Below are positions 1-64,000 of a DNA stretch of 64,000 bases, piece after piece. The stretch comes from Nonomuraea aurantiaca (GTDB lineage Bacteria; Actinomycetota; Actinomycetes; Streptosporangiales; Streptosporangiaceae). The notes beneath the pieces are model-generated. The model made no database searches and was not told where the DNA came from. It was given only the letters and a program-made list of their open reading frames with translations. The stretch covers positions 1-64,000 of the forward strand of contig NZ_JAIWNB010000011.1 of assembly GCF_020215705.1 (NCBI RefSeq), given 5' to 3'. The position numbers and the translations under genes were made by a program. Numbering within the stretch: the first letter of the stretch is position 1; each line of letters opens with the position of its first letter.

Positions 1-146
1 GGGACCAGCGGGTACGGCGGAGGCGTTGCGCGAGGCTGCCAACAGATGTCCTTCCGAGGGCTCGCGGCGGACTGACTACACGCACGCCAGACAACCTCGC
101 AACGTGAGCAAGCGGAGCGGGTCGTCAAAGGGCAGCGCAAAGGGGC

Positions 147-175
147 AGTGTAGCCGAACGGCACACGCCTGTCCA
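147..175 (-). promoter_or_regulatory. Promoter P1 reading toward the left edge (putative rpoB promoter)
   Basis: On the minus strand a -35 hexamer TGGACA (170-175) and a -10 hexamer TACACT (147-152) are separated by exactly 17 bases. This is a good match to housekeeping sigma-70/HrdB promoters. Transcription would start near 140 and run off the window. Confidence 0.6.
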
Positions 176-208
176 CTTCACTCTCGCTGCATGCTCCACG
201 TTGGTCGC

Positions 209-237
209 AGCATCGCCCGTTCGAGCGGAAACGTCAA
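209..237 (-). promoter_or_regulatory. Second upstream promoter-like signal P2
   Basis: On the minus strand TTGACG (232-237) and GATGCT (209-214) are separated by 17 bases. The -35 is good and the -10 is weaker. It lies about 62 bases upstream of P1, so the downstream operon may have tandem promoters. Confidence 0.4.
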
Positions 238-478
238 GCCCGTAAGCCCGACTTTCCGCCGACCTAGGGGCCGGACGCTGGGTTTTCTCCCCTGCGTGAT
301 CGGACGCCTACCGTCAGGCCCAAGACGATACCCGCGAACGGGGACGGTTAACGCTCCGTCACACCGAGGGTCGAACCCATGCCGACAACCGGTGTAGCTG
401 AGACTCAGGTACCCGCTACTTGGGCTTCGCTAAACCCTTTTTTTGGTAACAATTGACCCCCGGGACGCGCCCGATGGC

Positions 479-973
479 TCAGGCAGTACCGATCAAGGTC
501 GACAGCTCGGCCACCAACCAGCGGGAATCTTGCCGGACCATGACGAGCCTGGCCCGGTTCTGGCTGACCTGTTGCTGTGGTTCGGCCTTGCCGGGGATCT
601 CCCTGACCGTACCCGTGTTCACGAACAACAGAACCTCAACTCGATCATCTTCTGCGCGCTCCACGCCCGCGTCGGCGACGGCCGCCGTCTGGACCGTCTT
701 CTCCGCCTTGGCCTTGGCGGCCAGGCCGGCCGACAGGGCCTTGTAGTGCTTGGCGAGCTCGCCCGTGGTGTGCTCGGCGGCCCGGGCCAGGTCCTGCTCG
801 ACCGTCCGATAGTCGTACGACAGCAGGTCCGGCGCCACCGTACGGGCCGCGGCCATGGCCTGGCGCCCCGCCTCCTCGTCCGCGCGCAGGGCGTGGGCGT
901 CGTACCAGAACACCCCTGACGCGGTGCCGAGCCCGAGCACCAGGACCAGCAGCGCGATCGTGACCGCCCTCAC
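479..973 (-). CDS. Mce-associated membrane protein (second of pair)
   Basis: A 164-residue protein with an N-terminal membrane anchor (about residues 4-22) and an extracytoplasmic domain of the Mce-associated type. It has a conserved Leu-Leu-Ser-Tyr-Asp-Tyr-Arg-Thr segment near residues 50-57, as in proteins that accompany Mce lipid importers. Its start overlaps the stop of the upstream paralogue in an ATGA arrangement (970-973), so the two are translationally coupled. No mceA-F or yrbE permease genes are visible here, so its partners must be encoded elsewhere. The family assignment is from sequence pattern; the exact role is not known. Confidence 0.75.
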   Translation of the reverse strand: MRAVTIALLVLVLGLGTASGVFWYDAHALRADEEAGRQAMAAARTVAPDLLSYDYRTVEQDLARAAEHTTGELAKHYKALSAGLAAKAKAEKTVQTAAVADAGVERAEDDRVEVLLFVNTGTVREIPGKAEPQQQVSQNRARLVMVRQDSRWLVAELSTLIGTA

Positions 974-1467
974 ACCACCTGCACCGCCCTCGACACCAGC
1001 CAGACTCCCTTCGCCTTGGTCACGTCCATCGACCAGCGGTAGAACCGCTCCTGCTTGGGCGTCTTGGAACCCTCCCAGCGGATCTCCACATCGGCCACGA
1101 CAAGCACCCTCGCGGTCAGCTCCGTCATCGACACCAGCCCCGTGGCCCTGAGCACGCCGTGCTGCACGACCTTGTTCTCCAGCGTGGTGGACTTGAGCTT
1201 CGCCGCGTTCGCCTCATACTCCTCCTTGGCCACTCCGGTGGAGGTGGCCAGGATGCGCCCCATGTCGGCGTCGACGGTCTTGTAGTCGAGCGAGATCAGA
1301 TTGACCGCGTGCGCGCCCGCCGCCTCCAGCGCGGCCCGCCTATCGTCCGCCCTGGCCTGTTCGGCCAGGTCCTGCCCGCGAAGGAACACCACGGCGGCGC
1401 CGAGCAGCACCACCAGCAGCAGGAGTACGCCGGTCAGGACGCGGGGTGGCCGGACCGGCTCGTCCAC
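970..1467 (-). CDS. Mce-associated membrane protein (first of pair)
   Basis: A 165-residue protein with a GTG start at 1467 preceded by GGGAGG. Residues about 10-28 form a single hydrophobic anchor and the rest is extracytoplasmic. The segment Leu-Ile-Ser-Leu-Asp-Tyr-Lys-Thr is shared with the coupled downstream gene, so the two are paralogues. Such proteins are thought to stabilise Mce complexes in the envelope. The Mce-type ATPase gene lies about 500 bases upstream on the same strand, which supports a shared function, but a hairpin and a long gap separate them. Confidence 0.75.
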   Translation of the reverse strand: MDEPVRPPRVLTGVLLLLVVLLGAAVVFLRGQDLAEQARADDRRAALEAAGAHAVNLISLDYKTVDADMGRILATSTGVAKEEYEANAAKLKSTTLENKVVQHGVLRATGLVSMTELTARVLVVADVEIRWEGSKTPKQERFYRWSMDVTKAKGVWLVSRAVQVV

Positions 1468-1969
1468 GTCTGCTCACCTCCCGGCTTGGTTGCCGGATGA
1501 TAACCCGCCGGCCGCTTCTGGAGCCCGGGAAACGACAGAGGCGACATAGGACCCCACTCTTGCCGGGCGGGCATGTCGCCGCCTCCCCGCCTCTCCCGTC
1601 TCCCCGCCTTCCCCGCCTCCCCGGCGAGCCGAGCGTCTGGCGAACGCCCTTCAGGCGGCCTTCTGAGGCCCGCTGGAGGCGCGGAGCGGCGTTACGGCCT
1701 TTCGGGGCACCGAGGTCCGGGAAAGCGTCTTCTCGGCCCGCCTGGCGGACGCCCGGGTCTGAGGTGCTTGGTCCGTGCCGCGCGCTTGACCCGCCAGTCG
1801 GCTCTTGACCGGTCTGGCGGCGGGCCGGTCCAGACCGGCTGCGGCCCACCCCCGATTACCTGGGCGACCATCAGACCCATCAGCGCGAGACCGGCGTCTT
1901 GGGACCAGGGCCGGGGCCTACTGTCACTCGAGCGGTTGGAGCAGGACCAGGGCTTACCGGAGCTGCGAC
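1468..1969. other. Gene-free interval between mkl and the Mce-associated genes
   Basis: About 500 bases of GC-rich sequence without a credible gene. The open frames here are rich in Arg, Pro and Gly and look like frame shadows. In Mce loci this is where yrbE permeases often lie, but no permease-like hydrophobic sequence is found. A strong hairpin at 1809-1838 is listed separately. Confidence 0.5.
1809..1838 (-). terminator. Hairpin downstream of mkl
   Basis: CCGGTCTGG (1809-1817) pairs perfectly with CCAGACCGG (1830-1838) around a 12-base loop. It lies about 130 bases after the mkl stop codon. There is no T-run, as is common for actinobacterial terminators. Confidence 0.45.
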
Positions 1970-2971
1970 CTACCGGACTCCGTTGAGGTGGGCGTTGATC
2001 AGGCGCGGGTACTCTTCCAGCCAGTTGCGCCCCCGGTCGTCCACGAAGGAGCCCTGGGGCGGGATGACCCCGTTGGCCGCCAGCCAGGTGCCGGGCGGCC
2101 GCTGCGTACGGCGGAGCCCGTTGCCGCTGGGCATCAGCTGCGGCGGGATCGGCGGCAGCGAGCCGGGGTCGTGGCCCAGCTGCGCCTCGGCCTCCAGTTC
2201 GGAGACGTCCTTCTCCTCCGACATGCCGATCGGGCCGTGCTTCCTGGCATTGAGGAACTGCCGGACCACCGGCTCGTCGCTCGACAGCAACATCTCGCGC
2301 GGCCCGAACATGATCAACTCGCGCCTGAACAGCAGCCCGATGTCGTCGGGCACCGTACGGGCGGTGTTGATGTCGTGGGTGACGATCAGGAAGGTCGCCT
2401 CGATCTCGGCGTTCAGGTCGACGATGAGCTGGTTGAGATAGGCGGTCCGTACCGGGTCGAGACCCGAGTCGGGCTCGTCGAACAGGATGATCTCGGGATC
2501 GAGCACCAGCGCCCTGGCCAGCCCGGCCCGCTTGCGCATGCCGCCGGAGATCTCGCCCGGCAGCTTGGTCTCGGCGCCGAGCAGGCCGACGAGCTCCATC
2601 TTCTCCAGCACGATCTGCCGGATCTGCGACTCGCTCTTCTTGGTGTGCTCGCGCAGCGGGAAGGCGATGTTGTCGTACAGGCTGAGCGAACCGAACAGCG
2701 CACCGTCCTGGAACAGCACACCGAACAGGCGGCGCAGCTCGTACAGCTTGCTCTCGTTGCAGTTGGCCAGGTCGTAGCCGTCGATCCAGATGTGGCCGCG
2801 GTCCGGCCTGAGCAGCCCGACCAGGGTCTTGAGGAAGACCGACTTGCCGGTGCCGGAGGGGCCGAGCAGCACCGAGATCTCGCCCGCGGGCAGGGTGAGC
2901 GAGACGTCCTCCCAGATGACCTGCCGACCGAACGACTTGGTCAGCCCGTCGACCACGACTTCGACGCCCAC
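1970..2971 (-). CDS. mkl: Mce/MlaF-type ABC transporter ATPase
   Basis: A 333-residue ATPase. Walker A is GPSGTGKS (about residues 37-44), the signature is SGGMRKRAGLARAL, Walker B is IILFDEPDSGLDP and the switch histidine is in IVTHD. The MRKR signature is typical of MlaF/Mkl ATPases that energise Mce lipid importers. A C-terminal tail of about 80 residues after the ATPase core is usual for actinobacterial Mkl. The GTG start at 2971 has GGAGGG six bases upstream. In Mycobacterium, mkl also sits between rplL and rpoB, next to a TetR gene as here. An operator-like palindrome pair lies 76-101 bases upstream. Confidence 0.88.
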   Translation of the reverse strand: MGVEVVVDGLTKSFGRQVIWEDVSLTLPAGEISVLLGPSGTGKSVFLKTLVGLLRPDRGHIWIDGYDLANCNESKLYELRRLFGVLFQDGALFGSLSLYDNIAFPLREHTKKSESQIRQIVLEKMELVGLLGAETKLPGEISGGMRKRAGLARALVLDPEIILFDEPDSGLDPVRTAYLNQLIVDLNAEIEATFLIVTHDINTARTVPDDIGLLFRRELIMFGPREMLLSSDEPVVRQFLNARKHGPIGMSEEKDVSELEAEAQLGHDPGSLPPIPPQLMPSGNGLRRTQRPPGTWLAANGVIPPQGSFVDDRGRNWLEEYPRLINAHLNGVR

Positions 2972-3046
2972 GGGTCACCCTCCATGCGCACAGAGTAACG
3001 TGACTTCAACCACACGGCTGCCATCACCGTAGCGGCGCACGAGGGA

Positions 3047-3072
3047 ATTGGAACCAGTTCCAATAACTTGTT
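3047..3072. promoter_or_regulatory. KstR-like palindromic operator upstream of mkl
   Basis: ATTGGAACCAGTTCCAAT (3047-3064) is a perfect palindrome apart from its central two bases. It contains TGGAACCAGTTCCA, which fits the KstR consensus TNNAACNNGTTNNA. A second AACTTGTT core follows directly (3065-3072). It sits between the TetR gene and mkl. Confidence 0.5.
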
Positions 3073-3119
3073 ACTGGCCGGTTATGAGACACGGAGTCCA
3101 GCAGCGGGCGTCGCGGTCC

Positions 3120-3689
3120 CTATTCGGCGTGGGGGTGGGCGATCGCCCTCAGGGCCGGGCGGAGGACCCGTGCGATGTCCGCTTGAGATGCTTCGCGTAG
3201 CTCGTCGAGTTCGAGCAGCTGGTGGCCCACGGTCACGCCCAGCATGATCGTCGTCATCAGCGCCGCCCGCAGTCGCGCATCGCCGCCGGGGATCAACTCG
3301 CCGACCTGGTGGATCTGACGACTCAGTACGGCCCGCGCCGACGCACCCGCCTCAGGGTGGGTGAGCATGGATCGCATCATGGCCAGGGAGCTCTGCGGCA
3401 ACTCCCCCATCTTGACACCGAGGCTCCCGAGCAGCTGCTCGACCAAGTCGTCGGCGTCCAACTCCTCGGCCTCATCCTGGGCCACCGGCGCCGGGGCCAC
3501 GGTCACAGCCGCGCTGAACAGGTCCTGCTTGCTGCCGAAGTACTGCATGACCAGCGCGGGATCGACCTGAGCCGCCTTGGCCACCGCGCGGATCGTGGTG
3601 CGCTCGAATCCCAGGTCGGCGAAGAGTTTCCGGGCCGCTCCCAGGATCCGCTGCTCGGTCCTGCGCCGCCGCTCCGCCCGTTCGGTCAC
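3120..3689 (-). CDS. TetR family transcriptional regulator
   Basis: A 189-residue regulator. The N-terminal helix-turn-helix (about residues 8-55) includes the TetR pattern ILGAARKLFADLGFERTTI and VMQYFGSKQDLF, followed by a TetR C-terminal ligand domain. The GTG start at 3689 is preferred because GGGAGGGG lies just upstream; a TTG at 3710 would extend the frame. It is divergent from the SnoaL-like gene, and the shared spacer carries overlapping palindromes. It also lies directly upstream of mkl. The arrangement recalls the mycobacterial TetR-mkl neighbourhood near rpoB. The ligand is unknown. Confidence 0.82.
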   Translation of the reverse strand: MTERAERRRRTEQRILGAARKLFADLGFERTTIRAVAKAAQVDPALVMQYFGSKQDLFSAAVTVAPAPVAQDEAEELDADDLVEQLLGSLGVKMGELPQSSLAMMRSMLTHPEAGASARAVLSRQIHQVGELIPGGDARLRAALMTTIMLGVTVGHQLLELDELREASQADIARVLRPALRAIAHPHAE

Positions 3690-3762
3690 GCCGCCCCTCC
3701 CTTTTGGCAACCGTCGCTCACTCTACAGGCGTTGACCGTTCGCCTTATTTCACTCTACGCTC

Positions 3763-3782
3763 GTTGAGTCAACGCCCGTTGA
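3763..3782. promoter_or_regulatory. Overlapping palindromes between TetR and SnoaL-like genes
   Basis: GTTGAGTCAAC (3763-3773) is a palindrome with one central base, and TCAACGCCCGTTGA (3769-3782) is a palindrome with two. Further CGTTGA half-sites occur near 3730. They lie just upstream of the start of the + strand gene at 3800, in a suitable place for repression by the divergent TetR protein. Confidence 0.5.
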
Positions 3783-3799
3783 GCGAAATGGGAGCTCTC

Positions 3800-4186
3800 A
3801 TGTCCATCACCGATCTCGTCGCCGCCTACCACGCCGCGATGCTCCACAAGTCGGCCGACGAACTGGCCGATCTCTACGCCGAGGACGGCCTGCACGAGTT
3901 CCCGTTCGGCGGGCTGCCGGCGTTCAAGGGCCGGGAGGAGGTCCGGGCGGGGTACACGATGATGTGGGGCTCCATGAAGGCCCTGGTCAAGGAGATCCGT
4001 GACGTGGTCATCCGCCAGGCCACGGACCCGGAGGTGGTCGTGGCGGAGCACGAGGCGGTGGTCACGGTGGCCGACCAGGAGCTGACGGTGCCGGGCCTGC
4101 TGATCCTACGGGTCAGGGACGGTCTGATCGTCCATGCGCGCGACTACATGGACACCAGCGCCATCGCCCGCGTCCGCGCCGCCTAG
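3800..4186 (+). CDS. SnoaL-like / NTF2-fold protein
   Basis: A 128-residue protein with the cone-shaped NTF2/SnoaL pattern: an N-terminal helix, then ADLYAEDGLHEFPFGG, a helix around KGREEVRAGY, and C-terminal strands ending RDYMDTSAIA. The family includes ketosteroid-isomerase-like enzymes and small ligand binders. The ATG at 3800 has GGGAG six bases upstream. It is divergent from a TetR gene with operator-like palindromes between, so it is probably that regulator's target. The substrate is not predictable. Confidence 0.72.
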   Translation: MSITDLVAAYHAAMLHKSADELADLYAEDGLHEFPFGGLPAFKGREEVRAGYTMMWGSMKALVKEIRDVVIRQATDPEVVVAEHEAVVTVADQELTVPGLLILRVRDGLIVHARDYMDTSAIARVRAA

Positions 4187-4256
4187 CGCGCTGTCCACGA
4201 ACGGTTCGCCGGGCATCCGTCCCCCGCTCCCCCGAAGCGCCCCATAGGGCCCTTCG

Positions 4257-4625
4257 CCACGATGGATCGGCCTCTTCCACCCCAGGGGCCCCTCCGCAGG
4301 GTCCTCTCCCACGACGGACCGATCTCTTCCGCTCCCCCGGAGAAGCCCTCCCCCAAGGGCACCCCACCACCACGGACGGTCCGCTTCCGCTCCCCCGGAG
4401 AGGGCCTCCCCCGATGGACACCTCAATCCCACGGACCGTCCTCTTCCGCTCCCCGAAGGGTGCATCCGCCGATGGGAACCCACGGGCGGTCCCTTTCCGC
4501 TCCTCAAAGAGGCCCTCCTAAGGGTTCCCAACCGCGACGGACCGGTTCCTTCCGCTCCCCCGGAGGGGGTATCCCTCCTCAAGGACCTCAGCCACCGCAG
4601 ACCGTCACGGGGATCGAGACGGTCG
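4257..4625 (-). repeat. Tandem-repeat array A (7 units, inverted orientation)
   Basis: Seven imperfect units begin near 4257, 4309, 4370, 4428, 4479, 4531 and 4592 (period about 51-61). Each carries a copy, sometimes degenerate, of CCACGACGGACCG on the + strand, and most then have CTCTTCCGCTCCCC and GGAG. The CTCC/GGAG and GACGGNCCGTC segments can each fold into a hairpin. This is the reverse complement of the units at 19.9 kb and 57.9-58.2 kb. The array fills the gap between two convergent genes (SnoaL-like, + strand; glycosyltransferase, - strand). It has no coding potential. Confidence 0.85.
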
Positions 4626-4670
4626 TGTGACAAAACCACCCGGGGACTCGCCGACGCTGAGGTCGTACGG

Positions 4671-6854
4671 TCACTTGGCGGCGGTGAGGTCGTAGATCGT
4701 GGCGTTGCCGACTGTGGCGGCCGTGTACGTCTCCTGGACCCACGCGGCGATCTCGGCCGCGTCACTGCTGCCACCCGTGCTGGCCCCGCCGCGCATGCCG
4801 CCGCCCATTCCGCCACCGATGAAGTAGTGGATCTTTCCCTCGGCCACGTACTGCTTGAACTGGGTGAGTGTCGGCGCGGGATCGGTCCCGTTGAAGCCGC
4901 CCACCGCCATCACCGGCTGGCCCGTGGCGAGCTGGTATCCGGCGGCGTTGTTCGAGCCGACGGTCGCGGCGACCCAGCTGTAGGCGGTGGCGTTGCTCTT
5001 CAGAAGGGCGGTCAGCTCGGCGCTGGGGGTGACGGACTGCAGCAGCCCGCCCATCCCACCGCCTCCCCGCCCGCCACGAGCGAACCCATCGGCTCCGGTA
5101 CCACCCGTTCCGCCCGGCTGACCGCCGGTACCGCCAGGCCGCCCAGTACCACCGGTACCGCCCGGCTGGCCACCACCAAACCCACCGAAGCCCCCGAACC
5201 CGCCCGGTCCCATGGCCGCAGGGCCGCCGCCACGCCGGAACCCGCCAGGTCCGCCGAACCCTCCCGTAGAGGGGCCCGCCGTGGGGATCGCGCCGGTATG
5301 CGCGGATGTGGCGGTGTCCAGTGCGTACGCGGCCGGCCCGGCCAGACACACCACGACCGCCACGACGGCGACAATCCCCGGCAACCGCCGCGACCACCAA
5401 CCACGCGCCGCGACCGGCACGCCCGCAGACTTCTCAGACGGCTCGCCCCTAAGTCCCGCGACCGCCACGCTCCCAAGCTCCTCAGACCGCCCACCGGCGA
5501 CCGGCGCGCCCACAGAGACCTCAGACGACACGCCCGCAAGTCCCGCGACCGCCACGCCCCCAGGTTCCCCGGACGGCACACCCACCCGCCCCTCCCCCTG
5601 ACGACCGACGATCAGTAGACCCACAGCCGCCGCCAACCCGCCGACGAGCACGATCGGCCCCAACCAGGAATTCCACTCCGAACTACGCGACAGCAGGACG
5701 TACCCCCACCCAGCCGTCACAGCCGCGGCCAGCGCGAGCGCCCGGTTCGCCCGGCGCTCCCAGAGCAGCGCCACCCCCGAACCCCCCAGCACCGCGATCG
5801 CCGGAGCCAGTGCCACCGTGTAGTACGCGTGGAAGATTCCCTGCATCAGGCTGAAGATCAGCCCGGTGATCACCAGCCAGCTCCCCCACACCGCCGCCTG
5901 AGCCCGTACGGGATCCGTCCGCGGCGCCGACCGCGTCAGCCAGACCACGGCCACCAGGAGCACCAGCGCCGCCGGAAGCAGCCACGAGATCTGCCCGCCC
6001 GCCTCGGTGTCGAACATCCGCCACCAGCCGGCCTGCTGATTGAGGTTGCCGAGCCCTCCGTAGTCGCCGCCGTTCAACCGGCCGATGCCGTTGTAGCCGA
6101 GCGCGAGTTCCAGGACGCTGTTCGTCTGGGAGCCGCCGATGTACGGCCGGTCGGCGGCGGGCACCAGCGCCACGGCCACCAGCCACCAGCCGGCCGACAC
6201 CACCATGGCCACACCCGCCAGCACGAGCTGCCAGAGCCGCCGCCCCACCGTGGTCGGAGCCGTGATCAGGTAGACGAGCGCGAACCCCGGCAGCACCACG
6301 AACGCCTGCAGCATCTTGGCCAGGAACGCGAACCCGATGCACGCCCCCGCCAGCACCAGCCACCGCGTCCCCGCCTTCTCCTGGGCCCGCACCACGCAGT
6401 AACCCGCGACGGTCAGCAGCAGCACCAGCAGCGCGTCCGGGTTGTTGAAGCGGAACATCAGCACCGCCACCGGCGTAATCGCCATCACCGCCCCGCCGAT
6501 CAACGCGGCCCACGCGGGGAAGCGGCGGCGTACGGCGGCATAGACCACGCCCACGGTCGCCACGCCCATGAGCGCCTGGGGCACGAGAATGCTCCATGAG
6601 CTCAGCCCGAAGATCCTGGCGCTGAGCTCCATCGGCCACAACGAGGCGGGCGTCTTGTCCACGGTGATGGCATTGGCCGCGTCGGACGACCCGAAGAAGA
6701 ACGCCTTCCAGCTCTGGGTGCCCGCTTGTACGGCAGCCGAGTAGAACGCGTTCGCCCATCCGGAGGCGTTCAGCCCCCATATGTAGAGCACCGCGGTGGC
6801 GGCGAGCAGCCCGGCCAACGCCCATCGATCTCTGACACGCACATCCTTGAACAC
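4671..6854 (-). CDS. PMT/ArnT-type membrane glycosyltransferase (GT-C fold)
   Basis: A 727-residue integral membrane protein. About a dozen hydrophobic segments fill residues 10-520. The first external loop carries VDKTP (Asp66), the usual position of the catalytic acidic residue in the PMT_2/ArnT families, and FNNPDAL follows near residue 137. These enzymes move a sugar from a polyprenyl-phosphate donor to an extracytoplasmic acceptor. Between the last membrane segment and the C-terminal domain lies a Gly-rich stretch (about residues 530-605). The C-terminal domain (about 610-727) is of the kind found in actinobacterial members. A hydrophilic loop near 415-485 is built from imperfect repeats. 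The GTG start is at 6854. Donor and acceptor are unknown. Confidence 0.8.
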   Translation of the reverse strand: MFKDVRVRDRWALAGLLAATAVLYIWGLNASGWANAFYSAAVQAGTQSWKAFFFGSSDAANAITVDKTPASLWPMELSARIFGLSSWSILVPQALMGVATVGVVYAAVRRRFPAWAALIGGAVMAITPVAVLMFRFNNPDALLVLLLTVAGYCVVRAQEKAGTRWLVLAGACIGFAFLAKMLQAFVVLPGFALVYLITAPTTVGRRLWQLVLAGVAMVVSAGWWLVAVALVPAADRPYIGGSQTNSVLELALGYNGIGRLNGGDYGGLGNLNQQAGWWRMFDTEAGGQISWLLPAALVLLVAVVWLTRSAPRTDPVRAQAAVWGSWLVITGLIFSLMQGIFHAYYTVALAPAIAVLGGSGVALLWERRANRALALAAAVTAGWGYVLLSRSSEWNSWLGPIVLVGGLAAAVGLLIVGRQGEGRVGVPSGEPGGVAVAGLAGVSSEVSVGAPVAGGRSEELGSVAVAGLRGEPSEKSAGVPVAARGWWSRRLPGIVAVVAVVVCLAGPAAYALDTATSAHTGAIPTAGPSTGGFGGPGGFRRGGGPAAMGPGGFGGFGGFGGGQPGGTGGTGRPGGTGGQPGGTGGTGADGFARGGRGGGGMGGLLQSVTPSAELTALLKSNATAYSWVAATVGSNNAAGYQLATGQPVMAVGGFNGTDPAPTLTQFKQYVAEGKIHYFIGGGMGGGMRGGASTGGSSDAAEIAAWVQETYTAATVGNATIYDLTAAK
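5410..5585. repeat. In-frame minisatellite inside the glycosyltransferase gene
   Basis: An imperfect tandem repeat of about 60-70 bases. Its best-conserved part, AGTCCCGCGACCGCCACGC, occurs at about 5451 and 5540, with related sequence between. It encodes repeated GVPVA and SVAVAGL-type segments in a loop between two membrane segments, so length variation would leave the frame open. Confidence 0.6.
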
Positions 6855-6980
6855 ACTCGAACGCTAAGCACCACCTCTCGCCACGCGATGAGACGACCAT
6901 GAGAATCTCGTGAGCTCTGTACGGCGGTAACAGCCGGACACACAAAAGGGTGCGCAAAAGCGGCAACAACCGGGCACGCA

Positions 6981-7025
6981 AAAACGCAAAAGAGGCGGCA
7001 CACCCGGCACCTGGGTGCAGCCGCC
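6981..7025 (-). terminator. Intrinsic terminator of the rplJ-rplL operon
   Basis: On the minus strand GGCGGC (7020-7025 side) pairs with GCCGCC (6994-6999), extended inward by TGCACCC/GGGTGT. It is followed by TCTTTTGCGTTTTTGCG. This is a canonical GC hairpin with a U-rich tail about 70 bases after the rplL stop. Confidence 0.75.
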
Positions 7026-7092
7026 CCTTCTGGGGTGAAACGCCGGAACCGGCGATTCGGTAATGCTCTTCGAGCGATATGCCTCGAAAGTG

Positions 7093-7482
7093 TTACTTCA
7101 CGGTGACGGAAGCGCCGGCGCCCTCGAGGGCAGCCTTGGCCTTCTCCGCCTGCTCCTTGTTGACCTTGCCGTCGAAGACGTTCTTGGGAGCGCCGTCGAC
7201 CAGGTCCTTGGCCTCCTTGAGGCCCAGGGACGTCAGGGCGCGGATCTCCTTGATGACCTGGATCTTCTTGTCGCCGGCAGCCTCGAGGATGACGTCGAAC
7301 TCGTCCTGCTCCTCAACGGCGGCGGCCTCGCCACCACCGGCGGCGGGGGCAGCGGCAACCGCGACGGGGGCGGCGGCCTTGACGTCGAACACTTCCTCGA
7401 ACTGCTTCACGAACTCGGAAAGCTCGAGGAGGGTCATCTCCTTGAACGCGTCGAGCAGCTCGTCGGTGCTGAGCTTCGCCAT
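7093..7482 (-). CDS. rplL: 50S ribosomal protein L7/L12
   Basis: A 129-residue acidic stalk protein. Its N-terminal dimerisation domain ([20 protein letters not shown]) is joined by an Ala/Gly/Pro hinge (about residues 38-55) to the C-terminal factor-binding domain. That domain ends with [17 protein letters not shown] and GASVTVK. Multiple copies bind L10 and recruit translation GTPases. It lies 69 bases after rplJ on the same strand, and a terminator follows. Confidence 0.97.
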
Positions 7483-7551
7483 GATGGTTTCCTCCGTATG
7501 GATCTTGCGATAACTAGGAACGGGACCGCGGGGTTTGCGGCAATCCCCGTA

Positions 7552-8076
7552 TTACTCGCCCGCCTCTTCGCGCTTGGCGCGAAGGGCGTCGGCCAGCTGG
7601 GCCATGTTGGTGGGCAGCGCGGCGAACATGGCGGCAGCAGCACTCTGCTTCGCCTTCATCGCGCCGGCCAGCTTCGCGAGGAGAACCTCGCGGGACTCGA
7701 GGTCAGCGAGCCTGGTGATCTCGGTTGCGTCCAGCATCTTGCCATCAAGGACGCCGCCCTTGATCACCAGAAGGGGATTGGCCTTGGCGAAGTCACGCAG
7801 ACCCTTGGCCGCCTCGACAACGTCGCCGTTGACGAAGGCGATCGCGGTCGGACCGGCGAGCAGGTCGTCAAGACCCGCGAAACCGGCCTCATTGGCCGCA
7901 ATCTTAGTCAGGGTGTTCTTCGCCACGGCGAACTTCGCATTCTCACCGAGAGAGACGCGCAGCTGCTTGAGCTGGGCGACGGTGAGACCGCGGTACTCGG
8001 TCAGAACGGCGGCAGCGCTGCCTTCGAACTCGCTCCTGAGCTCGGCAACTGCTGTCGCCTTATCCGCCCTCGCCAT
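7552..8076 (-). CDS. rplJ: 50S ribosomal protein L10
   Basis: A 174-residue protein. It begins [17 protein letters not shown] and continues with the conserved [15 protein letters not shown] segment (about residues 26-40), [10 protein letters not shown] and a C-terminal helix that binds L7/L12 dimers. It anchors the stalk on 23S rRNA and, in many bacteria, represses its own mRNA. The ATG at 8076 has GGAAGGAGG upstream. A structured leader precedes it. Confidence 0.96.
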
Positions 8077-8180
8077 GGGCCTCCTTCCAGATGTGCCACC
8101 GGTGAAGGCCCAGAAATGAGAACGGCCCCGGGCGCAGGGCGCACACGGGGCTCACACACGGATCACTCCGTGTAGGAAAC
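8077..8180 (-). promoter_or_regulatory. Putative L10 leader (autoregulatory mRNA structure)
   Basis: The untranslated segment before rplJ contains a strong hairpin, ACACGGA/TCCGTGT (8156-8173), and a GC-rich fold around CCCCGTGTGCGC and GCGCCCGGGGC (8125-8152). L10 leaders that bind the L10-L12 complex occupy this position in many bacteria. The assignment rests on position and folding potential only; a covariance search was not possible. Confidence 0.42.
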
Positions 8181-8225
8181 TCGTATCACACCTGCGCGGG
8201 CCGTCCACAGACTGTGGATCCTTCG

Positions 8226-8253
8226 GTCGTCAGGTCTTGAAGAACCTGACGAC
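8226..8253 (-). terminator. Hairpin terminator after the lipoprotein gene
   Basis: GTCGTCAGGT (8226-8235) pairs perfectly with ACCTGACGAC (8244-8253) around an eight-base loop. It lies about 95 bases after the lipoprotein stop codon and before the rplJ leader. There is no U-run. Confidence 0.55.
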
Positions 8254-8346
8254 AACCGGCGGTCTTCGGCAACGACCAGAGTACGTCCTGGCCGCCGAGT
8301 TTCCAAATCGCTCTCAGTCGGCGACGCTCTTCAGCGCCGCACCCGG

Positions 8347-9174
8347 TTAGTTGGTCGTGCCCTTCGGCAGCTCGCCGATCTGGTCGGCGGGCGGCGTCTG
8401 GATGTTGACGGCCTCGTTGAACCCCTTGAACAGCAGGGTCGCGTCGAGCGTGGCGCCTTCCTTGGCACCGTTCAGCGCGAGCTTGCGAGGCAGGCCGTCA
8501 CTGCCGACCCAGATGTCGAACTTGATGTCCTTGAGCTCGGCCAGGCCCGAGCGGGCGGCTTCCTGCTTGTCGGCCGGCAGCTGCTGCACCGCCGCGTCGA
8601 CCGGGAACGTCCCGCTGTAGTGGGTGGTGTCCACGCCGCCGACACTCTCGGTGCCGGCCGCCTTGACGTCCTGCGACGCGGTCACCATCTTGGTGACGGC
8701 CGCCAGGTCGAACTGCTGGATCTGGTCGAGGTACGTCTTGACCTGATCCGGAGCGCCGACATTGGTCAGCGGCACCTTGATCCACGGCTTCGTCGCCCCG
8801 ACGAGCTCCTTGAGCGCCTCGACCTTGACGTAGACGGCGTCGCCCTGGAGCACGGCTCGCGCCCCACCGGGCAGACCCTTACCGTCCATGTCGAGGGTGT
8901 CGAGGGTGAGGTCGACGGCCAGCTGCGGCTTGCTCTGGTAGAGCATCCGCCCCTGCACCTTGCCGTTCCCCTCCTGGGATTGCTTGACGTTGACGACGGC
9001 GTCAACGGTGTAGCTGGTGACCTCCGCGGTCTTCTGCGCGGCCTGCGTCAGCACTTCGGACGCCGCCAGCTTGACCTGGATTGGCTGCGCGGTCGTTCCA
9101 CAACCGGCAACCGCGACCGCGACCAGGGCGGCACCGGCCGCGGCGGTAGCGAGGGAAATTCTGCGCTTCAGCAT
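8347..9174 (-). CDS. LppX/LprG-like lipoprotein
   Basis: A 275-residue secreted lipoprotein. The signal peptide ends in a lipobox (VAVAGC, Cys at about residue 25). The mature part has alternating strands and helices typical of the LppX/LprAFG fold, a hydrophobic-ligand carrier of the actinobacterial envelope: SYTVDAVVNVKQSQEG, then GVDTTHYSGTFPVDAA, then FDIWVGSDGLPRKLAL. A lipoprotein gene between rplA and rplJ is also known in Streptomyces, so the context is conserved. The ATG start at 9174 gives a good signal peptide. Confidence 0.78.
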   Translation of the reverse strand: MLKRRISLATAAAGAALVAVAVAGCGTTAQPIQVKLAASEVLTQAAQKTAEVTSYTVDAVVNVKQSQEGNGKVQGRMLYQSKPQLAVDLTLDTLDMDGKGLPGGARAVLQGDAVYVKVEALKELVGATKPWIKVPLTNVGAPDQVKTYLDQIQQFDLAAVTKMVTASQDVKAAGTESVGGVDTTHYSGTFPVDAAVQQLPADKQEAARSGLAELKDIKFDIWVGSDGLPRKLALNGAKEGATLDATLLFKGFNEAVNIQTPPADQIGELPKGTTN

Positions 9175-9643
9175 GATTTGAACCCTACGTGTCGGTGTCC
9201 CGGTGATGGCGTATTCCCCTGACTTTTCAGGGAAAACCCAGGGTCTTCCCCGACCCGCGTCCCCTGGCCGCGCGCCACACTCTCTGCCTCGGCTTCTGTC
9301 GTGTGAGCCGCTCTGATCTTTCTTTTGTGTACGGCACTTCTTTTTTCGCGTACGGCACCAGGTGGGTCACGCGTCACCCGGAGTCCGAGGGTCGCCGTAC
9401 GAGATAGAGCTCGCAGACGCGCACCCCCAAGACCCGTCCCAGCAGAGCGCACGCCGCACCGGAGCCGCCGCGAAGCCGCGCCACAGCCCCCGTTGGGGGG
9501 CCGCCGCGCCCACAGCGGCGGGCGCCCGTGACGCGGAGGTCTGTGACGCGGGCGTCGATCGCTGGGGGTCTATGGCGGGTGAGGGTCTGCGACGCGGACG
9601 CCTATGGGCCGCCATGCGCACAAGGCGCCCCCCGAACACACAA
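9175..9643. other. Gene-free interval between rplA and the lipoprotein gene
   Basis: No gene is supported here. A T-rich patch at about 9310-9355 carries two direct copies of GTACGGCAC (near 9328 and 9351), possibly a promoter or binding region for the lipoprotein gene. The rest is GC-rich and featureless to the eye. Confidence 0.4.
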
Positions 9644-9671
9644 CAGCCCCCGCCGGAATCGGCGAGGGCTG
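9644..9671 (-). terminator. Terminator after rplA
   Basis: CAGCCC (9644-9649) pairs with GGGCTG (9666-9671) and CGCCG (9651-9655) with CGGCG (9660-9664), around a four-base loop with one mismatch. It lies 38 bases after the rplA stop. Confidence 0.65.
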
Positions 9672-9708
9672 TGTGGTGCGAAGAAGTGCCAGAAGAGTGG
9701 CCTTTTCG

Positions 9709-10428
9709 CTACGCGTCCAGCTCGGCAGTCAGGCCGCGGGTGGCGTTGGGGTCGACCGGGACGCCGGGGCCCATGGTCGTGGAGAAGGTGACCTTCTTCA
9801 GGTAACGACCCTTGGCGGCCGACGGCTTGAGACGGAGCACCTCGTCGAGGGCGGCGGCGTAGTTCTCGATGAGCTGGCGCTCGTCGAACGACGTCTTGCC
9901 GATGATGAAGTGCAGGTTGGCCTGCCGGTCCGTACGGAACTCGATCTTGCCGCCCTTGATCTCCGTCACGGCCTTGGCGACGTCGGGCGTCACGGTGCCG
10001 GTCTTCGGGTTGGGCATGAGGCCACGCGGGCCGAGAACGCGGCCCAGACGGCCGACCTTGCCCATGAGGTCAGGGGTGGCGACCACGGCGTCGAACTCGC
10101 TGAGCCGGTTGCCCTTGGCGATCTCGTCGATGAGCTCGTCGGCGCCGATGATGTCGGCGCCCGCCTCGCGGGCCGCCTCGGCACGGTCACCGGTCGCGAA
10201 GACCAGGACCCGGGCGGTCTTGCCGGTGCCGTGCGGGAGGTTGACCGTGCCGCGCACGATCTGGTCGGCCTTGCGAGGGTCGACGCCCAGTCGCAGCGCC
10301 ACCTCGACAGTGGCGTCGAACTTGGTGACGGACGTCTGCTTGGCCAGCTTCGCGGCCTCGACGGGCGCGTAGAGCTTGTCGTGATCGACCTTGGCCGTCG
10401 CGTCCTTGTGCGCCTTGCTGCGCTTCAT
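9709..10428 (-). CDS. rplA: 50S ribosomal protein L1
   Basis: A 239-residue protein. It shows the L1 hallmarks [20 protein letters not shown] near the N-terminus and [20 protein letters not shown] (about residues 121-140), then [19 protein letters not shown]. It binds the 23S L1 stalk and often its own mRNA. The ATG at 10428 is chosen because AAGGAGA lies seven bases upstream; the open frame extends further but without homology. It follows rplK, separated by an unusual triple hairpin repeat. Confidence 0.97.
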
Positions 10429-10442
10429 TTCTGTCTCCTTGT

Positions 10443-10552
10443 GGTGTGCGGGCCGGGTGCCGGCCCTCCCACTGATCGGTGTGGGTACGAGCCGGGAAAC
10501 CGGCTCTCCCACGGATCGCGGTGCGGGCCGGGGAACGGCCCTCCCGCGGATG
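10443..10552 (-). repeat. Triple hairpin repeat between rplK and rplA
   Basis: Three imperfect direct repeats of about 35-40 bases, each centred on a small hairpin. These are GGGCCG/CGGCCC (10450-10466), GAGCCGG with a GAAA loop and CCGGCTC (10489-10506), and GGGCCG/CGGCCC (10525-10541). Each hairpin is followed by CTCCC and the units are joined by GATCG-type linkers. It lies in the rplK-rplA mRNA and has no coding potential. Confidence 0.75.
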
Positions 10553-10560
10553 GGGAAGTG

Positions 10561-10992
10561 TTAGTCGGCGACGGTGATGCCCATCGACCGGGCGGTGCCG
10601 GCGATGATCTTCTCGGCCGCCGCGATGTCGTTGGCGTTGAGGTCGGGCATCTTGGTCTCAGCGATGCTGCGGAGCTGCTCGCGGCTGAGCTTGCCGACCT
10701 TCTCCTTGTGCGGGACCGCGCTGCCCTTGTCGAGGCCCAGAGCCTTCTTGATCAGCTCCGGCGCCGGGGGCGTCTTCGTGATGAAGGTGAAGCTGCGGTC
10801 TTCGAAAATGGTGATCTCAACGGGGATGATGTTGCCCCGCTGGGCCTCCGTGGCAGCGTTGTACTGCTTGACGAAGTCCATGATGTTGACGCCGTGGGGA
10901 CCGAGCGCGGTACCGACGGGCGGAGCGGGCGTGGCCTGGCCAGCGGGCAGCTGGACCTTCACCAAGGCCGCGATCTTCTTCTTTGGAGGCAT
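10561..10992 (-). CDS. rplK: 50S ribosomal protein L11
   Basis: A 143-residue protein. [20 protein letters not shown] and [17 protein letters not shown] at the N-terminus, plus the C-terminal rRNA-binding part with [15 protein letters not shown], identify L11. It binds the GTPase-associated region of 23S rRNA and is the thiopeptide target site. The ATG at 10992 is preceded by GAGAAGGA; a longer frame to 11034 lacks support. It is downstream of nusG. Confidence 0.97.
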
Positions 10993-11108
10993 GATCCTTC
11001 TCCGGGTCCTGAGAATGGTGTTGCAAACCCCCACGGGCGCGGGAACCCCAGAACACAGGGGTCCCCGTCTACGCGCGTGGGGACGACATATCAGCTTACG
11101 TGATCGTC

Positions 11109-11891
11109 TTAGATCTTCGAGACCTGGTTGAACGACAGCTCGACCGGGGTCTCGCGGCCGAAGATCGAGACGAGCACCTTGAGCTTCTGCGACTCGGGGC
11201 TGATCTCGCTGACCGAGGCGGGCAGGGTGGCGAACGGGCCGTCCATGACCGTCACGGACTCGCCGATCTCGAACTCGACGGTCGGGCCGGTGCTGGTCTT
11301 GGCCGAGGACTTCTTGGCTTCCTCGGTCGGCTCGGGCGCCAGCAGCTTGGCCACCTCGTCGAGGTTGAGCGGGCTCGGCTTGTTGGACAGGCCCACGAAG
11401 CCGGTCACACCGGGCGTGTTACGCACGGCGGCCCAGGACTCGTCGGTCAGCTCCATGCGCACCAGCACGTAGCCGGGCAGTACGCGCTCCTTGACCGGCA
11501 CCTTCTTACCGCTCTTGAACTCCTGGACGGTGTGCGTCGGCACCTCGACCTGGTAGATGTAGTCCTCCATGTTGAGAGACACGTTGCGGCTCTCGATGTT
11601 GGACTTCACGCGGTTTTCGTAGCCGGCGTAGGAGTGGATCACATACCACTCACCGAGCTGGCCCCGGAGCGAGCGTTTGAACTCCTCGACCGGGTCGACG
11701 TCAGGCAGGATGTCACCGTCTTCGTCGACTGCGGGAGCCTCGTCGGCGACCTCGTCCTCGTCGCTCTCGTCGCTGTCCGCGACGTCGGCGTCGAGCTCGT
11801 CGACGGTCTCCTCAGTGGCCTCAGCGGCCTCTTCCGGCTCGCCGTCCCACTCCTCGTGGGACTCGTTCGCCGGCACTGAAGATTCGGACAC
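11109..11891 (-). CDS. nusG: Transcription termination/antitermination factor NusG
   Basis: A 260-residue protein. A strongly acidic N-terminal extension (about residues 1-65), usual in actinobacteria, precedes the NGN domain ([20 protein letters not shown] and [10 protein letters not shown]). A KOW domain follows ([19 protein letters not shown]). It binds RNA polymerase and couples transcription to Rho and translation. The GTG start is at 11891. The secE-nusG-rplK-rplA order is the classic arrangement. Confidence 0.96.
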
Positions 11892-11956
11892 GGTGGCTTT
11901 TCCTCTTTCGTCGAATCGAATGGCGACTCCGTCGGGCGACGCCGTCGGTGTCTGGA

Positions 11957-12211
11957 TCAGGCTCCACCGAAGACGCGGAGAACGGCCCAGCCGAGCGCGC
12001 TGTCGAGCCCGTACACGATCGCAACCATGATCAGAACGAATACCAGAACGACCGTGGTGTAAGTGATGAGATCCTTGCGTGTCGGCCAGATGACCTTACG
12101 CAGCTCGGTGACTACCTGCCGGTAGAAAAGGGCCGGCGAGGTGCGGGTCTTCTTCTCGCCACTAGGCTTGCCTGCGGTCTCGCCGCGCGTGTCGATCGCC
12201 ACAGTCCTCAC
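11957..12211 (-). CDS. secE: Preprotein translocase subunit SecE
   Basis: An 84-residue protein. The conserved cytoplasmic segment [19 protein letters not shown] (about residues 34-52) is followed by one membrane helix ([19 protein letters not shown]). SecE clamps SecY in the Sec channel. The GTG start at 12211 is used; a second GTG four codons in is possible. It lies 64 bases downstream of tRNA-Trp and 65 bases upstream of nusG. Confidence 0.95.
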
Positions 12212-12275
12212 CTGAATCTGTCGTATCCAACGCAGTATGCGGCGCGCTTACACGCCATTGCGCGGACCGCACTCG

Positions 12276-12348
12276 CAGGGCACGAGGGACTCGAACCCCC
12301 AACCGCCGGTTTTGGAGACCGGTGCGCTACCAATTGCGCCAGTGCCCT
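12276..12348 (-). tRNA. tRNA-Trp (CCA anticodon)
   Basis: On the minus strand the acceptor stem AGGGCAC/GTGCCCT, D-arm, anticodon arm with CTCCAAA (anticodon CCA) and T-arm with GGTTCGAGTCC fold as a full cloverleaf of 73 nucleotides. The discriminator is G and no CCA is encoded. Its position just upstream of secE-nusG is conserved in actinobacteria. Confidence 0.96.
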
Positions 12349-12506
12349 ATGTCGCCAACCACACTACCCTGATCAGCTCACTGCCTGGACCGAACCGCAC
12401 GTCGACATGCGGCGGCACGACCAGGCGAAAGTGTATCGGGGGAATGCCCCTTACGTCGAACCAAACCCGATCGCCCAGGTCACGGCCCGCGTGGCAGCAT
12501 GGACCC

Positions 12507-13715
12507 ATGTCCACCCGACCTCGCATATCCGCTCGAATTTCCGCGATTTCCGAGTCCGCCACGCTGGCCGTGGACGCGAAGGCGAAGGCGATAAAGGCGG
12601 CCGGCCGCCCCGTCATCGGTTTCGGCGCCGGAGAGCCCGACTTCCCGACACCGGATTACATCGTCGAGGCGGCGGTCGCGGCGGCGCGCGATCCCCGCTT
12701 CCACAAGTACACCCCGGCCGGCGGCCTGCCGGAGCTCAAGCAGGCGATCGCCGCCAAGACGCTGCGCGACTCGGGCTACGAGGTCGAGGCGTCTCAGGTC
12801 CTGGTCACCAACGGGGGCAAGCAGGCCGTCTATGAGGCGTTCGCGACCCTGCTCGACCCGGGCGACGAGGTCCTGGTCGTGGCCCCGTACTGGACGACCT
12901 ACCCCGAGGCGATCAAGCTGGCCGGCGGCGTCCAGGTCGACGTCGTCACTGACGAGACGACCGGCTACCTCGCGAGCGTCGAGCAGCTCGAGGCGGCCCG
13001 CACGGAGCGCACCAAGGTCCTGCTGTTCGTCTCGCCGTCCAACCCGACGGGCGCCGTCTACTCGCGCGAGCAGACGGAGGCGATCGGCCGCTGGGCCGCC
13101 GACAACGGCCTCTGGATCGTCACCGACGAGATCTACGAGCATCTCGTGTACGGCGGAGCGGAGTTCACCAGCATCGCCACGGCCGTTCCCGAGCTGGCCG
13201 ACCGGGTCGTCATCGTCAACGGCGTGGCCAAGACGTACGCCATGACGGGCTGGCGGGTGGGCTGGCTGATCGGCCCGTCCGACGTGGTCAAGGCCGCGAC
13301 GAACCTCCAGTCGCACGCCACGTCCAACGTCTCGAACGTGGCCCAGATGGCCGCCCTGGCCGCCGTCTCCGGCGACCTGTCGGCCGTGGCGGAGATGCGC
13401 GAGGCGTTCGACCGGCGTCGTCAGGCGATGGTCCGGCTGCTCAACGAGATCCCCGGCGTGTTCTGCCCGGAGCCGAAGGGGGCGTTCTACGCCTATCCCT
13501 CGGTCAAGGAGCTGCTCGGCAAGGAGCTGCGCGGCCGGCGGCCGCAGTCGTCGGCCGAGCTGGCCGAGCTGATCCTGAAGGAGGCGGAGGTGGCGGTGGT
13601 TCCGGGCGAGGCGTTCGGGACGCCCGGATATTTCCGCCTTTCGTACGCCCTGGGGGATGACGACCTGGCAGAGGGCGTCAGCCGCCTCGCCAAGCTCCTC
13701 GCCGAAGCCCACTGA
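12507..13715 (+). CDS. aspC: Class I aspartate/aromatic aminotransferase
   Basis: A 402-residue PLP enzyme of fold type I. Visible hallmarks are [13 protein letters not shown] near the N-terminus, [19 protein letters not shown], the PLP-lysine region [16 protein letters not shown] and the late [14 protein letters not shown]. It exchanges amino groups between aspartate or similar amino acids and 2-oxoglutarate. The ATG at 12507 gives the standard length; the frame is open upstream across the tRNA but is not homologous. The gene is divergent from tRNA-Trp. A 35-base tandem repeat begins in its stop codon. Confidence 0.9.
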
Positions 13716-13817
13716 CCGCGCCGCGTCAGCCGACCGCAGAGGCCCCCTGATCGCGCCGCGCCAGCCAACCGCAGAGGCCGGATGACCGGGCCGCGGCCGT
13801 GTCAGCCGACCGCCGCG
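13713..13817. repeat. 35-bp tandem repeat between convergent genes
   Basis: Three copies start at 13713, 13748 and 13783, each opening with TGA. The first two read TGA(C/T)CGCGCCGCG(T/C)CAGCC followed by (G/A)ACCGCAGAGGCC; the third is diverged. The first TGA is the aspC stop, and the third copy runs into the 3' end of the opposing lipoprotein gene. Confidence 0.8.
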
Positions 13818-14284
13818 GCCACCTCCTCGATCTCGCGGGCCAGTCCGGGCGTGGCGCCGATGTAGACCGCGGTGCCCGGCCGTTCCAGCCACATGAAGTT
13901 GCTCAGCCCGCCCCGCGTACGCCAGCGCAGGGCGGGCTTGCCGTTGTACGCGCCCAGGCTCGACCTGCTGACCAGCGAGGCGAACCGCTCGGCGCCCCGC
14001 ACCCCGCACACCACGGCGACGAGCAACTCCTCGTCGTTCCTGCGCCACCGCACGCCCTTCACCTTGAGCCGCTCGCGCAGTGACTTGACCTGCGAGAACG
14101 AGCCCGCCCGCTCCACCCCCGCGGGCAGGTGACCGATGCCGAGATCCCCGGACCCGCAGGTCAGAGAGATGATCGTCGACCTCGCCCGGCTCGGTTCCGG
14201 CGTGGCTGTGTTCGCCTCCGGCGTGGCGGCGCTGCCGCACGCGGTGAGTACGAACACGAGGGACACCGCTGCCAGGCGTCGCAT
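13802..14284 (-). CDS. Small lipoprotein of unknown function
   Basis: A 160-residue protein with a signal peptide and lipobox (LVFVLTAC, Cys at about residue 16). The mature part has a C-terminal block, NFMWLERPGTAVYIGATPGL, shared with the next gene upstream, whose protein has IVWLERPGTGAWIRVGESL. The two are therefore diverged paralogues. The ATG at 14284 gives the signal peptide; the open frame extends further upstream. The function is not recognised. Confidence 0.7.
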   Translation of the reverse strand: MRRLAAVSLVFVLTACGSAATPEANTATPEPSRARSTIISLTCGSGDLGIGHLPAGVERAGSFSQVKSLRERLKVKGVRWRRNDEELLVAVVCGVRGAERFASLVSRSSLGAYNGKPALRWRTRGGLSNFMWLERPGTAVYIGATPGLAREIEEVAAAVG

Positions 14285-14325
14285 CAACCCCCCATGACTT
14301 GGAGTGGAAACCGCAGAAAAGGCCC

Positions 14326-14967
14326 CTAGTCTCCTACAGGAGCCTTGACCGAGGCGGCAACACGGAGCAGTTCCTCGCTCAGGGATTCGCCGACCCTGAT
14401 CCACGCTCCGGTGCCCGGACGCTCCAGCCAGACGATCATCAGGCCGCCGCCGGGATGCCTGCCGACCAGGGCGGGCCTGCCGCGGATGATGGTGTCCCTG
14501 GGCATCCGTAGCGTCGTCCGCCGCTGGTAGGTGGCCCAGTCGGCCGCCGCGGCGCCGTGCTCGACCCGCACCTCGACGAACCCGTCCCGAGCTCCCGGCC
14601 CCCTCTCAGGGGCGAATCTGGCCCAGGCACCCTGGTCGGGTTCGATCACTCCCCCGTCGGCGCGATCGAACCCGGCAGGCAGGTAGGTGAGCCAGAAGTC
14701 ATGCGAGACCACCGCGATCCGGGGCGCCGCCATGGCAGCGCTGACGGTCCGGCCCCGAACGGGCCCCGCCCGGCCCGGCGCGGCCGGAGCCGGCTGGGTC
14801 TGAGCCGGCCGAGCCTGAATCGGCGGAGGCGCCCCCACCGGCGTGCGATGGAGACGCCCGAAACCCGAAGAGAACAGCCCATAGATGATCGAAACGGTGA
14901 CCCCGAGTGCGAGGAACGCCAGCATCGCGCGCAGCGCCTGTCCGCCGGTCCCGCCCTCAGGCCTCAT
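14326..14967 (-). CDS. Membrane-anchored secreted protein, paralogue of the neighbouring lipoprotein
   Basis: A 213-residue protein with one N-terminal membrane segment (about residues 12-32), a Pro/Ala/Gln-rich linker (about 40-70) and an extracytoplasmic domain. That domain ends with the WLERPGTGAWIRVGESL block also seen in the downstream lipoprotein. The pair arose by duplication; one kept a membrane anchor and the other a lipobox. The function is unknown. The ATG start is at 14967. Confidence 0.65.
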   Translation of the reverse strand: MRPEGGTGGQALRAMLAFLALGVTVSIIYGLFSSGFGRLHRTPVGAPPPIQARPAQTQPAPAAPGRAGPVRGRTVSAAMAAPRIAVVSHDFWLTYLPAGFDRADGGVIEPDQGAWARFAPERGPGARDGFVEVRVEHGAAAADWATYQRRTTLRMPRDTIIRGRPALVGRHPGGGLMIVWLERPGTGAWIRVGESLSEELLRVAASVKAPVGD

Positions 14968-15008
14968 GCACGGTAGATCCCCGGTCTGATCTCACCCGTA
15001 CCCCCTGA

Positions 15009-15920
15009 TCACTTGACGGGTTCGATCCCTTCGGCGATCTTCTTCAATTCGACCGCCGCGTCGACCTTTTTCGCATAGTCCGGGCTGATAAACACCTCGA
15101 CCGCCAGCCCCTTGCGCAGCGTCCAGCCAATGGTGCTCGTGGAACCCTCAGAGTTGTCGGTGGTGTCGGAGGCGACTTCTCCGCCTTCGGTGACATCCGC
15201 GAGGTAAGCCTCCTTGCCCCTGATATCAACAGTTTTAGCGCCCTCTTCAGAGAACCTCACCAACCGCTGCGCGACCTGCTTGGTCGCCTCACCCGCGAAC
15301 ACGACGACCTGAACGGCGTAGTAGCCCTCTGGCTGCCCAGGCTCGACGAAAGTGGTGGTGTAGCTGGTTTTGCCGAAGCCGTTCTTGCCCGACCATTTAC
15401 CCCATTCGAGCCCGTCGGGCAGGTAGCCGACGTGGATGCCGCCGAGCTTCCTGCCGTCGCCCAGATCACCGAGATCCTGCGGTACCGAGGGTTCCCGGCC
15501 GACGGTGAGCTGGACGTTCGTCCCCATCGTCACTTCCTGACCGGCGGCGGGGGCCTGGACGCGTACCGAACCCGTGTCGGTGGCCGTCTCCGGATCCTCC
15601 ACGACCAGTCCCGCCTGCTTCAGCGTCTGGACCGCCTCGGCGACGGGCTTGCCGACGACGTCCGGGACGACCACCAAGTCCATCACGGCCTGGTCCTGGC
15701 CGGTGGCCGCGTGCTGGGCCTTGGGGGGCTCCCCCGAGTTGATCAGTGCCGGCACGGTCACGGCGACCAGGGCGGTGGCGAGGGCGGCGCCGGCCGTACG
15801 GAATCTGAGCACGCGCGCGCGGTGACGGCGGCGCACATCCCTGCCGAGCGTCGGCCCGGGGTGCACGCCGGCGACGTGCGCGGCCATGGCGTCGGCGATG
15901 GCTTCTTCTTCGGTCTTCAT
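15009..15920 (-). CDS. PASTA-domain membrane protein, putative partner of the upstream sigma factor
   Basis: A 303-residue protein. It has a basic cytoplasmic N-terminus (about residues 1-40), one membrane segment (about 42-60) and one PASTA domain (VPDVVGKPVAEAVQTLKQAG, about 84-145). A C-terminal extracytoplasmic domain of unknown fold follows. Its start overlaps the stop of the ECF sigma gene (ATGA, 15917-15920), the usual layout for a sigma factor and its membrane regulator. PASTA domains bind muropeptides or beta-lactams in PknB-type kinases, so cell-wall sensing is plausible but inferred. No ZAS zinc motif is visible. Confidence 0.72.
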   Translation of the reverse strand: MKTEEEAIADAMAAHVAGVHPGPTLGRDVRRRHRARVLRFRTAGAALATALVAVTVPALINSGEPPKAQHAATGQDQAVMDLVVVPDVVGKPVAEAVQTLKQAGLVVEDPETATDTGSVRVQAPAAGQEVTMGTNVQLTVGREPSVPQDLGDLGDGRKLGGIHVGYLPDGLEWGKWSGKNGFGKTSYTTTFVEPGQPEGYYAVQVVVFAGEATKQVAQRLVRFSEEGAKTVDIRGKEAYLADVTEGGEVASDTTDNSEGSTSTIGWTLRKGLAVEVFISPDYAKKVDAAVELKKIAEGIEPVK

Positions 15921-16417
15921 CGGATCGCTCCTTCTGCGACGGTCATGCGTTCGCGGATCTTGGCGAGGCCCCGGGCCGCCTGGCTCTTCACCGTGCCGAG
16001 CGAGCAGCCGAGCAGCGACGCGGTGGCCGACTCCGACTGGTCCTCCCAGTAGCGCAGGACGATCACGGCCCGCATCTTCGGCGGCAGCCTGCGCAACTCC
16101 TCGATGAGCGTGTCGCGCAGGTCCAGGTCGGGCGATTTCGCGGCGGTGTCGGGCGGGCGGGCGAAGGTGATCTCCTGCACGACGCGCCGCCGCCGAGCCC
16201 GGCTGATCGCCGCGTTGACGAGGACCTTGCGCGCGTACGCCTCGGGGTTGTCGTGCCGGATCCGGGGCCAGTGCCGGTAGACCTTCTCCAGAGCGTGCTG
16301 GACCAGGTCCTCGGCGTCGTGGTGGGTGGCTCCGCAGACCAGGATCGCGGTGCGAAGCAACGAGGTACTGCGGGCGGCAAGGAACTCGTCGAATGCCGTT
16401 TCGTCTTCATCCGTCAT
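15917..16417 (-). CDS. ECF sigma factor, SigE-like actinobacterial family
   Basis: A 166-residue sigma factor. Region 2 (about residues 10-75) has the pattern DAEDLVQHALEKVYRHW, and region 4 (about 105-155) has LPPKMRAVIVLRYWEDQSES and LGCSLGTVKSQAARGLAKIR. Such proteins direct RNA polymerase to stress regulons. The ATG at 16417 has GGGGAC upstream; a longer frame is shadow sequence. It is coupled to the PASTA membrane protein and divergent from the adenosine deaminase gene. Confidence 0.88.
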   Translation of the reverse strand: MTDEDETAFDEFLAARSTSLLRTAILVCGATHHDAEDLVQHALEKVYRHWPRIRHDNPEAYARKVLVNAAISRARRRRVVQEITFARPPDTAAKSPDLDLRDTLIEELRRLPPKMRAVIVLRYWEDQSESATASLLGCSLGTVKSQAARGLAKIRERMTVAEGAIR

Positions 16418-16480
16418 GAGCAGGGGTCCCCTTTCGCCCCTCCCAACGCACGAACGGGCATACAGGTTGAGTGGCAAGAT

Positions 16481-17506
16481 ATGGAAATGCCACGCCCGCT
16501 TGACCAGCTTCCCAAGGCTCACCTGCACCTGCACTTCACCGGCTCGATGCGGCATTCGACGCTGATCGAACTGGCTCGCGAGCAGGGCCTGCACCTGCCC
16601 GACGCGCTGGAGCAGGATTGGCCGCCCCAGCTGCGCGCCACCGATGAGCGTGGGTGGTTCAGGTTCCAGCGCCTGTACGACATCGCCAGGTCGGTGCTGT
16701 GGCGGCCGGAGCACGTCTACCGCCTGGTGCGGGAGACGGCCGAGGACGAGGCGGCGGCCGGGTCGCGGTGGCTGGAGATCCAGGTGGACCCGTCGGGGTT
16801 CGCGCCACGGTTCGGCGGGTTGACAGCGACGCTGGAGCTCATGCTGGACGCCGCCGCCCAGGCCGCCGTCCTGGCCGACATCGGGATCGCGGTGGTCGTG
16901 GCGGCCAACCGCACCAAGCACCCGCTCGACGCGAACACGCTGGCCAGGCTCGCGGTCCAATACCAGGGCAAGGGGGTCGTCGGATTCGGGTTGTCGAACG
17001 ACGAGCGGCGCGGCGCGGCCAGGGAGTTCGAGCGGGCCTTCCGCATCGCCAAGCGCGCGGGGCTGCTGGCCGTACCTCATGGGGGTGAGCTGCTCGGGCC
17101 GCGCAGCGTCGCACAGTGCGTGGACGACCTGCACGCGGACCGCGTCGGACACGGGGTGCGGGCGGCGGAGGACCCGTGGCTGATGGAGCGGCTGGCCGAG
17201 CGGCAGATCTGCTGCGAGGTGTGCCCGACCTCGAACGTGGGCCTGGGCGTCGCCGAGCGGGTGGCGGACGTGCCGTTGCGCAGGCTGTTCGAGGCGGGGG
17301 TGCCGATCGCGCTGGGGGCCGACGATCCGTTGCTGTTCGGGGCGCGGTTGTTGCGGCAGTACGAGCTGGCGCGGGAGGTCTATGGCTTTCGCGATGAGGA
17401 GATCGCCGAGCTGGCGCGGCAGTCGATCAGGGCGTCCACGGCGCCCGAGGGGGTCCGCAAGGAGCTGCTGAAGGAGATCGACGACTGGCTGGCCCTGCCG
17501 GAGTGA
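16481..17506 (+). CDS. add: Adenosine deaminase
   Basis: A 341-residue metal-dependent amidohydrolase converting adenosine to inosine in purine salvage. The zinc ligands His14 and His16 lie in KAHLHLHFTGS. The motifs PHGGE, DRVGHGVRA, CPTSNVGLG and ALGADDPLLFG hold the remaining metal and catalytic residues. Its length is close to the family norm. The start is ATG at 16481 or, six bases later, 16487; the upstream frame is not homologous. It converges on the next gene with only 33 bases between stops. Confidence 0.88.
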   Translation: MEMPRPLDQLPKAHLHLHFTGSMRHSTLIELAREQGLHLPDALEQDWPPQLRATDERGWFRFQRLYDIARSVLWRPEHVYRLVRETAEDEAAAGSRWLEIQVDPSGFAPRFGGLTATLELMLDAAAQAAVLADIGIAVVVAANRTKHPLDANTLARLAVQYQGKGVVGFGLSNDERRGAAREFERAFRIAKRAGLLAVPHGGELLGPRSVAQCVDDLHADRVGHGVRAAEDPWLMERLAERQICCEVCPTSNVGLGVAERVADVPLRRLFEAGVPIALGADDPLLFGARLLRQYELAREVYGFRDEEIAELARQSIRASTAPEGVRKELLKEIDDWLALPE

Positions 17507-17539
17507 CTGTCTCTGCCGGGGTGAGGCCGTGTGGGGCGG

Positions 17540-18454
17540 CTACTGGAGCAGCGTGGCGGCTATCTCGGCGGCGCGCTCCTTGGTGCCGGCTCCTTCCAGG
17601 CGGTAGCCGACTGTGCCGGACTGCCAGATGAGAGTGGCCTGGGCCTGGCGCAGTGGGACAGACGTGCCGTCCTGGCGCTTGAGGTAACCGAGCGGATGCT
17701 CGCCGCCGAGCCACCAGGCGGTGACGCCTCCAACCGGGACGTCCTCGGGCCAGGGTGGGCCCACGCTCTTGAAGAAGTACGGGCTGAGCGTGCCGTCGAA
17801 CTGGTCCAGCCGGATGCCGCCCTGCCAGAACATCGACGCCACCCGGCCGTTGTCGCTCACCGTCGCGCGCTGGGGAGTGCCCAGCGCGGTGGGGGTCTTG
17901 ACGGGGAACCGCACCTGGGTGGACAGGTCCGCCGGGGCCACCGCGTGCTCGCCCGGCAGGGGCGTGGGGGTGGTGACCGGCTCGGGGGTGGACTCCCCCA
18001 GGCGTAGCTCGATGCCGGCGTAGTGGAGGATCGCGCGCACGGCGGCGCGGCCCTGCGGGGTGGCGGCGGTGATGGCTATGACGGCCAGGATGATGGCCGT
18101 CACGATCCGCCATCTCGCCCGCCGCCTGCGTTGCGCCGGAGGCCGCCGCTCATCGTCCCGCCGACCCGGCGCCGGGGGATGCCGCCTGGCGCCGGGCACA
18201 TCGGGCGCCTCAGGAGGCGCCTCAGGGGCCGCCTCTGGCGTCGCAGGCGTGTCGGAGGGCTCAGGCGCGTCAGGAGTCGCGGAAGTCTCGCGAGTCGCAG
18301 GCGTGTCGGAGATCGCAGGCGTGTCGCGGGTGGGCTCCAGGCGGGCGCGGACGGCTGACGCCACGTCGTTCGGCGGTGGGTAGGGGACGTCGAGGAAGTC
18401 GGCGAGGGCCGTGAGTTCGGCGGCCAGGTCGTCGAACGGGTCATGCGAGCTCAT
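17540..18454 (-). CDS. Membrane protein coupled to ECF sigma gene (putative anti-sigma)
   Basis: A 304-residue protein. A cytoplasmic N-terminal part (about residues 1-35) is followed by a long Pro/Ala/Glu/Thr-rich low-complexity linker (about 43-115, with repeated DTPAT-type units). One membrane segment follows (about 117-135), then an extracytoplasmic domain with GGVTAWWLGGEHPLGYLKRQ. It overlaps the upstream ECF sigma gene by 14 bases, so it is probably that factor's regulator. No classical zinc-binding anti-sigma motif is present, so the mode of binding is uncertain. Confidence 0.65.
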   Translation of the reverse strand: MSSHDPFDDLAAELTALADFLDVPYPPPNDVASAVRARLEPTRDTPAISDTPATRETSATPDAPEPSDTPATPEAAPEAPPEAPDVPGARRHPPAPGRRDDERRPPAQRRRRARWRIVTAIILAVIAITAATPQGRAAVRAILHYAGIELRLGESTPEPVTTPTPLPGEHAVAPADLSTQVRFPVKTPTALGTPQRATVSDNGRVASMFWQGGIRLDQFDGTLSPYFFKSVGPPWPEDVPVGGVTAWWLGGEHPLGYLKRQDGTSVPLRQAQATLIWQSGTVGYRLEGAGTKERAAEIAATLLQ

Positions 18455-18998
18455 TGCCCACCTCCTCCCTGAGCCGCGCGAGGCCGCGATGGGTGCTGGA
18501 CTTGACGGTGCCGAGTGGCCAGTCGAGCACCTGGGCGGTTTCCGCCTCCGTCAGCTGTAAGAAGTACCGGCAGACGACGGCCTGGCGTTCCCGCTCCGGC
18601 AGGTGGCGTACCGCCTCCAGCAGCCGGGCGCGCCGGTCCGTGGCGACGGCCGAGCCCTCGGGGTCGTCGGGGGCCTTGATCTCGGCCGTGGCGCTGAGTC
18701 GTACGGCGAGCTCGGATCTGCGCCCGCGCGACCGGGTCAGGTTGTGCGTCTCGTTGGCCACGATCCGCAGCAGCCACGGCCGGAAGGGGGCGTCCCTGCG
18801 GAAGGTCGACAGGTGCCTGAACGCCTTGACGAACGCTTCCTGCACCACATCCTCGGCCTCGTCCCCCGCCCCGAGCATGGCGGCGGTGCGGTGGGCGAGC
18901 GCGCTGTAGCGGGCGACCAGCGCCTCGTAGGCGGACAGGTCGCCGGCGAGGGAGCGGCCGATGGCCTCGTCGTCGTCCATGAACGAGTCAGATTTCAC
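18441..18998 (-). CDS. ECF RNA polymerase sigma factor
   Basis: A 185-residue sigma factor. Region 2 has EDVVQEAFVKAFRHLSTFRR and PFRPWLLRIVANETHN; region 4 has LPERERQAVVCRYFLQLTEA and LDWPLGTVKSSTHRGLARLR. The start is GTG at 18998 or ATG at 18980; neither has a clear ribosome site, so the transcript may be leaderless. It is coupled by overlap to the putative anti-sigma gene. Confidence 0.87.
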   Translation of the reverse strand: MKSDSFMDDDEAIGRSLAGDLSAYEALVARYSALAHRTAAMLGAGDEAEDVVQEAFVKAFRHLSTFRRDAPFRPWLLRIVANETHNLTRSRGRRSELAVRLSATAEIKAPDDPEGSAVATDRRARLLEAVRHLPERERQAVVCRYFLQLTEAETAQVLDWPLGTVKSSTHRGLARLREEVGNELA

Positions 18999-19106
18999 CG
19001 CATCAGAGGGGGTTCAGGGAAGGGCGTTTGACCCATCAGGTGACCATCGGCGCTGCTGGGGCATTAGACTCGCACAAATCCATGAGCCCTTCGAAGGAAC
19101 GGCACT

Positions 19107-19844
19107 ATGTCTTCTGGGTATGACCGTGTAGTACAACCGGCGGCCGGTGACGAGGCCCTGGAGAACCACCTGGGTGGGGACGAGGCCAAGAACTATCGGC
19201 AGTACGAGTTCGACATGGTCGCCCCGCATGTCGGCCGTTCGATGCTGGAGATCGGCTCCGGGCTGGGCCATTTCGCCGAGCAGTTCCTGCCGCGCCTCGA
19301 CCGCCTCGTGGTGAGCGACTTCGACCCCTACTGCGTCGAGCAGCTCGGCAAGCGCTTCGAGGGGCGCGACGACATCAGCGTGCTGCAGTTCGGGCTGCCG
19401 ACCGAGATCCCGCTTGAGGACAAGGTCGACACGGTCGTGCTGATGAACGTCCTCGAGCACATCGAGGAGGACGCCGAGGCGCTCCGTTCGCTCGCCCGGG
19501 TCACGCAGCCCGGCGGCCGGATCATCATCTGGGTGCCCGGCTACATGCAGCTTTATGGAGACTTCGACCGCAAGGTCGGGCACGTCCAGCGCTACACCCC
19601 CAAGACCCTGGGCGCGACGGTCGCCAAGGCGGGGCTGGAGCCCGAGGTGCTGAAGCCGATCAACTTCCTGGGCGGCATCGCCTGGTGGGCCGCCGTCCGC
19701 CGGGGTGGCGTGGGCTATCCGGACCCGCGACTCGTGAAGATCTACGACCGGACGGTGGTTCCGGCCACGCGCCTCATCGAGCGCTTCATCCGGCCGCCCT
19801 TCGGCCAGACGGTCTTCTGCGTCGCCCGTGTGCCTGCTGCCTAG
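19107..19844 (+). CDS. Class I SAM-dependent methyltransferase
   Basis: A 245-residue enzyme. Motif I, MLEIGSGLGHFAEQF, lies near residues 47-61, and the later motifs are VSDFDPYCVEQL, VLMNVLEHIEEDAEAL and TQPGGRIIIWVPGYMQLYG. The pattern is of the Methyltransf_11/23 type, and a membrane-associating C-terminal region (IERFIRPPFGQTVFCVAR) resembles methyltransferases linked to glycolipid or polyprenyl pathways. ATG at 19107 with GAAGGA upstream. The substrate is unknown. Repeat array B follows its stop. Confidence 0.78.
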   Translation: MSSGYDRVVQPAAGDEALENHLGGDEAKNYRQYEFDMVAPHVGRSMLEIGSGLGHFAEQFLPRLDRLVVSDFDPYCVEQLGKRFEGRDDISVLQFGLPTEIPLEDKVDTVVLMNVLEHIEEDAEALRSLARVTQPGGRIIIWVPGYMQLYGDFDRKVGHVQRYTPKTLGATVAKAGLEPEVLKPINFLGGIAWWAAVRRGGVGYPDPRLVKIYDRTVVPATRLIERFIRPPFGQTVFCVARVPAA

Positions 19845-19873
19845 CGTCGGTGACCCGCCCGTCTCGATCCCTG

Positions 19874-20010
19874 TGACGGTCCGTCGCGGCTGGTGTCCTT
19901 TTGGAGGGATACCCCCTTCGGGGGAGAGGCAGAAGACGGTCCGTCGTGGCTGGGATTCCTTCGGAGGGATCCCCTCGGAGGAGCAGACGAAGATGGTCCG
20001 TCGCGGATAG
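19874..20010 (+). repeat. Tandem-repeat array B (3 units)
   Basis: Units start at 19874, 19935 and 19992 (periods 61 and 57). The first two read GACGGTCCGTCG(C/T)GGCTGG, then a GGAGGGAT segment and a CCCC(TT)CGG-type hairpin with a purine-rich tail. The third is degenerate (GATGGTCCGTCGCGG). The array is of the same family and orientation as the one at 57.9-58.2 kb and lies between convergent genes. Confidence 0.85.
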
Positions 20011-20109
20011 TGGTCTGAAAACCGCCTCAGCCGCCACCGGCGAGCGGGGCGGCTGAGGGGCCCGGGCCGGTGGAGGAGGGGCCCGGGCGAGGGTGGCTGG
20101 TTTCGTCGG

Positions 20110-20994
20110 CTACTTGATGGAGCCCGCTGTCAGGCCGCCTACCACCTTTCGCTCGATCAGAGCGAACAGGATGATCACCGGGATGGTGGCGATCACCGAG
20201 CCGGCGAAGAGGTTCTGCCAGTCCACCTGGTATTGGCCGATGAACGAGTTGAGCGCCACCGTCAGCGGCTGGTTCGCCGGTGTCGTGGTCAGCGTCAGCG
20301 CCACCACGAACTCGTTCCACGCGGCGATGAAGGTGAAGATCAGCGCGGTGATGACCCCGGGCATGGCCAGCGGCAGCGTGATCCGGAACAACGCCCCGAA
20401 CCGCCCGTTGCCGTCGATGAACGCCGCCTCCTCCAGCTCGCGCGGGATCGAGGAGAAGTACGCGTTCAGGATCCACACCGCGAACGCCAGGTTGAACCCG
20501 CCGTTGACCAGGATCAGCGACCAGATCGAGTCCACCAGCCCGAACTGGAAGAATTCCCGGTAGATGCCGACCAGCATGGCCGTCGGCTGGAACATCTGGG
20601 TGATCAGCACCAGGATCAGGAACGCCGTGCGCCCCCTGAAGTTGTGCCTGGCCGAGTAGTACGCGGCCGGCAGCGCCACCAGCAGCACCAGAATGGTGGA
20701 ACCCGCCGCCACCTTGAGCGTGACCATGAGGTTGCCGGCCAGGCCGCTGGTCCAGAAGTTGGTCAGGTTCGACCACTCCCACTGCGACGGGAAGAACGTC
20801 ACGTCGCGCAGCGTCTCCTGGGGACGCAGCGAGGTCAGCAGCATCACCAGGTACGGGAACAGGAAGACGAACGCGATCACGTACGCGCTGCCCGCGACGA
20901 TCACCGTCTTGAGCCTGGGCAGGCGGCGCGCGGCGGGGCGGGGCGGCTTGGCGTGGTGGTGGGTGGACAGCGTCGGCGCCGTCTTGACGGCCAT
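20110..20994 (-). CDS. Carbohydrate ABC transporter permease (MalG-type)
   Basis: A 294-residue inner-membrane permease with six membrane segments. The EAA loop is EEAAFIDGNGRFGALFRITLP (about residues 189-209). It is the second permease of a CUT1 sugar importer. ATG at 20994 overlaps the preceding permease stop by one base. The operon encodes a binding protein and two permeases but no ATPase, so a shared MsiK-like ATPase elsewhere is expected. Confidence 0.9.
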   Translation of the reverse strand: MAVKTAPTLSTHHHAKPPRPAARRLPRLKTVIVAGSAYVIAFVFLFPYLVMLLTSLRPQETLRDVTFFPSQWEWSNLTNFWTSGLAGNLMVTLKVAAGSTILVLLVALPAAYYSARHNFRGRTAFLILVLITQMFQPTAMLVGIYREFFQFGLVDSIWSLILVNGGFNLAFAVWILNAYFSSIPRELEEAAFIDGNGRFGALFRITLPLAMPGVITALIFTFIAAWNEFVVALTLTTTPANQPLTVALNSFIGQYQVDWQNLFAGSVIATIPVIILFALIERKVVGGLTAGSIK

Positions 20995-21878
20995 CACGCC
21001 ACCTCCTTGTTCCAGCGGGACACCCGGAGGAAGATCGCGGTCAGGATGATCACCATGCCGAAGTTGACGACCGACATGGCGGCGGACTCGCCGATGTTGG
21101 AGCCCTTGAGGATGAACATCAGGATCGTCGAGGTCGCCGTCGAGTATCCGGGCTGACCGTGCGTCATGGCCCAGATGATCGGGAAGCTGTTGAAGACGTT
21201 CATGACGTTGATCAGCGCGGCGACCGTGAGGGCGGGCCGCAGCAGCGGCAGCGTGATCGACCAGTACGTCCGCAGCCGGGTGGCGCCGTCCATTTTGGCC
21301 GCCTCGTAGACGTCGTTGGGGATGGTCGCCAGACCGGCCAGCAGCGCGTACGTGGTGAACGGCACCGACACGAACACCGCCACGAACACCAGCCACGGCA
21401 TCGCCGTCGAGGCGTCGCCGAGCTGGTCGGCCGAGGCGCCGCCCATCGCGTCGATCAGGCCGAGCTTGAGCCTGATCTGGTTGATGACGCCGACCTCCGG
21501 GTCGAGCATCCACTTGAAGATGATCGCCGTCATCAGCACCGAGGCCGCCCACGGCGCGATCAGCGCCCAGCGGGCGATCTTGCGGCCGGGGAAGCGCTGG
21601 TTGAACAGCTGGGCCAGGGCCAGCGAGATCAGCACGGTGAGGGCGACGACCGCGACCACCCAGATGACGCTGCGGACCATGATGTCCGCGAAGTCCTTCT
21701 CACCGAACAGCTTCTCGTAGTTCGCCACGCCGTTCCCGCCCTGGACCACGCCGAACCGGCTGATCTTCAGGAACGACGAGCGGATCATCTCGTAGACCGG
21801 CCAGAGCACGACCACCGCGATCAGCACAACAGCAGGCCCGACCCAGGCCAGGGGCTCCAGGATGCGCAACCTTTTCAT
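20994..21878 (-). CDS. Carbohydrate ABC transporter permease (MalF-type)
   Basis: A 294-residue membrane protein with six predicted membrane segments. The EAA loop YEAAKMDGATRLRTYWSITLP is near residues 190-210. It follows the substrate-binding gene by about 70 bases and is coupled to the second permease. The extended N-terminal loop contains WMLDPEVGVINQIRLKLGL, typical of CUT1 permeases for oligosaccharides. Confidence 0.9.
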   Translation of the reverse strand: MKRLRILEPLAWVGPAVVLIAVVVLWPVYEMIRSSFLKISRFGVVQGGNGVANYEKLFGEKDFADIMVRSVIWVVAVVALTVLISLALAQLFNQRFPGRKIARWALIAPWAASVLMTAIIFKWMLDPEVGVINQIRLKLGLIDAMGGASADQLGDASTAMPWLVFVAVFVSVPFTTYALLAGLATIPNDVYEAAKMDGATRLRTYWSITLPLLRPALTVAALINVMNVFNSFPIIWAMTHGQPGYSTATSTILMFILKGSNIGESAAMSVVNFGMVIILTAIFLRVSRWNKEVA

Positions 21879-21948
21879 GCGGAACCTTCCGTGACGGTAC
21901 GGCCGGCGCTCTGGACGCGAAGCGCCGGCCGTACGGGCCCCCGACTGA

Positions 21949-23226
21949 TCAGCCGGCGTCGGCGGTCTTCTGGAGTTCGCCGAGCACCTTGGCCGGGTCG
22001 TCCTTGACGGCCCCGCCGATGGTCTGCTTGATCTGCGGGTTCACCTCGGCCCACTTCGGGTCCTGGAACGGGTAGAAGCTGGCGTTGGGCAGCGCGTCGA
22101 GGAACGGCTTGAGCTTCTCGTCGCCCGACAGCTTCTTGATGCCGCCGTTGGTCACGGGCAGCAGCTTGTAGGTGTCGCTGATCTTCTGCGCGGCGCTGCC
22201 GGTGTAGAAGAAGTCGAAGAACTTCTTGATCTCGGCGGCGTGGCCGTTCTTGTTGAACGCCATGATCCAGTCCATGACGCCGAGCGTGGTGTCGAGCGGG
22301 CCGGACTTGCCGGGGATCGGCGCGACGCCGTAGTTCTTCAGCCCGGCCGCGTCGAAGATCGGGATGGACATCGGGCCGCCGTTGACCATGCCGACCTTGC
22401 CGGCGCCGAAGTCCTCCCAGACCGTCTTGCGGTCCTTGGTGCCCGGGTTCGGGGTGGTCAGGCCGGCGTTGACCAGGCCCTTCACGTAGTTGAACGTCTC
22501 GACGTTCTGCGGGGAGTTGATCGCCCACTTGCCGGAGGCGTCCTTGTAGCCGCCGCCGTTGCCGAGCATCCACAGGAAGGACTCGGCCTGCGCCTCCTCC
22601 TGTCCGAGCGGCAGGCCGAAGGGCTGGCTGACGCCGGCCTTCTTCAGCTTCTCGGCGTCCGCCTTGAGCTCGTCCCAGGTCTTGGGCGGCTCGGCGATGC
22701 CGGCCTTCTGGAACAGGTCCTTGTTGTAGAACAGGGCGCGGGCGGAGGACACGAACGGGATGCCGTACGCGGCGCCGTCGACCTTGCCAAAGTCGGCGAA
22801 CTTCTGCAGCATGTCGCTGGAGACGTTCGGCGACAGGACCTCGTCGACCTTGTAGAGGAGCTGGTCCTTGACGAAGCCGGAGTAGTCGCCGGTCTGCAGG
22901 ATGTCGGGCACCTGGCCGTTCTGGACCATGGTGGCGACCTGCTTGTCGATGTCGTTCCAGTTGATGACCTGGACCTCGACCTTGATGTTCGGGTTGGCCG
23001 CCTGGAACTCGTCCACGACGCCCTTCCAGAACGTCTCACCGGAGTTCGGCTTGCCGGGGCCGTCACCGTAGTCGGCGGCGACCATCTTGAGCGTCACCGG
23101 GCCGCCGGCCGAGGACTTCTGGTCACCCGCACCGCTCGTGCCGGTGCCTCCTCCTGAGCCACAGCTGGACAGGACCAGCACGGTCGCCAGGCCGAGAGCC
23201 GCACCGCCCACAAGTTTCATGTTCAC
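21949..23226 (-). CDS. Sugar ABC transporter substrate-binding lipoprotein
   Basis: A 425-residue secreted binding protein of the solute-binding family 1 type. The signal peptide ends in the lipobox VLVLSSCGS (Cys at about residue 22). The mature protein carries typical signatures such as YGIPFVSSARALFYNKDLF and PKTWDELKADAEKLKKAG. GTG at 23226 has GAAGG about ten bases upstream; ATG at 23220 is the alternative. Two DasR-like sites lie 110-180 bases upstream, suggesting control by amino-sugar status. The ligand is not identified. Confidence 0.88.
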   Translation of the reverse strand: MNMKLVGGAALGLATVLVLSSCGSGGGTGTSGAGDQKSSAGGPVTLKMVAADYGDGPGKPNSGETFWKGVVDEFQAANPNIKVEVQVINWNDIDKQVATMVQNGQVPDILQTGDYSGFVKDQLLYKVDEVLSPNVSSDMLQKFADFGKVDGAAYGIPFVSSARALFYNKDLFQKAGIAEPPKTWDELKADAEKLKKAGVSQPFGLPLGQEEAQAESFLWMLGNGGGYKDASGKWAINSPQNVETFNYVKGLVNAGLTTPNPGTKDRKTVWEDFGAGKVGMVNGGPMSIPIFDAAGLKNYGVAPIPGKSGPLDTTLGVMDWIMAFNKNGHAAEIKKFFDFFYTGSAAQKISDTYKLLPVTNGGIKKLSGDEKLKPFLDALPNASFYPFQDPKWAEVNPQIKQTIGGAVKDDPAKVLGELQKTADAG

Positions 23227-23336
23227 CGAAAGTACCGCCTTCTCATTCGGACGGGTCTCGCTGGTCCGTACCAGCCACCGGTGCGTGAGTCACAGCTCAA
23301 CGCGTTTGCGTCAGAGTAAGCCTCTATTCTCAGTCT

Positions 23337-23404
23337 GGTCTATACCGGTTGGTCTCGGTTTGAAAACACTAGGCCGCCAGAAACCTCACAACCGGTCTAG
23401 ACCG
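23337..23404. promoter_or_regulatory. Two DasR-like operator sites upstream of the sugar ABC operon
   Basis: GGTCTATACC (23337-23346) and CGGTCTAGACCG (23393-23404) resemble the core of the Streptomyces DasR site ACTGGTCTAGACCACT. Over the full 16 positions I count about 12 and 13 matches. They lie between the sugar-binding gene and the preceding acyl-CoA dehydrogenase gene. Which GntR protein binds them is not shown here. Confidence 0.5.
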
Positions 23405-23408
23405 CGCG

Positions 23409-25271
23409 TCAGAGGATCTTTCTCCGCACGCTCTCCCCGCCCTGCGGCGATCCGATCCACGGCCCGTCGATGGACGGGTCCAGAATGCCCTCCTCGACGA
23501 AGGTGTAGCGGCCTTCGAGCACGTAGCGGGCCAGCCGGGTGTCCTGGGTGTCACTGTTGTCCCAGAGCTTGGCGAACAGTGCCTCCGCCCGCCGCCGCGC
23601 CTGATGGCAGAACGTGTCCGCCAGCTCGTACGGCCGGCGGCCCAGGTCACGGGCGTCCTCCTCGGCCTTGACGCAGACCGCGGTGATGGCGAACAGCTCC
23701 GCCCCGATGTCGATGATCCGGCCGAGGAAGGACTGCTTGTGTTCGAGCCGCCCCTGCCAGCGGGACATCCCGTAGAAGGTGGACCGGGCCAGCTTCCTGC
23801 TGGTCCGCTCGACGAAGCGCAGGTGGGCGGCCAGCGGCCCGAACGCGGCGTAGGCGGCGGGCAGGTTGCCGCTGCCCGCGACCAGGGTCGGCAGCCAGCG
23901 GGCGTAGAAGCGGCCGGCCTGCCGAAGTGCCTGCGCGCGTTCCTTCCTGGAGGCGTCGGGGTTGATGAGCTCCCCGGCCGCCGACAGATGGGCGTCGACC
24001 GCCTCGCGGGTGATCAGCAGCCGCATGATCTCGGAGGAGCCCTCGAAGATCCGGTTGATCCGCGAGTCGCGCAGCATCTGCTCGACCGGGACCCCGCGCT
24101 CGCCCCGCGCGGCCAGCGACTCGGCGGTCTCGTAGCCGCGACCGCCCCTGATCTGGAGCAGCTCGTCGAGCACCTGGTAGGACAGCTCGGAGGCGTAGAG
24201 CTTGGCCAGCGCGGCCTCGATCCTGATGTCGTTGCGCTGGTCGTCGGCCATGCGGCTGGTCAGCTCGCAGACGGCCTCCAGGGCGTAGGCGGTGGCCGCG
24301 ATGAAGGCGATCTTCGTGGCGACGGCCTCGTGCTCACCGACCTTGCGGCCCCACTGCACGCGGGCGTTGCCCCACTCACGGGCGATCTTCACCGCCCACT
24401 TGGCGTTGCCCGCGCAGGTGGCGGGCAGCGACAGGCGCCCGGTGTTGAGCGTGGTGAGGGCGATCTTCAGCCCTTCGCCCTCACGCCCGATGAGATTCTT
24501 GGCCGGCACTCTGACCTGCGCGAACTCGGTGACACCGTTCTCGATGCCCCTGAGCCCCATGAAGGCGTTGCGCCTCTTCACCGTGATGCCGGGCGAGTCG
24601 GCCTCGACCACGAACGCGCTGATCTTCTTGCCGGTACGGGCCATGACCACGAGCAGGTCGGCGACCACGCCGTTCGTCGTCCACAGCTTGACGCCGTCGA
24701 GCACGTAGTCGTCGCCGTCCCGGACGGCGGTCGTGGACAGCCGCGCCGGGTCAGAACCTACGTCCGGCTCCGTCAGCAGGAACGCCGACACCTCGCCGCG
24801 CGCGCACCTCGGCAGGTACTCCCGCTTCTGCTCCTCGGTGCCGAACAGCTTGAGCGGCTGCGGCACCCCGATCGACTGATGCGCCGACAGCAGCGTCGCC
24901 AGCGCCGGGCAGTACGACCCGACAAGCATGAGCGCGCGGCAGTAGTACAGGTAGGGCAGGCCCAGCCCGCCGTACTCCTCGCTGATCGTGATCCCGAACG
25001 CCCCGAGCTTGCCGAGCCCCTTGACCACCTCGTCGGGCACCTGCGCGGTCCGCTCGATCTCGGCGGGATCGACGTGCGCGTCGAGGTACCGCCGGACGGC
25101 CCTGACGAAATCCTCTCCGCGCTTGGCCGCCTCCTCGGCCAGCGTGGGGGCCGGGTGGACCAGGTCCAGGCGGAGATCTCCCAGGAACAACTGCTTCGCG
25201 AAGCTCGGACGGGTCCACTCCTTCTCGCGGGCCTGCTCGCCGAGCTCTCTCGCCTTTGCGTAGTCGGTCAT
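23409..25271 (-). CDS. Acyl-CoA dehydrogenase with C-terminal extension
   Basis: A 620-residue flavoprotein of beta-oxidation. The core (about residues 40-440) has LTEPDVGSDPARLST, EEYGGLGLPY, and the C-terminal QIRGGRGYETAESL with NRIFEGSSEIMRLLI. About 180 extra residues follow the core, as in the mammalian VLCAD/ACAD9-like branch, which suggests membrane-associated long-chain substrates. The ATG at 25271 has AGAGGGA upstream. It is a single gene with no partner in the same operon. Confidence 0.85.
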   Translation of the reverse strand: MTDYAKARELGEQAREKEWTRPSFAKQLFLGDLRLDLVHPAPTLAEEAAKRGEDFVRAVRRYLDAHVDPAEIERTAQVPDEVVKGLGKLGAFGITISEEYGGLGLPYLYYCRALMLVGSYCPALATLLSAHQSIGVPQPLKLFGTEEQKREYLPRCARGEVSAFLLTEPDVGSDPARLSTTAVRDGDDYVLDGVKLWTTNGVVADLLVVMARTGKKISAFVVEADSPGITVKRRNAFMGLRGIENGVTEFAQVRVPAKNLIGREGEGLKIALTTLNTGRLSLPATCAGNAKWAVKIAREWGNARVQWGRKVGEHEAVATKIAFIAATAYALEAVCELTSRMADDQRNDIRIEAALAKLYASELSYQVLDELLQIRGGRGYETAESLAARGERGVPVEQMLRDSRINRIFEGSSEIMRLLITREAVDAHLSAAGELINPDASRKERAQALRQAGRFYARWLPTLVAGSGNLPAAYAAFGPLAAHLRFVERTSRKLARSTFYGMSRWQGRLEHKQSFLGRIIDIGAELFAITAVCVKAEEDARDLGRRPYELADTFCHQARRRAEALFAKLWDNSDTQDTRLARYVLEGRYTFVEEGILDPSIDGPWIGSPQGGESVRRKIL

Positions 25272-25371
25272 CGCGTCCCTCTTCCGGTCGGTGAGGGGTC
25301 TCTTTCCCTTTCTTGTACGACAAGCGCGGGTTGCCCGCCACCCGCCGCACCCGGTTTCGGGCTTCCAGTCG

Positions 25372-26547
25372 TTACGGCTTTGCCGCCGGCAGGGCTATCA
25401 ACGACAGTGCCGCCGGTACTGCTAGATATGTGCCGCAGCAGGCCAGGGCTATGCATGACAGGGCAGTTGCCGCGATGGCCGTGTTGCGCGGCCTGCCCGG
25501 CGGCAGGATGCGGACGGCCGCCGCCACGCCTGCCGTGGTCACCGCGGCCAGGCAGGCCGAGGTGGCTCTCATGAGGGTGTCGAGGTCCGCCGGCAGCAGC
25601 ATGATCACGGCGGTCAGGACCGCCAGGAGGGCCAGGCTGCGATGGGGGGTTCGGCCCTTCGCGAACCAGGGCGGCAGGGATCCACTCCCGGCCATGGACA
25701 CGCCCAGGCGGGCGGCGCCGGCTATGTAGGTGTTGATGGCGCCGAAGGTGAGGGCTATGGCCGCAACGGTGATGATCGGACCGGCCGCGGCGCCGATGCC
25801 GGTCGCCAGCAGGGCGGACAGCGGCGCCGCTCGGCCCAGGACGGCGATCGAGGTGATGGAGACGCTGAGGTAGAGGACGGAGATCACGATCAGGGTCACC
25901 GTGGTGGCCCTCCTGATGTCGGTGATCTCCGCCGACAGGTGGGTGGCGGCCTCCCAGCCGACGAAGGCGAAGAAGAGCACTCCGGCCGCGGAGATCACGC
26001 CCGCCATGCCGTACGGGGCGAACGGGGTGAAGTTGGCGGCACTGGCGTGCGGCGCGGCGGTGACGACGGCCGTCGCGAGGAGCGCGATCAGCAGGAGCAC
26101 CATGGCCACCTGCAGCCGTCCCGAGGTGCCCAGGCCCGCGGCGTTGGCGAGGAAGGCGGCGACGAGCAGGATGGCGGCGACGACGGTCTTGTCCACGCCC
26201 AGGGCGGCGGCGACGTATACCGCGCCCACCTGCGCGCCGGCCACGATGCCGATGGGGACGGCGCCGTAGAACCACCAGCCGACCACCGCGGCGGCCCGAC
26301 CGCCGAACGCCAGGCCGGTGAAGGCCGCCACGCCGCCGCCGTTCGGGTAGTGGGCGCCGAGCGTGGCGAAGGTGATCGCCACCGGGGCACTCAGCGCCAG
26401 CAGGGCCACCCAGGCCAGGATCGACGCCGGGCCCGCGGCCTCCGCGGCCAGCTGGGGCAGCACCAGCATGCCCGGTCCGAGTACCCCGCCCAGCAACATC
26501 GCCGTGCCTTGACCGGCACTCAGGCGACCCTTCATCTGTTGCGACAT
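25372..26547 (-). CDS. APC-family amino-acid permease/exporter (YjeH-like)
   Basis: A 391-residue membrane protein with about 11-12 hydrophobic segments. It opens with the APC helix 1 pattern GGVLGPGMLVLPQLAAEAAG and has FFAFVGWEAATHLSAEI in helix 6. Its length and pattern are closest to YjeH-type exporters of methionine and branched-chain amino acids. It is divergent from an Lrp/AsnC regulator, the usual controller of such exporters. ATG at 26547. The substrate is inferred, not shown. Confidence 0.78.
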   Translation of the reverse strand: MSQQMKGRLSAGQGTAMLLGGVLGPGMLVLPQLAAEAAGPASILAWVALLALSAPVAITFATLGAHYPNGGGVAAFTGLAFGGRAAAVVGWWFYGAVPIGIVAGAQVGAVYVAAALGVDKTVVAAILLVAAFLANAAGLGTSGRLQVAMVLLLIALLATAVVTAAPHASAANFTPFAPYGMAGVISAAGVLFFAFVGWEAATHLSAEITDIRRATTVTLIVISVLYLSVSITSIAVLGRAAPLSALLATGIGAAAGPIITVAAIALTFGAINTYIAGAARLGVSMAGSGSLPPWFAKGRTPHRSLALLAVLTAVIMLLPADLDTLMRATSACLAAVTTAGVAAAVRILPPGRPRNTAIAATALSCIALACCGTYLAVPAALSLIALPAAKP

Positions 26548-26585
26548 ATCCGCAGAAATTAGCCGGATGCGTGCCGTGAAAAGCC

Positions 26586-26621
26586 TTCTGGCGAACGTTT
26601 GACTGGTTCTGGCGACATAAT
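26586..26621. promoter_or_regulatory. Direct repeats and leaderless promoter of the Lrp-type gene
   Basis: TTCTGGCGA occurs at 26586-26594 and 26607-26615, exactly 21 bases (two helical turns) apart, directly before a -10-like CATAAT (26616-26621). The GTG start lies seven bases after the -10, so the transcript is probably leaderless. The repeats are good candidates for autoregulatory binding by the Lrp protein. Confidence 0.55.
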
Positions 26622-26627
26622 GCCGCC

Positions 26628-27101
26628 GTGGATGAACTTGATTCGGGAATCATTCGGCTTCTTCAAACGGATGCGCGGCAATCGAACCGGGAACTGGCCA
26701 GACAGCTGGGCGTCGCCCCGTCCACCTGTCTGGAACGCGTCCGCGCCCTCACCCGGCGCGGCGTCATCCGCGGCTACCACGCCGATATCGCCCCGGCGGC
26801 ACTGAACCGCAGCGTCCAGGCGCTCGTCTCGGTCCAGGTCCGCCCGCTGAGCAGGACCGTCATCGAGACGTTCAAGCAGTCGGCGGCCGAGCAGCCTGAG
26901 GTGCTGAGCGTGTTCGTCCTGGCGGGCGGGGACGACTTCCTGCTGCACGTGGCGGTCCAGGACCTGGACCATCTGCACGCCTTCCTGCTCGACCGGCTGA
27001 GCAAGCGGCGGGAGATCGCCGGGTTCCGTACGTCGGTCATCTTCCAGCAGGTGCACAACACCGCGCCGAGCCTGCTGCCGTACGACGATTCAGCTCACTA
27101 G
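26628..27101 (+). CDS. Lrp/AsnC family transcriptional regulator
   Basis: A 157-residue protein. The N-terminal helix-turn-helix is LDSGIIRLLQTDARQSNREL and LGVAPSTCLERVRAL, and the C-terminal RAM ligand domain (about residues 65-145) includes VLAGGDDFLLHVAVQDLDHL. GTG start at 26628. It likely responds to an amino acid and controls the divergent exporter and itself. Its 3' end overlaps the convergent response-regulator gene by 12 bases. Confidence 0.9.
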   Translation: MDELDSGIIRLLQTDARQSNRELARQLGVAPSTCLERVRALTRRGVIRGYHADIAPAALNRSVQALVSVQVRPLSRTVIETFKQSAAEQPEVLSVFVLAGGDDFLLHVAVQDLDHLHAFLLDRLSKRREIAGFRTSVIFQQVHNTAPSLLPYDDSAH

Positions 27102-27740
27102 CCCCGCCTCGTAGGCGATGATCGCGGCCTGGACGCGGTTGTTCACCTCCAGGCGCAGGAGGATGGCGCTGACGTGGGCCTTGACCGTGCCTTCCGACAC
27201 GAACAGCTCGCGGCCGATGTCCTGGTTGGACAGGCCGCGGCCGATGAGGGCCAGCACGTCGCGTTCGCGGGGGGTGAGGGATTCCATCCGTTTGCGGGCG
27301 GTGGTGGTCCGCGAAAGCCTGCCGTCGCTCAGCTCGGCGATGACCTGCTGGGCGATGCGGGGCGACAGGTACGCCGCGCCGCCCGCGACCGCCCGGACAC
27401 CGATGATCAGCTCGCGGGGGTCGGCGGCCTTGAGCAGGAAGCCGCCCGCGCCTTCCGCGAGCGCCCTGGCCACGTACTCGCGCTCGTCGAACGTGGTCAG
27501 CATGACCACCGCCACCTCCGGAAGCGCGGCGCGCAGCTCGGCCGCGGCGGACAGGCCGTCCAGGCGGGGCATGCGGATGTCGAGCATCGCCACGTCCGGG
27601 CGGTGCGCCAGGGCCAGCTCGACGGCCTCCCTGCCGTCGGCGGCCTCGGCGACGATCTCGATGCCCGCGTCGGTGGCCAAGATCGACTTCACCCCGGCCC
27701 GGACCATGGGCTCGTCGTCGGCCAGCAGCACCCGGATCAT
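27090..27740 (-). CDS. LuxR-type (NarL family) response regulator
   Basis: A 216-residue protein. The receiver domain starts MIRVLLADDEPMVRAGV and has the phospho-acceptor Asp in VAMLDIRMP. The C-terminal LuxR helix-turn-helix has LTPRERDVLALIGRGLSNQD and SEGTVKAHVS. ATG at 27740 overlaps the kinase stop (ATGA). It is the output of the coupled sensor kinase. Confidence 0.92.
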   Translation of the reverse strand: MIRVLLADDEPMVRAGVKSILATDAGIEIVAEAADGREAVELALAHRPDVAMLDIRMPRLDGLSAAAELRAALPEVAVVMLTTFDEREYVARALAEGAGGFLLKAADPRELIIGVRAVAGGAAYLSPRIAQQVIAELSDGRLSRTTTARKRMESLTPRERDVLALIGRGLSNQDIGRELFVSEGTVKAHVSAILLRLEVNNRVQAAIIAYEAGLVS

Positions 27741-28723
27741 CCGCTCTCCCCTGTGTCTTTCGGCCACGGCAACCAGGCCGTGACGGTGAATCCCGTTCCA
27801 TGAGGGCCGGCCTCCAACGTGCCGCCCAGCAGCCGTACGCGTTCGCGCAGGCTCGCCAGCCCGGTCCCACCGCCACCTGTGGACTGCGCTTCGGTGAGCG
27901 AGGGTGCGTTGGTGACCGTGACGGCGACCGTGTCGGCGTGGCGTTCGATGGTGACACGGACCTCGGCGCCGGGCGCGTACCGGGCGGCGTTGGTCAGGGA
28001 CTCCTGCGTCACGCGGTGCGCGGCCCGGTCCAGCAGCGGCGGCAGTACCGCCGAGCGCTCGTCCCGGTGCAGGGTCACCGCCATGCCGGCCCGCCCGGCC
28101 CGTTCCACCAGCGTCTCTATCGACTCGTCCGGCGGGTCCGTGGGGGCGCCGCCCGAGTCCCGCAGCAGCCCGACGGTACGGCGCAGCCGGTCGGTCGCCG
28201 TGACCGCCGAGGCCCGCAGCTGGGCGGCCGCCTCCCGGTTGGTCTCGTTCATGTCGGCCGCCAGTTCCAAGGCCCCGGCCCGCAGCGCGATCAGCGCCAG
28301 CTCGTGCCCGAGCGAGTCGTGCATGTCGGCGGCGATGCGGGCGCGTTCCCGCAGTTTGACGCGTTCGGCGGTGTACTGCTGCTCCCGCTCCAGTTGGCCG
28401 ACCCGCTGCCGGCCCGCCTCGACCAGCTCCGCCTGCTGCCGCCGGAAGCGCCCCGCCAGCCAGGGCAGCACCGCGAACAGCGCCATGGCCATCAGCGCGC
28501 CCACCCCGTCCCAGAGGCTCACCCCCAGCTCCACGACACCGGGTATCGCCACCGCGCCCAGGACCAGCCAGGCCCGGCGTACCGGAAGATGCCTGCCGTG
28601 CAGGTAGGCGACCACGGCGATGACCGCGAACAGCAACTGCCGCCAGGTCGGGATGTCGTCGAGGTACAGCCCGTTGGCCAGGCTGATCCCCGCGACCACC
28701 GCCAGAATCGCGCCGTTTCTCAC
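27737..28723 (-). CDS. Sensor histidine kinase (HisKA_3 type)
   Basis: A 328-residue kinase. An N-terminal part with about four to five membrane segments (residues 5-120) and a coiled-coil is followed by the dimerisation/phospho-acceptor motif ERARIAADMHDSLGHELALI. The HATPase domain has HRVTQESLTNAARYAPGAEV and GGTGLASLRERVRLLGG. GTG at 28723 is chosen because AAGG lies eight bases upstream and it overlaps the upstream TGA as GTGA. The frame is open further upstream, but that is shadow of the hydrolase gene. Confidence 0.88.
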   Translation of the reverse strand: MRNGAILAVVAGISLANGLYLDDIPTWRQLLFAVIAVVAYLHGRHLPVRRAWLVLGAVAIPGVVELGVSLWDGVGALMAMALFAVLPWLAGRFRRQQAELVEAGRQRVGQLEREQQYTAERVKLRERARIAADMHDSLGHELALIALRAGALELAADMNETNREAAAQLRASAVTATDRLRRTVGLLRDSGGAPTDPPDESIETLVERAGRAGMAVTLHRDERSAVLPPLLDRAAHRVTQESLTNAARYAPGAEVRVTIERHADTVAVTVTNAPSLTEAQSTGGGGTGLASLRERVRLLGGTLEAGPHGTGFTVTAWLPWPKDTGESG

Positions 28724-30195
28724 GTACCAGACCTTATCGACCCCGACGGGATGACCTGCGGAATCGTGTCGGCCTTGCGCTCCCGCAGCCGGACGATCCG
28801 CATCGCCGCCGTAGCCACTCCCGCCAGCGCCGCGACCGACAGGGTGATCGTCAACGGTACGGCGAAGTAGGTGAGCTGGGCCCAGGTGATCGTCCGCCCG
28901 TTCGAGATGAACGAGATCAGGTCTGGATACGCCGCCAGCACCGCGGCCGGCAGCAGCACCGGCACCATCCGCAGCGCGATCCGCCACCCGGGACGCCCGG
29001 CCCGCCCGGCCGCCCAGCGTCGTGACCGCCACACGCCCAGGATGCCCAGCCCTATGGCGGCCAGCCCGATGAGGCCCAGCACCAGCTCGAACGTCTGCCG
29101 ATCACCACCCGGCACTTCCGGCGTCCGCCCCTGGGTCATCGCGAAGAGACCCGTGGCGACGGCGTACGTGTCGTCGGTGAGGGTCGCGCTGTTGGCCATG
29201 ACCGCGAAGCCGTAGCCGGTCTCAGGGGAGATCGCCTCGACGGCGGTGTAGGTGAACAGGTTGCCGGAGTGCACGAGCAGCTTGGTGTCGCTGTCGGGCG
29301 CCCAGCCCATGCCATAGTCGCTGACCTTGGATGAGGTGTGCATGGTCCGCAGGCTTTGGGGGGTGACGAGCGATTTGCCCTTGCCGTTCTGGCTGACCAG
29401 CCAGGCGCCCATGTCGGCGGCGGTCGTGATGACCCCGCCGGAGCCGCTGCCGTCGAGGAACCCGGGCATTTCGGGGCGCGCCAGCCAAGCGCCGAACACC
29501 GAGTTGTAGCCGTCCGACGGCCGGACCACGTCACTCCGCAGGGCGCTGTGGGCCATGCCGAGGGGGGCGAAGACGTGCTGCTTCAGGTAGTCGTCGAAGC
29601 TCTGCCCGCTCGCGACCTCGACCAGGCGGGCGGCCAGATCGTAGTTGGCGTTGCAGTACGCCCAGTGGGTGCCGGGGTCGGTGGCGAGCGCGCCGGTCTT
29701 GAGCCCGTCCACGTACTGGGCGAGGGAGGTGGTCTCCTCCAGGGCGTTGATGTCGAGCGTCGTGTCGGACAGGCCGGAGGTCTGGTTGAGCAGCTGACGT
29801 ACGGTGATCGCCGCGCCGCGCGGGTCCGCCAGCTGGAAGCCGGGCAGCTGCTTGGCGACGGGCTCGTCCAGCTTGATCTTGCCCGTATCGACCAGCGTCA
29901 TCACGGCCATGGCGGTGAACGACTTGCTGAGGGAGGCGACGCGCATGGGGGTGTCGGCGGTGACGGGCTTGCCGTCGGAGCCCTGGCCGTAGCCGGCGGC
30001 ATGGATCACTTGGTCGTTGTGGGTGACCACGACGGACATGCCCGGCAGCCCGGTGGACTCCATGACCTTGTCGAGGTAGGCGTCGATGGCGGCCGGGGTC
30101 GGCTCCGCCTGTTCGGCCGAGGCGGTGGCGGGGGCGGTCAGCGCGGTGGTCAGCGCCACTGCCGCCGCCAGGATGCCGATGAGCTTGCGTTTCAT
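28720..30195 (-). CDS. Serine hydrolase of the beta-lactamase/class C penicillin-binding family
   Basis: A 491-residue secreted and membrane-bound protein. A signal peptide (about residues 1-27) leads into a beta-lactamase domain (about 30-360) with the SxxK motif VASLSKSFTAM, the YxN motif WAYCNANYDL and a late LLVHSGNLFTY (HxG). Three C-terminal membrane segments follow (about 375-480). ATG at 30195 is used because it gives the signal peptide. Its stop overlaps the start of the histidine kinase gene, so hydrolase, kinase and regulator form one coupled operon. It may act on peptides or beta-lactams at the envelope. Confidence 0.82.
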   Translation of the reverse strand: MKRKLIGILAAAVALTTALTAPATASAEQAEPTPAAIDAYLDKVMESTGLPGMSVVVTHNDQVIHAAGYGQGSDGKPVTADTPMRVASLSKSFTAMAVMTLVDTGKIKLDEPVAKQLPGFQLADPRGAAITVRQLLNQTSGLSDTTLDINALEETTSLAQYVDGLKTGALATDPGTHWAYCNANYDLAARLVEVASGQSFDDYLKQHVFAPLGMAHSALRSDVVRPSDGYNSVFGAWLARPEMPGFLDGSGSGGVITTAADMGAWLVSQNGKGKSLVTPQSLRTMHTSSKVSDYGMGWAPDSDTKLLVHSGNLFTYTAVEAISPETGYGFAVMANSATLTDDTYAVATGLFAMTQGRTPEVPGGDRQTFELVLGLIGLAAIGLGILGVWRSRRWAAGRAGRPGWRIALRMVPVLLPAAVLAAYPDLISFISNGRTITWAQLTYFAVPLTITLSVAALAGVATAAMRIVRLRERKADTIPQVIPSGSIRSGT

Positions 30196-30270
30196 AGGGA
30201 TGACACTAGAAATCGGCGGACCGGAAAAGATCTGCCGACCGTCCAGGACCACCCCTGACGAAAGTCTGAC

Positions 30271-30350
30271 GTCAGTCGGGAACCGTCGTAGGCGAACCGT
30301 CAGTCGGGGAACCGTCGTAGGCGAACCGTCGTAGGCGAACCGTCAGCCGG
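30271..30350. repeat. Short tandem repeat upstream of the hydrolase operon
   Basis: GTCAGTCGGG(G)AACCGTCGTAGGCGAACC occurs twice in tandem (from 30271 and from 30299), followed by an extra GTCGTAGGCGAACC and a partial GTCAGCCGGGGAA. The last copy enters the kptA stop codon. The unit is about 28-29 bases with an internal 14-base repeat. Confidence 0.75.
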
Positions 30351-30888
30351 GGAAGCCGAGATACGTCGGTGGCACCTCGTCCACGAGCCATACCCCGTTG
30401 GCGCTGACCCGGAACTCGTGTCCCGCCTCGTGCATCGCCCCGGCGTTCACCGGCAGGACCACCGGCCTGCCCCGCCGCGCCCCCACCCGCGTCGCCGTCT
30501 CGCGGTCGGGCGACAGGTGGACGTGGTGGCGGTTCATCGGCCGCAGTCCCTCGGCCCGGATCGCGGGCAGGCTCTTCGCCACCGTGCCGTGGTACAGGTA
30601 CGCGGGCGGCGCCGCCACCGGCAGATCCAGGTCGACCTCGATGGAATGCCCCTGGTTCGCCCGGATCCTGCGGTTCTCAAGGGCGAACCGCTGCTTGTCG
30701 TTGCCTGCCACGACCCGCTGCAGATCGGCCGGGTCGATCGGGAACCCATGGGAGGCGGCGGCCCGGAGGAAGACGTCGACGTCCACCCAGCCGTGCTCGT
30801 CCAGCTCGATCCCGATCCGCTGGGGTTCGTGACGCAGGTGCTTGGCCAGGTATTTGGAGATCCGCACCATACGCCGGTCGTCCATCAT
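30343..30888 (-). CDS. kptA: RNA 2'-phosphotransferase (Tpt1/KptA family)
   Basis: A 181-residue enzyme. It has the family opening RMVRISKYLAKHLRHEP, LDEHGWVDVDVFL, then LYHGTVAKSLPAI, HVHLSPDRETATRVGARR and FRVSANGVWLVDEVPP. Tpt1 enzymes remove an internal RNA 2'-phosphate using NAD+; in bacteria the physiological substrate is unclear. Start ATG at 30888 or 30885 (GGGGG just upstream); a further ATG at 30930 would add 14 residues and is weaker. Confidence 0.88.
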   Translation of the reverse strand: MMDDRRMVRISKYLAKHLRHEPQRIGIELDEHGWVDVDVFLRAAASHGFPIDPADLQRVVAGNDKQRFALENRRIRANQGHSIEVDLDLPVAAPPAYLYHGTVAKSLPAIRAEGLRPMNRHHVHLSPDRETATRVGARRGRPVVLPVNAGAMHEAGHEFRVSANGVWLVDEVPPTYLGFPG

Positions 30889-30937
30889 CCCCCGAGCATG
30901 TCGCAGCGGCCCGATCTCCGGCAACCCCATTGCGTCT

Positions 30938-30975
30938 ATTTTGTGTACGACGTAAGCTTACAACGTACTCAAAAT
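30938..30975. promoter_or_regulatory. 38-bp palindromic operator
   Basis: A near-perfect inverted repeat: ATTTTGTGTACG on the left, GTAAGCTTAC in the middle and CGTACTCAAAAT on the right. Sixteen of 19 base pairs match. It lies 19 bases upstream of the ATG at 30994 and just ahead of kptA. The likely ligand is the TetR protein encoded two genes downstream. Confidence 0.75.
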
Positions 30976-30993
30976 CAGCAGGAGGTAGCTGCC

Positions 30994-31428
30994 ATGACCA
31001 CCACCATCGCGATCATCGTCCCGTTCGTCTGGCTCGGCTGGCTCGTCGTGACCGAGTGGGTGCCGATGTTCCCGCTGAACGACCTCCGGCCAGGAAACGT
31101 CGGACAGCGCGTGCTCGCGGCGTGCATCAACTACCCATTTCCGTTATTGATCGCGGCCGGTGTCGCACTGCACCAGACCTGGTCACTGCTCGCCGCCACC
31201 ACACTCTGCGTGGTCATAGTCGCCGGCCACCTGTGGAACTGGTGGCTCCCCTACTTCGGCACCGGCACCGCCGCGCAACGGGAGACGTACCAGCGCGAGT
31301 ACGGCCGGACGCTCAAGATCCTGCCGACGGAGGGACATGACGTGGTGATCGACGTTCAGCACCTGGTGGTGGGCGCTCTGTCCCTGCTCATGCTGGCCAC
31401 CACACTGATCGCTACGCTGACCGGATGA
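30994..31428 (+). CDS. Small integral membrane protein under TetR control
   Basis: A 144-residue protein with four hydrophobic segments (about residues 3-22, 43-62, 63-82 and 120-142). A conserved-looking loop, HLWNWWLPYFGTGTAAQRET, lies between segments three and four. I do not recognise the family. ATG at 30994 has AGGAGG nine bases upstream. Its stop overlaps the TetR start (ATGA, 31425-31428), and a 38-bp palindrome lies in front, so the two form an autoregulated operon. A small-molecule or stress response role is plausible. Confidence 0.72.
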   Translation: MTTTIAIIVPFVWLGWLVVTEWVPMFPLNDLRPGNVGQRVLAACINYPFPLLIAAGVALHQTWSLLAATTLCVVIVAGHLWNWWLPYFGTGTAAQRETYQREYGRTLKILPTEGHDVVIDVQHLVVGALSLLMLATTLIATLTG

Positions 31429-32036
31429 ACGAGCCCGCACCCCGGCGCGGCAGGGGACGCCCGGCCGTCCTGACCCGCGAACGGATCGTGGCCGCGGCCA
31501 TCGAGATACTGGACGCCGAGGGGCTCGACGCGCTCACCATGCGCCGCCTCGGCACCCGGCTCGGGGTCGCGGCCATGTCCCTGTATCGCCACCTGCCGAA
31601 CCGGGACGCGGTGCTCGCCGCAGCGGTCGACCACCTGTTCGCCGAGGCGGTGATCGACCTGGACGCCGCCACGCCGTGGCCCGAGGCGCTGGCCCGGTTC
31701 GCGGATTCCTACCGGCGGATGCTGCTCGGCCATCCGCACGCCGTACCCCTGCTGGCCACCCACCCGGTGGACATCGACCTGGGCCTGGAACTGCTGGCCG
31801 GGCTACTGGACCGCTTCGAGGCAGCGGGAATCCCACGCCAGGCCGCGCTCACCGCCATCCAGTCGGTAGCCGTCTATGTCCTAGGCCACGCTTTGGCCCA
31901 GGTCGGCACCCCACCGGGCACCCGGCCGGCGGCGGAAGGCGACGCGGCCGCGGTGGCGTTCTATGACCAGTGGTTCGAGGCGGGGTTGCGGGCCATGGTG
32001 GCGGGGTTCGAGCGAGAACTCGGCCAAGGACATTGA
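31425..32036 (+). CDS. TetR family regulator (TetR_C type)
   Basis: A 203-residue regulator. The DNA-binding domain has LTRERIVAAAIEILDAEG and GVAAMSLYRHLPNRDAVLAA (about residues 17-66). The C-terminal domain resembles the TetR class C family (with PWPEALARFADSYRRMLLGH). It is coupled to the membrane-protein gene upstream. It probably binds the palindrome at 30938-30975 and represses the pair. Confidence 0.85.
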   Translation: MNEPAPRRGRGRPAVLTRERIVAAAIEILDAEGLDALTMRRLGTRLGVAAMSLYRHLPNRDAVLAAAVDHLFAEAVIDLDAATPWPEALARFADSYRRMLLGHPHAVPLLATHPVDIDLGLELLAGLLDRFEAAGIPRQAALTAIQSVAVYVLGHALAQVGTPPGTRPAAEGDAAAVAFYDQWFEAGLRAMVAGFERELGQGH

Positions 32037-32130
32037 CCACGAACTCGGACCAGCGGCGGGACTCCATACCGAAGATGCGCGCACCTAAGGCACGTGAATA
32101 GCCATCACTTTCTGTACTTGAGCTGTAACA

Positions 32131-33072
32131 ATGAGTGCCATGCCGTCCCTCCGACATGACACCCTCATCAAGCTGTTCGCCGACCGCCCTCAACTGGCGG
32201 TGGAGATCCTGCGTGACTTCCTGGGAGCGGACCTGCCCGCCACCCCGCTGATCCGGCGGGAGACGAGCACCTTCAACACCCGCCCTTCCGACGACATCGA
32301 GGCCGACCTGGTCCTCGTGCTGGGCCCACCGCAAACGCCCGCCCACGCCATCATCGTGGAGATCCAGCAGGACAAGTCCAAGGCACCCCGGCAGCTCGCC
32401 CGCTACGCCGCCGCCCTGTGGCTCATGCTGGGCTGCGACGTCTCAGTCCTGGTCATCTGCCCCGACCGCAACGTCGCCACCCACTACGCACAGCCGATCG
32501 AGTCCGGGCTGACCGGATACCGCCTGCGACCCTGGGTGCTGGGGCCGGACGGCATCCCGGCCATAACCGACCCCCAAGAGGCCGCCGCTCACCTGGACCT
32601 GGCGGCCCTGTCGGTCATGGTCCACGGCCGCGACCGCAAGGTCATCGAGGCGTTCACCGCTGCGCTGCCGGACGCGACCGACGAACACGCTCCGGATTAC
32701 TATGAATACGCATTCAACATGTCCGCGCCCGAGATCCGCAACCTCATGGAGGAGATCATGAAGTCCGCGTCCACCAAATGGCCGGTCTACAGCCCCTTCG
32801 CCCGCGAGCACTTCGGCCGCGGCAAAGCAGAAGGCATGGCCGAAGGCGAGACAAAGGGTCGGACGGAGGGCCGAACGGAGGGCCGAACGGAGGGCAAAGC
32901 GGAAGAGGCAGCCAGATCGGTGCTGCTCGTGCTCGCCGCCCGCGGCTTCAACGTTCCCGACGACATTCACACCCAGATCACCACCTGCACAGACCTCGCC
33001 CAACTCGAAACCTGGCTCACCCGCGCGGCCACCGCCCAGGCCCTCCAAGATCTGTTCAACGAACCAAGCTGA
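32131..33072 (+). CDS. Rpn-family PD-(D/E)XK nuclease-like protein
   Basis: A 313-residue protein of the type abundant in actinobacterial genomes, related to Rpn (YhgA-like) recombination-promoting nucleases. The N-terminal domain has MPSLRHDTLIKLFADRPQLA. The PD-(D/E)XK-like site is DIEADLVLVLG followed by AIIVEIQQDKSK, which gives Asp and Glu-x-Gln. A C-terminal charged region contains three to four copies of GRTEG (about residues 242-258), encoded by a short DNA repeat, before a helical tail. ATG at 32131; an internal Met at 32140 is possible. Such genes are often mobile or laterally acquired. Confidence 0.75.
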   Translation: MSAMPSLRHDTLIKLFADRPQLAVEILRDFLGADLPATPLIRRETSTFNTRPSDDIEADLVLVLGPPQTPAHAIIVEIQQDKSKAPRQLARYAAALWLMLGCDVSVLVICPDRNVATHYAQPIESGLTGYRLRPWVLGPDGIPAITDPQEAAAHLDLAALSVMVHGRDRKVIEAFTAALPDATDEHAPDYYEYAFNMSAPEIRNLMEEIMKSASTKWPVYSPFAREHFGRGKAEGMAEGETKGRTEGRTEGRTEGKAEEAARSVLLVLAARGFNVPDDIHTQITTCTDLAQLETWLTRAATAQALQDLFNEPS

Positions 33073-33083
33073 CAGCGCCCTAA

Positions 33084-33859
33084 GACCTCGGCGACGACCA
33101 CGCCGACTGGATCCACGGCGTCAAGCAGCCGCCGGACTACTACGACGGCTACGGCCTGGGTCTCGAGGCGAACGTGGACGCTTCGCAGGCGGACGGCAAC
33201 CTCGGCGTCGCCGTACCGCCGCTGTTCGTCACGACCGTGCTGGGTGGCGCGGCACGGGCCGCAGGGCTGCGCCCAGGCGACATCATCGAATCGATCAACG
33301 AATCGGCGCCCTTCATCGACGGCCGGGCCACTCCCGCGATCACCGCCCTCTACCCGCGGTATCCGGAAGCGCGCCCGGTCCGGCTGCGGCTCCTGCGGCA
33401 AGGCACCGGACGCCGCTGGAGCGTGACGCTTCAGCCCGGCCTTTTCCAGCGGGACCTGGCCGCCCTGCAAGTGGTGCGTTCGAAGCTGCTGGACGACGAC
33501 AACGCCTACGATCTCGAACCGACGACACCGTCGGGCTGCTCAACCTGCCACTGACGGTACTCACCGACCGCGGCTGCGCCTCGGCGTGCGAGCAGTTCGG
33601 CTCCGCGGTCAAGGATCTGCGCATCGGCCGGTTGGTCGGCACCAGGACCACCGGTGTCGTCTCCGGCCCGGCTCAGGCGTACCTGCTCGCCGACAACACC
33701 CTGCTGAGCTTTCCCGCCGAACACCACCTGGGGCACAACCGCGAGGTCATCGACCGGATCGGCGTGCCGCCCGACCACTACGTGCCCCTGACCCCGCAGG
33801 ACACGGCCGCCGGACGCGACCCCGCCCTGGCCAAGGCCCTGACCCTGCTGCACAAGTGA
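33084..33859 (+). pseudogene. Remnant of an S41-type (C-terminal processing) peptidase
   Basis: Two pieces in different frames. Frame one (33084-33554) lacks a start, with TAA immediately upstream, and encodes a PDZ-type domain (GLRPGDIIESINESAPFIDG) plus the following strands. Frame two (about 33521-33859) encodes the end of an S41 protease domain, with LTDRGCASACEQFGSAVKDL holding the nucleophile-type Ser, then GRLVGTRTTG. The N-terminal region and a middle segment before the nucleophile are missing. The gene is therefore truncated, deleted and frameshifted. Confidence 0.8.
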
Positions 33860-33871
33860 AGGGACCTCTCC

Positions 33872-34718
33872 ATGAGACAGACCCTGGCAGTCGCCGCGGG
33901 ACTGGCCGTCCTCGCCGCGTCCGCCTGCTCCGCACCCGCGCCGCCCCGATCCGACGCCGTGTCCGCCGCGCCGGCCGGGCCTGCCACCCTGCCCGCCCCC
34001 ACCGGGCCTCACTCGGTCGGCACCACCGCCCTGTACCTGAAGGACACCTCCCGCCCCGACCCCTGGAATCTCGACGCCGAAGCCAGAGAGGTCAAGGTCA
34101 CGCTGTGGTACCCGACCAAGCAGCGCGACGGGCAGCGGGCTCGGTACATGACACCCAAGGAATCGGAGCTCCTCCTGAAAGGCACCCTGATTGCGAGCGC
34201 GCCGGACGACACGCTGAGCAAGACCCGCACGAACGCCATCCCGCTCCCGCATCGCCATGGTCGGCCAGTCGATCGGTGGGTCGAGCGCCATGGCGACCAT
34301 GCTCGAAGACCCTCGAGTGCGGGCCGGGATCGACATGGACGGCACCGCGTACGCCCGGATTCCCAAGAGCGGGTTCTCCCGGCCGTTCATGTTCCTGGGT
34401 TCGGCGCAGCACGTCTCCGGAGGTCCCGCCCCCACGTGGGACCGCGACTGGAAGCTGCTCTACGGATGGAAGCGCTGGATCGTGCTGACAGGCACCGAAC
34501 ACCAGTCCTTCACGGACACTCCGCTGCTGTCGGACGCCCTCGGCATCAAACCCCTGCCCGGCGGCCTGCCGGCGGCGCGCACCGCCGAACTCACCCGCAC
34601 CTACGTGGCGGCCTTCCTCGACCACCACCTGAAGTCACAGCGGCAGCCCCTGCTGGACAAGCCGTCCTCGCGCTACCCCGAGGCCAAGTTCTGCCCTGCG
34701 GCCTGCGCTCATTCCTGA
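33872..34718 (+). pseudogene. Broken PAF-acetylhydrolase-like lipoprotein (alpha/beta hydrolase)
   Basis: The 5' part (33872 to about 34240) has a good ribosome site (AAGGGA), a lipoprotein signal (LAVLAASACSA) and EVKVTLWYPTKQRDGQRARY. The 3' part continues in another frame from about 34245: RIAMVGQSIGGSSAMATMLE (nucleophile Ser in GQSIGG), then AGIDMDGTAYARIP, and ends at 34718. Compared with the family, about 100 residues between TNAIPLP and the nucleophile elbow are deleted and the frame is shifted. It cannot make an active enzyme. Confidence 0.8.
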
Positions 34719-35023
34719 GGTCCGGAGGAGTGAGCCCCGACCTATGCTTGGAGGTTTGGGCGTCGGCGCGCGCGGGTGTCGGTGGGCGCATAGAGCGACG
34801 GGCCCGCACGAAACGCGCACGAATAAATCGGTTGCGGCGCGCGCCAGGCGACGCATAGGGTCAGTGACATGCGCTTTTACCTGTGATTCGTTGGGGATGC
34901 CAATACCCCGGCCACTCGGCCCCGCCCGGCGGTGTGTATGCCCGCCGACCTCGTCCAAGACGCGGCAGCTGAGCTTGTCGACCGGCCCTGGCCGCGTCGT
35001 GAATTACGTAAAGGAGCTTCCTC
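34719..35023. other. Gene-free interval before a small gene
   Basis: No gene is supported between the pseudogene and 35024. The sequence is locally less GC-rich around 34815-34905 and may hold the promoter for the small gene, but I see no clear hexamer pair. Confidence 0.35.
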
Positions 35024-35161
35024 ATGCGAGTTCGTTCAGGCAAGAAGAAACACGGTAAGAACCTCCCAGGACAGGACACCCCGCCAGTTCCCCGGCAGAT
35101 GCCGAGGATGCCGCAGCGGCCCATCGCGCCGCCCAGGCGCATCCCGTCCAAGGGACGCTAG
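35024..35161 (+). CDS. 45-residue basic, Pro-rich small protein
   Basis: The frame ATG at 35024 to TAG at 35161 encodes 45 residues beginning MRVRSGKKKHGKN and rich in Arg, Lys and Pro, with a repeated (Q)MPR(M)PQRP-type segment in the middle. AAAGGAG sits eight bases upstream of the ATG, a strong ribosome site, and two strong hairpins follow 23 and 69 bases after the stop. There is no membrane segment. The family is not recognised; a nucleic-acid-binding role is possible from charge alone. Confidence 0.5.
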   Translation: MRVRSGKKKHGKNLPGQDTPPVPRQMPRMPQRPIAPPRRIPSKGR

Positions 35162-35183
35162 TCCACTACCGGGATGGTAGTAA

Positions 35184-35265
35184 GTGCGGCGCGCGACCCA
35201 ACGCCATGGGCGCGCCGCACACAACCCGCGGTGCCCCGGTCCCTCGTTCGAGGGGCCGGGGCACC
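35184..35265. terminator. Double hairpin, bidirectional terminator
   Basis: Stem one GTGCGGCGCGC (35184-35194) pairs perfectly with 35210-35220. Stem two GGTGCCCCGG with inner CCCTCG/CGAGGG pairs 35230-35246 with 35249-35265 around a TT loop. They separate the small + strand gene from the thiolase gene on the minus strand. Confidence 0.75.
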
Positions 35266-35287
35266 GTCGCTTTACCGACCGGCAGCG

Positions 35288-36433
35288 TCAGAGGCGCTCG
35301 ATGATGGTGACGTTGGCCTGGCCGCCGCCCTCGCACATCGTCTGGAGGCCGTACCTGCCGCCCGTACGCTCCAGCTCGTGCAGCAGCTTGGTCATCAGGA
35401 TCGCCCCCGTACCGCCCAGCGGGTGGCCCAGGGCGATGGCGCCGCCGTTGGGGTTGACGGTGGCCGGGTCGGCGCCGAGCTCCTTCATCCAGGCCAGCGG
35501 CACCGGCGCGAAGGCCTCGTTGATCTCGGTGACGGCGATGTCGTCGATCGACATGCCGGCCTTGTCCAGTGCCCGCCGCGTCGCCGGGATCGGCGCCGTC
35601 AGCATGTACACCGGGTCGTCACCCATGAGCGCCAGCTGGTGGATGCGGGCGCGCGGGGTCAGCCCGTGGTCCTTCACGGCCTGCGCCGAGGCGATCAGCA
35701 CCGCGCCCGAGCCGTCGGAGATCTGCGACGCGGTGGCGGCGGTGATCTGGCCGTCCTCCTTGAGCGTCTTCAGTCCGGCCATCTTCTCCAGCGTCGTGTC
35801 CGCGCGGGGCCCCTCGTCGTCGGAGACGTCGTTGATGGGCGCGATCTGGTCCTTGAAGTAGCCGTTGGCGATGGCCTTGGCGGCCCGCTGGTGGGATTCG
35901 AAGGCGTACCGCTCCAGCTCGTCGCGCTTCAAGCCCCATTTCTCGCACATCAGCTCCGCGCCGCGGAACTGCGAGATCTCCTGCTTTCCATACCGTTCAA
36001 CCCACATGTCGCCGAACGGGAACGGCATGCCCTTCTCCAGCGCGGCCGTGATCGACGAGCCCATGGGGACGATGCTCATCGACTCGACGCCGGCCGCCAC
36101 GACCAGGTCCTGGGTGCCGGACATGACGCCCTGCGCCGCGAAGTGGATCGACTGCTGCGAGGAGCCGCACTGCCGGTCGATGGTGACACCGGCCGTGGTC
36201 TCGGGCAGTCCCGCCGAGAGCCAGGCATTTCGCGCGATGTCCATGCTCTGGGGGCCGAACTGCATGACGCACCCCATGATGACGTCCTCCACCGCGGTGG
36301 GGTCGACGCCGGTGCGGTCGATCAGCGCCTTCAGCGTGTGAGCGGCCAGGTCAGTGGGGTGGACGGTGGAAAGGCCGCCCTTCTTCTTGCCGACCGGGGT
36401 GCGGACCGCCCCGACGATGTACGCCTCTGCCAC
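35288..36433 (-). CDS. Thiolase / acetyl-CoA acetyltransferase
   Basis: A 381-residue type II thiolase. The nucleophile Cys lies in TIDRQCGSSQQSIHFAA (about residue 87). The catalytic pair near the end is in GGAIALGHPLGGTGAI and GLQTMCEGGGQANVTI. It catalyses reversible acyl-CoA condensation/thiolysis in fatty-acid or polyhydroxyalkanoate metabolism. GTG at 36433 is chosen because AGGAGG is six bases upstream. Physiological direction is not inferable from the sequence. Confidence 0.9.
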   Translation of the reverse strand: MAEAYIVGAVRTPVGKKKGGLSTVHPTDLAAHTLKALIDRTGVDPTAVEDVIMGCVMQFGPQSMDIARNAWLSAGLPETTAGVTIDRQCGSSQQSIHFAAQGVMSGTQDLVVAAGVESMSIVPMGSSITAALEKGMPFPFGDMWVERYGKQEISQFRGAELMCEKWGLKRDELERYAFESHQRAAKAIANGYFKDQIAPINDVSDDEGPRADTTLEKMAGLKTLKEDGQITAATASQISDGSGAVLIASAQAVKDHGLTPRARIHQLALMGDDPVYMLTAPIPATRRALDKAGMSIDDIAVTEINEAFAPVPLAWMKELGADPATVNPNGGAIALGHPLGGTGAILMTKLLHELERTGGRYGLQTMCEGGGQANVTIIERL

Positions 36434-36504
36434 AGTGCCTCCTGAAACCGAGCATTGTTCGGTTATTAGGGAGAGACTACAACAGAACGATGCTCTACGC
36501 CCCG

Positions 36505-37395
36505 TCACCCCGGGGGCAGAAGGTCCTCCACCGCGTCGATCCGGAACCGCCACCGGTCCACGATCAGCCCGTTCAGCGCGTCAGCCAGACGCAGCGCGAG
36601 CGCGCCGACCTTCTCGGGGTCGTCGCCGCGCAGCTCGATCGCGGTCAGCTCGGTGGCGAAGGGCAGGAGCTCCTGTACGGCGGGCGGACGGCCCTTCTCC
36701 GGGACCACCAGGACCCGTATGTCGCCGACCGTGTAGAGGAAATCGTCCGGCTTGATGTCGTCGCCTGGATCAACGGCAACTTCGGCGACCGCTTCAGCCT
36801 CGGTGTCGGCAGGCGCGTCAGCTTCAGCTTCGGTTTCGGCCTCGACTTCCGCGTCGACGGTCGCACCCGTACCGGCCTCTGTGGTCGTGGCGTCGGCAGG
36901 GGTGGCGTCCTCGGGCGCGGTGTCCGTAGCGCTGTCGTCGCTATCGGCCTCGTCACCTATGTCTGCCTTGGGGGCGCCGTCGAGGGCGCTCAGCACCGCC
37001 CGCAGGTCGTCCGCCGTCGGACGTTCCGGAAGGATCACCGCTGGACCGCCACGGTCGCTGTCGGCGGGATCGGTCACCTCGCCCCTGCACACGGCCAGCC
37101 CGCCGAGGCGGAAGGCGATCCCCTCGGCCAGGTAGCGGTCGAAGTAGTCGAACGGCAGCGGGCCCTCCGCCACCACCCGGCAGGCCCACACCTGTTCCAG
37201 CACGCCGCCCACCAGCTCGGGCTCGGCCTCGACCGGGGCGTGCACCCGGACGTCCACCGCCACGATGTCGGCGCCGTCCTCGCGGGCGTCCGGGTCTGCC
37301 AGCCGTACCAGTCGCAGGAGATCTGCCTGACTCGGTTTGGCGGGCAGCGCCGCCGTCGGGCCAGTACGCAGTCTCCGCTTAGCCATCCAGCCCAT
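36505..37395 (-). CDS. Hypothetical protein with acidic repeat linker
   Basis: A 296-residue protein that I do not recognise. An N-terminal domain (about residues 1-140) and a C-terminal domain (about 215-296) are joined by an Ala/Glu/Thr/Asp-rich low-complexity linker (about 148-213). There is no signal peptide or membrane segment. ATG at 37395 has GGAGG six bases upstream. It follows a sortase gene by 15 bases on the same strand, so it is probably the last gene of the sortase operon. Confidence 0.65.
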   Translation of the reverse strand: MGWMAKRRLRTGPTAALPAKPSQADLLRLVRLADPDAREDGADIVAVDVRVHAPVEAEPELVGGVLEQVWACRVVAEGPLPFDYFDRYLAEGIAFRLGGLAVCRGEVTDPADSDRGGPAVILPERPTADDLRAVLSALDGAPKADIGDEADSDDSATDTAPEDATPADATTTEAGTGATVDAEVEAETEAEADAPADTEAEAVAEVAVDPGDDIKPDDFLYTVGDIRVLVVPEKGRPPAVQELLPFATELTAIELRGDDPEKVGALALRLADALNGLIVDRWRFRIDAVEDLLPPG

Positions 37396-37410
37396 GACGC
37401 GCCTCCGCGT

Positions 37411-38169
37411 TCAGCCTCGATAGGAGCTTGTCATCGTCGCATAGACGATGATGTTGTCGGTGTAATGACCGATGCTGCGGTTGTACGTGCCACCGCAGGT
37501 GATGAGGTGGAGCTGGGCGTTGGCGTTGGCCTGGTTGCCGTAGACGCGCTGGGTGGGGAACGTCTTCTTGCTCGCCTGCTCGACGCCGCCGACGGTGAAC
37601 ACCGCGGTCGTACGGTCCTGCCGCTTGACCTCGATGGTGTCGCCGTTGCGGATCTCGTACAGGCGGCTGAAGACGGCACTGCGCGTCCGGGTGTCCTTGT
37701 GCCCGAGCATCACGGCCGGACCGGCTTCGCCGGGGGTGGACATGTTGCGGTACCAGCCGACCAGGTTGGGGTTGTCGGCCGCCGGCACCTGGATCGTCCC
37801 GTCCTTGGCGAGCCCGAGGGACTCGACCGGCGCGTTGATCCCCAGCCGCTTGATCACGATCCGCTGCGGCGTGGACGGCAGCATCGGGGGCGCCGGATCC
37901 GGCAGCGGCAGCGGCGGCGGCACCGTTGGGGCGGCCTTGAACAGGGCCTGCGCCGGCTGTCCCGTCGTCTTGCCGTCGGGCTGCACGGTGACGGGCAGCG
38001 TGTCCCGCTGGCTGGCCAGGCCGTACTCCTCGGGTGAACGGAGCACGATCAGCAGCCCGGCCACCACGGTCACCACCCCGGCCACGGCGGCGAGGATCAG
38101 CACCGACCTGAGTACGGTGCTGCCCCTGTCCTGCGGCGGCTCGCCCCCATAGGGGTACTGTCCGGCCAC
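37411..38169 (-). CDS. Class F-like sortase (second of two)
   Basis: A 252-residue membrane-anchored transpeptidase. One membrane segment (about residues 20-44) and a Pro-rich linker precede the sortase domain. The catalytic His is in VMLGHKDTRT, the Cys in LITCGGTYNRS and the Arg in NRS. It should cleave a sorting motif and join surface proteins to peptidoglycan. It starts 5 bases after the stop of a surface-protein gene that carries a candidate sorting signal, so this is a substrate/sortase pair. Confidence 0.85.
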   Translation of the reverse strand: MAGQYPYGGEPPQDRGSTVLRSVLILAAVAGVVTVVAGLLIVLRSPEEYGLASQRDTLPVTVQPDGKTTGQPAQALFKAAPTVPPPLPLPDPAPPMLPSTPQRIVIKRLGINAPVESLGLAKDGTIQVPAADNPNLVGWYRNMSTPGEAGPAVMLGHKDTRTRSAVFSRLYEIRNGDTIEVKRQDRTTAVFTVGGVEQASKKTFPTQRVYGNQANANAQLHLITCGGTYNRSIGHYTDNIIVYATMTSSYRG

Positions 38170-38174
38170 CTCGA

Positions 38175-39032
38175 TCAGCCTCTGGTGGCGGAACGGCGAC
38201 GCATCACGAGTCCTCCAACGCCGGCGGCGAGTATCAGTGCGGATCCGGTCAGCACGAACATCCTGCCGTCGGGACCCATGTCACCGCCACCACCTGTGTC
38301 GGCTCCGGCCTTGGGCGTCTTGGAGCTCTTGGTGGTGGTCTTCGTCGCGTGGGGCGTTTTGGTGACGGTGATGGTGTGCGTCTTGGTGGGCTTGGGGGTG
38401 GGAGTGGGTGTCGGCGTGGGGGTGGGGGTGGTGCTCGGGGTGTTGCTGCCGGTCGGGGTGCCCGTGGGGGTGGTGCTTCCGGTCGCGACGACGAGGTTCA
38501 TGGACGGCCCGCCGGAGGTTCCGGGCTGGCAGGTGTACCAGGTGGTGCCGTTCACTTTCAGCGCGAAATTGCCGCCCTTGATCGCGACCGTCCCGGTGGC
38601 GGTCGGTTTCAGCACCAGCGCCATCGTGGGCAGCGGCATCGGCGAGCCCGATGAAACGGCCGTGAACGGAGTGGCGGTCGCCCCCACAGACACCGGCGTC
38701 GACGGAATCGGGCTTCCGCTGGGGCTGACGGTGCCTTCAGCGACGACCGTGCTGTTGGCTGTGATCTGCGCGGTTGCCATCAACTGACTCGGGGTGGCTG
38801 TGGGCTGCTGGATATCCCAAGCGACTGTCACAGTGGCACTGGGCGTGATCGCCACAGCTGGAGTCTTCAGTTCCATCCGGAACGGGTAGCTGGTGCCGTT
38901 GCACGAATAGGTCACCTCAACGGGTGTGGCCATCGCGGCCATCGCCGGCACGACCCAGAAGATACCCGCACCCGCTAAGGCCAGGCCAGATGCCTTGAGG
39001 GCGAGGCGGTGCCTCGCCTTGGAGGTCAGCAC
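38175..39032 (-). CDS. Surface protein with C-terminal sorting signal (second of two)
   Basis: A 285-residue exported protein. It has a signal peptide (about residues 10-35), a mature domain and a Thr/Pro-rich stalk (about 185-245). The C-terminal sorting region is KTPKAGADTGGG, a hydrophobic segment (FVLTGSALILAAGVGGLVM) and a basic RRR tail. The KTPKxGxDxG motif is shared with the other surface protein in this cluster. GTG at 39032 is chosen because GGAGAAGGA is just upstream; a GTG at 39092 would add 20 residues. The ligand is unknown. Confidence 0.75.
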   Translation of the reverse strand: MLTSKARHRLALKASGLALAGAGIFWVVPAMAAMATPVEVTYSCNGTSYPFRMELKTPAVAITPSATVTVAWDIQQPTATPSQLMATAQITANSTVVAEGTVSPSGSPIPSTPVSVGATATPFTAVSSGSPMPLPTMALVLKPTATGTVAIKGGNFALKVNGTTWYTCQPGTSGGPSMNLVVATGSTTPTGTPTGSNTPSTTPTPTPTPTPTPKPTKTHTITVTKTPHATKTTTKSSKTPKAGADTGGGGDMGPDGRMFVLTGSALILAAGVGGLVMRRRSATRG

Positions 39033-39165
39033 TGTCCTTCTCCGTTTCAGCGCAGTATCAACAGGCGTACCAGAATCCCAGCCGTTGGTCACGGTTAGGT
39101 AGCGATGATACGAACTGTCCCTGTGAAGTTCGCGTAAACCCTACAAGCAAGCACTTGCCCGCCGT

Positions 39166-39942
39166 TCACCCCTTCTTCTTGGACAGGGTGGCGTACACGA
39201 TGATGTTGTCCGTGTAACTGTGGGCCGTCTTGTTGAAGACGCCCCCGCAAGTGATCAGCCTGAGCTGCGCGTTCTTCGTGTTCCCGTACACCCGGGCCGT
39301 CGGGAACGAGGACTTGCTGACCTGCTCGACCCCACTCACCGTGAACCGCGTCACCTTTTTGTCCGACCGGTACACGTAGATCTGGTCCCCCTTGGCCACC
39401 TCGGAGAGCCGGTAGAACACCGCCGCGCCCTTCTTTGTGCTCACGTGACCGTTGATCACCGCGGGGCCCACCTCGCCCGGGACCGGCGAGAACTTGTACC
39501 AGCCCGTGAGGCCGGGCTTCGTCAGCGGCGGCGTCGTGAGGTTGCCCTTGAGGTCGACGGTGACCGAGCCGATCGTGGCGTTGACCTTGATCTTGGGGAT
39601 CTTGATGCGGACCGGCGCCGCCTTCTTGGCCTTGGTCTTGGCCGGCGGGATCGGCGCGACGACCGGGGCGGCGGCCAGCGGGGGCGGCGCGTCGAGGCGG
39701 GCGGGGGTGAGCGGCACGTTCTTGCCGCCGGGGCCCACGGTCGGTGGCAGGACGAAGGCGCCCGCCGCGTTCTGGATCTGGACCGTGTCGCCCGGCTGCG
39801 CCTGCGGTCCGGGACCCGAGCCGTCGTCCACGGGCGGCGCCAGCGACAGCAGGCCGACCATGATGGCGCCCACCCCGCCCAGCGACCCGGCGATCAGCAG
39901 CCCGGGAAGTGCCCTGTTCAGCAGTGGCTTCTGCTCGGTCAT
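39166..39942 (-). CDS. Class F-like sortase (first of two, atypical Arg position)
   Basis: A 258-residue sortase with one membrane segment (about residues 14-34), a Pro/Ala-rich linker and the catalytic domain. The His is in VINGHVSTKK and the Cys in LITCGGVFNKT. At the position of Arg in the neighbouring sortase (NRS) this protein has Lys (NKT). If that Arg is the catalytic residue, activity may differ. ATG at 39942 overlaps the stop of the upstream surface-protein gene (ATGA), so it is coupled to its substrate. Confidence 0.83.
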   Translation of the reverse strand: MTEQKPLLNRALPGLLIAGSLGGVGAIMVGLLSLAPPVDDGSGPGPQAQPGDTVQIQNAAGAFVLPPTVGPGGKNVPLTPARLDAPPPLAAAPVVAPIPPAKTKAKKAAPVRIKIPKIKVNATIGSVTVDLKGNLTTPPLTKPGLTGWYKFSPVPGEVGPAVINGHVSTKKGAAVFYRLSEVAKGDQIYVYRSDKKVTRFTVSGVEQVSKSSFPTARVYGNTKNAQLRLITCGGVFNKTAHSYTDNIIVYATLSKKKG

Positions 39943-41300
39943 GACTCAACTCCTCCGGCGTGCTCGGCCTTGCGCCGCCGTAGCAGCAGCCCTCCTGTGG
40001 CGCTGCCCATCAGCAGCATCGAACCGCCCGCGATCAGCCCGTACGACCCGCCGCCCGGCGGCTCGGGCGCCTCACCGGAGTCGACCCCGCCCTTGGGTGT
40101 CTTGAGGACCTGCGCCTTGACGTACGTGGTCTTGGTCGTGGTCGGTTTGGGGGTCGCCGTGCTCGTACTGGTGTGTACGCTCCCCGGCACCACGCTCACC
40201 AGGCCGTCGTTCGTCCCCGGCGGGTTGTTGTGCGGGAGCGTGGGGGTGGGTGTGGTCGGGCCCGGGGTCGGCGAGCCGGTGGGACCGGTCGGGGTGGGCG
40301 TGGTCACGGTGGGGGTCGGCGAGGTGGGGGTCGGCGAGGTGGGTGTGGCGCCGGGCACCGTCACCTCGATGGCTCCGGGGTCGTTCTGGAGCGCGCACGT
40401 GGCCTGGTCGTGGATGGGCGGTTCGTCCAGGTTGGCGGTTCGCACCCGGAAGGCGTCCACGTTGGCGACCTTGGCCTCGGTGTTGGTGATCTCGATCGTG
40501 TGAGGTCCGTAAGCGAGCACCGGTGACTCCCAGAGGTCCTCCTGGGCCCTGGAGCCGGTCATCTCGCTGCCGTCGCGGTCCTTGCTCGGCTTGACCAGCC
40601 CATCGGTCACGGTGTCGCCGTCGAGGAGCACGCGCACGTCGCCGAGGTCCCGATCCCGCCGGGCGATGTAGGCGACCTGCGTGCCGACGAAGGACAGCTT
40701 CGCGCTCTCGCCCTGCTGGTCGGTCGTGTGCAGGTCGTAGAGGTAGTCGCCGAACTCCTTCTCGGTGTTGATCCGATGCCAGCCACTGGAGTAGGTGATG
40801 CTCTTGTGGTTGTTGATCATCACCTCGCCCTCGGCGGGCTGGAACCTGACAGCCAACGCGCCCGGCCTGACCCGGATGGTGCCTGGCCGCTTCACCAGGC
40901 CCGCGTCCGACAGTCCGTCGGGGAGCACCAGCTGGTCGCCGGGCACCAGTTCGTCCTGGTCCTTGCTGCCCTTCGGGCGGAGCTGACCGTTCCAGGCGCC
41001 GGTGATGTCGACCACGCCCTCGAGGTTCAGCGTCGACCCGGCCTCGAAGAAGCCCGGCGAACCGAACCGGCGAGTGCCCTGATACTTCAGCGCCCAGCCG
41101 ACATCCAGCATGCCGCCCTCGGTGAGCCGGGGCGTGATCGTGGCCTCCAGCTGCACGCTCGACCCGGCGACACCACCCGTGCAGAGATACTTCGCGACGA
41201 GCGAAGACTCCGCCGACCCCGGGGTGGATAACACCACGAACGCGGCTGACGCCGCGATGCCGACCGATGCGGCGGTGATCGCCTTACTCCACCGATTCAC
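39939..41300 (-). CDS. Large surface protein with sorting signal (first of two)
   Basis: A 453-residue exported protein with a signal peptide (about residues 1-30). The mature part includes a region resembling carbohydrate-binding/NPCBM-like folds (YGPHTIEITNTEAKVANVDA). A Thr/Pro-rich stalk (about 315-390) leads to the sorting region: KTPKGGVDSGEA, a hydrophobic segment and RRRK. GTG start at 41300. It is the first gene of the surface-protein/sortase cluster. The sorting motif differs from classic LPXTG, and the receptor is unknown. Confidence 0.78.
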   Translation of the reverse strand: MNRWSKAITAASVGIAASAAFVVLSTPGSAESSLVAKYLCTGGVAGSSVQLEATITPRLTEGGMLDVGWALKYQGTRRFGSPGFFEAGSTLNLEGVVDITGAWNGQLRPKGSKDQDELVPGDQLVLPDGLSDAGLVKRPGTIRVRPGALAVRFQPAEGEVMINNHKSITYSSGWHRINTEKEFGDYLYDLHTTDQQGESAKLSFVGTQVAYIARRDRDLGDVRVLLDGDTVTDGLVKPSKDRDGSEMTGSRAQEDLWESPVLAYGPHTIEITNTEAKVANVDAFRVRTANLDEPPIHDQATCALQNDPGAIEVTVPGATPTSPTPTSPTPTVTTPTPTGPTGSPTPGPTTPTPTLPHNNPPGTNDGLVSVVPGSVHTSTSTATPKPTTTKTTYVKAQVLKTPKGGVDSGEAPEPPGGGSYGLIAGGSMLLMGSATGGLLLRRRKAEHAGGVES

Positions 41301-41461
41301 GGCACACTCCGATCAACACAGTAGGCCGAAGGTCGATCTTAAGGTCGATATCCACCGAACACCGCAACTACCGGCACTTGTGATGAACCCGTGTCCGCCC
41401 CCGCAACCGGCAACAGAATCGTATTCTGTCCAGCACGACCACCCCCCTTTGGAGGCGACTG

Positions 41462-42607
41462 ATGCGGCGAGACCTCTTCGACGAGGAGCACCTGCTCTTC
41501 CAGGAGACCGTGCGCGAGTTCATGGCCCGTGAAGTCGTGCCACACCACGGCCAGTGGGAAAAGGACGGCATCGTCCCGCGTGATGTGTGGAAGAAGGCCG
41601 GGGAGGTCGGCCTGTTCGGTTTCTCCGTCCCCGAGGAGTACGGCGGCGCCGGTGTCACCGACTTCCGGTTCAACGCGGTCATCGTCGAGGAGATCATCCG
41701 GCACGGCGCGTCAGGGCTCGGGTTCGGGCTGCACAACGACATCATGGCGCCGTACCTCGTCGATCTGACCGATGAGGAGCAGAAGCGGCGCTGGCTGCCC
41801 GGGTTCGTCAGTGGCGAGCTCGTCACGGCGATCGGGATGACCGAGCCGGGCGCCGGGAGCGACCTGCAGGGGGTCAGGACGACCGCGGTCCGCGAAGGCG
41901 ATCACTATGTGGTCAACGGGCAGAAGACGTTCATCACGAACGGGATCAACGCCGACCTCGTCGTGGTGGTCGCCAAGACCGATCCCGCGGGCGGCGCGCG
42001 TGGCACCACGCTGCTGGTCGTCGAGCGGGGCATGGAGGGGTTCGGGCGGGGGCGCAACCTCGACAAGATCGGGATGAAGGCGCAGGACACGGCCGAGCTG
42101 TTCTTCGAGAACGTCCGCGTCCCTGTGGCCAACCGGCTCGGCGCCGAAGAGGGCCAGGGCTTCTTCCAGCTCATGAACAACCTGCCGCAGGAGCGGCTGT
42201 CCATCGCGGTGGCGGCGGTCGCGGCGGCGGAGACGGTGCTGGAGCAGACCGTCGAGTACTGCAAGTCCCGTCAGGCTTTTGGACGAAATATCGGGTCGTT
42301 TCAGAACACGCGGTTCGTCCTGGCGGAGCTGGCCACCGAGACGGAGATCGCCCGCCACTACGTGGACAAGTGCATCCGGGCGCTCAACGCCAAGGAACTG
42401 ACCGTGGTCGACGCCGCCAAGGCCAAGTGGTGGACCACCGAGCTCCAGAACAAGGTCATCGACCGCTGCCTCCAGTTGCACGGCGGCTACGGCTACATGA
42501 TGGAGTACCCGGTCGCCAAGGCGTGGATCGACAGCCGCGTCCAGACCATCTACGGCGGCACCACCGAGATCATGAAGGAGATCATCGGAAGGTCCTTCGG
42601 GTTCTAG
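41462..42607 (+). CDS. Acyl-CoA dehydrogenase
   Basis: A 381-residue flavoprotein of standard length. The conserved motifs are IGMTEPGAGSDLQGVRTTA, VNGQKTFITNG and the C-terminal QLHGGYGYMMEYPVAKAWID with TIYGGTTEIMKEIIGR. Glu in the YGGTTEIM region is the catalytic base in many members. ATG at 41462 has GGAGG six bases upstream. It starts beta-oxidation-type dehydrogenation of an acyl-CoA; chain length is unknown. Divergent from the surface-protein cluster. Confidence 0.9.
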   Translation: MRRDLFDEEHLLFQETVREFMAREVVPHHGQWEKDGIVPRDVWKKAGEVGLFGFSVPEEYGGAGVTDFRFNAVIVEEIIRHGASGLGFGLHNDIMAPYLVDLTDEEQKRRWLPGFVSGELVTAIGMTEPGAGSDLQGVRTTAVREGDHYVVNGQKTFITNGINADLVVVVAKTDPAGGARGTTLLVVERGMEGFGRGRNLDKIGMKAQDTAELFFENVRVPVANRLGAEEGQGFFQLMNNLPQERLSIAVAAVAAAETVLEQTVEYCKSRQAFGRNIGSFQNTRFVLAELATETEIARHYVDKCIRALNAKELTVVDAAKAKWWTTELQNKVIDRCLQLHGGYGYMMEYPVAKAWIDSRVQTIYGGTTEIMKEIIGRSFGF

Positions 42608-42620
42608 AACCCCGACGAAT

Positions 42621-42646
42621 GACGCCCTCCGACCGAGGAGGGCGTC
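42621..42646. terminator. Bidirectional terminator
   Basis: GACGCCCTCC (42621-42630) pairs perfectly with GGAGGGCGTC (42637-42646), followed by TTCGTC. It separates the convergent acyl-CoA dehydrogenase and protease genes. Confidence 0.8.
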
Positions 42647-42657
42647 TTCGTCCGTGG

Positions 42658-44061
42658 TCAGCGCTGCCAGACGTCGTACTTTCTGTTCTGGTACAGGTAC
42701 GCCGGCGTGAACGAGCACCGGTAGATGTCGCCGGACTTGCGAATCAGGCCCTGGTGGATGCCCATGGCCATGCCACCGTGGTACCAGGGGCCGCCGCTGT
42801 CACCGGCGGCGCAGTCGGTCGAGTTCGAGACGACCATGTGTCGAAGGCTGTTGACGGAGACGTTGCGGTAGCGCACGGTGGTGCAGACGCGCCCGCTGAT
42901 CTTGCCGAACTTGCATGCCGTGTCACCGACCGCCGGCATGCCTGAACGAGAGTCGGCGTAGCGCTTCTTGCTGAAGTCGTAGTAGAAGGTGCGCGTGGGC
43001 GTCATGCCGCCGGTGTCGTAATACCCGATGTCGCCCCACTTCCCCTGATGGGACCAGATTTCCATGACGCTCGTCGATCCGCCGTCGGCACTGTGATTCT
43101 TGTACGTGCTGAACTCCGTGGTCCCGCAGTGCCCGGCCGTGCCGAGCCGCTTGGTGCTGCTGGTGATGTACTTGAGGATGAACCCTGCGGTGCATCCGGT
43201 CAGGTAGCCGCCACCGCGGAGGTAGTCGTCCTGCGGGACCGACGCCGGCATGGAAGACACCTCGACCTCGACCTTGATGCCCGAGCTGAGAGTCCGTATG
43301 GACGCGAGCCGGGCGCGTACGGCATCCTGCTCGGCCGGCGGCGTCTCCGCCTCGCGCAGTTGCGCGGAGACATGGATCACGCCGGTCTCGATCTCGTAGT
43401 ACGTGCTCGCCCCCGCGACCGCCGGGTCCGCCATCGCGGCGACGTGCGCGTTCTCCGAAGCCGCCGCCAGCTCCGCCTCCGAGAAGCCTCGCCCGCCGAC
43501 CAGCCGCACCTCTGCGGGAAGCGTCTTGGCGAGCGCGACCGCCTGCTCGGGGATCGCGTTCTTGAAACCGAACCACGCGCTGGAGCCGTCCTCGGCCCGG
43601 ACCGCGCCGGAGAACTCCTCCGGGAACGCCTCCTCCAGCTCGGCCGCGACCTTGCGATAGGCCGGCGCCCAACCATGCCGATCGATCGTCTCGGCGAAGC
43701 CGGTCCCGGTGTCCTGCGCGAGGGCCGCGAGGTCGTCCAGCTCTACCGCTGACAGGTCGTCGACCATGACGTCTGGGATGCTTGCTCTGCCGTCGGGCTG
43801 GTTCGCCCAAGCCGTGGGTGAGGTGGCGGCGGTCTCGGCCACGTACGCCTCGACGGCCGCCTCAAGGGTGCCGCGCTTGTTGGCGGCCGCGCGTTTGATG
43901 CCGTCCAGAGTGGGGCGCTCGATCTGGGGCTGGGCCTCCAGGGGCAGGACGATCGTGTCGTCTGCCGCTGCGGCTGGGGCATTCGCTCCGGCGAGGGGAG
44001 TAACCACGAGAGCGGCCACGGCCATGGCGCGGATCCACTGATGACCACGTAATAAGTGCAC
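42658..44061 (-). CDS. Secreted S1 serine protease, streptogrisin-like, with propeptide
   Basis: A 467-residue extracellular protease. A signal peptide (about residues 1-33) and a long propeptide (to about 290) precede the trypsin-like domain. The triad is His in RLGTAGHCG, Asp in KWGDIGYYD and Ser in CAAGDSGGPWYHG. Six Cys in the mature part can form three disulfides, as in alpha-lytic/streptogrisin proteases. A degradation or developmental role outside the cell is expected. Confidence 0.88.
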   Translation of the reverse strand: MHLLRGHQWIRAMAVAALVVTPLAGANAPAAAADDTIVLPLEAQPQIERPTLDGIKRAAANKRGTLEAAVEAYVAETAATSPTAWANQPDGRASIPDVMVDDLSAVELDDLAALAQDTGTGFAETIDRHGWAPAYRKVAAELEEAFPEEFSGAVRAEDGSSAWFGFKNAIPEQAVALAKTLPAEVRLVGGRGFSEAELAAASENAHVAAMADPAVAGASTYYEIETGVIHVSAQLREAETPPAEQDAVRARLASIRTLSSGIKVEVEVSSMPASVPQDDYLRGGGYLTGCTAGFILKYITSSTKRLGTAGHCGTTEFSTYKNHSADGGSTSVMEIWSHQGKWGDIGYYDTGGMTPTRTFYYDFSKKRYADSRSGMPAVGDTACKFGKISGRVCTTVRYRNVSVNSLRHMVVSNSTDCAAGDSGGPWYHGGMAMGIHQGLIRKSGDIYRCSFTPAYLYQNRKYDVWQR

Positions 44062-44180
44062 GGTTGTCTTCCTCGGTAGGGCATCAAAGATCGCCCAGCG
44101 TTTCGGCTCGGCAAGCTCATGTCAAGATCAGCAGCCGGTGAACCACGCGGGAAGCGCCCCGACACCGCATACTGGTCAGC

Positions 44181-44342
44181 ATGTACGGCGGCCTGATCCT
44201 GCTGGTTTTCCTGGCGTTGCTGTTCGCCTGGGGGCTCAACCGCGTGCGCCGCGTGTTGCGTCTGGGGCCGGTCGGCTACGCCGGGGTGATGATCGTCTTC
44301 ATCATCGTCATGCTGCTCATCTATGGCCAGACGTTCCGCTAG
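44181..44342 (+). CDS. 53-residue membrane protein
   Basis: The frame ATG 44181 to TAG 44342 encodes a 53-residue protein. It has two hydrophobic helices (MYGGLILLVFLALLFAWGL and GVMIVFIIVMLLIYG) separated by a basic loop, RVRRVLRLGP. It is too short for routine gene finders. Its stop overlaps the stop of the convergent MarR gene by three bases (44340-44342 against 44339-44341). The function is unknown. Confidence 0.6.
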   Translation: MYGGLILLVFLALLFAWGLNRVRRVLRLGPVGYAGVMIVFIIVMLLIYGQTFR

Positions 44343-44767
44343 CCGGGGAGCCCCTCGACGAAGCGGGTGAGGAGCCGCGCGAACTCCGCGCGCTCCGCCT
44401 CCGACCATCCCGCCATCGCCTCGGCGAACGCCGCCTGCCTGCCGCGATGCGCCTGCTCCAACGCCGTCCGGCCGGCGCCGGTCAGCGCGAGCAGCGCCCG
44501 GCGCCCGTCGGCCTGGTCCGCCCGGCGCTCGACCAGGCCCGCCGCGACGGCCGCCGCCACCAGCCGGCTCGCCCTCGGCTGGTCGACCGAGAGCGCGTCG
44601 GCCACCGTGGAGACGGTGGCGGGCGCGCTCGCGGACTCGATCACGTCGAGCACCTCGAACTCCGGGCCCGGCGCGCCCTGCAGGCGCGCCAGCGCGCGCC
44701 TGCTCTGCCTGCGCCTGATGGCGACCATCGCACGCTCGACTGCGGCTACTTCATTGTCAAAGTACAT
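44339..44767 (-). CDS. MarR family transcriptional regulator
   Basis: A 142-residue winged-helix regulator. The DNA-binding part has ASAPATVSTVADALSVDQPR and RLVAAAVAAGLVERRADQAD with GRRALLALTGAG (beta-wing). The start is placed at ATG 44767, because TATAAT (44777-44782 on the minus strand) lies 9 bases upstream and suggests a leaderless transcript. An ATG at 44785 would add six residues and lie inside the promoter. Divergent from a second small MarR-like gene. Confidence 0.82.
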   Translation of the reverse strand: MYFDNEVAAVERAMVAIRRRQSRRALARLQGAPGPEFEVLDVIESASAPATVSTVADALSVDQPRASRLVAAAVAAGLVERRADQADGRRALLALTGAGRTALEQAHRGRQAAFAEAMAGWSEAERAEFARLLTRFVEGLPG

Positions 44768-44782
44768 ATAGTTGCTATTATA
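44754..44782. promoter_or_regulatory. Overlapping divergent promoters of the two MarR-like genes
   Basis: For the + strand gene, TTGTCA (44754-44759) and TATTAT (44776-44781) are 16 bases apart. For the minus strand gene the same bases give TATAAT (44777-44782). ATAG-TTG-CTAT (44768-44778) is a palindrome within. Both transcripts would begin at or near the start codons, with the -10 elements shared. Confidence 0.65.
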
Positions 44783-44787
44783 CATCC

Positions 44788-45156
44788 ATGAACCGACGAA
44801 TCGGCTTCCTCCTCAAGCATGTCCACGCCCTCCTTGAGGGCACGATGGCCCGCGCACTCCACGACCATGACCTCTCGCGCCGCCAATGGCAGGCGCTCAA
44901 CGCCGTGGCCGAGGGCGACGACCCGTACGAGGCGCTGAAGGCGTTCGACGGCGTCGGCGACGCGCTGCGCGAGCTGACCGCCAGGGGATGGATCACCGGC
45001 ACCACCCTCACCGACGAAGGCAGGACGGCCCACGCGGCGGTCCTCGATCGCGTGGGCGAGTTCAGGCAGCTCGCCATCCAGGGCGTGAGCACGCAGGACT
45101 TCCAGACCACCCTCGCGGTGCTCAACCAGATGGCCGCCAACCTCGAGGCCGCCTAA
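44788..45156 (+). CDS. MarR-like winged-helix protein
   Basis: A 122-residue protein. N-terminal helices (MNRRIGFLLKHVHALLEGTM) lead to a winged-helix core with WQALNAVAEGDDPYEALKAF and LRELTARGWITGTTLTDEGR. The layout is like MarR, but with a Gly-Asp-Asp loop instead of a standard helix-turn-helix entry, so DNA binding is likely but not certain. ATG at 44788 follows the -10 by six bases (leaderless). Its stop overlaps the convergent hydrolase gene by four bases. Confidence 0.7.
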   Translation: MNRRIGFLLKHVHALLEGTMARALHDHDLSRRQWQALNAVAEGDDPYEALKAFDGVGDALRELTARGWITGTTLTDEGRTAHAAVLDRVGEFRQLAIQGVSTQDFQTTLAVLNQMAANLEAA

Positions 45157-45929
45157 GCAGCGCTGCCGTCCAGCAGCACCCGGGCCACCAGTTCAGGATC
45201 GTCGCTCATCGGCACGTGACCGCAGCCCTTGAGCAGCTTGACCCGCTGCCCCGACCACCTGGCGGCGCGTACGGCCTGGCGGCGTGGCAGCAGCCGGTCG
45301 TGCTCGCCCCAGGCGATCGTGATGGGCGACTTGGACGGCGCGGGCGGCATCACCCCGACGAACGCCTCCAGGGTCTCGTCGAAGCCGGGCGCACCCCCCA
45401 GCGCCTGGGTGGCGGCGATCAGCGCCGTCGGTGATATCCGGGACGGATGGGCCACCAGGAGCCCGGCTGAAAGGGCCCGGCCGAGGGCATTCTCGGCGAG
45501 CCCGATGGCCTGCTCCGGCGGCAGCGTTCTGGCCGTGGCCCGCAGCGCGCGCAGCACCGACCGGCAGTACAGCAGCTCGGGGCGCGACCAGAAACCCGCG
45601 GGCGACAGCGCGGTGGCGGTGCGGACGACGCCGCGCGAGGCCAGCTCCAGCGCGATGTAGCCGCCGAGCGAGTTGCCCGCGACGTGCGGCTCGCGCACGC
45701 CGAGCAGCGCGCAGAACGACTCGACCGCGTCGGCGAGCGACTCCGCGGTGTACGGCGTGCCCTTGGGCAGGCCGGGCGAGACACCGAAGCCGGGCAGGTC
45801 GATGGCGATGACGGTGCGGGAGGCGGCGAGACGGTCCATGACCGGCAGCCATGCCTGCCAGTGGTGGCCGATGCCATGAAGGAGGATCAGCGGCGCGCCG
45901 GTGCCGCGACGCTCGAAGGCCAGGTCCAT
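45153..45929 (-). CDS. Alpha/beta hydrolase
   Basis: A 258-residue enzyme. The oxyanion motif is ILLHGIGHHWQAW, the nucleophile Ser is in VAGNSLGGYIALEL, and the acid and base are near ITIAWGEHDRLLP and CGHVPMSDDP (His). The fold is that of carboxylesterase/haloperoxidase-like enzymes. The substrate is not predictable. ATG at 45929. Confidence 0.85.
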   Translation of the reverse strand: MDLAFERRGTGAPLILLHGIGHHWQAWLPVMDRLAASRTVIAIDLPGFGVSPGLPKGTPYTAESLADAVESFCALLGVREPHVAGNSLGGYIALELASRGVVRTATALSPAGFWSRPELLYCRSVLRALRATARTLPPEQAIGLAENALGRALSAGLLVAHPSRISPTALIAATQALGGAPGFDETLEAFVGVMPPAPSKSPITIAWGEHDRLLPRRQAVRAARWSGQRVKLLKGCGHVPMSDDPELVARVLLDGSAA

Positions 45930-45946
45930 GGCGTCGAGCTAATCAC

Positions 45947-48166
45947 TCAACGGCTACGGGTGGGAATCTCGAACCAGACGGCTTTGCCTTCCCTGGTGGG
46001 TCTCGACCCCCAGCGCCTGGCGAGTTGGTCCACCAGGTAAAGGCCCCGGCCGCCCTCGTCGTTCTCCCCCGCGCTCCGGATCCGCGGCAGGCGAAGGTCC
46101 TGGTCGAACACCTCGACCCAGACCGACTCCTCGCCCCGGCGCAGCCGCAGCGTGAACTCCTTGTCGCTCACCACTTCGTCCTCGAAGCCGGGTATGTCCC
46201 ACGACTCCTCGAACGGCAGCGGCGGCCCCTCGACGACCAGCTCCCTGCGGGGCACGCTCCCGTGCGCCGCGTGGAGCACGACGTTGGTGACGACCTCGGA
46301 AACGAGCAGGCAGGCCAGCTCGGCGCGCTCCTCGGGGACGTTCCAGCCGCCGAACGCCTCGGAGGCCATCCGGCGCGCCTCACCGACCATGATCGGCTGG
46401 GCCGGGAACGTGCGTTCCTCGACGTCGAGGTCCGACTCGCTCGACCGGACCACCAGGATCGCCATGTCGTCGTCGATCTCGCCGGGCACCGCGACGGTCG
46501 CCGCGTCGGCCACCCGCTCCACCTCGGCGTCGGCCATCTTCGCCAGCTTCTCGCAGAGGACGCCCAGCGTCTCCTCGTCGCTCGGCATCCGGCCGTCGCG
46601 GCCGGGACGGCGGTCGACCAGGCCGTCGGTGTAGAGGAGCAGCGCCGCGCCGGGCGGCAGCGTGCGGGTCTCCTCCTTGTAGACGAGGTCGGCGTGCAGA
46701 CCCTTGGCGCGTACGCCCAACGGCTGGCCGACCTCCTCGATGTCGAGCTCGAGGCACTGGCCGTCGACGAGCAGCAACGGCGGCGCGTGCCCGGCGTTGG
46801 CGAACGACAGCTGCCGCGACCAGGCGTCGTAGACGAGGTATTGGCAGGTGACGATCGGCGGGACGCTGATGTCGGCGCCGCTGTCGTCCTTCTCGGGAGT
46901 GGCGATGATGCGGGTCCACTCGTCGAGCCTGGCCAGGATGTCGGCCGGTGACTTGTCGTCCTGCGCGAAGGCCCGCAGCGCCGCCCTGAGCTGGCCCATG
47001 ATGGCCGCGGCTTTGGCGCCCCGGCCCTCCACGTCGCCGATGACGATGCCGACGCGACCGGCCGACAGCGGGATCACGTCGTACCAGTCGCCGCCGACCT
47101 GGGTCTGGATGCCCTGGCCGTGGGAGGCGAGCGGCGCCGCCGGGTAGTAGCGCACCGCGATCTGCAGGCCGTCGAGCTGGGGCAGCGCGCGCGGCAGCAG
47201 GTGCTTCTGGAAGGACTCGGCGGTGTGCCGCTCCTCCTCGAACAGCAGCGCGTTGTCGATCGCGAGCGCGACCCGGGTGGCGATGGCGCCGACGAAGTCG
47301 CGGTCGAAGGCGTCGTAGTGGGGGCTGCGGCGGTCGGTGAGGTTGGACAGCCCGAGGTACATCAGGCCGAGCGTCTCACCGCGTACGCACAGGGGGGCCA
47401 CGATGGCGGAGGTCATGCCGACCTCGCCGCACAGCTTGGCGCTGCTCTCGCTCGGCGACGGAAAGCTGCTGACGGCGAAGTCCTCGACGAGGATGGTCTC
47501 CTGGCGGCGCAGCGCGGTGTCGGCGTAGTGGCCGACGGGGTAGCGGATCTCCGCGCCCACGGGCTTCCAGGTGCCGGCCGGGGGGCTCCATCCCTGGACG
47601 TGCTGCGAGACCCGCCGGACCAGCCGGTCGCCCTCCATCAACTCGATGAAGCAGTGGTCGGCGAACTGCGGGACGAGCATCTCGGCCACCCGCTTGAGCG
47701 TCTCCTCGACGTACAGCGAGCCGGCCAGCCGCTCGCCGATGCGCTCCAGCAGGCCGAAGCGGTCCTTCTCCCGCTCGTTGCTGCGCAGCGCCTCGCGGGC
47801 GGTGACGACGATGCCGGTCACCGACCCCGAGGGGTGGCGCAGCGGCACGGCCTGGGCGCGGACGTAGACGATCGTGCCGTCACCCCGGCGTACGTCGAAG
47901 GTGCCCTCCCACACACCGCCCTTGAGCACATGCTTGGTGAGCTCGATGGCGAGCGGGTGGTCCTTCTCCATGATGCCCAGCGACAGCATCGAGGTGTCAC
48001 GTGACGACTTGGACGGGCGGCCGAAGAGCTTCTCGGCGAAGGGGTTCCAATAGAGGAGATTGCTGAAACGGTCGGTCACGACGACCGCCATCTCGGCATG
48101 ATCAAGAACGGATTCGGCCGCCAGCTGATCAGCCTCTTCCTGGGACACATCCCCCCAACGCTTCAT
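45947..48166 (-). CDS. PAS-GAF-SpoIIE phosphatase-HATPase regulator
   Basis: A 739-residue signalling protein. PAS domain (about residues 18-125, AEMAVVVTDRFSNLLYWNPF), GAF domain (about 150-310), SpoIIE/PP2C-type phosphatase (about 330-550, QVGGDWYDVIPLSAGRVGIV) and a C-terminal HATPase of the anti-sigma kinase type (about 605-738, RSAGENDEGGRGLYLVDQLA). Such proteins control STAS-domain antagonists in partner-switching. ATG at 48166 with AGGAG about ten bases upstream; the open frame extends further but without homology. Confidence 0.88.
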   Translation of the reverse strand: MKRWGDVSQEEADQLAAESVLDHAEMAVVVTDRFSNLLYWNPFAEKLFGRPSKSSRDTSMLSLGIMEKDHPLAIELTKHVLKGGVWEGTFDVRRGDGTIVYVRAQAVPLRHPSGSVTGIVVTAREALRSNEREKDRFGLLERIGERLAGSLYVEETLKRVAEMLVPQFADHCFIELMEGDRLVRRVSQHVQGWSPPAGTWKPVGAEIRYPVGHYADTALRRQETILVEDFAVSSFPSPSESSAKLCGEVGMTSAIVAPLCVRGETLGLMYLGLSNLTDRRSPHYDAFDRDFVGAIATRVALAIDNALLFEEERHTAESFQKHLLPRALPQLDGLQIAVRYYPAAPLASHGQGIQTQVGGDWYDVIPLSAGRVGIVIGDVEGRGAKAAAIMGQLRAALRAFAQDDKSPADILARLDEWTRIIATPEKDDSGADISVPPIVTCQYLVYDAWSRQLSFANAGHAPPLLLVDGQCLELDIEEVGQPLGVRAKGLHADLVYKEETRTLPPGAALLLYTDGLVDRRPGRDGRMPSDEETLGVLCEKLAKMADAEVERVADAATVAVPGEIDDDMAILVVRSSESDLDVEERTFPAQPIMVGEARRMASEAFGGWNVPEERAELACLLVSEVVTNVVLHAAHGSVPRRELVVEGPPLPFEESWDIPGFEDEVVSDKEFTLRLRRGEESVWVEVFDQDLRLPRIRSAGENDEGGRGLYLVDQLARRWGSRPTREGKAVWFEIPTRSR

Positions 48167-48289
48167 CCGGAGACCACTCCTAGGGAGGGCATGTGCGCAA
48201 TGCGAACCACGGGCACTCCTGCAACAGCGTCGACCGGCCGGGAGTGGAGGGCCTCCCAATAGGGATTCAACCAAGGAGTAGCGGGCGAG

Positions 48290-49006
48290 TCAGCGCCTGG
48301 AGACGAAAACATGCGCGGCAACGTCACGCGGAAGCTCCGCGAGAGTGTCGTTCGCGTCACCGTCACCTGTCACCCGCACACCGTCGTCGCTCGCCGCGAG
48401 CGTCACCTCGCGTCCGGGTTGTATCCCAACTTGCTTGAGTTTAAGCATCACAGCAGGATCGCTTTGCACTTGTTCGCTAATTCGCCGCACGACTACGGGT
48501 ATATCTCTGGGTCCGGCGAGGTCGGACATGGATGTCAAGAGGCTGGCGCCACCCTCTACGGGCTCTCTGGCGCCCAGCTCGCCCAGTCCGGGGATCGGGT
48601 TGCCGTGCGGGCAGACCGTGGGGTTGTCGAGCAGCGTCACCAGCCGGGTCTCCACGGACTCGGACATCACGTGCTCCCAGCGGCACGCCTCGATGTGCAC
48701 GTCCTCCCAGGGCAGGCCGATGACCTCGGTCAGCAGGCACTCCGCGAGCCGGTGCTTGCGCATTACGCGCGTGGCCAGGGTGCGCCCGAGGTCGGTCATC
48801 GACAGGTGGCGGTCACCTTCGACGCGGACCAGGCCGTCGCGCTCCATCCGGGCCACGGTCTGGCTCACGGTGGGACCGCTCTGCTGGAGCCGCTCCGCGA
48901 TGCGCGCGCGCAACGGGACGATGCCCTCCTCCTCGAGCTCGAAAATCGTGCGGAGGTACATCTCCGTGGTGTCGATCAGGCCGTGTGCGGTCAAGGCTCC
49001 TCCCAT
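48290..49006 (-). CDS. ideR: DtxR/IdeR-family metal-dependent regulator
   Basis: A 238-residue regulator. The DNA-binding domain begins LIDTTEMYLRTIFELEEEGI, with RIAERLQQSGPTVSQTVARM. The metal-binding part has EVIGLPWEDVHIEACRWEHV (Cys, Glu and His ligands), and the C-terminal half is an SH3-like domain. It probably represses iron uptake genes with Fe2+. The start is set at ATG 49006; a TTG 12 bases downstream has GGAGGAG upstream and may be the true one. It could equally be a manganese regulator. Confidence 0.8.
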   Translation of the reverse strand: MGGALTAHGLIDTTEMYLRTIFELEEEGIVPLRARIAERLQQSGPTVSQTVARMERDGLVRVEGDRHLSMTDLGRTLATRVMRKHRLAECLLTEVIGLPWEDVHIEACRWEHVMSESVETRLVTLLDNPTVCPHGNPIPGLGELGAREPVEGGASLLTSMSDLAGPRDIPVVVRRISEQVQSDPAVMLKLKQVGIQPGREVTLAASDDGVRVTGDGDANDTLAELPRDVAAHVFVSRR

Positions 49007-49095
49007 CTGAATGCTACGCCGGTCATGGCGGGGACTGGACCCGTCCGCGACGGGCACAGAAGTCACACGGAACCCTATGGGGAGAACGACCGACG

Positions 49096-49713
49096 ATGGC
49101 GAAGGACGACAACAAAGGAGCGGCCCGGTTCCTTCCCGACCGGCGCGACCTCACCGAGCTGCGGCGGGCGGCGGGCGGGTGCCAAGGCTGCGAGCTGTTC
49201 AAGAAGGCGACCCAGACCGTGTTCGGCGCGGGCCCGGCCGGCGCGCGGTTCATGCTGGTCGGCGAGCAACCTGGTGACCAGGAGGACCGCCGGGGCGCGC
49301 CGTTCGTCGGCCCCGCCGGACGCGTCCTGGACCGGGGGCTGGAGGAGGCGGGGATCGAGCGCGAGGAGGTCTATCTGACGAACGCCGTCAAGCACTTCTC
49401 GTTCACGCTCAAGGGCAAGCGGCGCATCCACCAGAAGCCGACGGCCGCCGAGATCGACGCCTGCCGGCCCTGGCTCGAAGCCGAGCTGGCCGTGGTCCAT
49501 CCGCAGGTGGTCGTGGTGCTCGGCGCGACCGCCGCGCGGTCGCTGCTCGGCACGGAGTTCCGGCTGACCAGGCAGCGCGGCGAGCCGATCCCGCTGGGCG
49601 AGGCGCTGGCGATCGCCACCATCCACCCCTCGGCCGTGCTGCGGGCTCCCGACAGAGACGAGGCGTACGCGGGCTTCCTCGCCGACCTCAAAGCGGCCGC
49701 GGACACCGCCTGA
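49096..49713 (+). CDS. udgX: UdgX-type uracil-DNA glycosylase
   Basis: A 205-residue enzyme of the family-4-like superfamily. It has FMLVGEQPGDQEDRRGAPFV near the middle of the N-terminal half and the diagnostic loop KRRIHQKP (His at about residue 116), characteristic of mycobacterial UdgX, whose His forms a covalent bond to the abasic site. Four Cys for a 4Fe-4S cluster are not all evident. ATG at 49096 with GGGGAG upstream. It repairs uracil in DNA and traps the product. Confidence 0.85.
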   Translation: MAKDDNKGAARFLPDRRDLTELRRAAGGCQGCELFKKATQTVFGAGPAGARFMLVGEQPGDQEDRRGAPFVGPAGRVLDRGLEEAGIEREEVYLTNAVKHFSFTLKGKRRIHQKPTAAEIDACRPWLEAELAVVHPQVVVVLGATAARSLLGTEFRLTRQRGEPIPLGEALAIATIHPSAVLRAPDRDEAYAGFLADLKAAADTA

Positions 49714-49757
49714 CCTGGGCGTGGGCGCCGCCCTCCGCATGACCACGACACCGACGG

Positions 49758-50993
49758 CTACTCGGCCCGGTAGTTCCTGAAGCTCGGCACCGACAGCCCG
49801 ACGATCAGGACCGCGACGGCGCACGCCAGCCCGCCGCCCACCCACGCCCACGTCATCCCGAACCACACGGCGGTCACCCCGGCGCGCAGGTCGCCCAGGC
49901 GCGGCCCGCCCGCCACGACCACCATGAACGCCCCCTGCATCCGCCCGCGCATCTCGTCGGGAGCGTGCAGCTGCAGGATGGACTGCCGCCAGACCGACGA
50001 GACCATGTCCGCCACGCCGCCGACGGCCATCAGCACGACCATGAGCCAGAGCTGCTGGGCTAACCCGGCCGCGGCCACGCTGAGCCCCCAGAGCGCGATC
50101 GTGACCGTCAGCGCCACCCCCTGGCGGCGTACCCGGCCCACCCAGCCGGAGCCGAGCGCGCCGAGCACCGCGCCGATGGCCATGCCGGCCGACAGCCAGC
50201 CGAGCGCGATCGGCGAGCCGTCGAAGCGTTCGGACACGGCCTGCGGGATCAGCGCCCTGGGCAGCGCGAACACCATCGCGATGATGTCCACGACGAACGA
50301 CATCAGCAGGACCGGCCCGGTCGCGATGTAGCGCAGCCCGTCGATCACCGACCGCCAGCCGGGCCGCTGGATCTCGCCCATGGGGAGCAGCTGGGGCAGC
50401 CGGATCGAGGCGTACAGGCTGGCCGTGAAGAGCAGCGCGTCGATCCCGTACGCCAGCGCGTAGCCCTGCCAGGCCAGCAGCACGCCCGCGATCATCGGCC
50501 CGACGATCGCGCCCAACCCGAAGACCAGCGAGTTGAGCGCGTTGGCGGCGGGCACCAGCTCGGCGGGCAGGATCCTCGGGATGATCGCGCCGCGGGCGGG
50601 TGAGGTCATGGCGAACCCGGTGGCGCTCACGGCCGAGGCGAGCAGCAGCAGGTAGACGTTGCCCAGGCCGAGGAGGGCCTGGGCCAGGATGAAGAGCGTC
50701 GCGCCCCAGGAGACGAGCGAGCTGGCGATCAGCAGCCGGCGCCGGTCGACCGCGTCGGCGAACGCCCCGCCCCACAGCCCGAACACCATGAGCGGGATCA
50801 GGTTGGCCAGACCCAGCAGGCCGACCCAGAACGAGGACTGAGTGAGGTCCCAAACCTGCTTGCTGACCGCGACGACGGTCACGCCGATGCCGATGTTGGC
50901 GATGGCCTGACCGGACCAGAGCCGCCGGTAGGTGGGGACGGCCAGCGGCCGTATGTCTATGAGATGACGCTTGACCAGCTCCCCGATTGCCAC
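49758..50993 (-). CDS. MFS transporter (EntS-like MFS_3 family)
   Basis: A 411-residue transporter with twelve predicted membrane segments. The motif GLWGGAFADAVDRRRLLI follows segment two and matches MFS motif A. The pattern and length fit exporters of the EntS/MFS_3 type. The IdeR-type gene is close by, but no iron box was seen. ATG at 50993. Substrate unknown. Confidence 0.8.
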   Translation of the reverse strand: MAIGELVKRHLIDIRPLAVPTYRRLWSGQAIANIGIGVTVVAVSKQVWDLTQSSFWVGLLGLANLIPLMVFGLWGGAFADAVDRRRLLIASSLVSWGATLFILAQALLGLGNVYLLLLASAVSATGFAMTSPARGAIIPRILPAELVPAANALNSLVFGLGAIVGPMIAGVLLAWQGYALAYGIDALLFTASLYASIRLPQLLPMGEIQRPGWRSVIDGLRYIATGPVLLMSFVVDIIAMVFALPRALIPQAVSERFDGSPIALGWLSAGMAIGAVLGALGSGWVGRVRRQGVALTVTIALWGLSVAAAGLAQQLWLMVVLMAVGGVADMVSSVWRQSILQLHAPDEMRGRMQGAFMVVVAGGPRLGDLRAGVTAVWFGMTWAWVGGGLACAVAVLIVGLSVPSFRNYRAE

Positions 50994-51003
50994 CTAAGGC
51001 ACA

Positions 51004-51696
51004 TTAAGGGGCAAGTCTCTCCAGAACCCATCCGGGGCGCGTTCGCCGATATCGGAGCCTGTCATGCATCCTGTCAAGCTGCCCCTGCCAGAACTCCACC
51101 TCCAGCGGGCTGACCCGGAAGCCGCCCCAGAAGTCGGGCACGGGCGGATGCTCCGGCCACCGGGCGGCCAGCTCGTCGTATCGGGCGTCCAGCTCCTCCC
51201 TGGACCGCACGACCGCGGACTGGCGCGACGCCCAGGCCCCGATCCGCGAGCCGTACGGCCTGGAGTTGAAGTAGTCGGCCGACTCCTCGTGCGAGAGCCG
51301 CACGACCGTGCCCTCGATCCGCACCTGGCGGCGGATCGGGTGCCAGGGGAACAGCAGCGACGCGCGGGCGTTCTCGGCGAGGTCGCGGCCCTTGCGCGAC
51401 TCGTAGTTGGTGTAGAAGACGAACCCCTGCTCGTCATAGCCCTTCAGCAGGACGGTCCTGGCGCTCGGCCGGCCGCCGGCCGAGGCCGTGGCCAGCACCA
51501 TGGCGTTCGGTTCCGGCAGGCCGGCCGTGAGCGCCTCCTGGAACCAGGTGGCGAATTGGGTGATCGGATCGGCGGAGAGATCGGCTTCGAGCAGCGGCTC
51601 GCCCTCATACGTACGGCGAAGCCCCGCCAGCGCGGGCGGGCGCGAGGTGGCATCCACGAGACGGTATTCTTGCGCGCTTGGTGGCAGATCCCACAC
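51004..51696 (-). CDS. pdxH: Pyridoxamine 5'-phosphate oxidase
   Basis: A 230-residue FMN enzyme that oxidises pyridoxamine/pyridoxine phosphate to PLP. Visible are RTVLLKGYDEQGFVFYTNYE, KGRDLAENARASLLFPWH, RQVRIEGTV, YFNSRPYGSRIGAWASRQS and EFWQGQLDRMHDR at the C-terminus. GTG at 51696. It is divergent from citrate synthase, a pairing that is common in actinobacteria. Confidence 0.94.
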   Translation of the reverse strand: MWDLPPSAQEYRLVDATSRPPALAGLRRTYEGEPLLEADLSADPITQFATWFQEALTAGLPEPNAMVLATASAGGRPSARTVLLKGYDEQGFVFYTNYESRKGRDLAENARASLLFPWHPIRRQVRIEGTVVRLSHEESADYFNSRPYGSRIGAWASRQSAVVRSREELDARYDELAARWPEHPPVPDFWGGFRVSPLEVEFWQGQLDRMHDRLRYRRTRPGWVLERLAP

Positions 51697-51833
51697 AACA
51701 CTCCCTACCAGCGGCTTTCGCGTTCCGGCGGGTCCGGAGACCGACCACGGGCGGGTAGGGGGTTAAATTGACCCGCCGGTATCTCGACATCAAGGCATTG
51801 CCGCAACATGGCAAGAAAGGGAGGCGGCCGAGA

Positions 51834-52940
51834 ATGTCCGACTTCAAACCCGGCCTCGAGGGCGTTGTAGCTTTCGAGACCGAGATCGCGGAACCGGACA
51901 AAGAAGGGGGCGCCCTTCGCTACCGGGGTGTCGACATCGAGGAGTTGGTCGGCCGTGTCCCCTTCGGGCACGTCTGGGGCCTGCTGGTCGACAACAAGTT
52001 CCAGCCGGGCCTGCCCCCGGCGGAGCCGTACCCCATTCCTGTCCACTCAGGTGACATCCGCGTAGACGTACAGAGCGCGCTGGCCATGCTGGCCCCGGCC
52101 TACGGCTTCAAGGCGCTCCTCGACATCAGTGACGAGGAGGCCCGCGACCAGCTCGCGCGCGCCTCCGTGATGGCGCTGTCCTTCGTGGCGCAGTCGGCGC
52201 GCGGCCTCGGCCTGCCGATGGTGCCGCAGAGCCGCGTCGACGAGGCCAAGACCATCGTCGAGCGGTTCATGGTCCGCTGGCGTGGCGAGCCCGACCCCAA
52301 CCACGTCAAGGCCATCGACGCCTACTGGACCTCGGCCGCCGAGCACGGCATGAACGCCTCCACGTTCACCGCCAGGGTCATCGCCTCCACCGGCGCCGAC
52401 GTGGCGGCCGCGCTCTCCGGTGCGGTCGGCGCCATGTCCGGCCCGCTGCACGGCGGTGCTCCGGCCCGGGTGCTGCACATGATCGAAGGTGTCGAGCGCC
52501 TGGGCGACGCCAAGAAGTACGTGCAGAGCGAGCTCGACAAGGGCAGCAGGCTGATGGGCTTCGGCCATCGCGTCTACCGTGCCGAGGACCCGCGCGCGCG
52601 GGTGCTGCGCCGTACCGCGAAGGAGCTCAACGCGCCTCGTTACGAGGTCGCCGCCGCTCTGGAGCAGGCCGCGCTGGAGGAACTCCACGCGCGCAAGCCC
52701 GACCGGGTGCTCGCCACGAACGTCGAGTACTGGGCGGCCGTGGTGCTGGACTTCGCCGAGGTGCCGTCGCACATGTTCACCTCGATGTTCACCTGCGCCC
52801 GTACGGCCGGCTGGGCCGCGCACATCCTGGAGCAGAAGCTCACGGGCCGCCTGGTCCGCCCGAGCGCCAAGTACATCGGCCCGGCGTCGCGTCCGCTCAG
52901 CGACGTCCCCGGCGCCTCCGAGGTCGTCGGCATCATCTGA
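51834..52940 (+). CDS. citA: Citrate synthase, type 2-like
   Basis: A 368-residue enzyme condensing acetyl-CoA and oxaloacetate. The N-terminal MSDFKPGLEGVVAFETEIAE and motifs GPLHGGAPARVL, MGFGHRVYRAEDPRARVLR and FTSMFTCARTAGWAAHILEQ hold the His/Asp catalytic set. ATG at 51834 with GGGAGG ten bases upstream gives the standard length; the open frame to 51768 adds non-homologous residues. A strong terminator follows. Confidence 0.94.
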   Translation: MSDFKPGLEGVVAFETEIAEPDKEGGALRYRGVDIEELVGRVPFGHVWGLLVDNKFQPGLPPAEPYPIPVHSGDIRVDVQSALAMLAPAYGFKALLDISDEEARDQLARASVMALSFVAQSARGLGLPMVPQSRVDEAKTIVERFMVRWRGEPDPNHVKAIDAYWTSAAEHGMNASTFTARVIASTGADVAAALSGAVGAMSGPLHGGAPARVLHMIEGVERLGDAKKYVQSELDKGSRLMGFGHRVYRAEDPRARVLRRTAKELNAPRYEVAAALEQAALEELHARKPDRVLATNVEYWAAVVLDFAEVPSHMFTSMFTCARTAGWAAHILEQKLTGRLVRPSAKYIGPASRPLSDVPGASEVVGII

Positions 52941-52960
52941 CGCCTCGACCCCTCTGTTTG

Positions 52961-52992
52961 TACGGCTGCCGCGTTCCGACGCGGCAGCCGTA
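52961..52992. terminator. Strong bidirectional terminator
   Basis: TACGGCTGCCGCG (52961-52973) pairs perfectly with CGCGGCAGCCGTA (52980-52992) around TTCCGA, followed by TTTCATT. It is shared by citrate synthase (+) and the 875-residue receptor gene (-), whose stop is at 52995-52997. Confidence 0.88.
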
Positions 52993-52994
52993 TT

Positions 52995-55622
52995 TCATTG
53001 GGGGGCTTTCATCGGATAGTCGGCGGTGTCGGGCAGGTGGGCGCACACGGTGTCCTTCGGGGGCGGCTCGCTGACGTCCAGCGAGCCGCAGCGGACGACC
53101 GGCTTGGGGTTGCCCGCCCGCGCCACGTCCACCTTCATGATCGCGATGGCCTTGTCGACCGGCGCGTGCAGATCGGCGGAGCCGAAGTCGATCTTCCCGC
53201 TGGAGCCGTTCCAGACCCGCCGGGTCAGCCGGTAAAGGATGTCGCCCCGGCTGGGCAGGCCGCCGCCCTCCTGCGCACCGGCCCGGTAGGCGGTGCTGGC
53301 CGCCTGGTAGAGCACGTTGGCCGCGTCGAAGGTGAGGATGAGGTTGTCGTCGGAGGACTTCGCGTGCGCGCCCGCGAGCAGGCCGCTGATGAACGCGGTC
53401 TGCTTGGTGGCGCTCTGGTTCCACACCGCCCGGTGCGCCAGCGCCACGTAGTAGACCTCCATCTGCTTCATGTGGGCGATCTCACCGGCGTGCTCGGCCA
53501 TCGCCCTGACGACGTCGTCGCCCGCGAGCACCTTCGCGTCCTTGCAGCCGCTGCCCTCGACCGAGGCCAGGAAGCCGAGGAACTCCGAAGCCCGCCCGGC
53601 ATAGAGGAAGACGTCCGGTTTGAGGCCACAGGCCGCCACAGCGGCCTCCTGGATGCCGCCCGACTCGACGTTGTAGTCCTTCGGCTCCTTGACGGTGATC
53701 CCCTGCGCCGTCAGCGCGGTCTCGAAGTCGTCGGCCAGGTTCTTCGTGTACTGGTCGGTGATCGATTCGTCCTGGACGATGACCGCGACCGGCTTGTCCA
53801 CGTCCGCGAGCAGCATGCGCCGGGCGAACCGCGCGCCCAACGTCGCCTCACGGAAGTTGGTCGGCCCCATCTGGAAGTAGTAGGGGGACGGCTGGCCGGG
53901 CTGCTCGCCGTCGGCGGAGTCGCCGACGTAGCCGATCCGGTCCGCCGTCGCCGTGGTCGCCACCATCGGGATCTTCGCCAGGTGCAACTCCTCGATCGCC
54001 TGGCTGACGCCCTCCACACTGCGCGGCAGGCCGATCACGCCCATCACGTGCGGGTCCTGCGCGGCGAGCTCGGTGATGAGCTGCGCCGTCCGGCGGCCGT
54101 GGCGGAAGTTGTCGCCGGCGTTGGCGATCAGCACCTGCAGCCGGGGCGTGGTGCTGGCGGTCCGCTGCTGCTCCTCCACCGCTTCCAGCTCCGACACGGC
54201 GGCCGACAGCCGGGTGTCGTTCGCCTCCGTCTTCATGATCGAGAACTCGCCGAACAGGACCACGCTGACATACCGTCCCGAGCCGAGGGCGTAGGCGTTG
54301 TTCGCGTCGATCTTCTTGACCAGCTGCTTCACGGCGCCGTCGAAGAGGTCGTCCGGCGTGTCGGCGGTGGCGTTCACGATGCCGACGCACTCGGTCCCGC
54401 TGCGCTCCGCCCATTGCAGACCGCCGCAGTGCGCGGCCCTGTCCCGCTGCATCCATAAGACCAGGGCGAACGGCAGGACCAGCAGCAGCCCTATGGCCGT
54501 CCAGTAGGCCAGGGCCCGCTTCCTGCGCGGCAGTACCGGCGGGTACGACCCGACTGCGGGCACCTCCGTGGCCCGGATGCCGATCCGCAGGTCAGGGACG
54601 CGCAGCCGGGCCGCGGCCCGCCACCGCCCGACGACCTCGGGCAGCTCGTCCAGCTCCGCGGACCCGATCGGCGGTCCGGGCGGGACGGAGGACACGGCCG
54701 CCAGCACGACCATCGGCGGCAGCAGCCCGGTCTTCTTGGTGGTCTCCTCCACCAGCCGCAGGAACCGCGCGTTGACCCCGTCGGGATCGACGACCTGGAT
54801 CAGCAGCAGGGCGTACAGCCCCCTGCCCCAGCTCGGCCACGGGATGATCCACTTCTTGTACGCCTCGCGCAGATCCCGGATCAGCGCGTGCACCAGTAAC
54901 CGCTCGATGGCGTCGTCGTCGGCGTTGGCCAGGCGCAGCGCGTACGGGGTGGGCCGCTCGAACCGCTTACGCCGTACGTACGGCTGCTTGCGCAGCCAAC
55001 CGGTGAACAGCGTCCCCCTGATCGAGAAGAAGGCCTGGCCGGTGGTGCCGAGCGCGGCCACCAGCAGGCCGAGCACCCACGGGGCGAGGCCGACGAGGTC
55101 GGCGGGGCCGTTGAACCACCAGACGGCCAGCGTGCCGACCGGCACCCAGGTCGTCGCGGCGCGCGCCAGGAAGTCGGCCGAGGTCCTGCGCCCCCGGTCG
55201 CTGTCGCGGCTGCTCCGCTGCCACTCCTTGAGCCGTTCCTTGAACGCCCGGTAGCCCCTGTGCGAGTGCGGATCCGGCGGCCAGCTCCCGGCGGCGTCCG
55301 GCGGCGGCAGGTCCCGCTGCTCCCTCGCCCAGAGCACGAACTGCGCGAGCGGGAAGCGCGGCGGCGGCAGCAGCGACCCGCCCACCGGCTTGCCCAGCTG
55401 GCCGTGCTCCCCCGCGAGGGCCTTCACCAGCTCCTGGACCGTCCCGTACGCGCCCTCCTTGACGTGGGCGTAGGGCACGGAGTCCTGAAAGGGCTCGGCG
55501 AGCAGCTCGACCGCGGCGAGCGCCTCAGGGCCCGTCACGAGCACCGTGGGCAGTGGCGGGTCGGCCCGCCAGAACACCGGCCGGCGAATCAACGCTTCGA
55601 CGACACTCCGCAGATCGGCCAC
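52995..55622 (-). CDS. Membrane chimera: cytosolic N-domain plus extracellular type I ligand-binding domain
   Basis: An 875-residue protein. The N-terminal cytosolic region (about residues 1-150) opens with TVLVTGPEALAAVELL, which resembles an ATPase-like beginning without the Walker lysine. A hydrophobic pair follows (about 155-205), then a helical cytosolic domain (about 220-370), a third membrane segment (about 370-395) and an extracellular domain (about 400-870). The last is of the branched-chain amino-acid-binding type (PVAVIVQDESITDQYTKNLA and IPMVATTATADRIG). GTG at 55622 has GGAGGAG upstream. It looks like a one-piece ligand sensor rather than a transporter. Function unknown. Confidence 0.72.
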   Translation of the reverse strand: MADLRSVVEALIRRPVFWRADPPLPTVLVTGPEALAAVELLAEPFQDSVPYAHVKEGAYGTVQELVKALAGEHGQLGKPVGGSLLPPPRFPLAQFVLWAREQRDLPPPDAAGSWPPDPHSHRGYRAFKERLKEWQRSSRDSDRGRRTSADFLARAATTWVPVGTLAVWWFNGPADLVGLAPWVLGLLVAALGTTGQAFFSIRGTLFTGWLRKQPYVRRKRFERPTPYALRLANADDDAIERLLVHALIRDLREAYKKWIIPWPSWGRGLYALLLIQVVDPDGVNARFLRLVEETTKKTGLLPPMVVLAAVSSVPPGPPIGSAELDELPEVVGRWRAAARLRVPDLRIGIRATEVPAVGSYPPVLPRRKRALAYWTAIGLLLVLPFALVLWMQRDRAAHCGGLQWAERSGTECVGIVNATADTPDDLFDGAVKQLVKKIDANNAYALGSGRYVSVVLFGEFSIMKTEANDTRLSAAVSELEAVEEQQRTASTTPRLQVLIANAGDNFRHGRRTAQLITELAAQDPHVMGVIGLPRSVEGVSQAIEELHLAKIPMVATTATADRIGYVGDSADGEQPGQPSPYYFQMGPTNFREATLGARFARRMLLADVDKPVAVIVQDESITDQYTKNLADDFETALTAQGITVKEPKDYNVESGGIQEAAVAACGLKPDVFLYAGRASEFLGFLASVEGSGCKDAKVLAGDDVVRAMAEHAGEIAHMKQMEVYYVALAHRAVWNQSATKQTAFISGLLAGAHAKSSDDNLILTFDAANVLYQAASTAYRAGAQEGGGLPSRGDILYRLTRRVWNGSSGKIDFGSADLHAPVDKAIAIMKVDVARAGNPKPVVRCGSLDVSEPPPKDTVCAHLPDTADYPMKAPQ

Positions 55623-55672
55623 CCGGACTCCTCCAGCCGGACCTCACCCCGTGTTGCTGGTCCAACGAATGA

Positions 55673-56860
<1,188 letters not shown>

Positions 56861-56873
56861 CCCGTCACGCCGG

Positions 56874-57248
56874 TTACGTGGTCGAGCGTTTTTGACCCGT
56901 CCGGCGTGACAGCTCGTCCAGCAGGGCCAGGGCGTCCTCCTCCTCGACGCTCTGCGCGAACCTCGCCAGCACCGGCAGCCGGTCGGTGCTGGCCGCCAGC
57001 GCCTCCAGCATGAGCCGCGTGACGTGCTCGTCCCTGGAGTAGGCCGCCGCGTACTTGAAGGCGTTACGGTACGGCGTGCGGACGAGCAGGCCCTTCTTCA
57101 CCAGCCGTTCGGCGACGGTCTGCACCGTGGTGTAGGCGAGTTCGCGCACCTCGTTGAGCGTGGCGAGCAGCTCGCGCACCCGCATCGGCCTACCGGCATC
57201 CCACAGCACGTCCATGATCGCGCGTTCCAGGGATCCCAGGTTCGCCAA
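56874..57248 (-). CDS. BlaI/MecI-type transcriptional repressor
   Basis: A 124-residue winged-helix repressor. It begins LANLGSLERAIMDVLWDAGR and has VRELAYTTVQTVAERLVKKG, typical of the Penicillinase_R family. The start is placed at TTG 57248 because GGAGGG lies eight bases upstream; an ATG at 57284 would lie inside a palindromic operator. No BlaR/M56 sensor protease gene is adjacent. Its cell-wall or respiratory targets are unknown. Confidence 0.8.
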   Translation of the reverse strand: MANLGSLERAIMDVLWDAGRPMRVRELLATLNEVRELAYTTVQTVAERLVKKGLLVRTPYRNAFKYAAAYSRDEHVTRLMLEALAASTDRLPVLARFAQSVEEEDALALLDELSRRTGQKRSTT

Positions 57249-57273
57249 CTGACCAACCCTCCGGCTCAGTGAG

Positions 57274-57294
57274 TTAGGAAACATTCTTCCCTAA
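57274..57294. promoter_or_regulatory. Palindromic operator of the BlaI-type gene
   Basis: Half-sites TTAGGAAA (57274-57281) and TTCCCTAA (57287-57294) form an inverted repeat with one mismatch pair and a five-base spacer. It lies 26 bases upstream of the preferred TTG start and about 80 bases before the divergent membrane-protein gene, so the repressor may control both. Confidence 0.6.
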
Positions 57295-57376
57295 AAAGCC
57301 GACGCGCGACCAGGGTTGATCTTCCTTTCCGCCCACTCGTGCCCGACATATCGTCATGTGACAGGGGTTATACCGG

Positions 57377-57919
57377 ATGAGTATGAGCAGGCGGCCCACT
57401 GGCCTGGGCTACCTGATGTTCGCCAGCCGCTGGCTGCAGGTCCCCCTCTACCTGGGGCTCATCGTGGCCCAGGGGGTGTACGTCTGGCAGTTCATGGTCG
57501 AGCTCTGGCACCTGATCGAAGGCGTTCTCCACGGTGGTGACACCGACATGGAGGTCACGGTCATGCTGTCGGTGCTGGGCCTCATCGACGTGGTGATGAT
57601 CTCCAACCTGCTCATCATGGTCATCGTCGGGGGTTATGAGACGTTCGTCTCGCGGATCAACCTCAACGAGCACCCCGACGAGCCGGAGTGGCTGTCCCAC
57701 GTCAACGCGAACGTCCTCAAGGTCAAGCTGGCGACGGCCATCGTGGGCATCTCGTCGGTGCACCTGCTGCAGACGTTCATCAAGGCCCAGACGATCGCGG
57801 ACAGCAAGATGATGTGGCAGACGATCATCCACCTGGCCTTCGTCCTGTCGGCCATCGGCCTGGCGCTGATAGATCGCCTGCTGTCCTCCTCCCCGGCCGA
57901 GCGGGTGCACAGCTCTTAG
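57377..57919 (+). CDS. yqhA: UPF0114 (YqhA-like) membrane protein
   Basis: A 180-residue protein with four membrane segments. It has LGLIDVVMISNLLIMVIVGG and GGYETFVSRINLNEHPDEPE, then ATAIVGISSVHLLQTFIKAQ, all typical of UPF0114. The ATG at 57377 is used. The function of the family is unknown. Divergent from the BlaI-type repressor with a shared operator region. Repeat array C begins 18 bases after its stop. Confidence 0.86.
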   Translation: MSMSRRPTGLGYLMFASRWLQVPLYLGLIVAQGVYVWQFMVELWHLIEGVLHGGDTDMEVTVMLSVLGLIDVVMISNLLIMVIVGGYETFVSRINLNEHPDEPEWLSHVNANVLKVKLATAIVGISSVHLLQTFIKAQTIADSKMMWQTIIHLAFVLSAIGLALIDRLLSSSPAERVHSS

Positions 57920-57937
57920 GACCGTGTCGTCCTCTGT

Positions 57938-58205
57938 GACGGTCTGTGGTGGCTGGTGTCCTTTGGGAGGGAGACCCCTCCGGGGAAGGGAAAAGACGGT
58001 CCGTCGTGGCAGGGCCCTAGCGAGGGCTGCCCCCTCCGGGGAGGAAAGAGACGGTCCGTCGTGGCTCGGGCCCCCAGGGAGCGACACCCCCTTCGGGGAC
58101 GGTCCGTTGCGGCGGGGGGTCGAGGGAGGGCCGCCCCCTTCGTGGAGCGGAAGGGGACGGTCCGTCGTGGCAGGGGCCCCAGGAGGGCCGCCCCTTTCGT
58201 GTCAC
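57938..58205 (+). repeat. Tandem-repeat array C (5 units)
   Basis: Units start at 57938, 57995, 58050, 58098 and 58156 (periods 57, 55, 48, 58). Each opens with GACGGTCCGTCGTGGC or a one- to two-base variant. A variable spacer and a CCCC(C)TTCGGGG- or CCCCTCCGGGG-type hairpin with a purine-rich tail follow. It fills the gap between convergent genes and ends about 9 bases before the opposing stop codon. Confidence 0.88.
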
Positions 58206-58213
58206 CGCGTTGG

Positions 58214-59131
58214 CTACTCGCCGGTTACCGGGTTCTTCGGGAGCTTTTTCTCCGTGACCAGCAGCCGTACCGTGCCGGCCTGCTCGGGGTCGGCGGCCCA
58301 GACGTACCAGTGGTCGCCGACCTTGGCCGACTGCTTCGCCGGGTTCATGGAGTAGCCGTTGCCGTCCGGGTTCGGCTCGATGATCTGGAAGGCCACCCGC
58401 AGGCCGCGCCGGTGCGCCTCTGTCATGACCTCGCCGACGGTCCGGCCGGCGGCCTCGTAGCCTTCGAGCATCTCGCCCTTCCTGCCGGCCTCCGCCTGGG
58501 CCTGGTACTTCTCCCCGGGCCTGGCCGGGCGGCCCAGGTAGAAGGTGCCTCGGCCCTTGAAGCCCTTGCTCACCGTGACGGTGAGGAAGCAGCCTTCGTG
58601 GCCCAGCGCGCAGCCGTCCGGCTCCAGGCCGCCGCCGAGCCTGTCGGCCTCGGTGGTGCCGGCGAATCCGTAGCGCACGACCGCGCCCACCCGGGTGGGT
58701 GAGGCGGGGATCAGCTCCACGCCGATGTCGAGTCCCATCGCCTGGAACGCCTCGGCGTACAGGGCGTGGTCGGCGAACGGGTCCTTGATCCTGGCGATGT
58801 ACTCGTCGCCCCGCAGCTCGATGTCGATGGCCGTGTTCGCGTACGAGGTGGCGGTGCCCGCGTTCCGCTCCAGCAGGACGGGTCCCATGACGGCGGCGGT
58901 GGCGAGTGCGGCGGTGGCGGCCAGCCCCACGAGCAGGCGGCGACCGCGGCGCGACCTCGGCGCCCGACGCCCGTCGGTTGCGGCTGCGGTTGCGGCTTCC
59001 GTGCCCGGCTTCTCCTCGACGATGGCCGCCAGCAGCGCACGGGCCCCCGCGCCGGACGCCTGGCCGGCCAGCTGATCGTCCCCGACCCTGGCGAGCTTCC
59101 TGACCCTGGCGAGTTCGCTCAACTCGTTCAT
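58214..59131 (-). CDS. Membrane protein coupled to ECF sigma gene (putative regulator)
   Basis: A 305-residue protein. A cytoplasmic N-terminus (about residues 1-65, rich in Ala and Arg) leads to one membrane segment (about 66-85) and an extracytoplasmic domain with two Cys (LEPDGCALGHEGCFLTV) likely to form a disulfide. ATG at 59131 overlaps the sigma stop (ATGA), so this is its likely regulator. No zinc anti-sigma motif is visible. The frame is open further upstream inside the sigma gene, but this is shadow. Confidence 0.72.
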   Translation of the reverse strand: MNELSELARVRKLARVGDDQLAGQASGAGARALLAAIVEEKPGTEAATAAATDGRRAPRSRRGRRLLVGLAATAALATAAVMGPVLLERNAGTATSYANTAIDIELRGDEYIARIKDPFADHALYAEAFQAMGLDIGVELIPASPTRVGAVVRYGFAGTTEADRLGGGLEPDGCALGHEGCFLTVTVSKGFKGRGTFYLGRPARPGEKYQAQAEAGRKGEMLEGYEAAGRTVGEVMTEAHRRGLRVAFQIIEPNPDGNGYSMNPAKQSAKVGDHWYVWAADPEQAGTVRLLVTEKKLPKNPVTGE

Positions 59132-59688
59132 CTGGACTCCACGGGAAGACGGTTGACGGAGATGCCCGCGCCGGCCAGCGCCTTGGAGAAGCGCTTGCGC
59201 GCGCGATGGAGCCGGATGCGTACGGCGTTGCGCGAGCAGTCGAGGACCTTGGCGAGCTGGGCGTGGTCCAGCCCTTCCCAGGCGACCAGGGACAGCAGCT
59301 CGCGATCGTCCTCGTGCAGCTCCTTGAACGCCTGTGCGATCGCGCCGAGCTCGACACTGCCCTCGGGCGAGCGGGCGTAGAGGTCGGCGATGTCGGCGTC
59401 GAGATCCACGCTCCTGGACCGGCGCCTGACCTGGCCGCGCCGCTGGTTGGCCAGGACGTTCCTGGCGATGCCGTAGAGCCAAAGCCTGGCCTCCGCGTGG
59501 GACGGCAGGGCGTCGACGCGGCGCCAGGCTATGGCGAACGTCTCGGCGACCGCGTCCGCCGCGTCCTCGGGAGAGTCACAGCGGCGCATGGCGTAGCCGA
59601 GAATCGGCTCGTATGTCTGGGCGTACACGGCCTCGAACCGGTGCCTCCGGTCGTCATCCACCGGCGGTTCCCATGGTGGCCTCCTCAT
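59128..59688 (-). CDS. ECF RNA polymerase sigma factor
   Basis: A 186-residue sigma factor. Region 2 has YEPILGYAMRRCDSPEDAAD and AEARLWLYGIARNVLANQRR; region 4 has LHEDDRELLSLVAWEGLDHA and LDCSRNAVRIRLHRARKRFS. The region 4 sequence suggests the subgroup with membrane-bound, disulfide-containing regulators. It is coupled to the downstream regulator gene. Confidence 0.86.
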   Translation of the reverse strand: MRRPPWEPPVDDDRRHRFEAVYAQTYEPILGYAMRRCDSPEDAADAVAETFAIAWRRVDALPSHAEARLWLYGIARNVLANQRRGQVRRRSRSVDLDADIADLYARSPEGSVELGAIAQAFKELHEDDRELLSLVAWEGLDHAQLAKVLDCSRNAVRIRLHRARKRFSKALAGAGISVNRLPVESR

Positions 59689-59773
59689 GCGGGGGTTACG
59701 AACACCCCTTACATGTCTGAGGCCGTGTCAGCATTTCACCCCCGATTCTGCGAGGTCGGGGTGAGCGGCCGTC

Positions 59774-60328
59774 CTACACCACTTCGCGACCGCCCAGCAC
59801 CCACGCGCTCGCGTCATCGGCCGATCCGGGCGCGTACATGCCCTGCAAGGCAACCGTGTACTCCTCGCGGGAGATGCACCCGTCGCCGTCGGTGTCGACG
59901 CGGTCGAAGAAGCCGTTGGACGTCTCGGCGGACTCGCCGGCCGCGATGTACAGGCGGGCGAGCTCCTCCCGCGAGATCGAGCCGTTCCCGTCGGCGTCGA
60001 TGGCGTCGAACGCCGCGTCGGCGAGGGGCTTCAGACCGTTGTCGTAGTAGTGGGGATCCTCCGCCACGCCCGCCTGCACGAGGGCGACATACTCGTCGCA
60101 GCTCACCCGGCCGTCCCCGTCCGTGTCGGCGCTGCGGATCTGGTCCCACCATGCCCGGTAGGCCGCCCGCAGTCTCGTGTGCGAGGGCGAGCTCGGGTCG
60201 GGCGCGATCACGGCGCACATCCGATCGGCGAGGCTCTCGAAGTCGGCGGCCTCGAGGTATCCGCTGCCGTTGGCGTCGACGACGGCGAACGCTGCCCGGA
60301 GGTTGGCTTCGGCCAGAGGGTTCGACAC
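59774..60328 (-). CDS. EF-hand calcium-binding protein (calerythrin-like)
   Basis: A 184-residue cytosolic protein with four EF-hand loops: DANGSGYLEAADF (about residues 16-28), DTDGDGRVSCDEY, DADGNGSISREEL and DTDGDGCISREEY. The first loop is the least canonical; the others have the DxDGxG pattern and Glu at position 12. GTG at 60328 is chosen because AAGGGAG lies eight bases upstream. Such proteins buffer or sense Ca2+ in actinomycetes. Confidence 0.88.
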   Translation of the reverse strand: MSNPLAEANLRAAFAVVDANGSGYLEAADFESLADRMCAVIAPDPSSPSHTRLRAAYRAWWDQIRSADTDGDGRVSCDEYVALVQAGVAEDPHYYDNGLKPLADAAFDAIDADGNGSISREELARLYIAAGESAETSNGFFDRVDTDGDGCISREEYTVALQGMYAPGSADDASAWVLGGREVV

Positions 60329-60441
60329 GGGGAGACTCCCTTCGTGGATACTTTGCGTAATCATTCCACTACGAAGAGTCTGGCCTGTCGAGATGCGGCC
60401 AAGCGTCGATCCAACCAATCACGTAGGGGGTGTGCGGCGTC

Positions 60442-61056
60442 CTACACCACTTCGCGCTTGCGGCGCAGCAGCCAGGCGGCGATGATGCCGCCCACCAGGC
60501 CGAACAGGTGGCCCTGCCAGGAGATCCCCTGCTGGTTGGGCAGCAGGCCCCAAAGGATGGAGTAGTAGGCGATCCCCACGCCGATCCCGATGACGATGTC
60601 GAACACGCGCCGGTCGAAGATCCCGCGGGCCAGGACGTACCCGAAATATCCGAACACCAGGCCGCTCGCGCCCACTGTGATCGTGTCGGGGCTGGTGAAC
60701 CAGGTGCCGATACCGCCGATCACGATGATCAGCAGGCTGGCCGCGAAGAACCGGCCGAGCCCGCGCAACGCCGCCAGGAACCCCAGGATCAGCAGCGGCA
60801 GCGAGTTGGCCATCAGGTGCCCGAAGCCCACATGCAGGAACGGGGCGAAGAAGATGCCCACGAGTCCCGACGGGTCCCAGCCGACGATGCCGAACTCGCG
60901 ATCCAGGCTGCCGTTCGTCGTGTAGTCGACGACCTCGACGGCCCACATCACGGCGAGCATCACGACCATGACGAAGGTCGCGCTCAGGGCGCCGGCGAGG
61001 AGGGTGCCCGCGCCACGCTTGGCCGACTCGTACGCGGACCTCGAATAGTCGCTCAT
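60442..61056 (-). CDS. Rhomboid-family intramembrane serine protease
   Basis: A 204-residue protein with six membrane segments. The catalytic Ser is in TVGASGLVFGYFG and the His in SWQGHLFGLVGGII, preceded by FFAPFLHVGFGHLMANSLPL. The sequence gives a full active-site set. ATG at 61056. It is close to but separate from the TnpB-related gene, whose stop is 58 bases upstream. Substrate unknown. Confidence 0.88.
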   Translation of the reverse strand: MSDYSRSAYESAKRGAGTLLAGALSATFVMVVMLAVMWAVEVVDYTTNGSLDREFGIVGWDPSGLVGIFFAPFLHVGFGHLMANSLPLLILGFLAALRGLGRFFAASLLIIVIGGIGTWFTSPDTITVGASGLVFGYFGYVLARGIFDRRVFDIVIGIGVGIAYYSILWGLLPNQQGISWQGHLFGLVGGIIAAWLLRRKREVV

Positions 61057-61114
61057 GCGCCCCTCCCGCTAGACCTTTCCTTCTTTACCGTACGCAGAAG
61101 AAGTTATGCGCGCG

Positions 61115-62752
61115 CTAAGAAACCGTTCCTGGAACAGTGAACGTGAGTTGCACTGGCGCGCCCCGAACGGTGTTGGGTGCGCTGGTTGCCCGCGTTCTGG
61201 CCGTATCCGGGCCCGGCGCATCGTGTGCGTGGTCCGGTGTGCGGTGGCGGGTTTCCTCACGCCTGGCAGCACACGATTCGGCCTGGACGGTCCGATGCCC
61301 CATACGATCGCTCTGGTCGCGTGGGGGCGGTGGCGTCCGTCGCCGGATCGGGTACTGCTGGGCGCGTCGTGCGATGGCCACGGCGGCGGCGTCATGACGG
61401 CTGGTCTTGCGTGTGAGGCTGGTCAGGGGGTGCTGCCAGTGCTGGGCTCCCCACTTGGAGGTATAGGCGGGGTCCACGGCGATGACGCTGATATCGGCTG
61501 CCTGGGCCATGCTGGTGAGCCGGGCTTTGAGCTTGCCGGTGGGCATGCCGGAGATGAGCTGCCGGAACCGTTTGTTGCGGCCGTGTTTCTCGCGGGTCTT
61601 CTCGGCGGCGAAGTCGAGGTCTTCCACCGCGATGGCGCGCACCCCGCACCCCCAGGCCCAGTGCAGCAGCCGGGTCAGAGCATGCCGGACCTGAGCGTCG
61701 CGGTGCCCGGCGGTGCCGGACAGGTCGTAGCCGAAGCGGCGCGGGTCGCCGACCGGGTTGCCGTGCACGTCCAGCCGCCAGGCGGCCAGATGATCGGCGT
61801 TGGTGTCCACCCCGATCACGCCGCCGGCCAGCGCCGCCTGGAGCGGGATCGTTGCGGCCGGTTGATGCTGCCAGGAGGCGGTCAGATACCAGCGGCCACG
61901 CACCCCGCCCCGGGGGATGTCGAGGTGGATGCGATAGGCGACGGCCCGGTTGGCTTCCACCCGGTCGGCCCACTCCTGGCCGCGGTGCGCGAAACGCACC
62001 CGCGCCGACAGGACGTAGCGGCCGTGGGCGGCGTTGGCCAGATGAGCCAGCGGCGCCGGGAGCTTGATGCTTACCTGGCCGTCGGGGGTGAGGCGGATGG
62101 TTTCGTTGCCGTAGCGCTTGCCCGACTCGCCATCGGCCTGCAGGAACCACCGCTCGGCCTGCCACCGCTCGCGCCACTGCGCTTCGGTGAGCTGAGCGGC
62201 TTGGAGGTGGTGCCGGGTGTTGAGCAGTCGCTTGCCGCCCCGCACGATATGCACCCGCCCGGCTTCGTAGTCGGCCCGCTCCCGCTCCAGCCGGTCGCTC
62301 AGCACATGCAGGCGGCGCTTCTTGGCATGCCACTCCCGCCTGCTGCGGTAACCGCCTGGCGCCCTCTTAGAACCCTTCGCGCCGATCGGCTGAGACAACC
62401 GGTGCGCGATCGCCGCGATACCCGCCTCAAGCGAGTGGAGGTGGGCCAGCTGGCGGCGGCGGGCCAGCGCCCACTGATCATGGCTGGCCTTGGTGATCGC
62501 CCCAGCCCAGCGTGATGACGACTCCGGTGTCAGCTCCCGCTTACGGTCGGCCCACGCCTGAGCGGAATGCTCCAGCCCAGCACGACAACGCACCGCCAGA
62601 TCCCGCGAAGCCAGCACACCCAGATGCGCACCCACCCGACGCAGCACCTGCTCATCGCGGGCCGTCAAACCCTTGAGCCGATCACGGACAGCTATCCCGG
62701 ACGGCCCGGTCGCCACGAACGGCACAGCGATCGGCCGCAACGCCTCAGCCAT
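61115..62752 (-). CDS. TnpB-related protein (IS200/IS605 OrfB-like, zinc finger absent)
   Basis: A 545-residue protein with the split RuvC nuclease site of TnpB/Cas12 ancestors. RuvC-I is GGVIGVDTNADHLAAWRLD, RuvC-II is IAVEDLDFAAEKTREKHGR and RuvC-III is KTSRHDAAAVAIARRA. The Asp/Glu/Asp triad is intact. The segment VDPAYTSKWGAQHW replaces the Cys4 zinc finger (TSxxCSxCG) of normal TnpB, so it is a derivative. The last 85 residues are low-complexity and may overlap a guide RNA. No TnpA gene or clear transposon ends lie next to it. A LexA-like box is in its promoter region. Confidence 0.75.
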   Translation of the reverse strand: MAEALRPIAVPFVATGPSGIAVRDRLKGLTARDEQVLRRVGAHLGVLASRDLAVRCRAGLEHSAQAWADRKRELTPESSSRWAGAITKASHDQWALARRRQLAHLHSLEAGIAAIAHRLSQPIGAKGSKRAPGGYRSRREWHAKKRRLHVLSDRLERERADYEAGRVHIVRGGKRLLNTRHHLQAAQLTEAQWRERWQAERWFLQADGESGKRYGNETIRLTPDGQVSIKLPAPLAHLANAAHGRYVLSARVRFAHRGQEWADRVEANRAVAYRIHLDIPRGGVRGRWYLTASWQHQPAATIPLQAALAGGVIGVDTNADHLAAWRLDVHGNPVGDPRRFGYDLSGTAGHRDAQVRHALTRLLHWAWGCGVRAIAVEDLDFAAEKTREKHGRNKRFRQLISGMPTGKLKARLTSMAQAADISVIAVDPAYTSKWGAQHWQHPLTSLTRKTSRHDAAAVAIARRAQQYPIRRRTPPPPRDQSDRMGHRTVQAESCAARREETRHRTPDHAHDAPGPDTARTRATSAPNTVRGAPVQLTFTVPGTVS

Positions 62753-63197
62753 CCCCGATCACCCCCAGCGCCACACGGATGAGCAAGTCCACCGGCCGGC
62801 GACCACAGTGGCGAGCGCAACACGAGATCCGCACCTCCACGCCATCGCCCCACCAACACGCCCGGACCACTCGCCACCCACCCCGGACTTTCACCGACAG
62901 TGACCGTTAGGCTACCAGAAGTTGACCTGTCGGTCGAACATGTGAGCGACACATCCGCCGCCCATCGCCCACCGCCACAAACGTGCCCTCGCCGTCACAC
63001 GACCGGTGCTACGGGAATCGACGCCCACCACGATCACGCCGACCGGACCCGTCCAGCCGCAACCGCGAGCACGCTGTCACGCATCACCGTGAGACAGACG
63101 AGGACCCACCTCCGCGCGTACCCCATCGACATGTTCACGCGAGGATCGAAACACAACGAGAAACGCCTCATGCACGCTCAAAAGCCAACAGTTCGCA
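62753..63197. other. Gene-free interval upstream of the TnpB-related gene
   Basis: About 445 bases without a credible gene, between the TnpB-related start and the echA terminator. It has a lower-GC, A-rich flank near 63120-63195. The promoter-like signal with LexA-type box at 62917-62949 is listed separately. No CRISPR-type repeats or inverted transposon end were found by eye. Confidence 0.45.
62917..62949 (-). promoter_or_regulatory. LexA/SOS-like box overlapping a promoter for the TnpB-related gene
   Basis: TCGAACATGTGAGCGA (62934-62949) matches 10 of 12 fixed positions of the actinobacterial SOS box TCGAACNNNNGTTCGA. On the minus strand TTCGAC within it can act as a -35, with TAGCCT 18 bases downstream as -10. 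Transcription would reach the TnpB-related start about 160 bases later. Confidence 0.45.
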
Positions 63198-63223
63198 ACC
63201 CCCTCCCAAAAAGGGGAGGGGGT
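63198..63223 (-). terminator. Terminator after the enoyl-CoA hydratase gene
   Basis: ACCCCCTCCC (63198-63207) pairs perfectly with GGGAGGGGGT (63214-63223). It lies about 12 bases after the stop of the minus-strand gene. Confidence 0.65.
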
Positions 63224-63234
63224 CGGGAAAAGGA

Positions 63235-63999
63235 CTACTCGCCCTTCCACTGGGGGGCGCGCTTCTCGGCGAAGGCCGCCGCGCCCTCCATGGCGTCCTT
63301 CGAACTGAACACCGGATTGATGATGCCGCCCTGCTTGGCGAACATCTCCTCCAGCGACCAGTCCTGCGACTCGATGATCACCTGCTTGGTGGCCGCGAGC
63401 GCCAGCGGGGCGTTGGCGGCGATCTTGCGGGCCAGCTCCAGCGCACCGTCCAGCGCCTCGCCCGCCGGAGTGATCCGGTTGACCAGCCCCAGCTCGTACA
63501 GGCGTGAGGCCGGGTAGTGATCGCCGGTCAAAGCGATCTCCATGGCGACGTGGTACGGGATCCGGCGCGGCAGCCGCATGATGCCGCCCGCGCCCGCCAC
63601 AAGGCCCCGTCTGGGCTCCGGCAGGCCGAAGGTGGACTCCGACGAGGCCACGATCACGTCGCACGACAGGGCGAGCTCGAAGCCCCCCGCGAGCGCATAG
63701 CCCTCGACCGCCGCCACGATCGGCTTCTTCGGCGACGACTCGGCCAGGCCGCCGAAGCCGCGGCCCTCGACCACCGGGAAGTCGCCGGACAGGAAGCCCT
63801 TGAGGTCCATGCCCGCCGAGAAGTAGCCGCCCGCTCCGGTCAGAACATAGGCGGAAATGTCGGGACGAGCCTCCAGCGCGTCGAGGGCTGCCGCGATACC
63901 GCGGGCCACCGCGCCGTTGATGGCGTTGCGCGCGGCGGGCCGGTTGATCGTGATCACGGCGACGCCATCGGACTCTTCGACGAGCACTTCGTCAGACAC
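63235..63999 (-). CDS. Enoyl-CoA hydratase/isomerase family protein (crotonase fold)
   Basis: A 254-residue crotonase-fold enzyme that starts one base from the window edge (GTG at 63999). The oxyanion-hole segments are AYVLTGAGGYFSAGMDLKGF and AAVEGYALAGGFELALSCDV; SESTFGLPEPRRGLVAGAGG follows, placing Glu in the second acidic position. The first catalytic Glu position is not certain, so it may be a hydratase, isomerase or related enzyme. It adds water to enoyl-CoA or a similar reaction in beta-oxidation. Confidence 0.85.
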   Translation of the reverse strand: MSDEVLVEESDGVAVITINRPAARNAINGAVARGIAAALDALEARPDISAYVLTGAGGYFSAGMDLKGFLSGDFPVVEGRGFGGLAESSPKKPIVAAVEGYALAGGFELALSCDVIVASSESTFGLPEPRRGLVAGAGGIMRLPRRIPYHVAMEIALTGDHYPASRLYELGLVNRITPAGEALDGALELARKIAANAPLALAATKQVIIESQDWSLEEMFAKQGGIINPVFSSKDAMEGAAAFAEKRAPQWKGE

Positions 64000-64000
64000 G

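Follow-up and report, generated by a model that had tools for sequence, protein, structure and literature searches.

A putative one-piece membrane receptor with a degenerate STAND-like domain and a Venus-flytrap ectodomain in Nonomuraea aurantiaca

The STAND ATPases include MalT, PH0952 and the NLRs, and their best-studied members sense intracellularly. Predicted biological-conflict systems of multicellular bacteria, as outlined in PMC7159879, include inactive STAND domains as well as transmembrane and extracellular periplasmic-binding modules. In a single polypeptide, the Venus kinase receptors of invertebrates combine a Venus-flytrap ectodomain, a membrane passage and a cytosolic signalling domain, and amino-acid ligands have been proposed for them in the account given in PMC2680970. 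The gene described here encodes a protein which is probably a sensor; if this is true, an extracellular ligand sensor would be coupled directly to STAND-type ATPases.

The analysed window is a stretch of 64,000 nucleotides of the actinomycete Nonomuraea aurantiaca (contig NZ_JAIWNB010000011.1, positions 1 to 64,000). An 875-amino-acid frame with a GTG start occupies its minus strand at 52995-55622, and a 486-amino-acid frame on the plus strand competes for the same stretch. The minus frame was chosen by a simple, home-made caller based on coding statistics, which misplaced some starts, with a score of 282, the top value among the genes picked in the window, and near-full-length relatives of the 875-residue protein were found by tblastn at 52-80% identity in six named genomes. 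A single-sequence search of the same genome gave one match only; the gene is nevertheless not single-copy, since a profile search revealed a further fused frame, a divergent one, on another contig (C58). No family was returned by an NCBIfam search of the protein and nothing real by phmmer of its whole length against the PDB; neither a relative with a proven role nor, in searches of open-licence PMC papers, a description of the fused family was found, which does not imply absence from print. The features of the gene are as follows.

52995..55622, minus strand: whole gene, 875-residue fused receptor (pseudo-NTPase, transmembrane hairpin, further transmembrane helix, type-I periplasmic-binding ectodomain)
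55628..55634, minus strand: ribosome-binding site GGAGGAG, 5 nt 5' of the GTG start, by direct sequence reading
55158..55622, minus strand: first half of the cytosolic pseudo-NTPase core, residues 1-155 (AF2 model, hhalign)
55488..55553, minus strand: degenerate P-loop, residues 24-45 (LPTVLVTGPEALAAVELLAEPF), lacking GK[S/T], aligned with GPRGSGKT of a stand-alone ATPase
55029..55154, minus strand: transmembrane hairpin inserted in the NTPase-like domain, residues 157-198 (hydropathy at 176-194; model helices 142-171 and 179-199 at low pLDDT; charges)
54675..54917, minus strand: second half of the pseudo-NTPase core, residues 236-316, with RDLREAY helix, Walker-B-like strand and sensor-like strand (hhalign)
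54786..54809, minus strand: Walker-B-equivalent strand LLLIQVVD, residues 272-279, facing VLLDNVD of a stand-alone ATPase in the alignment
54444..54512, minus strand: last transmembrane helix, residues 371-393, preceded by RRKR (hydropathy, charges)
53019..54428, minus strand: predicted extracellular type-I periplasmic-binding (Venus-flytrap) domain, residues 399-868 (Pfam, Foldseek, PDB profile search)
53517..54020 (span), minus strand: predicted alpha-amino-acid contact residues S535, T559, Y625 and D702, matched to 3td9 by alignment

The order of the parts is a cytosolic domain, a transmembrane hairpin, more cytosolic domain, a transmembrane helix and a type-I periplasmic-binding fold, and a sequence-only reading of this stretch, which had proposed an extracellular half of the branched-chain amino-acid-binding type joined through membrane segments to a cytosolic region in one polypeptide, was borne out by Pfam, Foldseek and hydropathy. 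Peripla_BP_6 matches residues 554-832 (E 5.3e-8; 33.3 bits against a curated cut-off of 31.7) and is found in 10 of 30 aligned ectodomains at E<=0.01. Foldseek matches of the ectodomain include LivK and mGluR ectodomains (3td9 with a TM score of 0.76 and 7ylt with 0.79, by target length; mGluR2 with E 8.2e-15), and 3td9 was also retrieved by a PDB profile search (E 1.1e-11). The four predicted contact residues are conserved among 30 homologues, the serine in 28, the threonine in 26 (serine in the other 4), the tyrosine in 26 (phenylalanine in the other 4) and the aspartate in 25, and the ligand is most likely an amino acid or an amino-acid-like molecule.

Two membrane segments, 176-194 and 371-389, stand out in the hydropathy scan (row L007), and the first helix of the hairpin, at about 157-171, comes from sequence reading together with the models, which are of middling quality (mean pLDDT 66 and 70, mostly below 50 in the transmembrane region). 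With four lysines or arginines in 141-156, eight in 199-225 and RRKR directly ahead of the last helix, the basic flanks fit an N-terminus inside and a binding domain outside; the conserved cysteines of the C-terminal domain are compatible with export in this putative orientation. The hairpin is not universal in the family, as hydropathy predicts only a single helix ahead of the ectodomain in L123, L154, L156, L157 and L160.

Distant homologues of the protein occur in other actinomycetes as two-gene operons, in which an ATPase of about 640-740 residues is accompanied by a separate transmembrane-binding protein. Walker A of these stand-alone ATPases holds GK[S/T] in 16 of 19, the remaining three being without the Walker lysine, and they carry further STAND-type motifs, namely a Walker-B-like LLDN, a strand resembling VATSR and, within TGGHPG (positions 368/370/372), an invariant T-G-P set, which fits the GxP motif as it is named in PMC6468293. 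In a search made without the binding domain, the gene for the transmembrane-binding protein lies directly downstream on the same strand in 12 of 13 stand-alone ATPase genes. The binding proteins were counted without L114_5, which bears the label 'other' and is a fragment of an ATPase with a very long branch. Some genomes, such as that of Nonomuraea longispora, have both a fused gene and stand-alone ATPases. Genome tallies are lower bounds, with at most 4-6 candidates scored per genome; in the window genome, where 150 of 206 candidates were scored, there was no full-length stand-alone ATPase, only P-loop-sized matches (best 5e-5).

To these ATPases the N-domain of the window protein is homologous in both of its halves, residues 1-120 (hhalign 94.9%, E 4.8e-8) and residues 222 onward (96.2%, E 2.1e-9), and the homology stops near residue 316, after which the last transmembrane helix follows. 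The profile of the fused N-domains aligns with the stand-alone ATPases over 281 columns (98.9%, E 1.8e-17), against 5.1% for the reversed profile and at most 1.9% for eight column shuffles. HMMER crosses over in both directions, with E-values computed for the local frame set: the fused profile A1 finds the stand-alone ATPases L069 (1.2e-12) and L093 (2e-12), and the ATPase profile A2 finds the ectodomain-bearing frames L157 (9.7e-13), L155 (6.8e-12) and L077 (1.4e-11). The AF2 model places a strand at 26-30, a helix at 34-45 and a strand at 51-54, and VIA-align ranks AAA+/STAND folds first on it (8bob_C, a maltose-system regulator entry, Z 9.0; Cdc6 8.6; ORC 8.1; RdrA 8.0; plant NLR 7.8), with 3 of 999 chains reaching Z 8 by the header count of a second look and many general AAA+ chains below. 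Foldseek alone gave 0 PDB matches for the same model at E<=0.001, and Pfam recognised no family on the window N-domain and only scattered weak ones among 29 members.

GK[S/T] is found at the P-loop in 0 of 76 distinct fused homologues (two with truncated N-termini), which agrees with the earlier suggestion of a P-loop that has lost its lysine. The set was reduced from 77 by removal of L069|3, a stand-alone ATPase caught among the fused proteins; in L021 and L158 the N-parts are too short to show the P-loop, and in L079 this stretch lies in another frame. Two regular-expression matches were rejected as P-loops, GVAGIGKS in L045, situated 58 residues ahead of the called start, and GRITFGKA in L071, which reads GKA and lies away from the P-loop region. 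The Walker-B aspartate is likewise absent from the window protein, which has Q276 or V277 at this place (the register is uncertain by one residue). As to STAND membership, core homology is present by hhalign to the STAND-like stand-alone ATPases, with the fold ranking as weaker support, and Walker A GxxxxGK[S/T], the Walker-B aspartate and the post-core region with GxP motif and winged-helix domain are all absent. These alignments support descent of the N-domain from a P-loop ATPase that lost Walker A, and it presumably does not bind ATP. The fused protein appears to be a relative of the actinomycete two-gene receptor-plus-ATPase pair, the two-gene form being the presumable ancestor.

The reading that we favour, with somewhat more confidence than doubt, is a one-piece transmembrane receptor for an amino-acid-like ligand which signals through a catalytically dead STAND-like domain; the earlier proposal of a new type of transmembrane sensor stands as the best reading in this sense, with its receptor function deduced rather than computed. 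The Venus-flytrap ectodomain would close on a small extracellular ligand and the closure movement would be relayed via the last transmembrane helix to the cytosolic domain, which, because Walker A is lost, should act independently of nucleotide, as a scaffold or regulator that its own hairpin keeps at the membrane. In this reading the protein shares its ancestry with the system of ATPase and transmembrane-binding protein kept by other actinomycetes.

It is rather unlikely that the cytosolic domain still functions as an ordinary STAND switch through non-canonical binding of nucleotide. In favour of such a switch, the strands and helices of the core are retained, the Walker-B column of the 29 fused N-domain rows holds aspartate in 7, so that some relatives keep this residue, glutamate in 7 more and glutamine in 3, and the N-domain looks to be under purifying selection. 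Such selection, which also speaks for the favoured reading, is indicated for the N-domain and the ectodomain alike by comparison with the closest relative (dN/dS of about 0.17 and 0.11 respectively by YN00, and higher, 0.68 and 0.46, by NG86). Against such a switch, however, the P-loop is shortened besides lacking GK[S/T] throughout the sampled fused family, and the region after stand-alone position 304, including TGGHPG, is missing from the fused proteins of A1.

The neighbourhood bears on two further explanations. The locus of the window-type gene is an old one, which it shares with the following genes; a gene for an MFS protein is also among the neighbours.

55751..56860, plus strand: serC (phosphoserine transaminase), divergent neighbour, conserved locus
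51834..52940, plus strand: citrate synthase, convergent neighbour, conserved locus
51004..51657, minus strand: pdxH, conserved locus

serC is at most three genes away in 34 of 60 fused loci; this synteny marks a chromosomal place, not an operon, and no conserved output gene was seen beside the fused loci. That the protein is an anchored binding protein supplying an ABC amino-acid importer whose genes lie elsewhere, with the cytosolic domain as a regulatory anchor, is quite unlikely. Its nearest solved relatives are transporter binding proteins of the LivK/LivJ type and one distant relative carries the annotation 'ABC transporter substrate-binding protein', but, as had been noted from the sequence, neither an ABC permease nor an ATPase is encoded next to the gene in the window, and no branched-chain-type importer was seen by eye among the listed neighbour genes of relatives, with the caveat that some of them (for example L005, L061 and L067) have other ABC-like genes at a distance of a few genes. 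Moreover, an anchor needs no conserved cytosolic fold, and in the two-gene form the partner is a STAND-like ATPase. A receptor of a conflict (defence) system, which had also been suggested, is equally improbable: the modules of the predicted systems introduced above and weak PADLOC matches in two stand-alone partner ATPases (mad8 2.6e-4, PDC-S01 8.5e-3) speak for it, but the window protein is without a PADLOC match, a scan of its neighbours in the window (about 45.1-58.1 kb) showed neither vWA, MoxR or caspase genes nor any further effector or defence gene, and the locus is shared with the housekeeping genes serC, citrate synthase and pdxH. An unrelated simple membrane anchor with a P-loop likeness by chance, with which the lack of Pfam and significant Foldseek matches would agree, is very improbable in view of the controlled profile-profile match and HMMER crossover to ATPases with mostly intact Walker A.

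In the N-domain tree, window-type and 'sw' rows are joined (100/100) and a grouping of sw with oth is rejected (p-AU 2e-11), whereas in the ectodomain tree window-type with sw is rejected (p-AU 3.4e-4); the groups were named after the identity table had been seen and these p-values are not pre-planned. Because the two trees conflict, an exchange of the ectodomain is suggested. A very long branch (2.04) leads to the window-type ectodomain, treekit issued a warning about the meeting of long branches, and very fast change is therefore possible in place of exchange. Extended to the family, the favoured receptor reading becomes a new actinomycete receptor class, to which we would give an even chance, in which a Venus-flytrap transmembrane receptor and a dedicated STAND ATPase, encoded in a two-gene operon, were fused more than once, and in which the ATPase half, in the window lineage, became a dead membrane-embedded transmitter, the lineage being re-targeted by ectodomain swaps at a fixed locus. 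If true, this would provide a natural gradation that begins with an active two-gene form and leads to a fused pseudo-ATPase, would make signal transmission by a dead STAND domain testable and would point to actinomycete small-molecule receptors whose ligand domain seems swapped.

With the STAND ATPases, the stand-alone partners share Walker A, LLDN, the VATSR-like strand and T-G-P, and 8bob_C and NLR-type chains rank near the top of the VIA rows for the model of the window N-domain, whereas the window protein has no Walker A, carries an inserted hairpin and has a transmembrane helix and binding domain in place of the post-core part. KAP NTPases have transmembrane helices inserted in the P-loop domain and were considered because of the hairpin inserted in the window N-domain; the A1 profile gave no match (0.5%) to a small KAP alignment with only 4 usable rows, and Pfam KAP gave none among 29 members. 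LivK and LivJ (Peripla_BP_6) share the ectodomain fold and the aligned amino-acid contact residues; the window protein differs in its membrane anchorage, its attached cytosolic domain and the lack of an adjacent ABC transporter. The Venus kinase receptors, similar in their one-piece build, are described in PMC2680970 with a tyrosine kinase and a single transmembrane passage, where the window protein has a pseudo-STAND domain, so that the likeness is an analogy at most. The iSTAND ternary systems, compared by their description in PMC7159879, likewise possess a catalytically inactive STAND domain but are defined by vWA and MoxR partners, neither of which is among the scanned window neighbours. 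The actinobacterial EACC1/caspase two-gene system, marked by a caspase-like domain within the same protein and an upstream EACC1 gene, likewise has transmembrane helices ahead of an extracellular periplasmic-binding domain; there, as that source presents it, this domain belongs to a large set of variable modules that follow a caspase, for which neither the window protein nor its scanned neighbours gave a match, whereas in the family described here a STAND-like ATPase regularly accompanies it.

The receptor gene (52995-55622) is a single minus-strand gene encoding 875 aa, with a GTG start, a clear ribosome site upstream and the highest coding score among the genes picked in the window by a simple home-made gene caller. 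Its adjoining genes are serC, citrate synthase, pdxH and an MFS protein, with no ABC genes among them, in agreement with the sequence-only reading, which had seen neither an ABC permease nor an ABC ATPase next to it. Above cut-off, Pfam recognizes Peripla_BP_6 alone (residues 554-832), and the NCBIfam search of the protein returned no family. The parts are arranged as follows.

52995-55622, minus strand: fused receptor, with in order from the N-terminus
first cytosolic part
residues ~157-198: transmembrane (TM) hairpin
second cytosolic part
residues ~371-393: last TM helix, with RRKR directly before it
binding domain: 470 residues, with conserved cysteines

Hydropathy gives TM segments 176-194 and 371-389, and the first hairpin helix is based on structure models and reading of the sequence, not on hydropathy. 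By its charge pattern, the protein is predicted to keep its N-terminus in the cytosol and to expose the binding domain outside. The hairpin is not universal, as by hydropathy the helix before the ectodomain is the sole one in five of the stretches with relatives (L-numbers; L123, L154, L156, L157 and L160).

That the extracellular half has a binding fold of the branched-chain amino acid type, as claimed from the sequence, is borne out by Pfam, profile and model alike. Searched against the PDB, a profile built from 30 homologous ectodomains hits the LivK-type protein 3td9 (E 1.1e-11), with other amino-acid binding proteins ranking next, and the full-length model (mean pLDDT 66) matches LivK-like proteins (TM 0.76-0.79 by target length) and mGluR2 ectodomains (E 8.2e-15). 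Aligned with polar residues of 3td9 are S535 (kept in 28/30 ectodomains), T559 (T or S in 30/30), Y625 (Y or F in 30/30) and D702 (kept in 25/30), whose presumed mGlu1 counterparts are residues such as S165, T188, Y236 and D318, judging from LIVBP/mGluR correspondences. Conservation at these predicted contact positions makes an amino-acid-like ligand likely. The four mGlu1 residues are among those listed in an excerpt of PMC2680970.

For the cytosolic N-domain, Pfam gave no family in the window protein and scattered weak ones in the 29 fused N-domains of profile A1. Distant binding-domain homologues include short proteins (~450-520 aa) of nothing but TM and binding domain, many of them encoded directly behind a gene of ~640-740 aa that has the signature of a P-loop ATPase (Walker A motifs, for example GPRGSGKT), for which Pfam lists AAA_16, AAA_22 and STAND-type models, nearly all under cut-offs. 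Profile A1 aligns with A2, a profile of eight such stand-alone ATPases, at 98.9% (E 1.8e-17; A1 positions 13-332, ATPase positions 18-304) and by its halves at 94.9% and 96.2%, versus 5.1% for reversed A2 and at most 1.9% for eight column shuffles, all these percentages and E-values being pairwise and not database-calibrated. HMMER supports the relation in both directions, and A1 also caught stand-alone ATPase genes in the genome search (genomes G388, 2.6e-8, and G179, 2.8e-7). The alignment sets the DLREAY helix of the fused proteins opposite ADLRDDF of the ATPases, the LLLIQVVD strand opposite VLLDNVD, and PMVVLAA opposite PLTFVATS.

The proposed P-loop without lysine holds as well: the TVLVTGPEAL stretch lies opposite the ATPase P-loop, and GK[S/T] occurs there in 0/76 distinct fused homologues (77 caught minus one stand-alone ATPase), the N-parts of L021 and L158 being too short to tell; the lone GK[S/T] anywhere before the ectodomain, in L045, is off-site. 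Among distinct stand-alone ATPases, 16/19 carry GK[S/T], and R or A replaces the Walker lysine in three (L095, L151/L115 and L113). Since the Walker-B column of the 29 A1 rows holds E in 7, D in 7, Q in 3 and others, the acid is partly kept though Walker A has been lost. A further feature of the stand-alone ATPases is a T-G-P set within TGGHPG that is invariant (A2 positions 368, 370 and 372) and agrees with the GxP motif described for STAND proteins in PMC6468293; this whole part is missing from the fused window-type proteins.

The N-domain model (pTM 0.73, mean pLDDT 70) shows strand 26-30, helix 34-45 and strand 51-54 before the TM hairpin, and helix 236-255 and strands 271-277, 304-310 and 346-350 after it. 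Foldseek of this model against the PDB gave no match at E<=0.001. In a second look, VIA-align ranked 8bob_C (Z 9.0), Cdc6 (8.6), ORC (8.1), RdrA (8.0) and a plant NLR resistosome (7.8) ahead of many chains of p97, Cdc48 and NSF, CED-4 coming 43rd; the 8bob entry deals with the maltose-system regulator of E. coli, and we take chain C to be most likely MalT. As the VIA-align header gives 3/999 chains at Z >=8, this ranking of AAA+/STAND-type chains is supportive, not decisive.

Searched with A2, that is, without the binding domain, at least 16 of 296 class genomes match, a lower bound with at most four candidates scored per genome. Thirteen of these matches are stand-alone ATPase genes, the other three lying in frames of fused relatives, and at 12/13 a TM-binding-protein gene follows directly downstream on the same strand; the exception is L109/L120, and no gene for a binding protein was found with the ATPase gene of L120. 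Nonomuraea longispora (L003/L179) carries a fused gene and, ~9 kb on, a GKS stand-alone ATPase with a TM-binding protein behind it. The two-gene pair also appears to be plasmid-borne in Streptantibioticus cattleyicolor (NC_016113.1:727181-730713), where each part is matched partially and the two matches lie ~1 kb from each other on the same strand. By eye, the ATPase gene in four genomes of family f18 (L117, L118, L119, L120) lies behind a deaminase-like gene, in three also behind an oxygenase-like gene, with cytochrome-c-biogenesis-like genes nearby.

In the ectodomain tree, 18 paired and five unpaired binding proteins form one clade (support 100) which includes the fused L079, and the remaining 75 fused proteins fall outside it; as the tree is unrooted, this implies at least two fusions or fissions. 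Fusion is favoured, because the degraded N-domains are those of fused proteins. L079:4645-8201 looks like a second, independent fusion with the C-terminal half of the ATPase kept and a GSGKS P-loop in another frame just upstream. For two TM-binding proteins of this clade (L065, L067) no ATPase partner was found in the stretch examined, and they may be orphaned or act in trans. A second kind of receptor-ATPase pairing is that of L086:2711-6186, where a related TM-binding protein (497 aa) adjoins a different ATPase whose Walker A is intact, which matches both KAP_NTPase and AAA_22 above cut-off and which by eye has hydrophobic segments of its own. At L088:2931-8231, a related TM-binding protein is flanked on each side by a Ser/Thr protein kinase-like gene (by eye).

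The whole window protein has matches with E<=1e-5, split forms included, in at least 79/150 genomes of its family, and A1 matches at least 26/296 of the class, both lower bounds. In its own genome, the single-sequence search gave one match, and the ectodomain profile a second, divergent fused frame outside the window (L186:6021-8624, contig C58; 867 aa from one stop to the next; L096 and L160 nearest to it), without GK[S/T] in its N-part by eye and not counted in the 76; among the 150/206 candidates scored in this genome, none was a full-length stand-alone ATPase.

In the 60 distinct fused loci for which 8.5 kb or more of sequence was available, serC lies within three genes at 34, pdxH at 30, and both serC and citrate synthase at 25. 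The fused receptor gene changes fast at a stable locus, since its median identity to the window protein at 27 such loci is 33% (N-domain) and 31% (ectodomain), compared with 78% for serC (27 loci), 81% for citrate synthase (24) and 62% for pdxH (25). Against the nearest relative both halves look to be under purifying selection, with YN00 dN/dS of ~0.17 (N-domain) and ~0.11 (ectodomain); NG86, poorly suited to such base composition, gives 0.68 and 0.46.

Four proteins (L023, L024, L026, L058) have window-type N-domains (clade of 20 rows, 100/100) and ectodomains which group with another set (10 rows, 100/100). AU tests reject a grouping of these four with the window type in the ectodomain tree (p-AU 3.4e-4) and one with the other ectodomain group in the N-domain tree (p-AU 2e-11). 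Ectodomain exchange, in either direction, may lie behind this conflict; a possible alternative is very fast change in the window-type ectodomain lineage, to which its long branch (2.04) and a treekit warning of long branches meeting would point. Exchange could have drawn on tandem copies, which would permit it; such fused-gene copies, divergent from each other, occur at L004:10001-15254 and L061:5345-13555.

The window protein is best read as a one-piece ligand receptor, in which the flytrap would close outside, the signal would pass through the last TM helix and the dead STAND-like domain at the membrane would act by partner binding or self-assembly; neither an effector domain nor a conserved partner was found. 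In the two-gene form, ligand binding would be expected to release an ADP-bound resting ATPase, as is general for STAND proteins (PMC4381067, PMC6468293). The component parts are known, and their combination was not found in the open-licence literature searched. Nearest among the published systems in that literature are the inactive-STAND ternary systems and a caspase system with TM and PBP (section 33) of PMC7159879; the partners that define them did not turn up among the scanned window neighbours. We file the protein as a membrane Venus-flytrap receptor with a pseudo-STAND domain rather than as a STAND ATPase.
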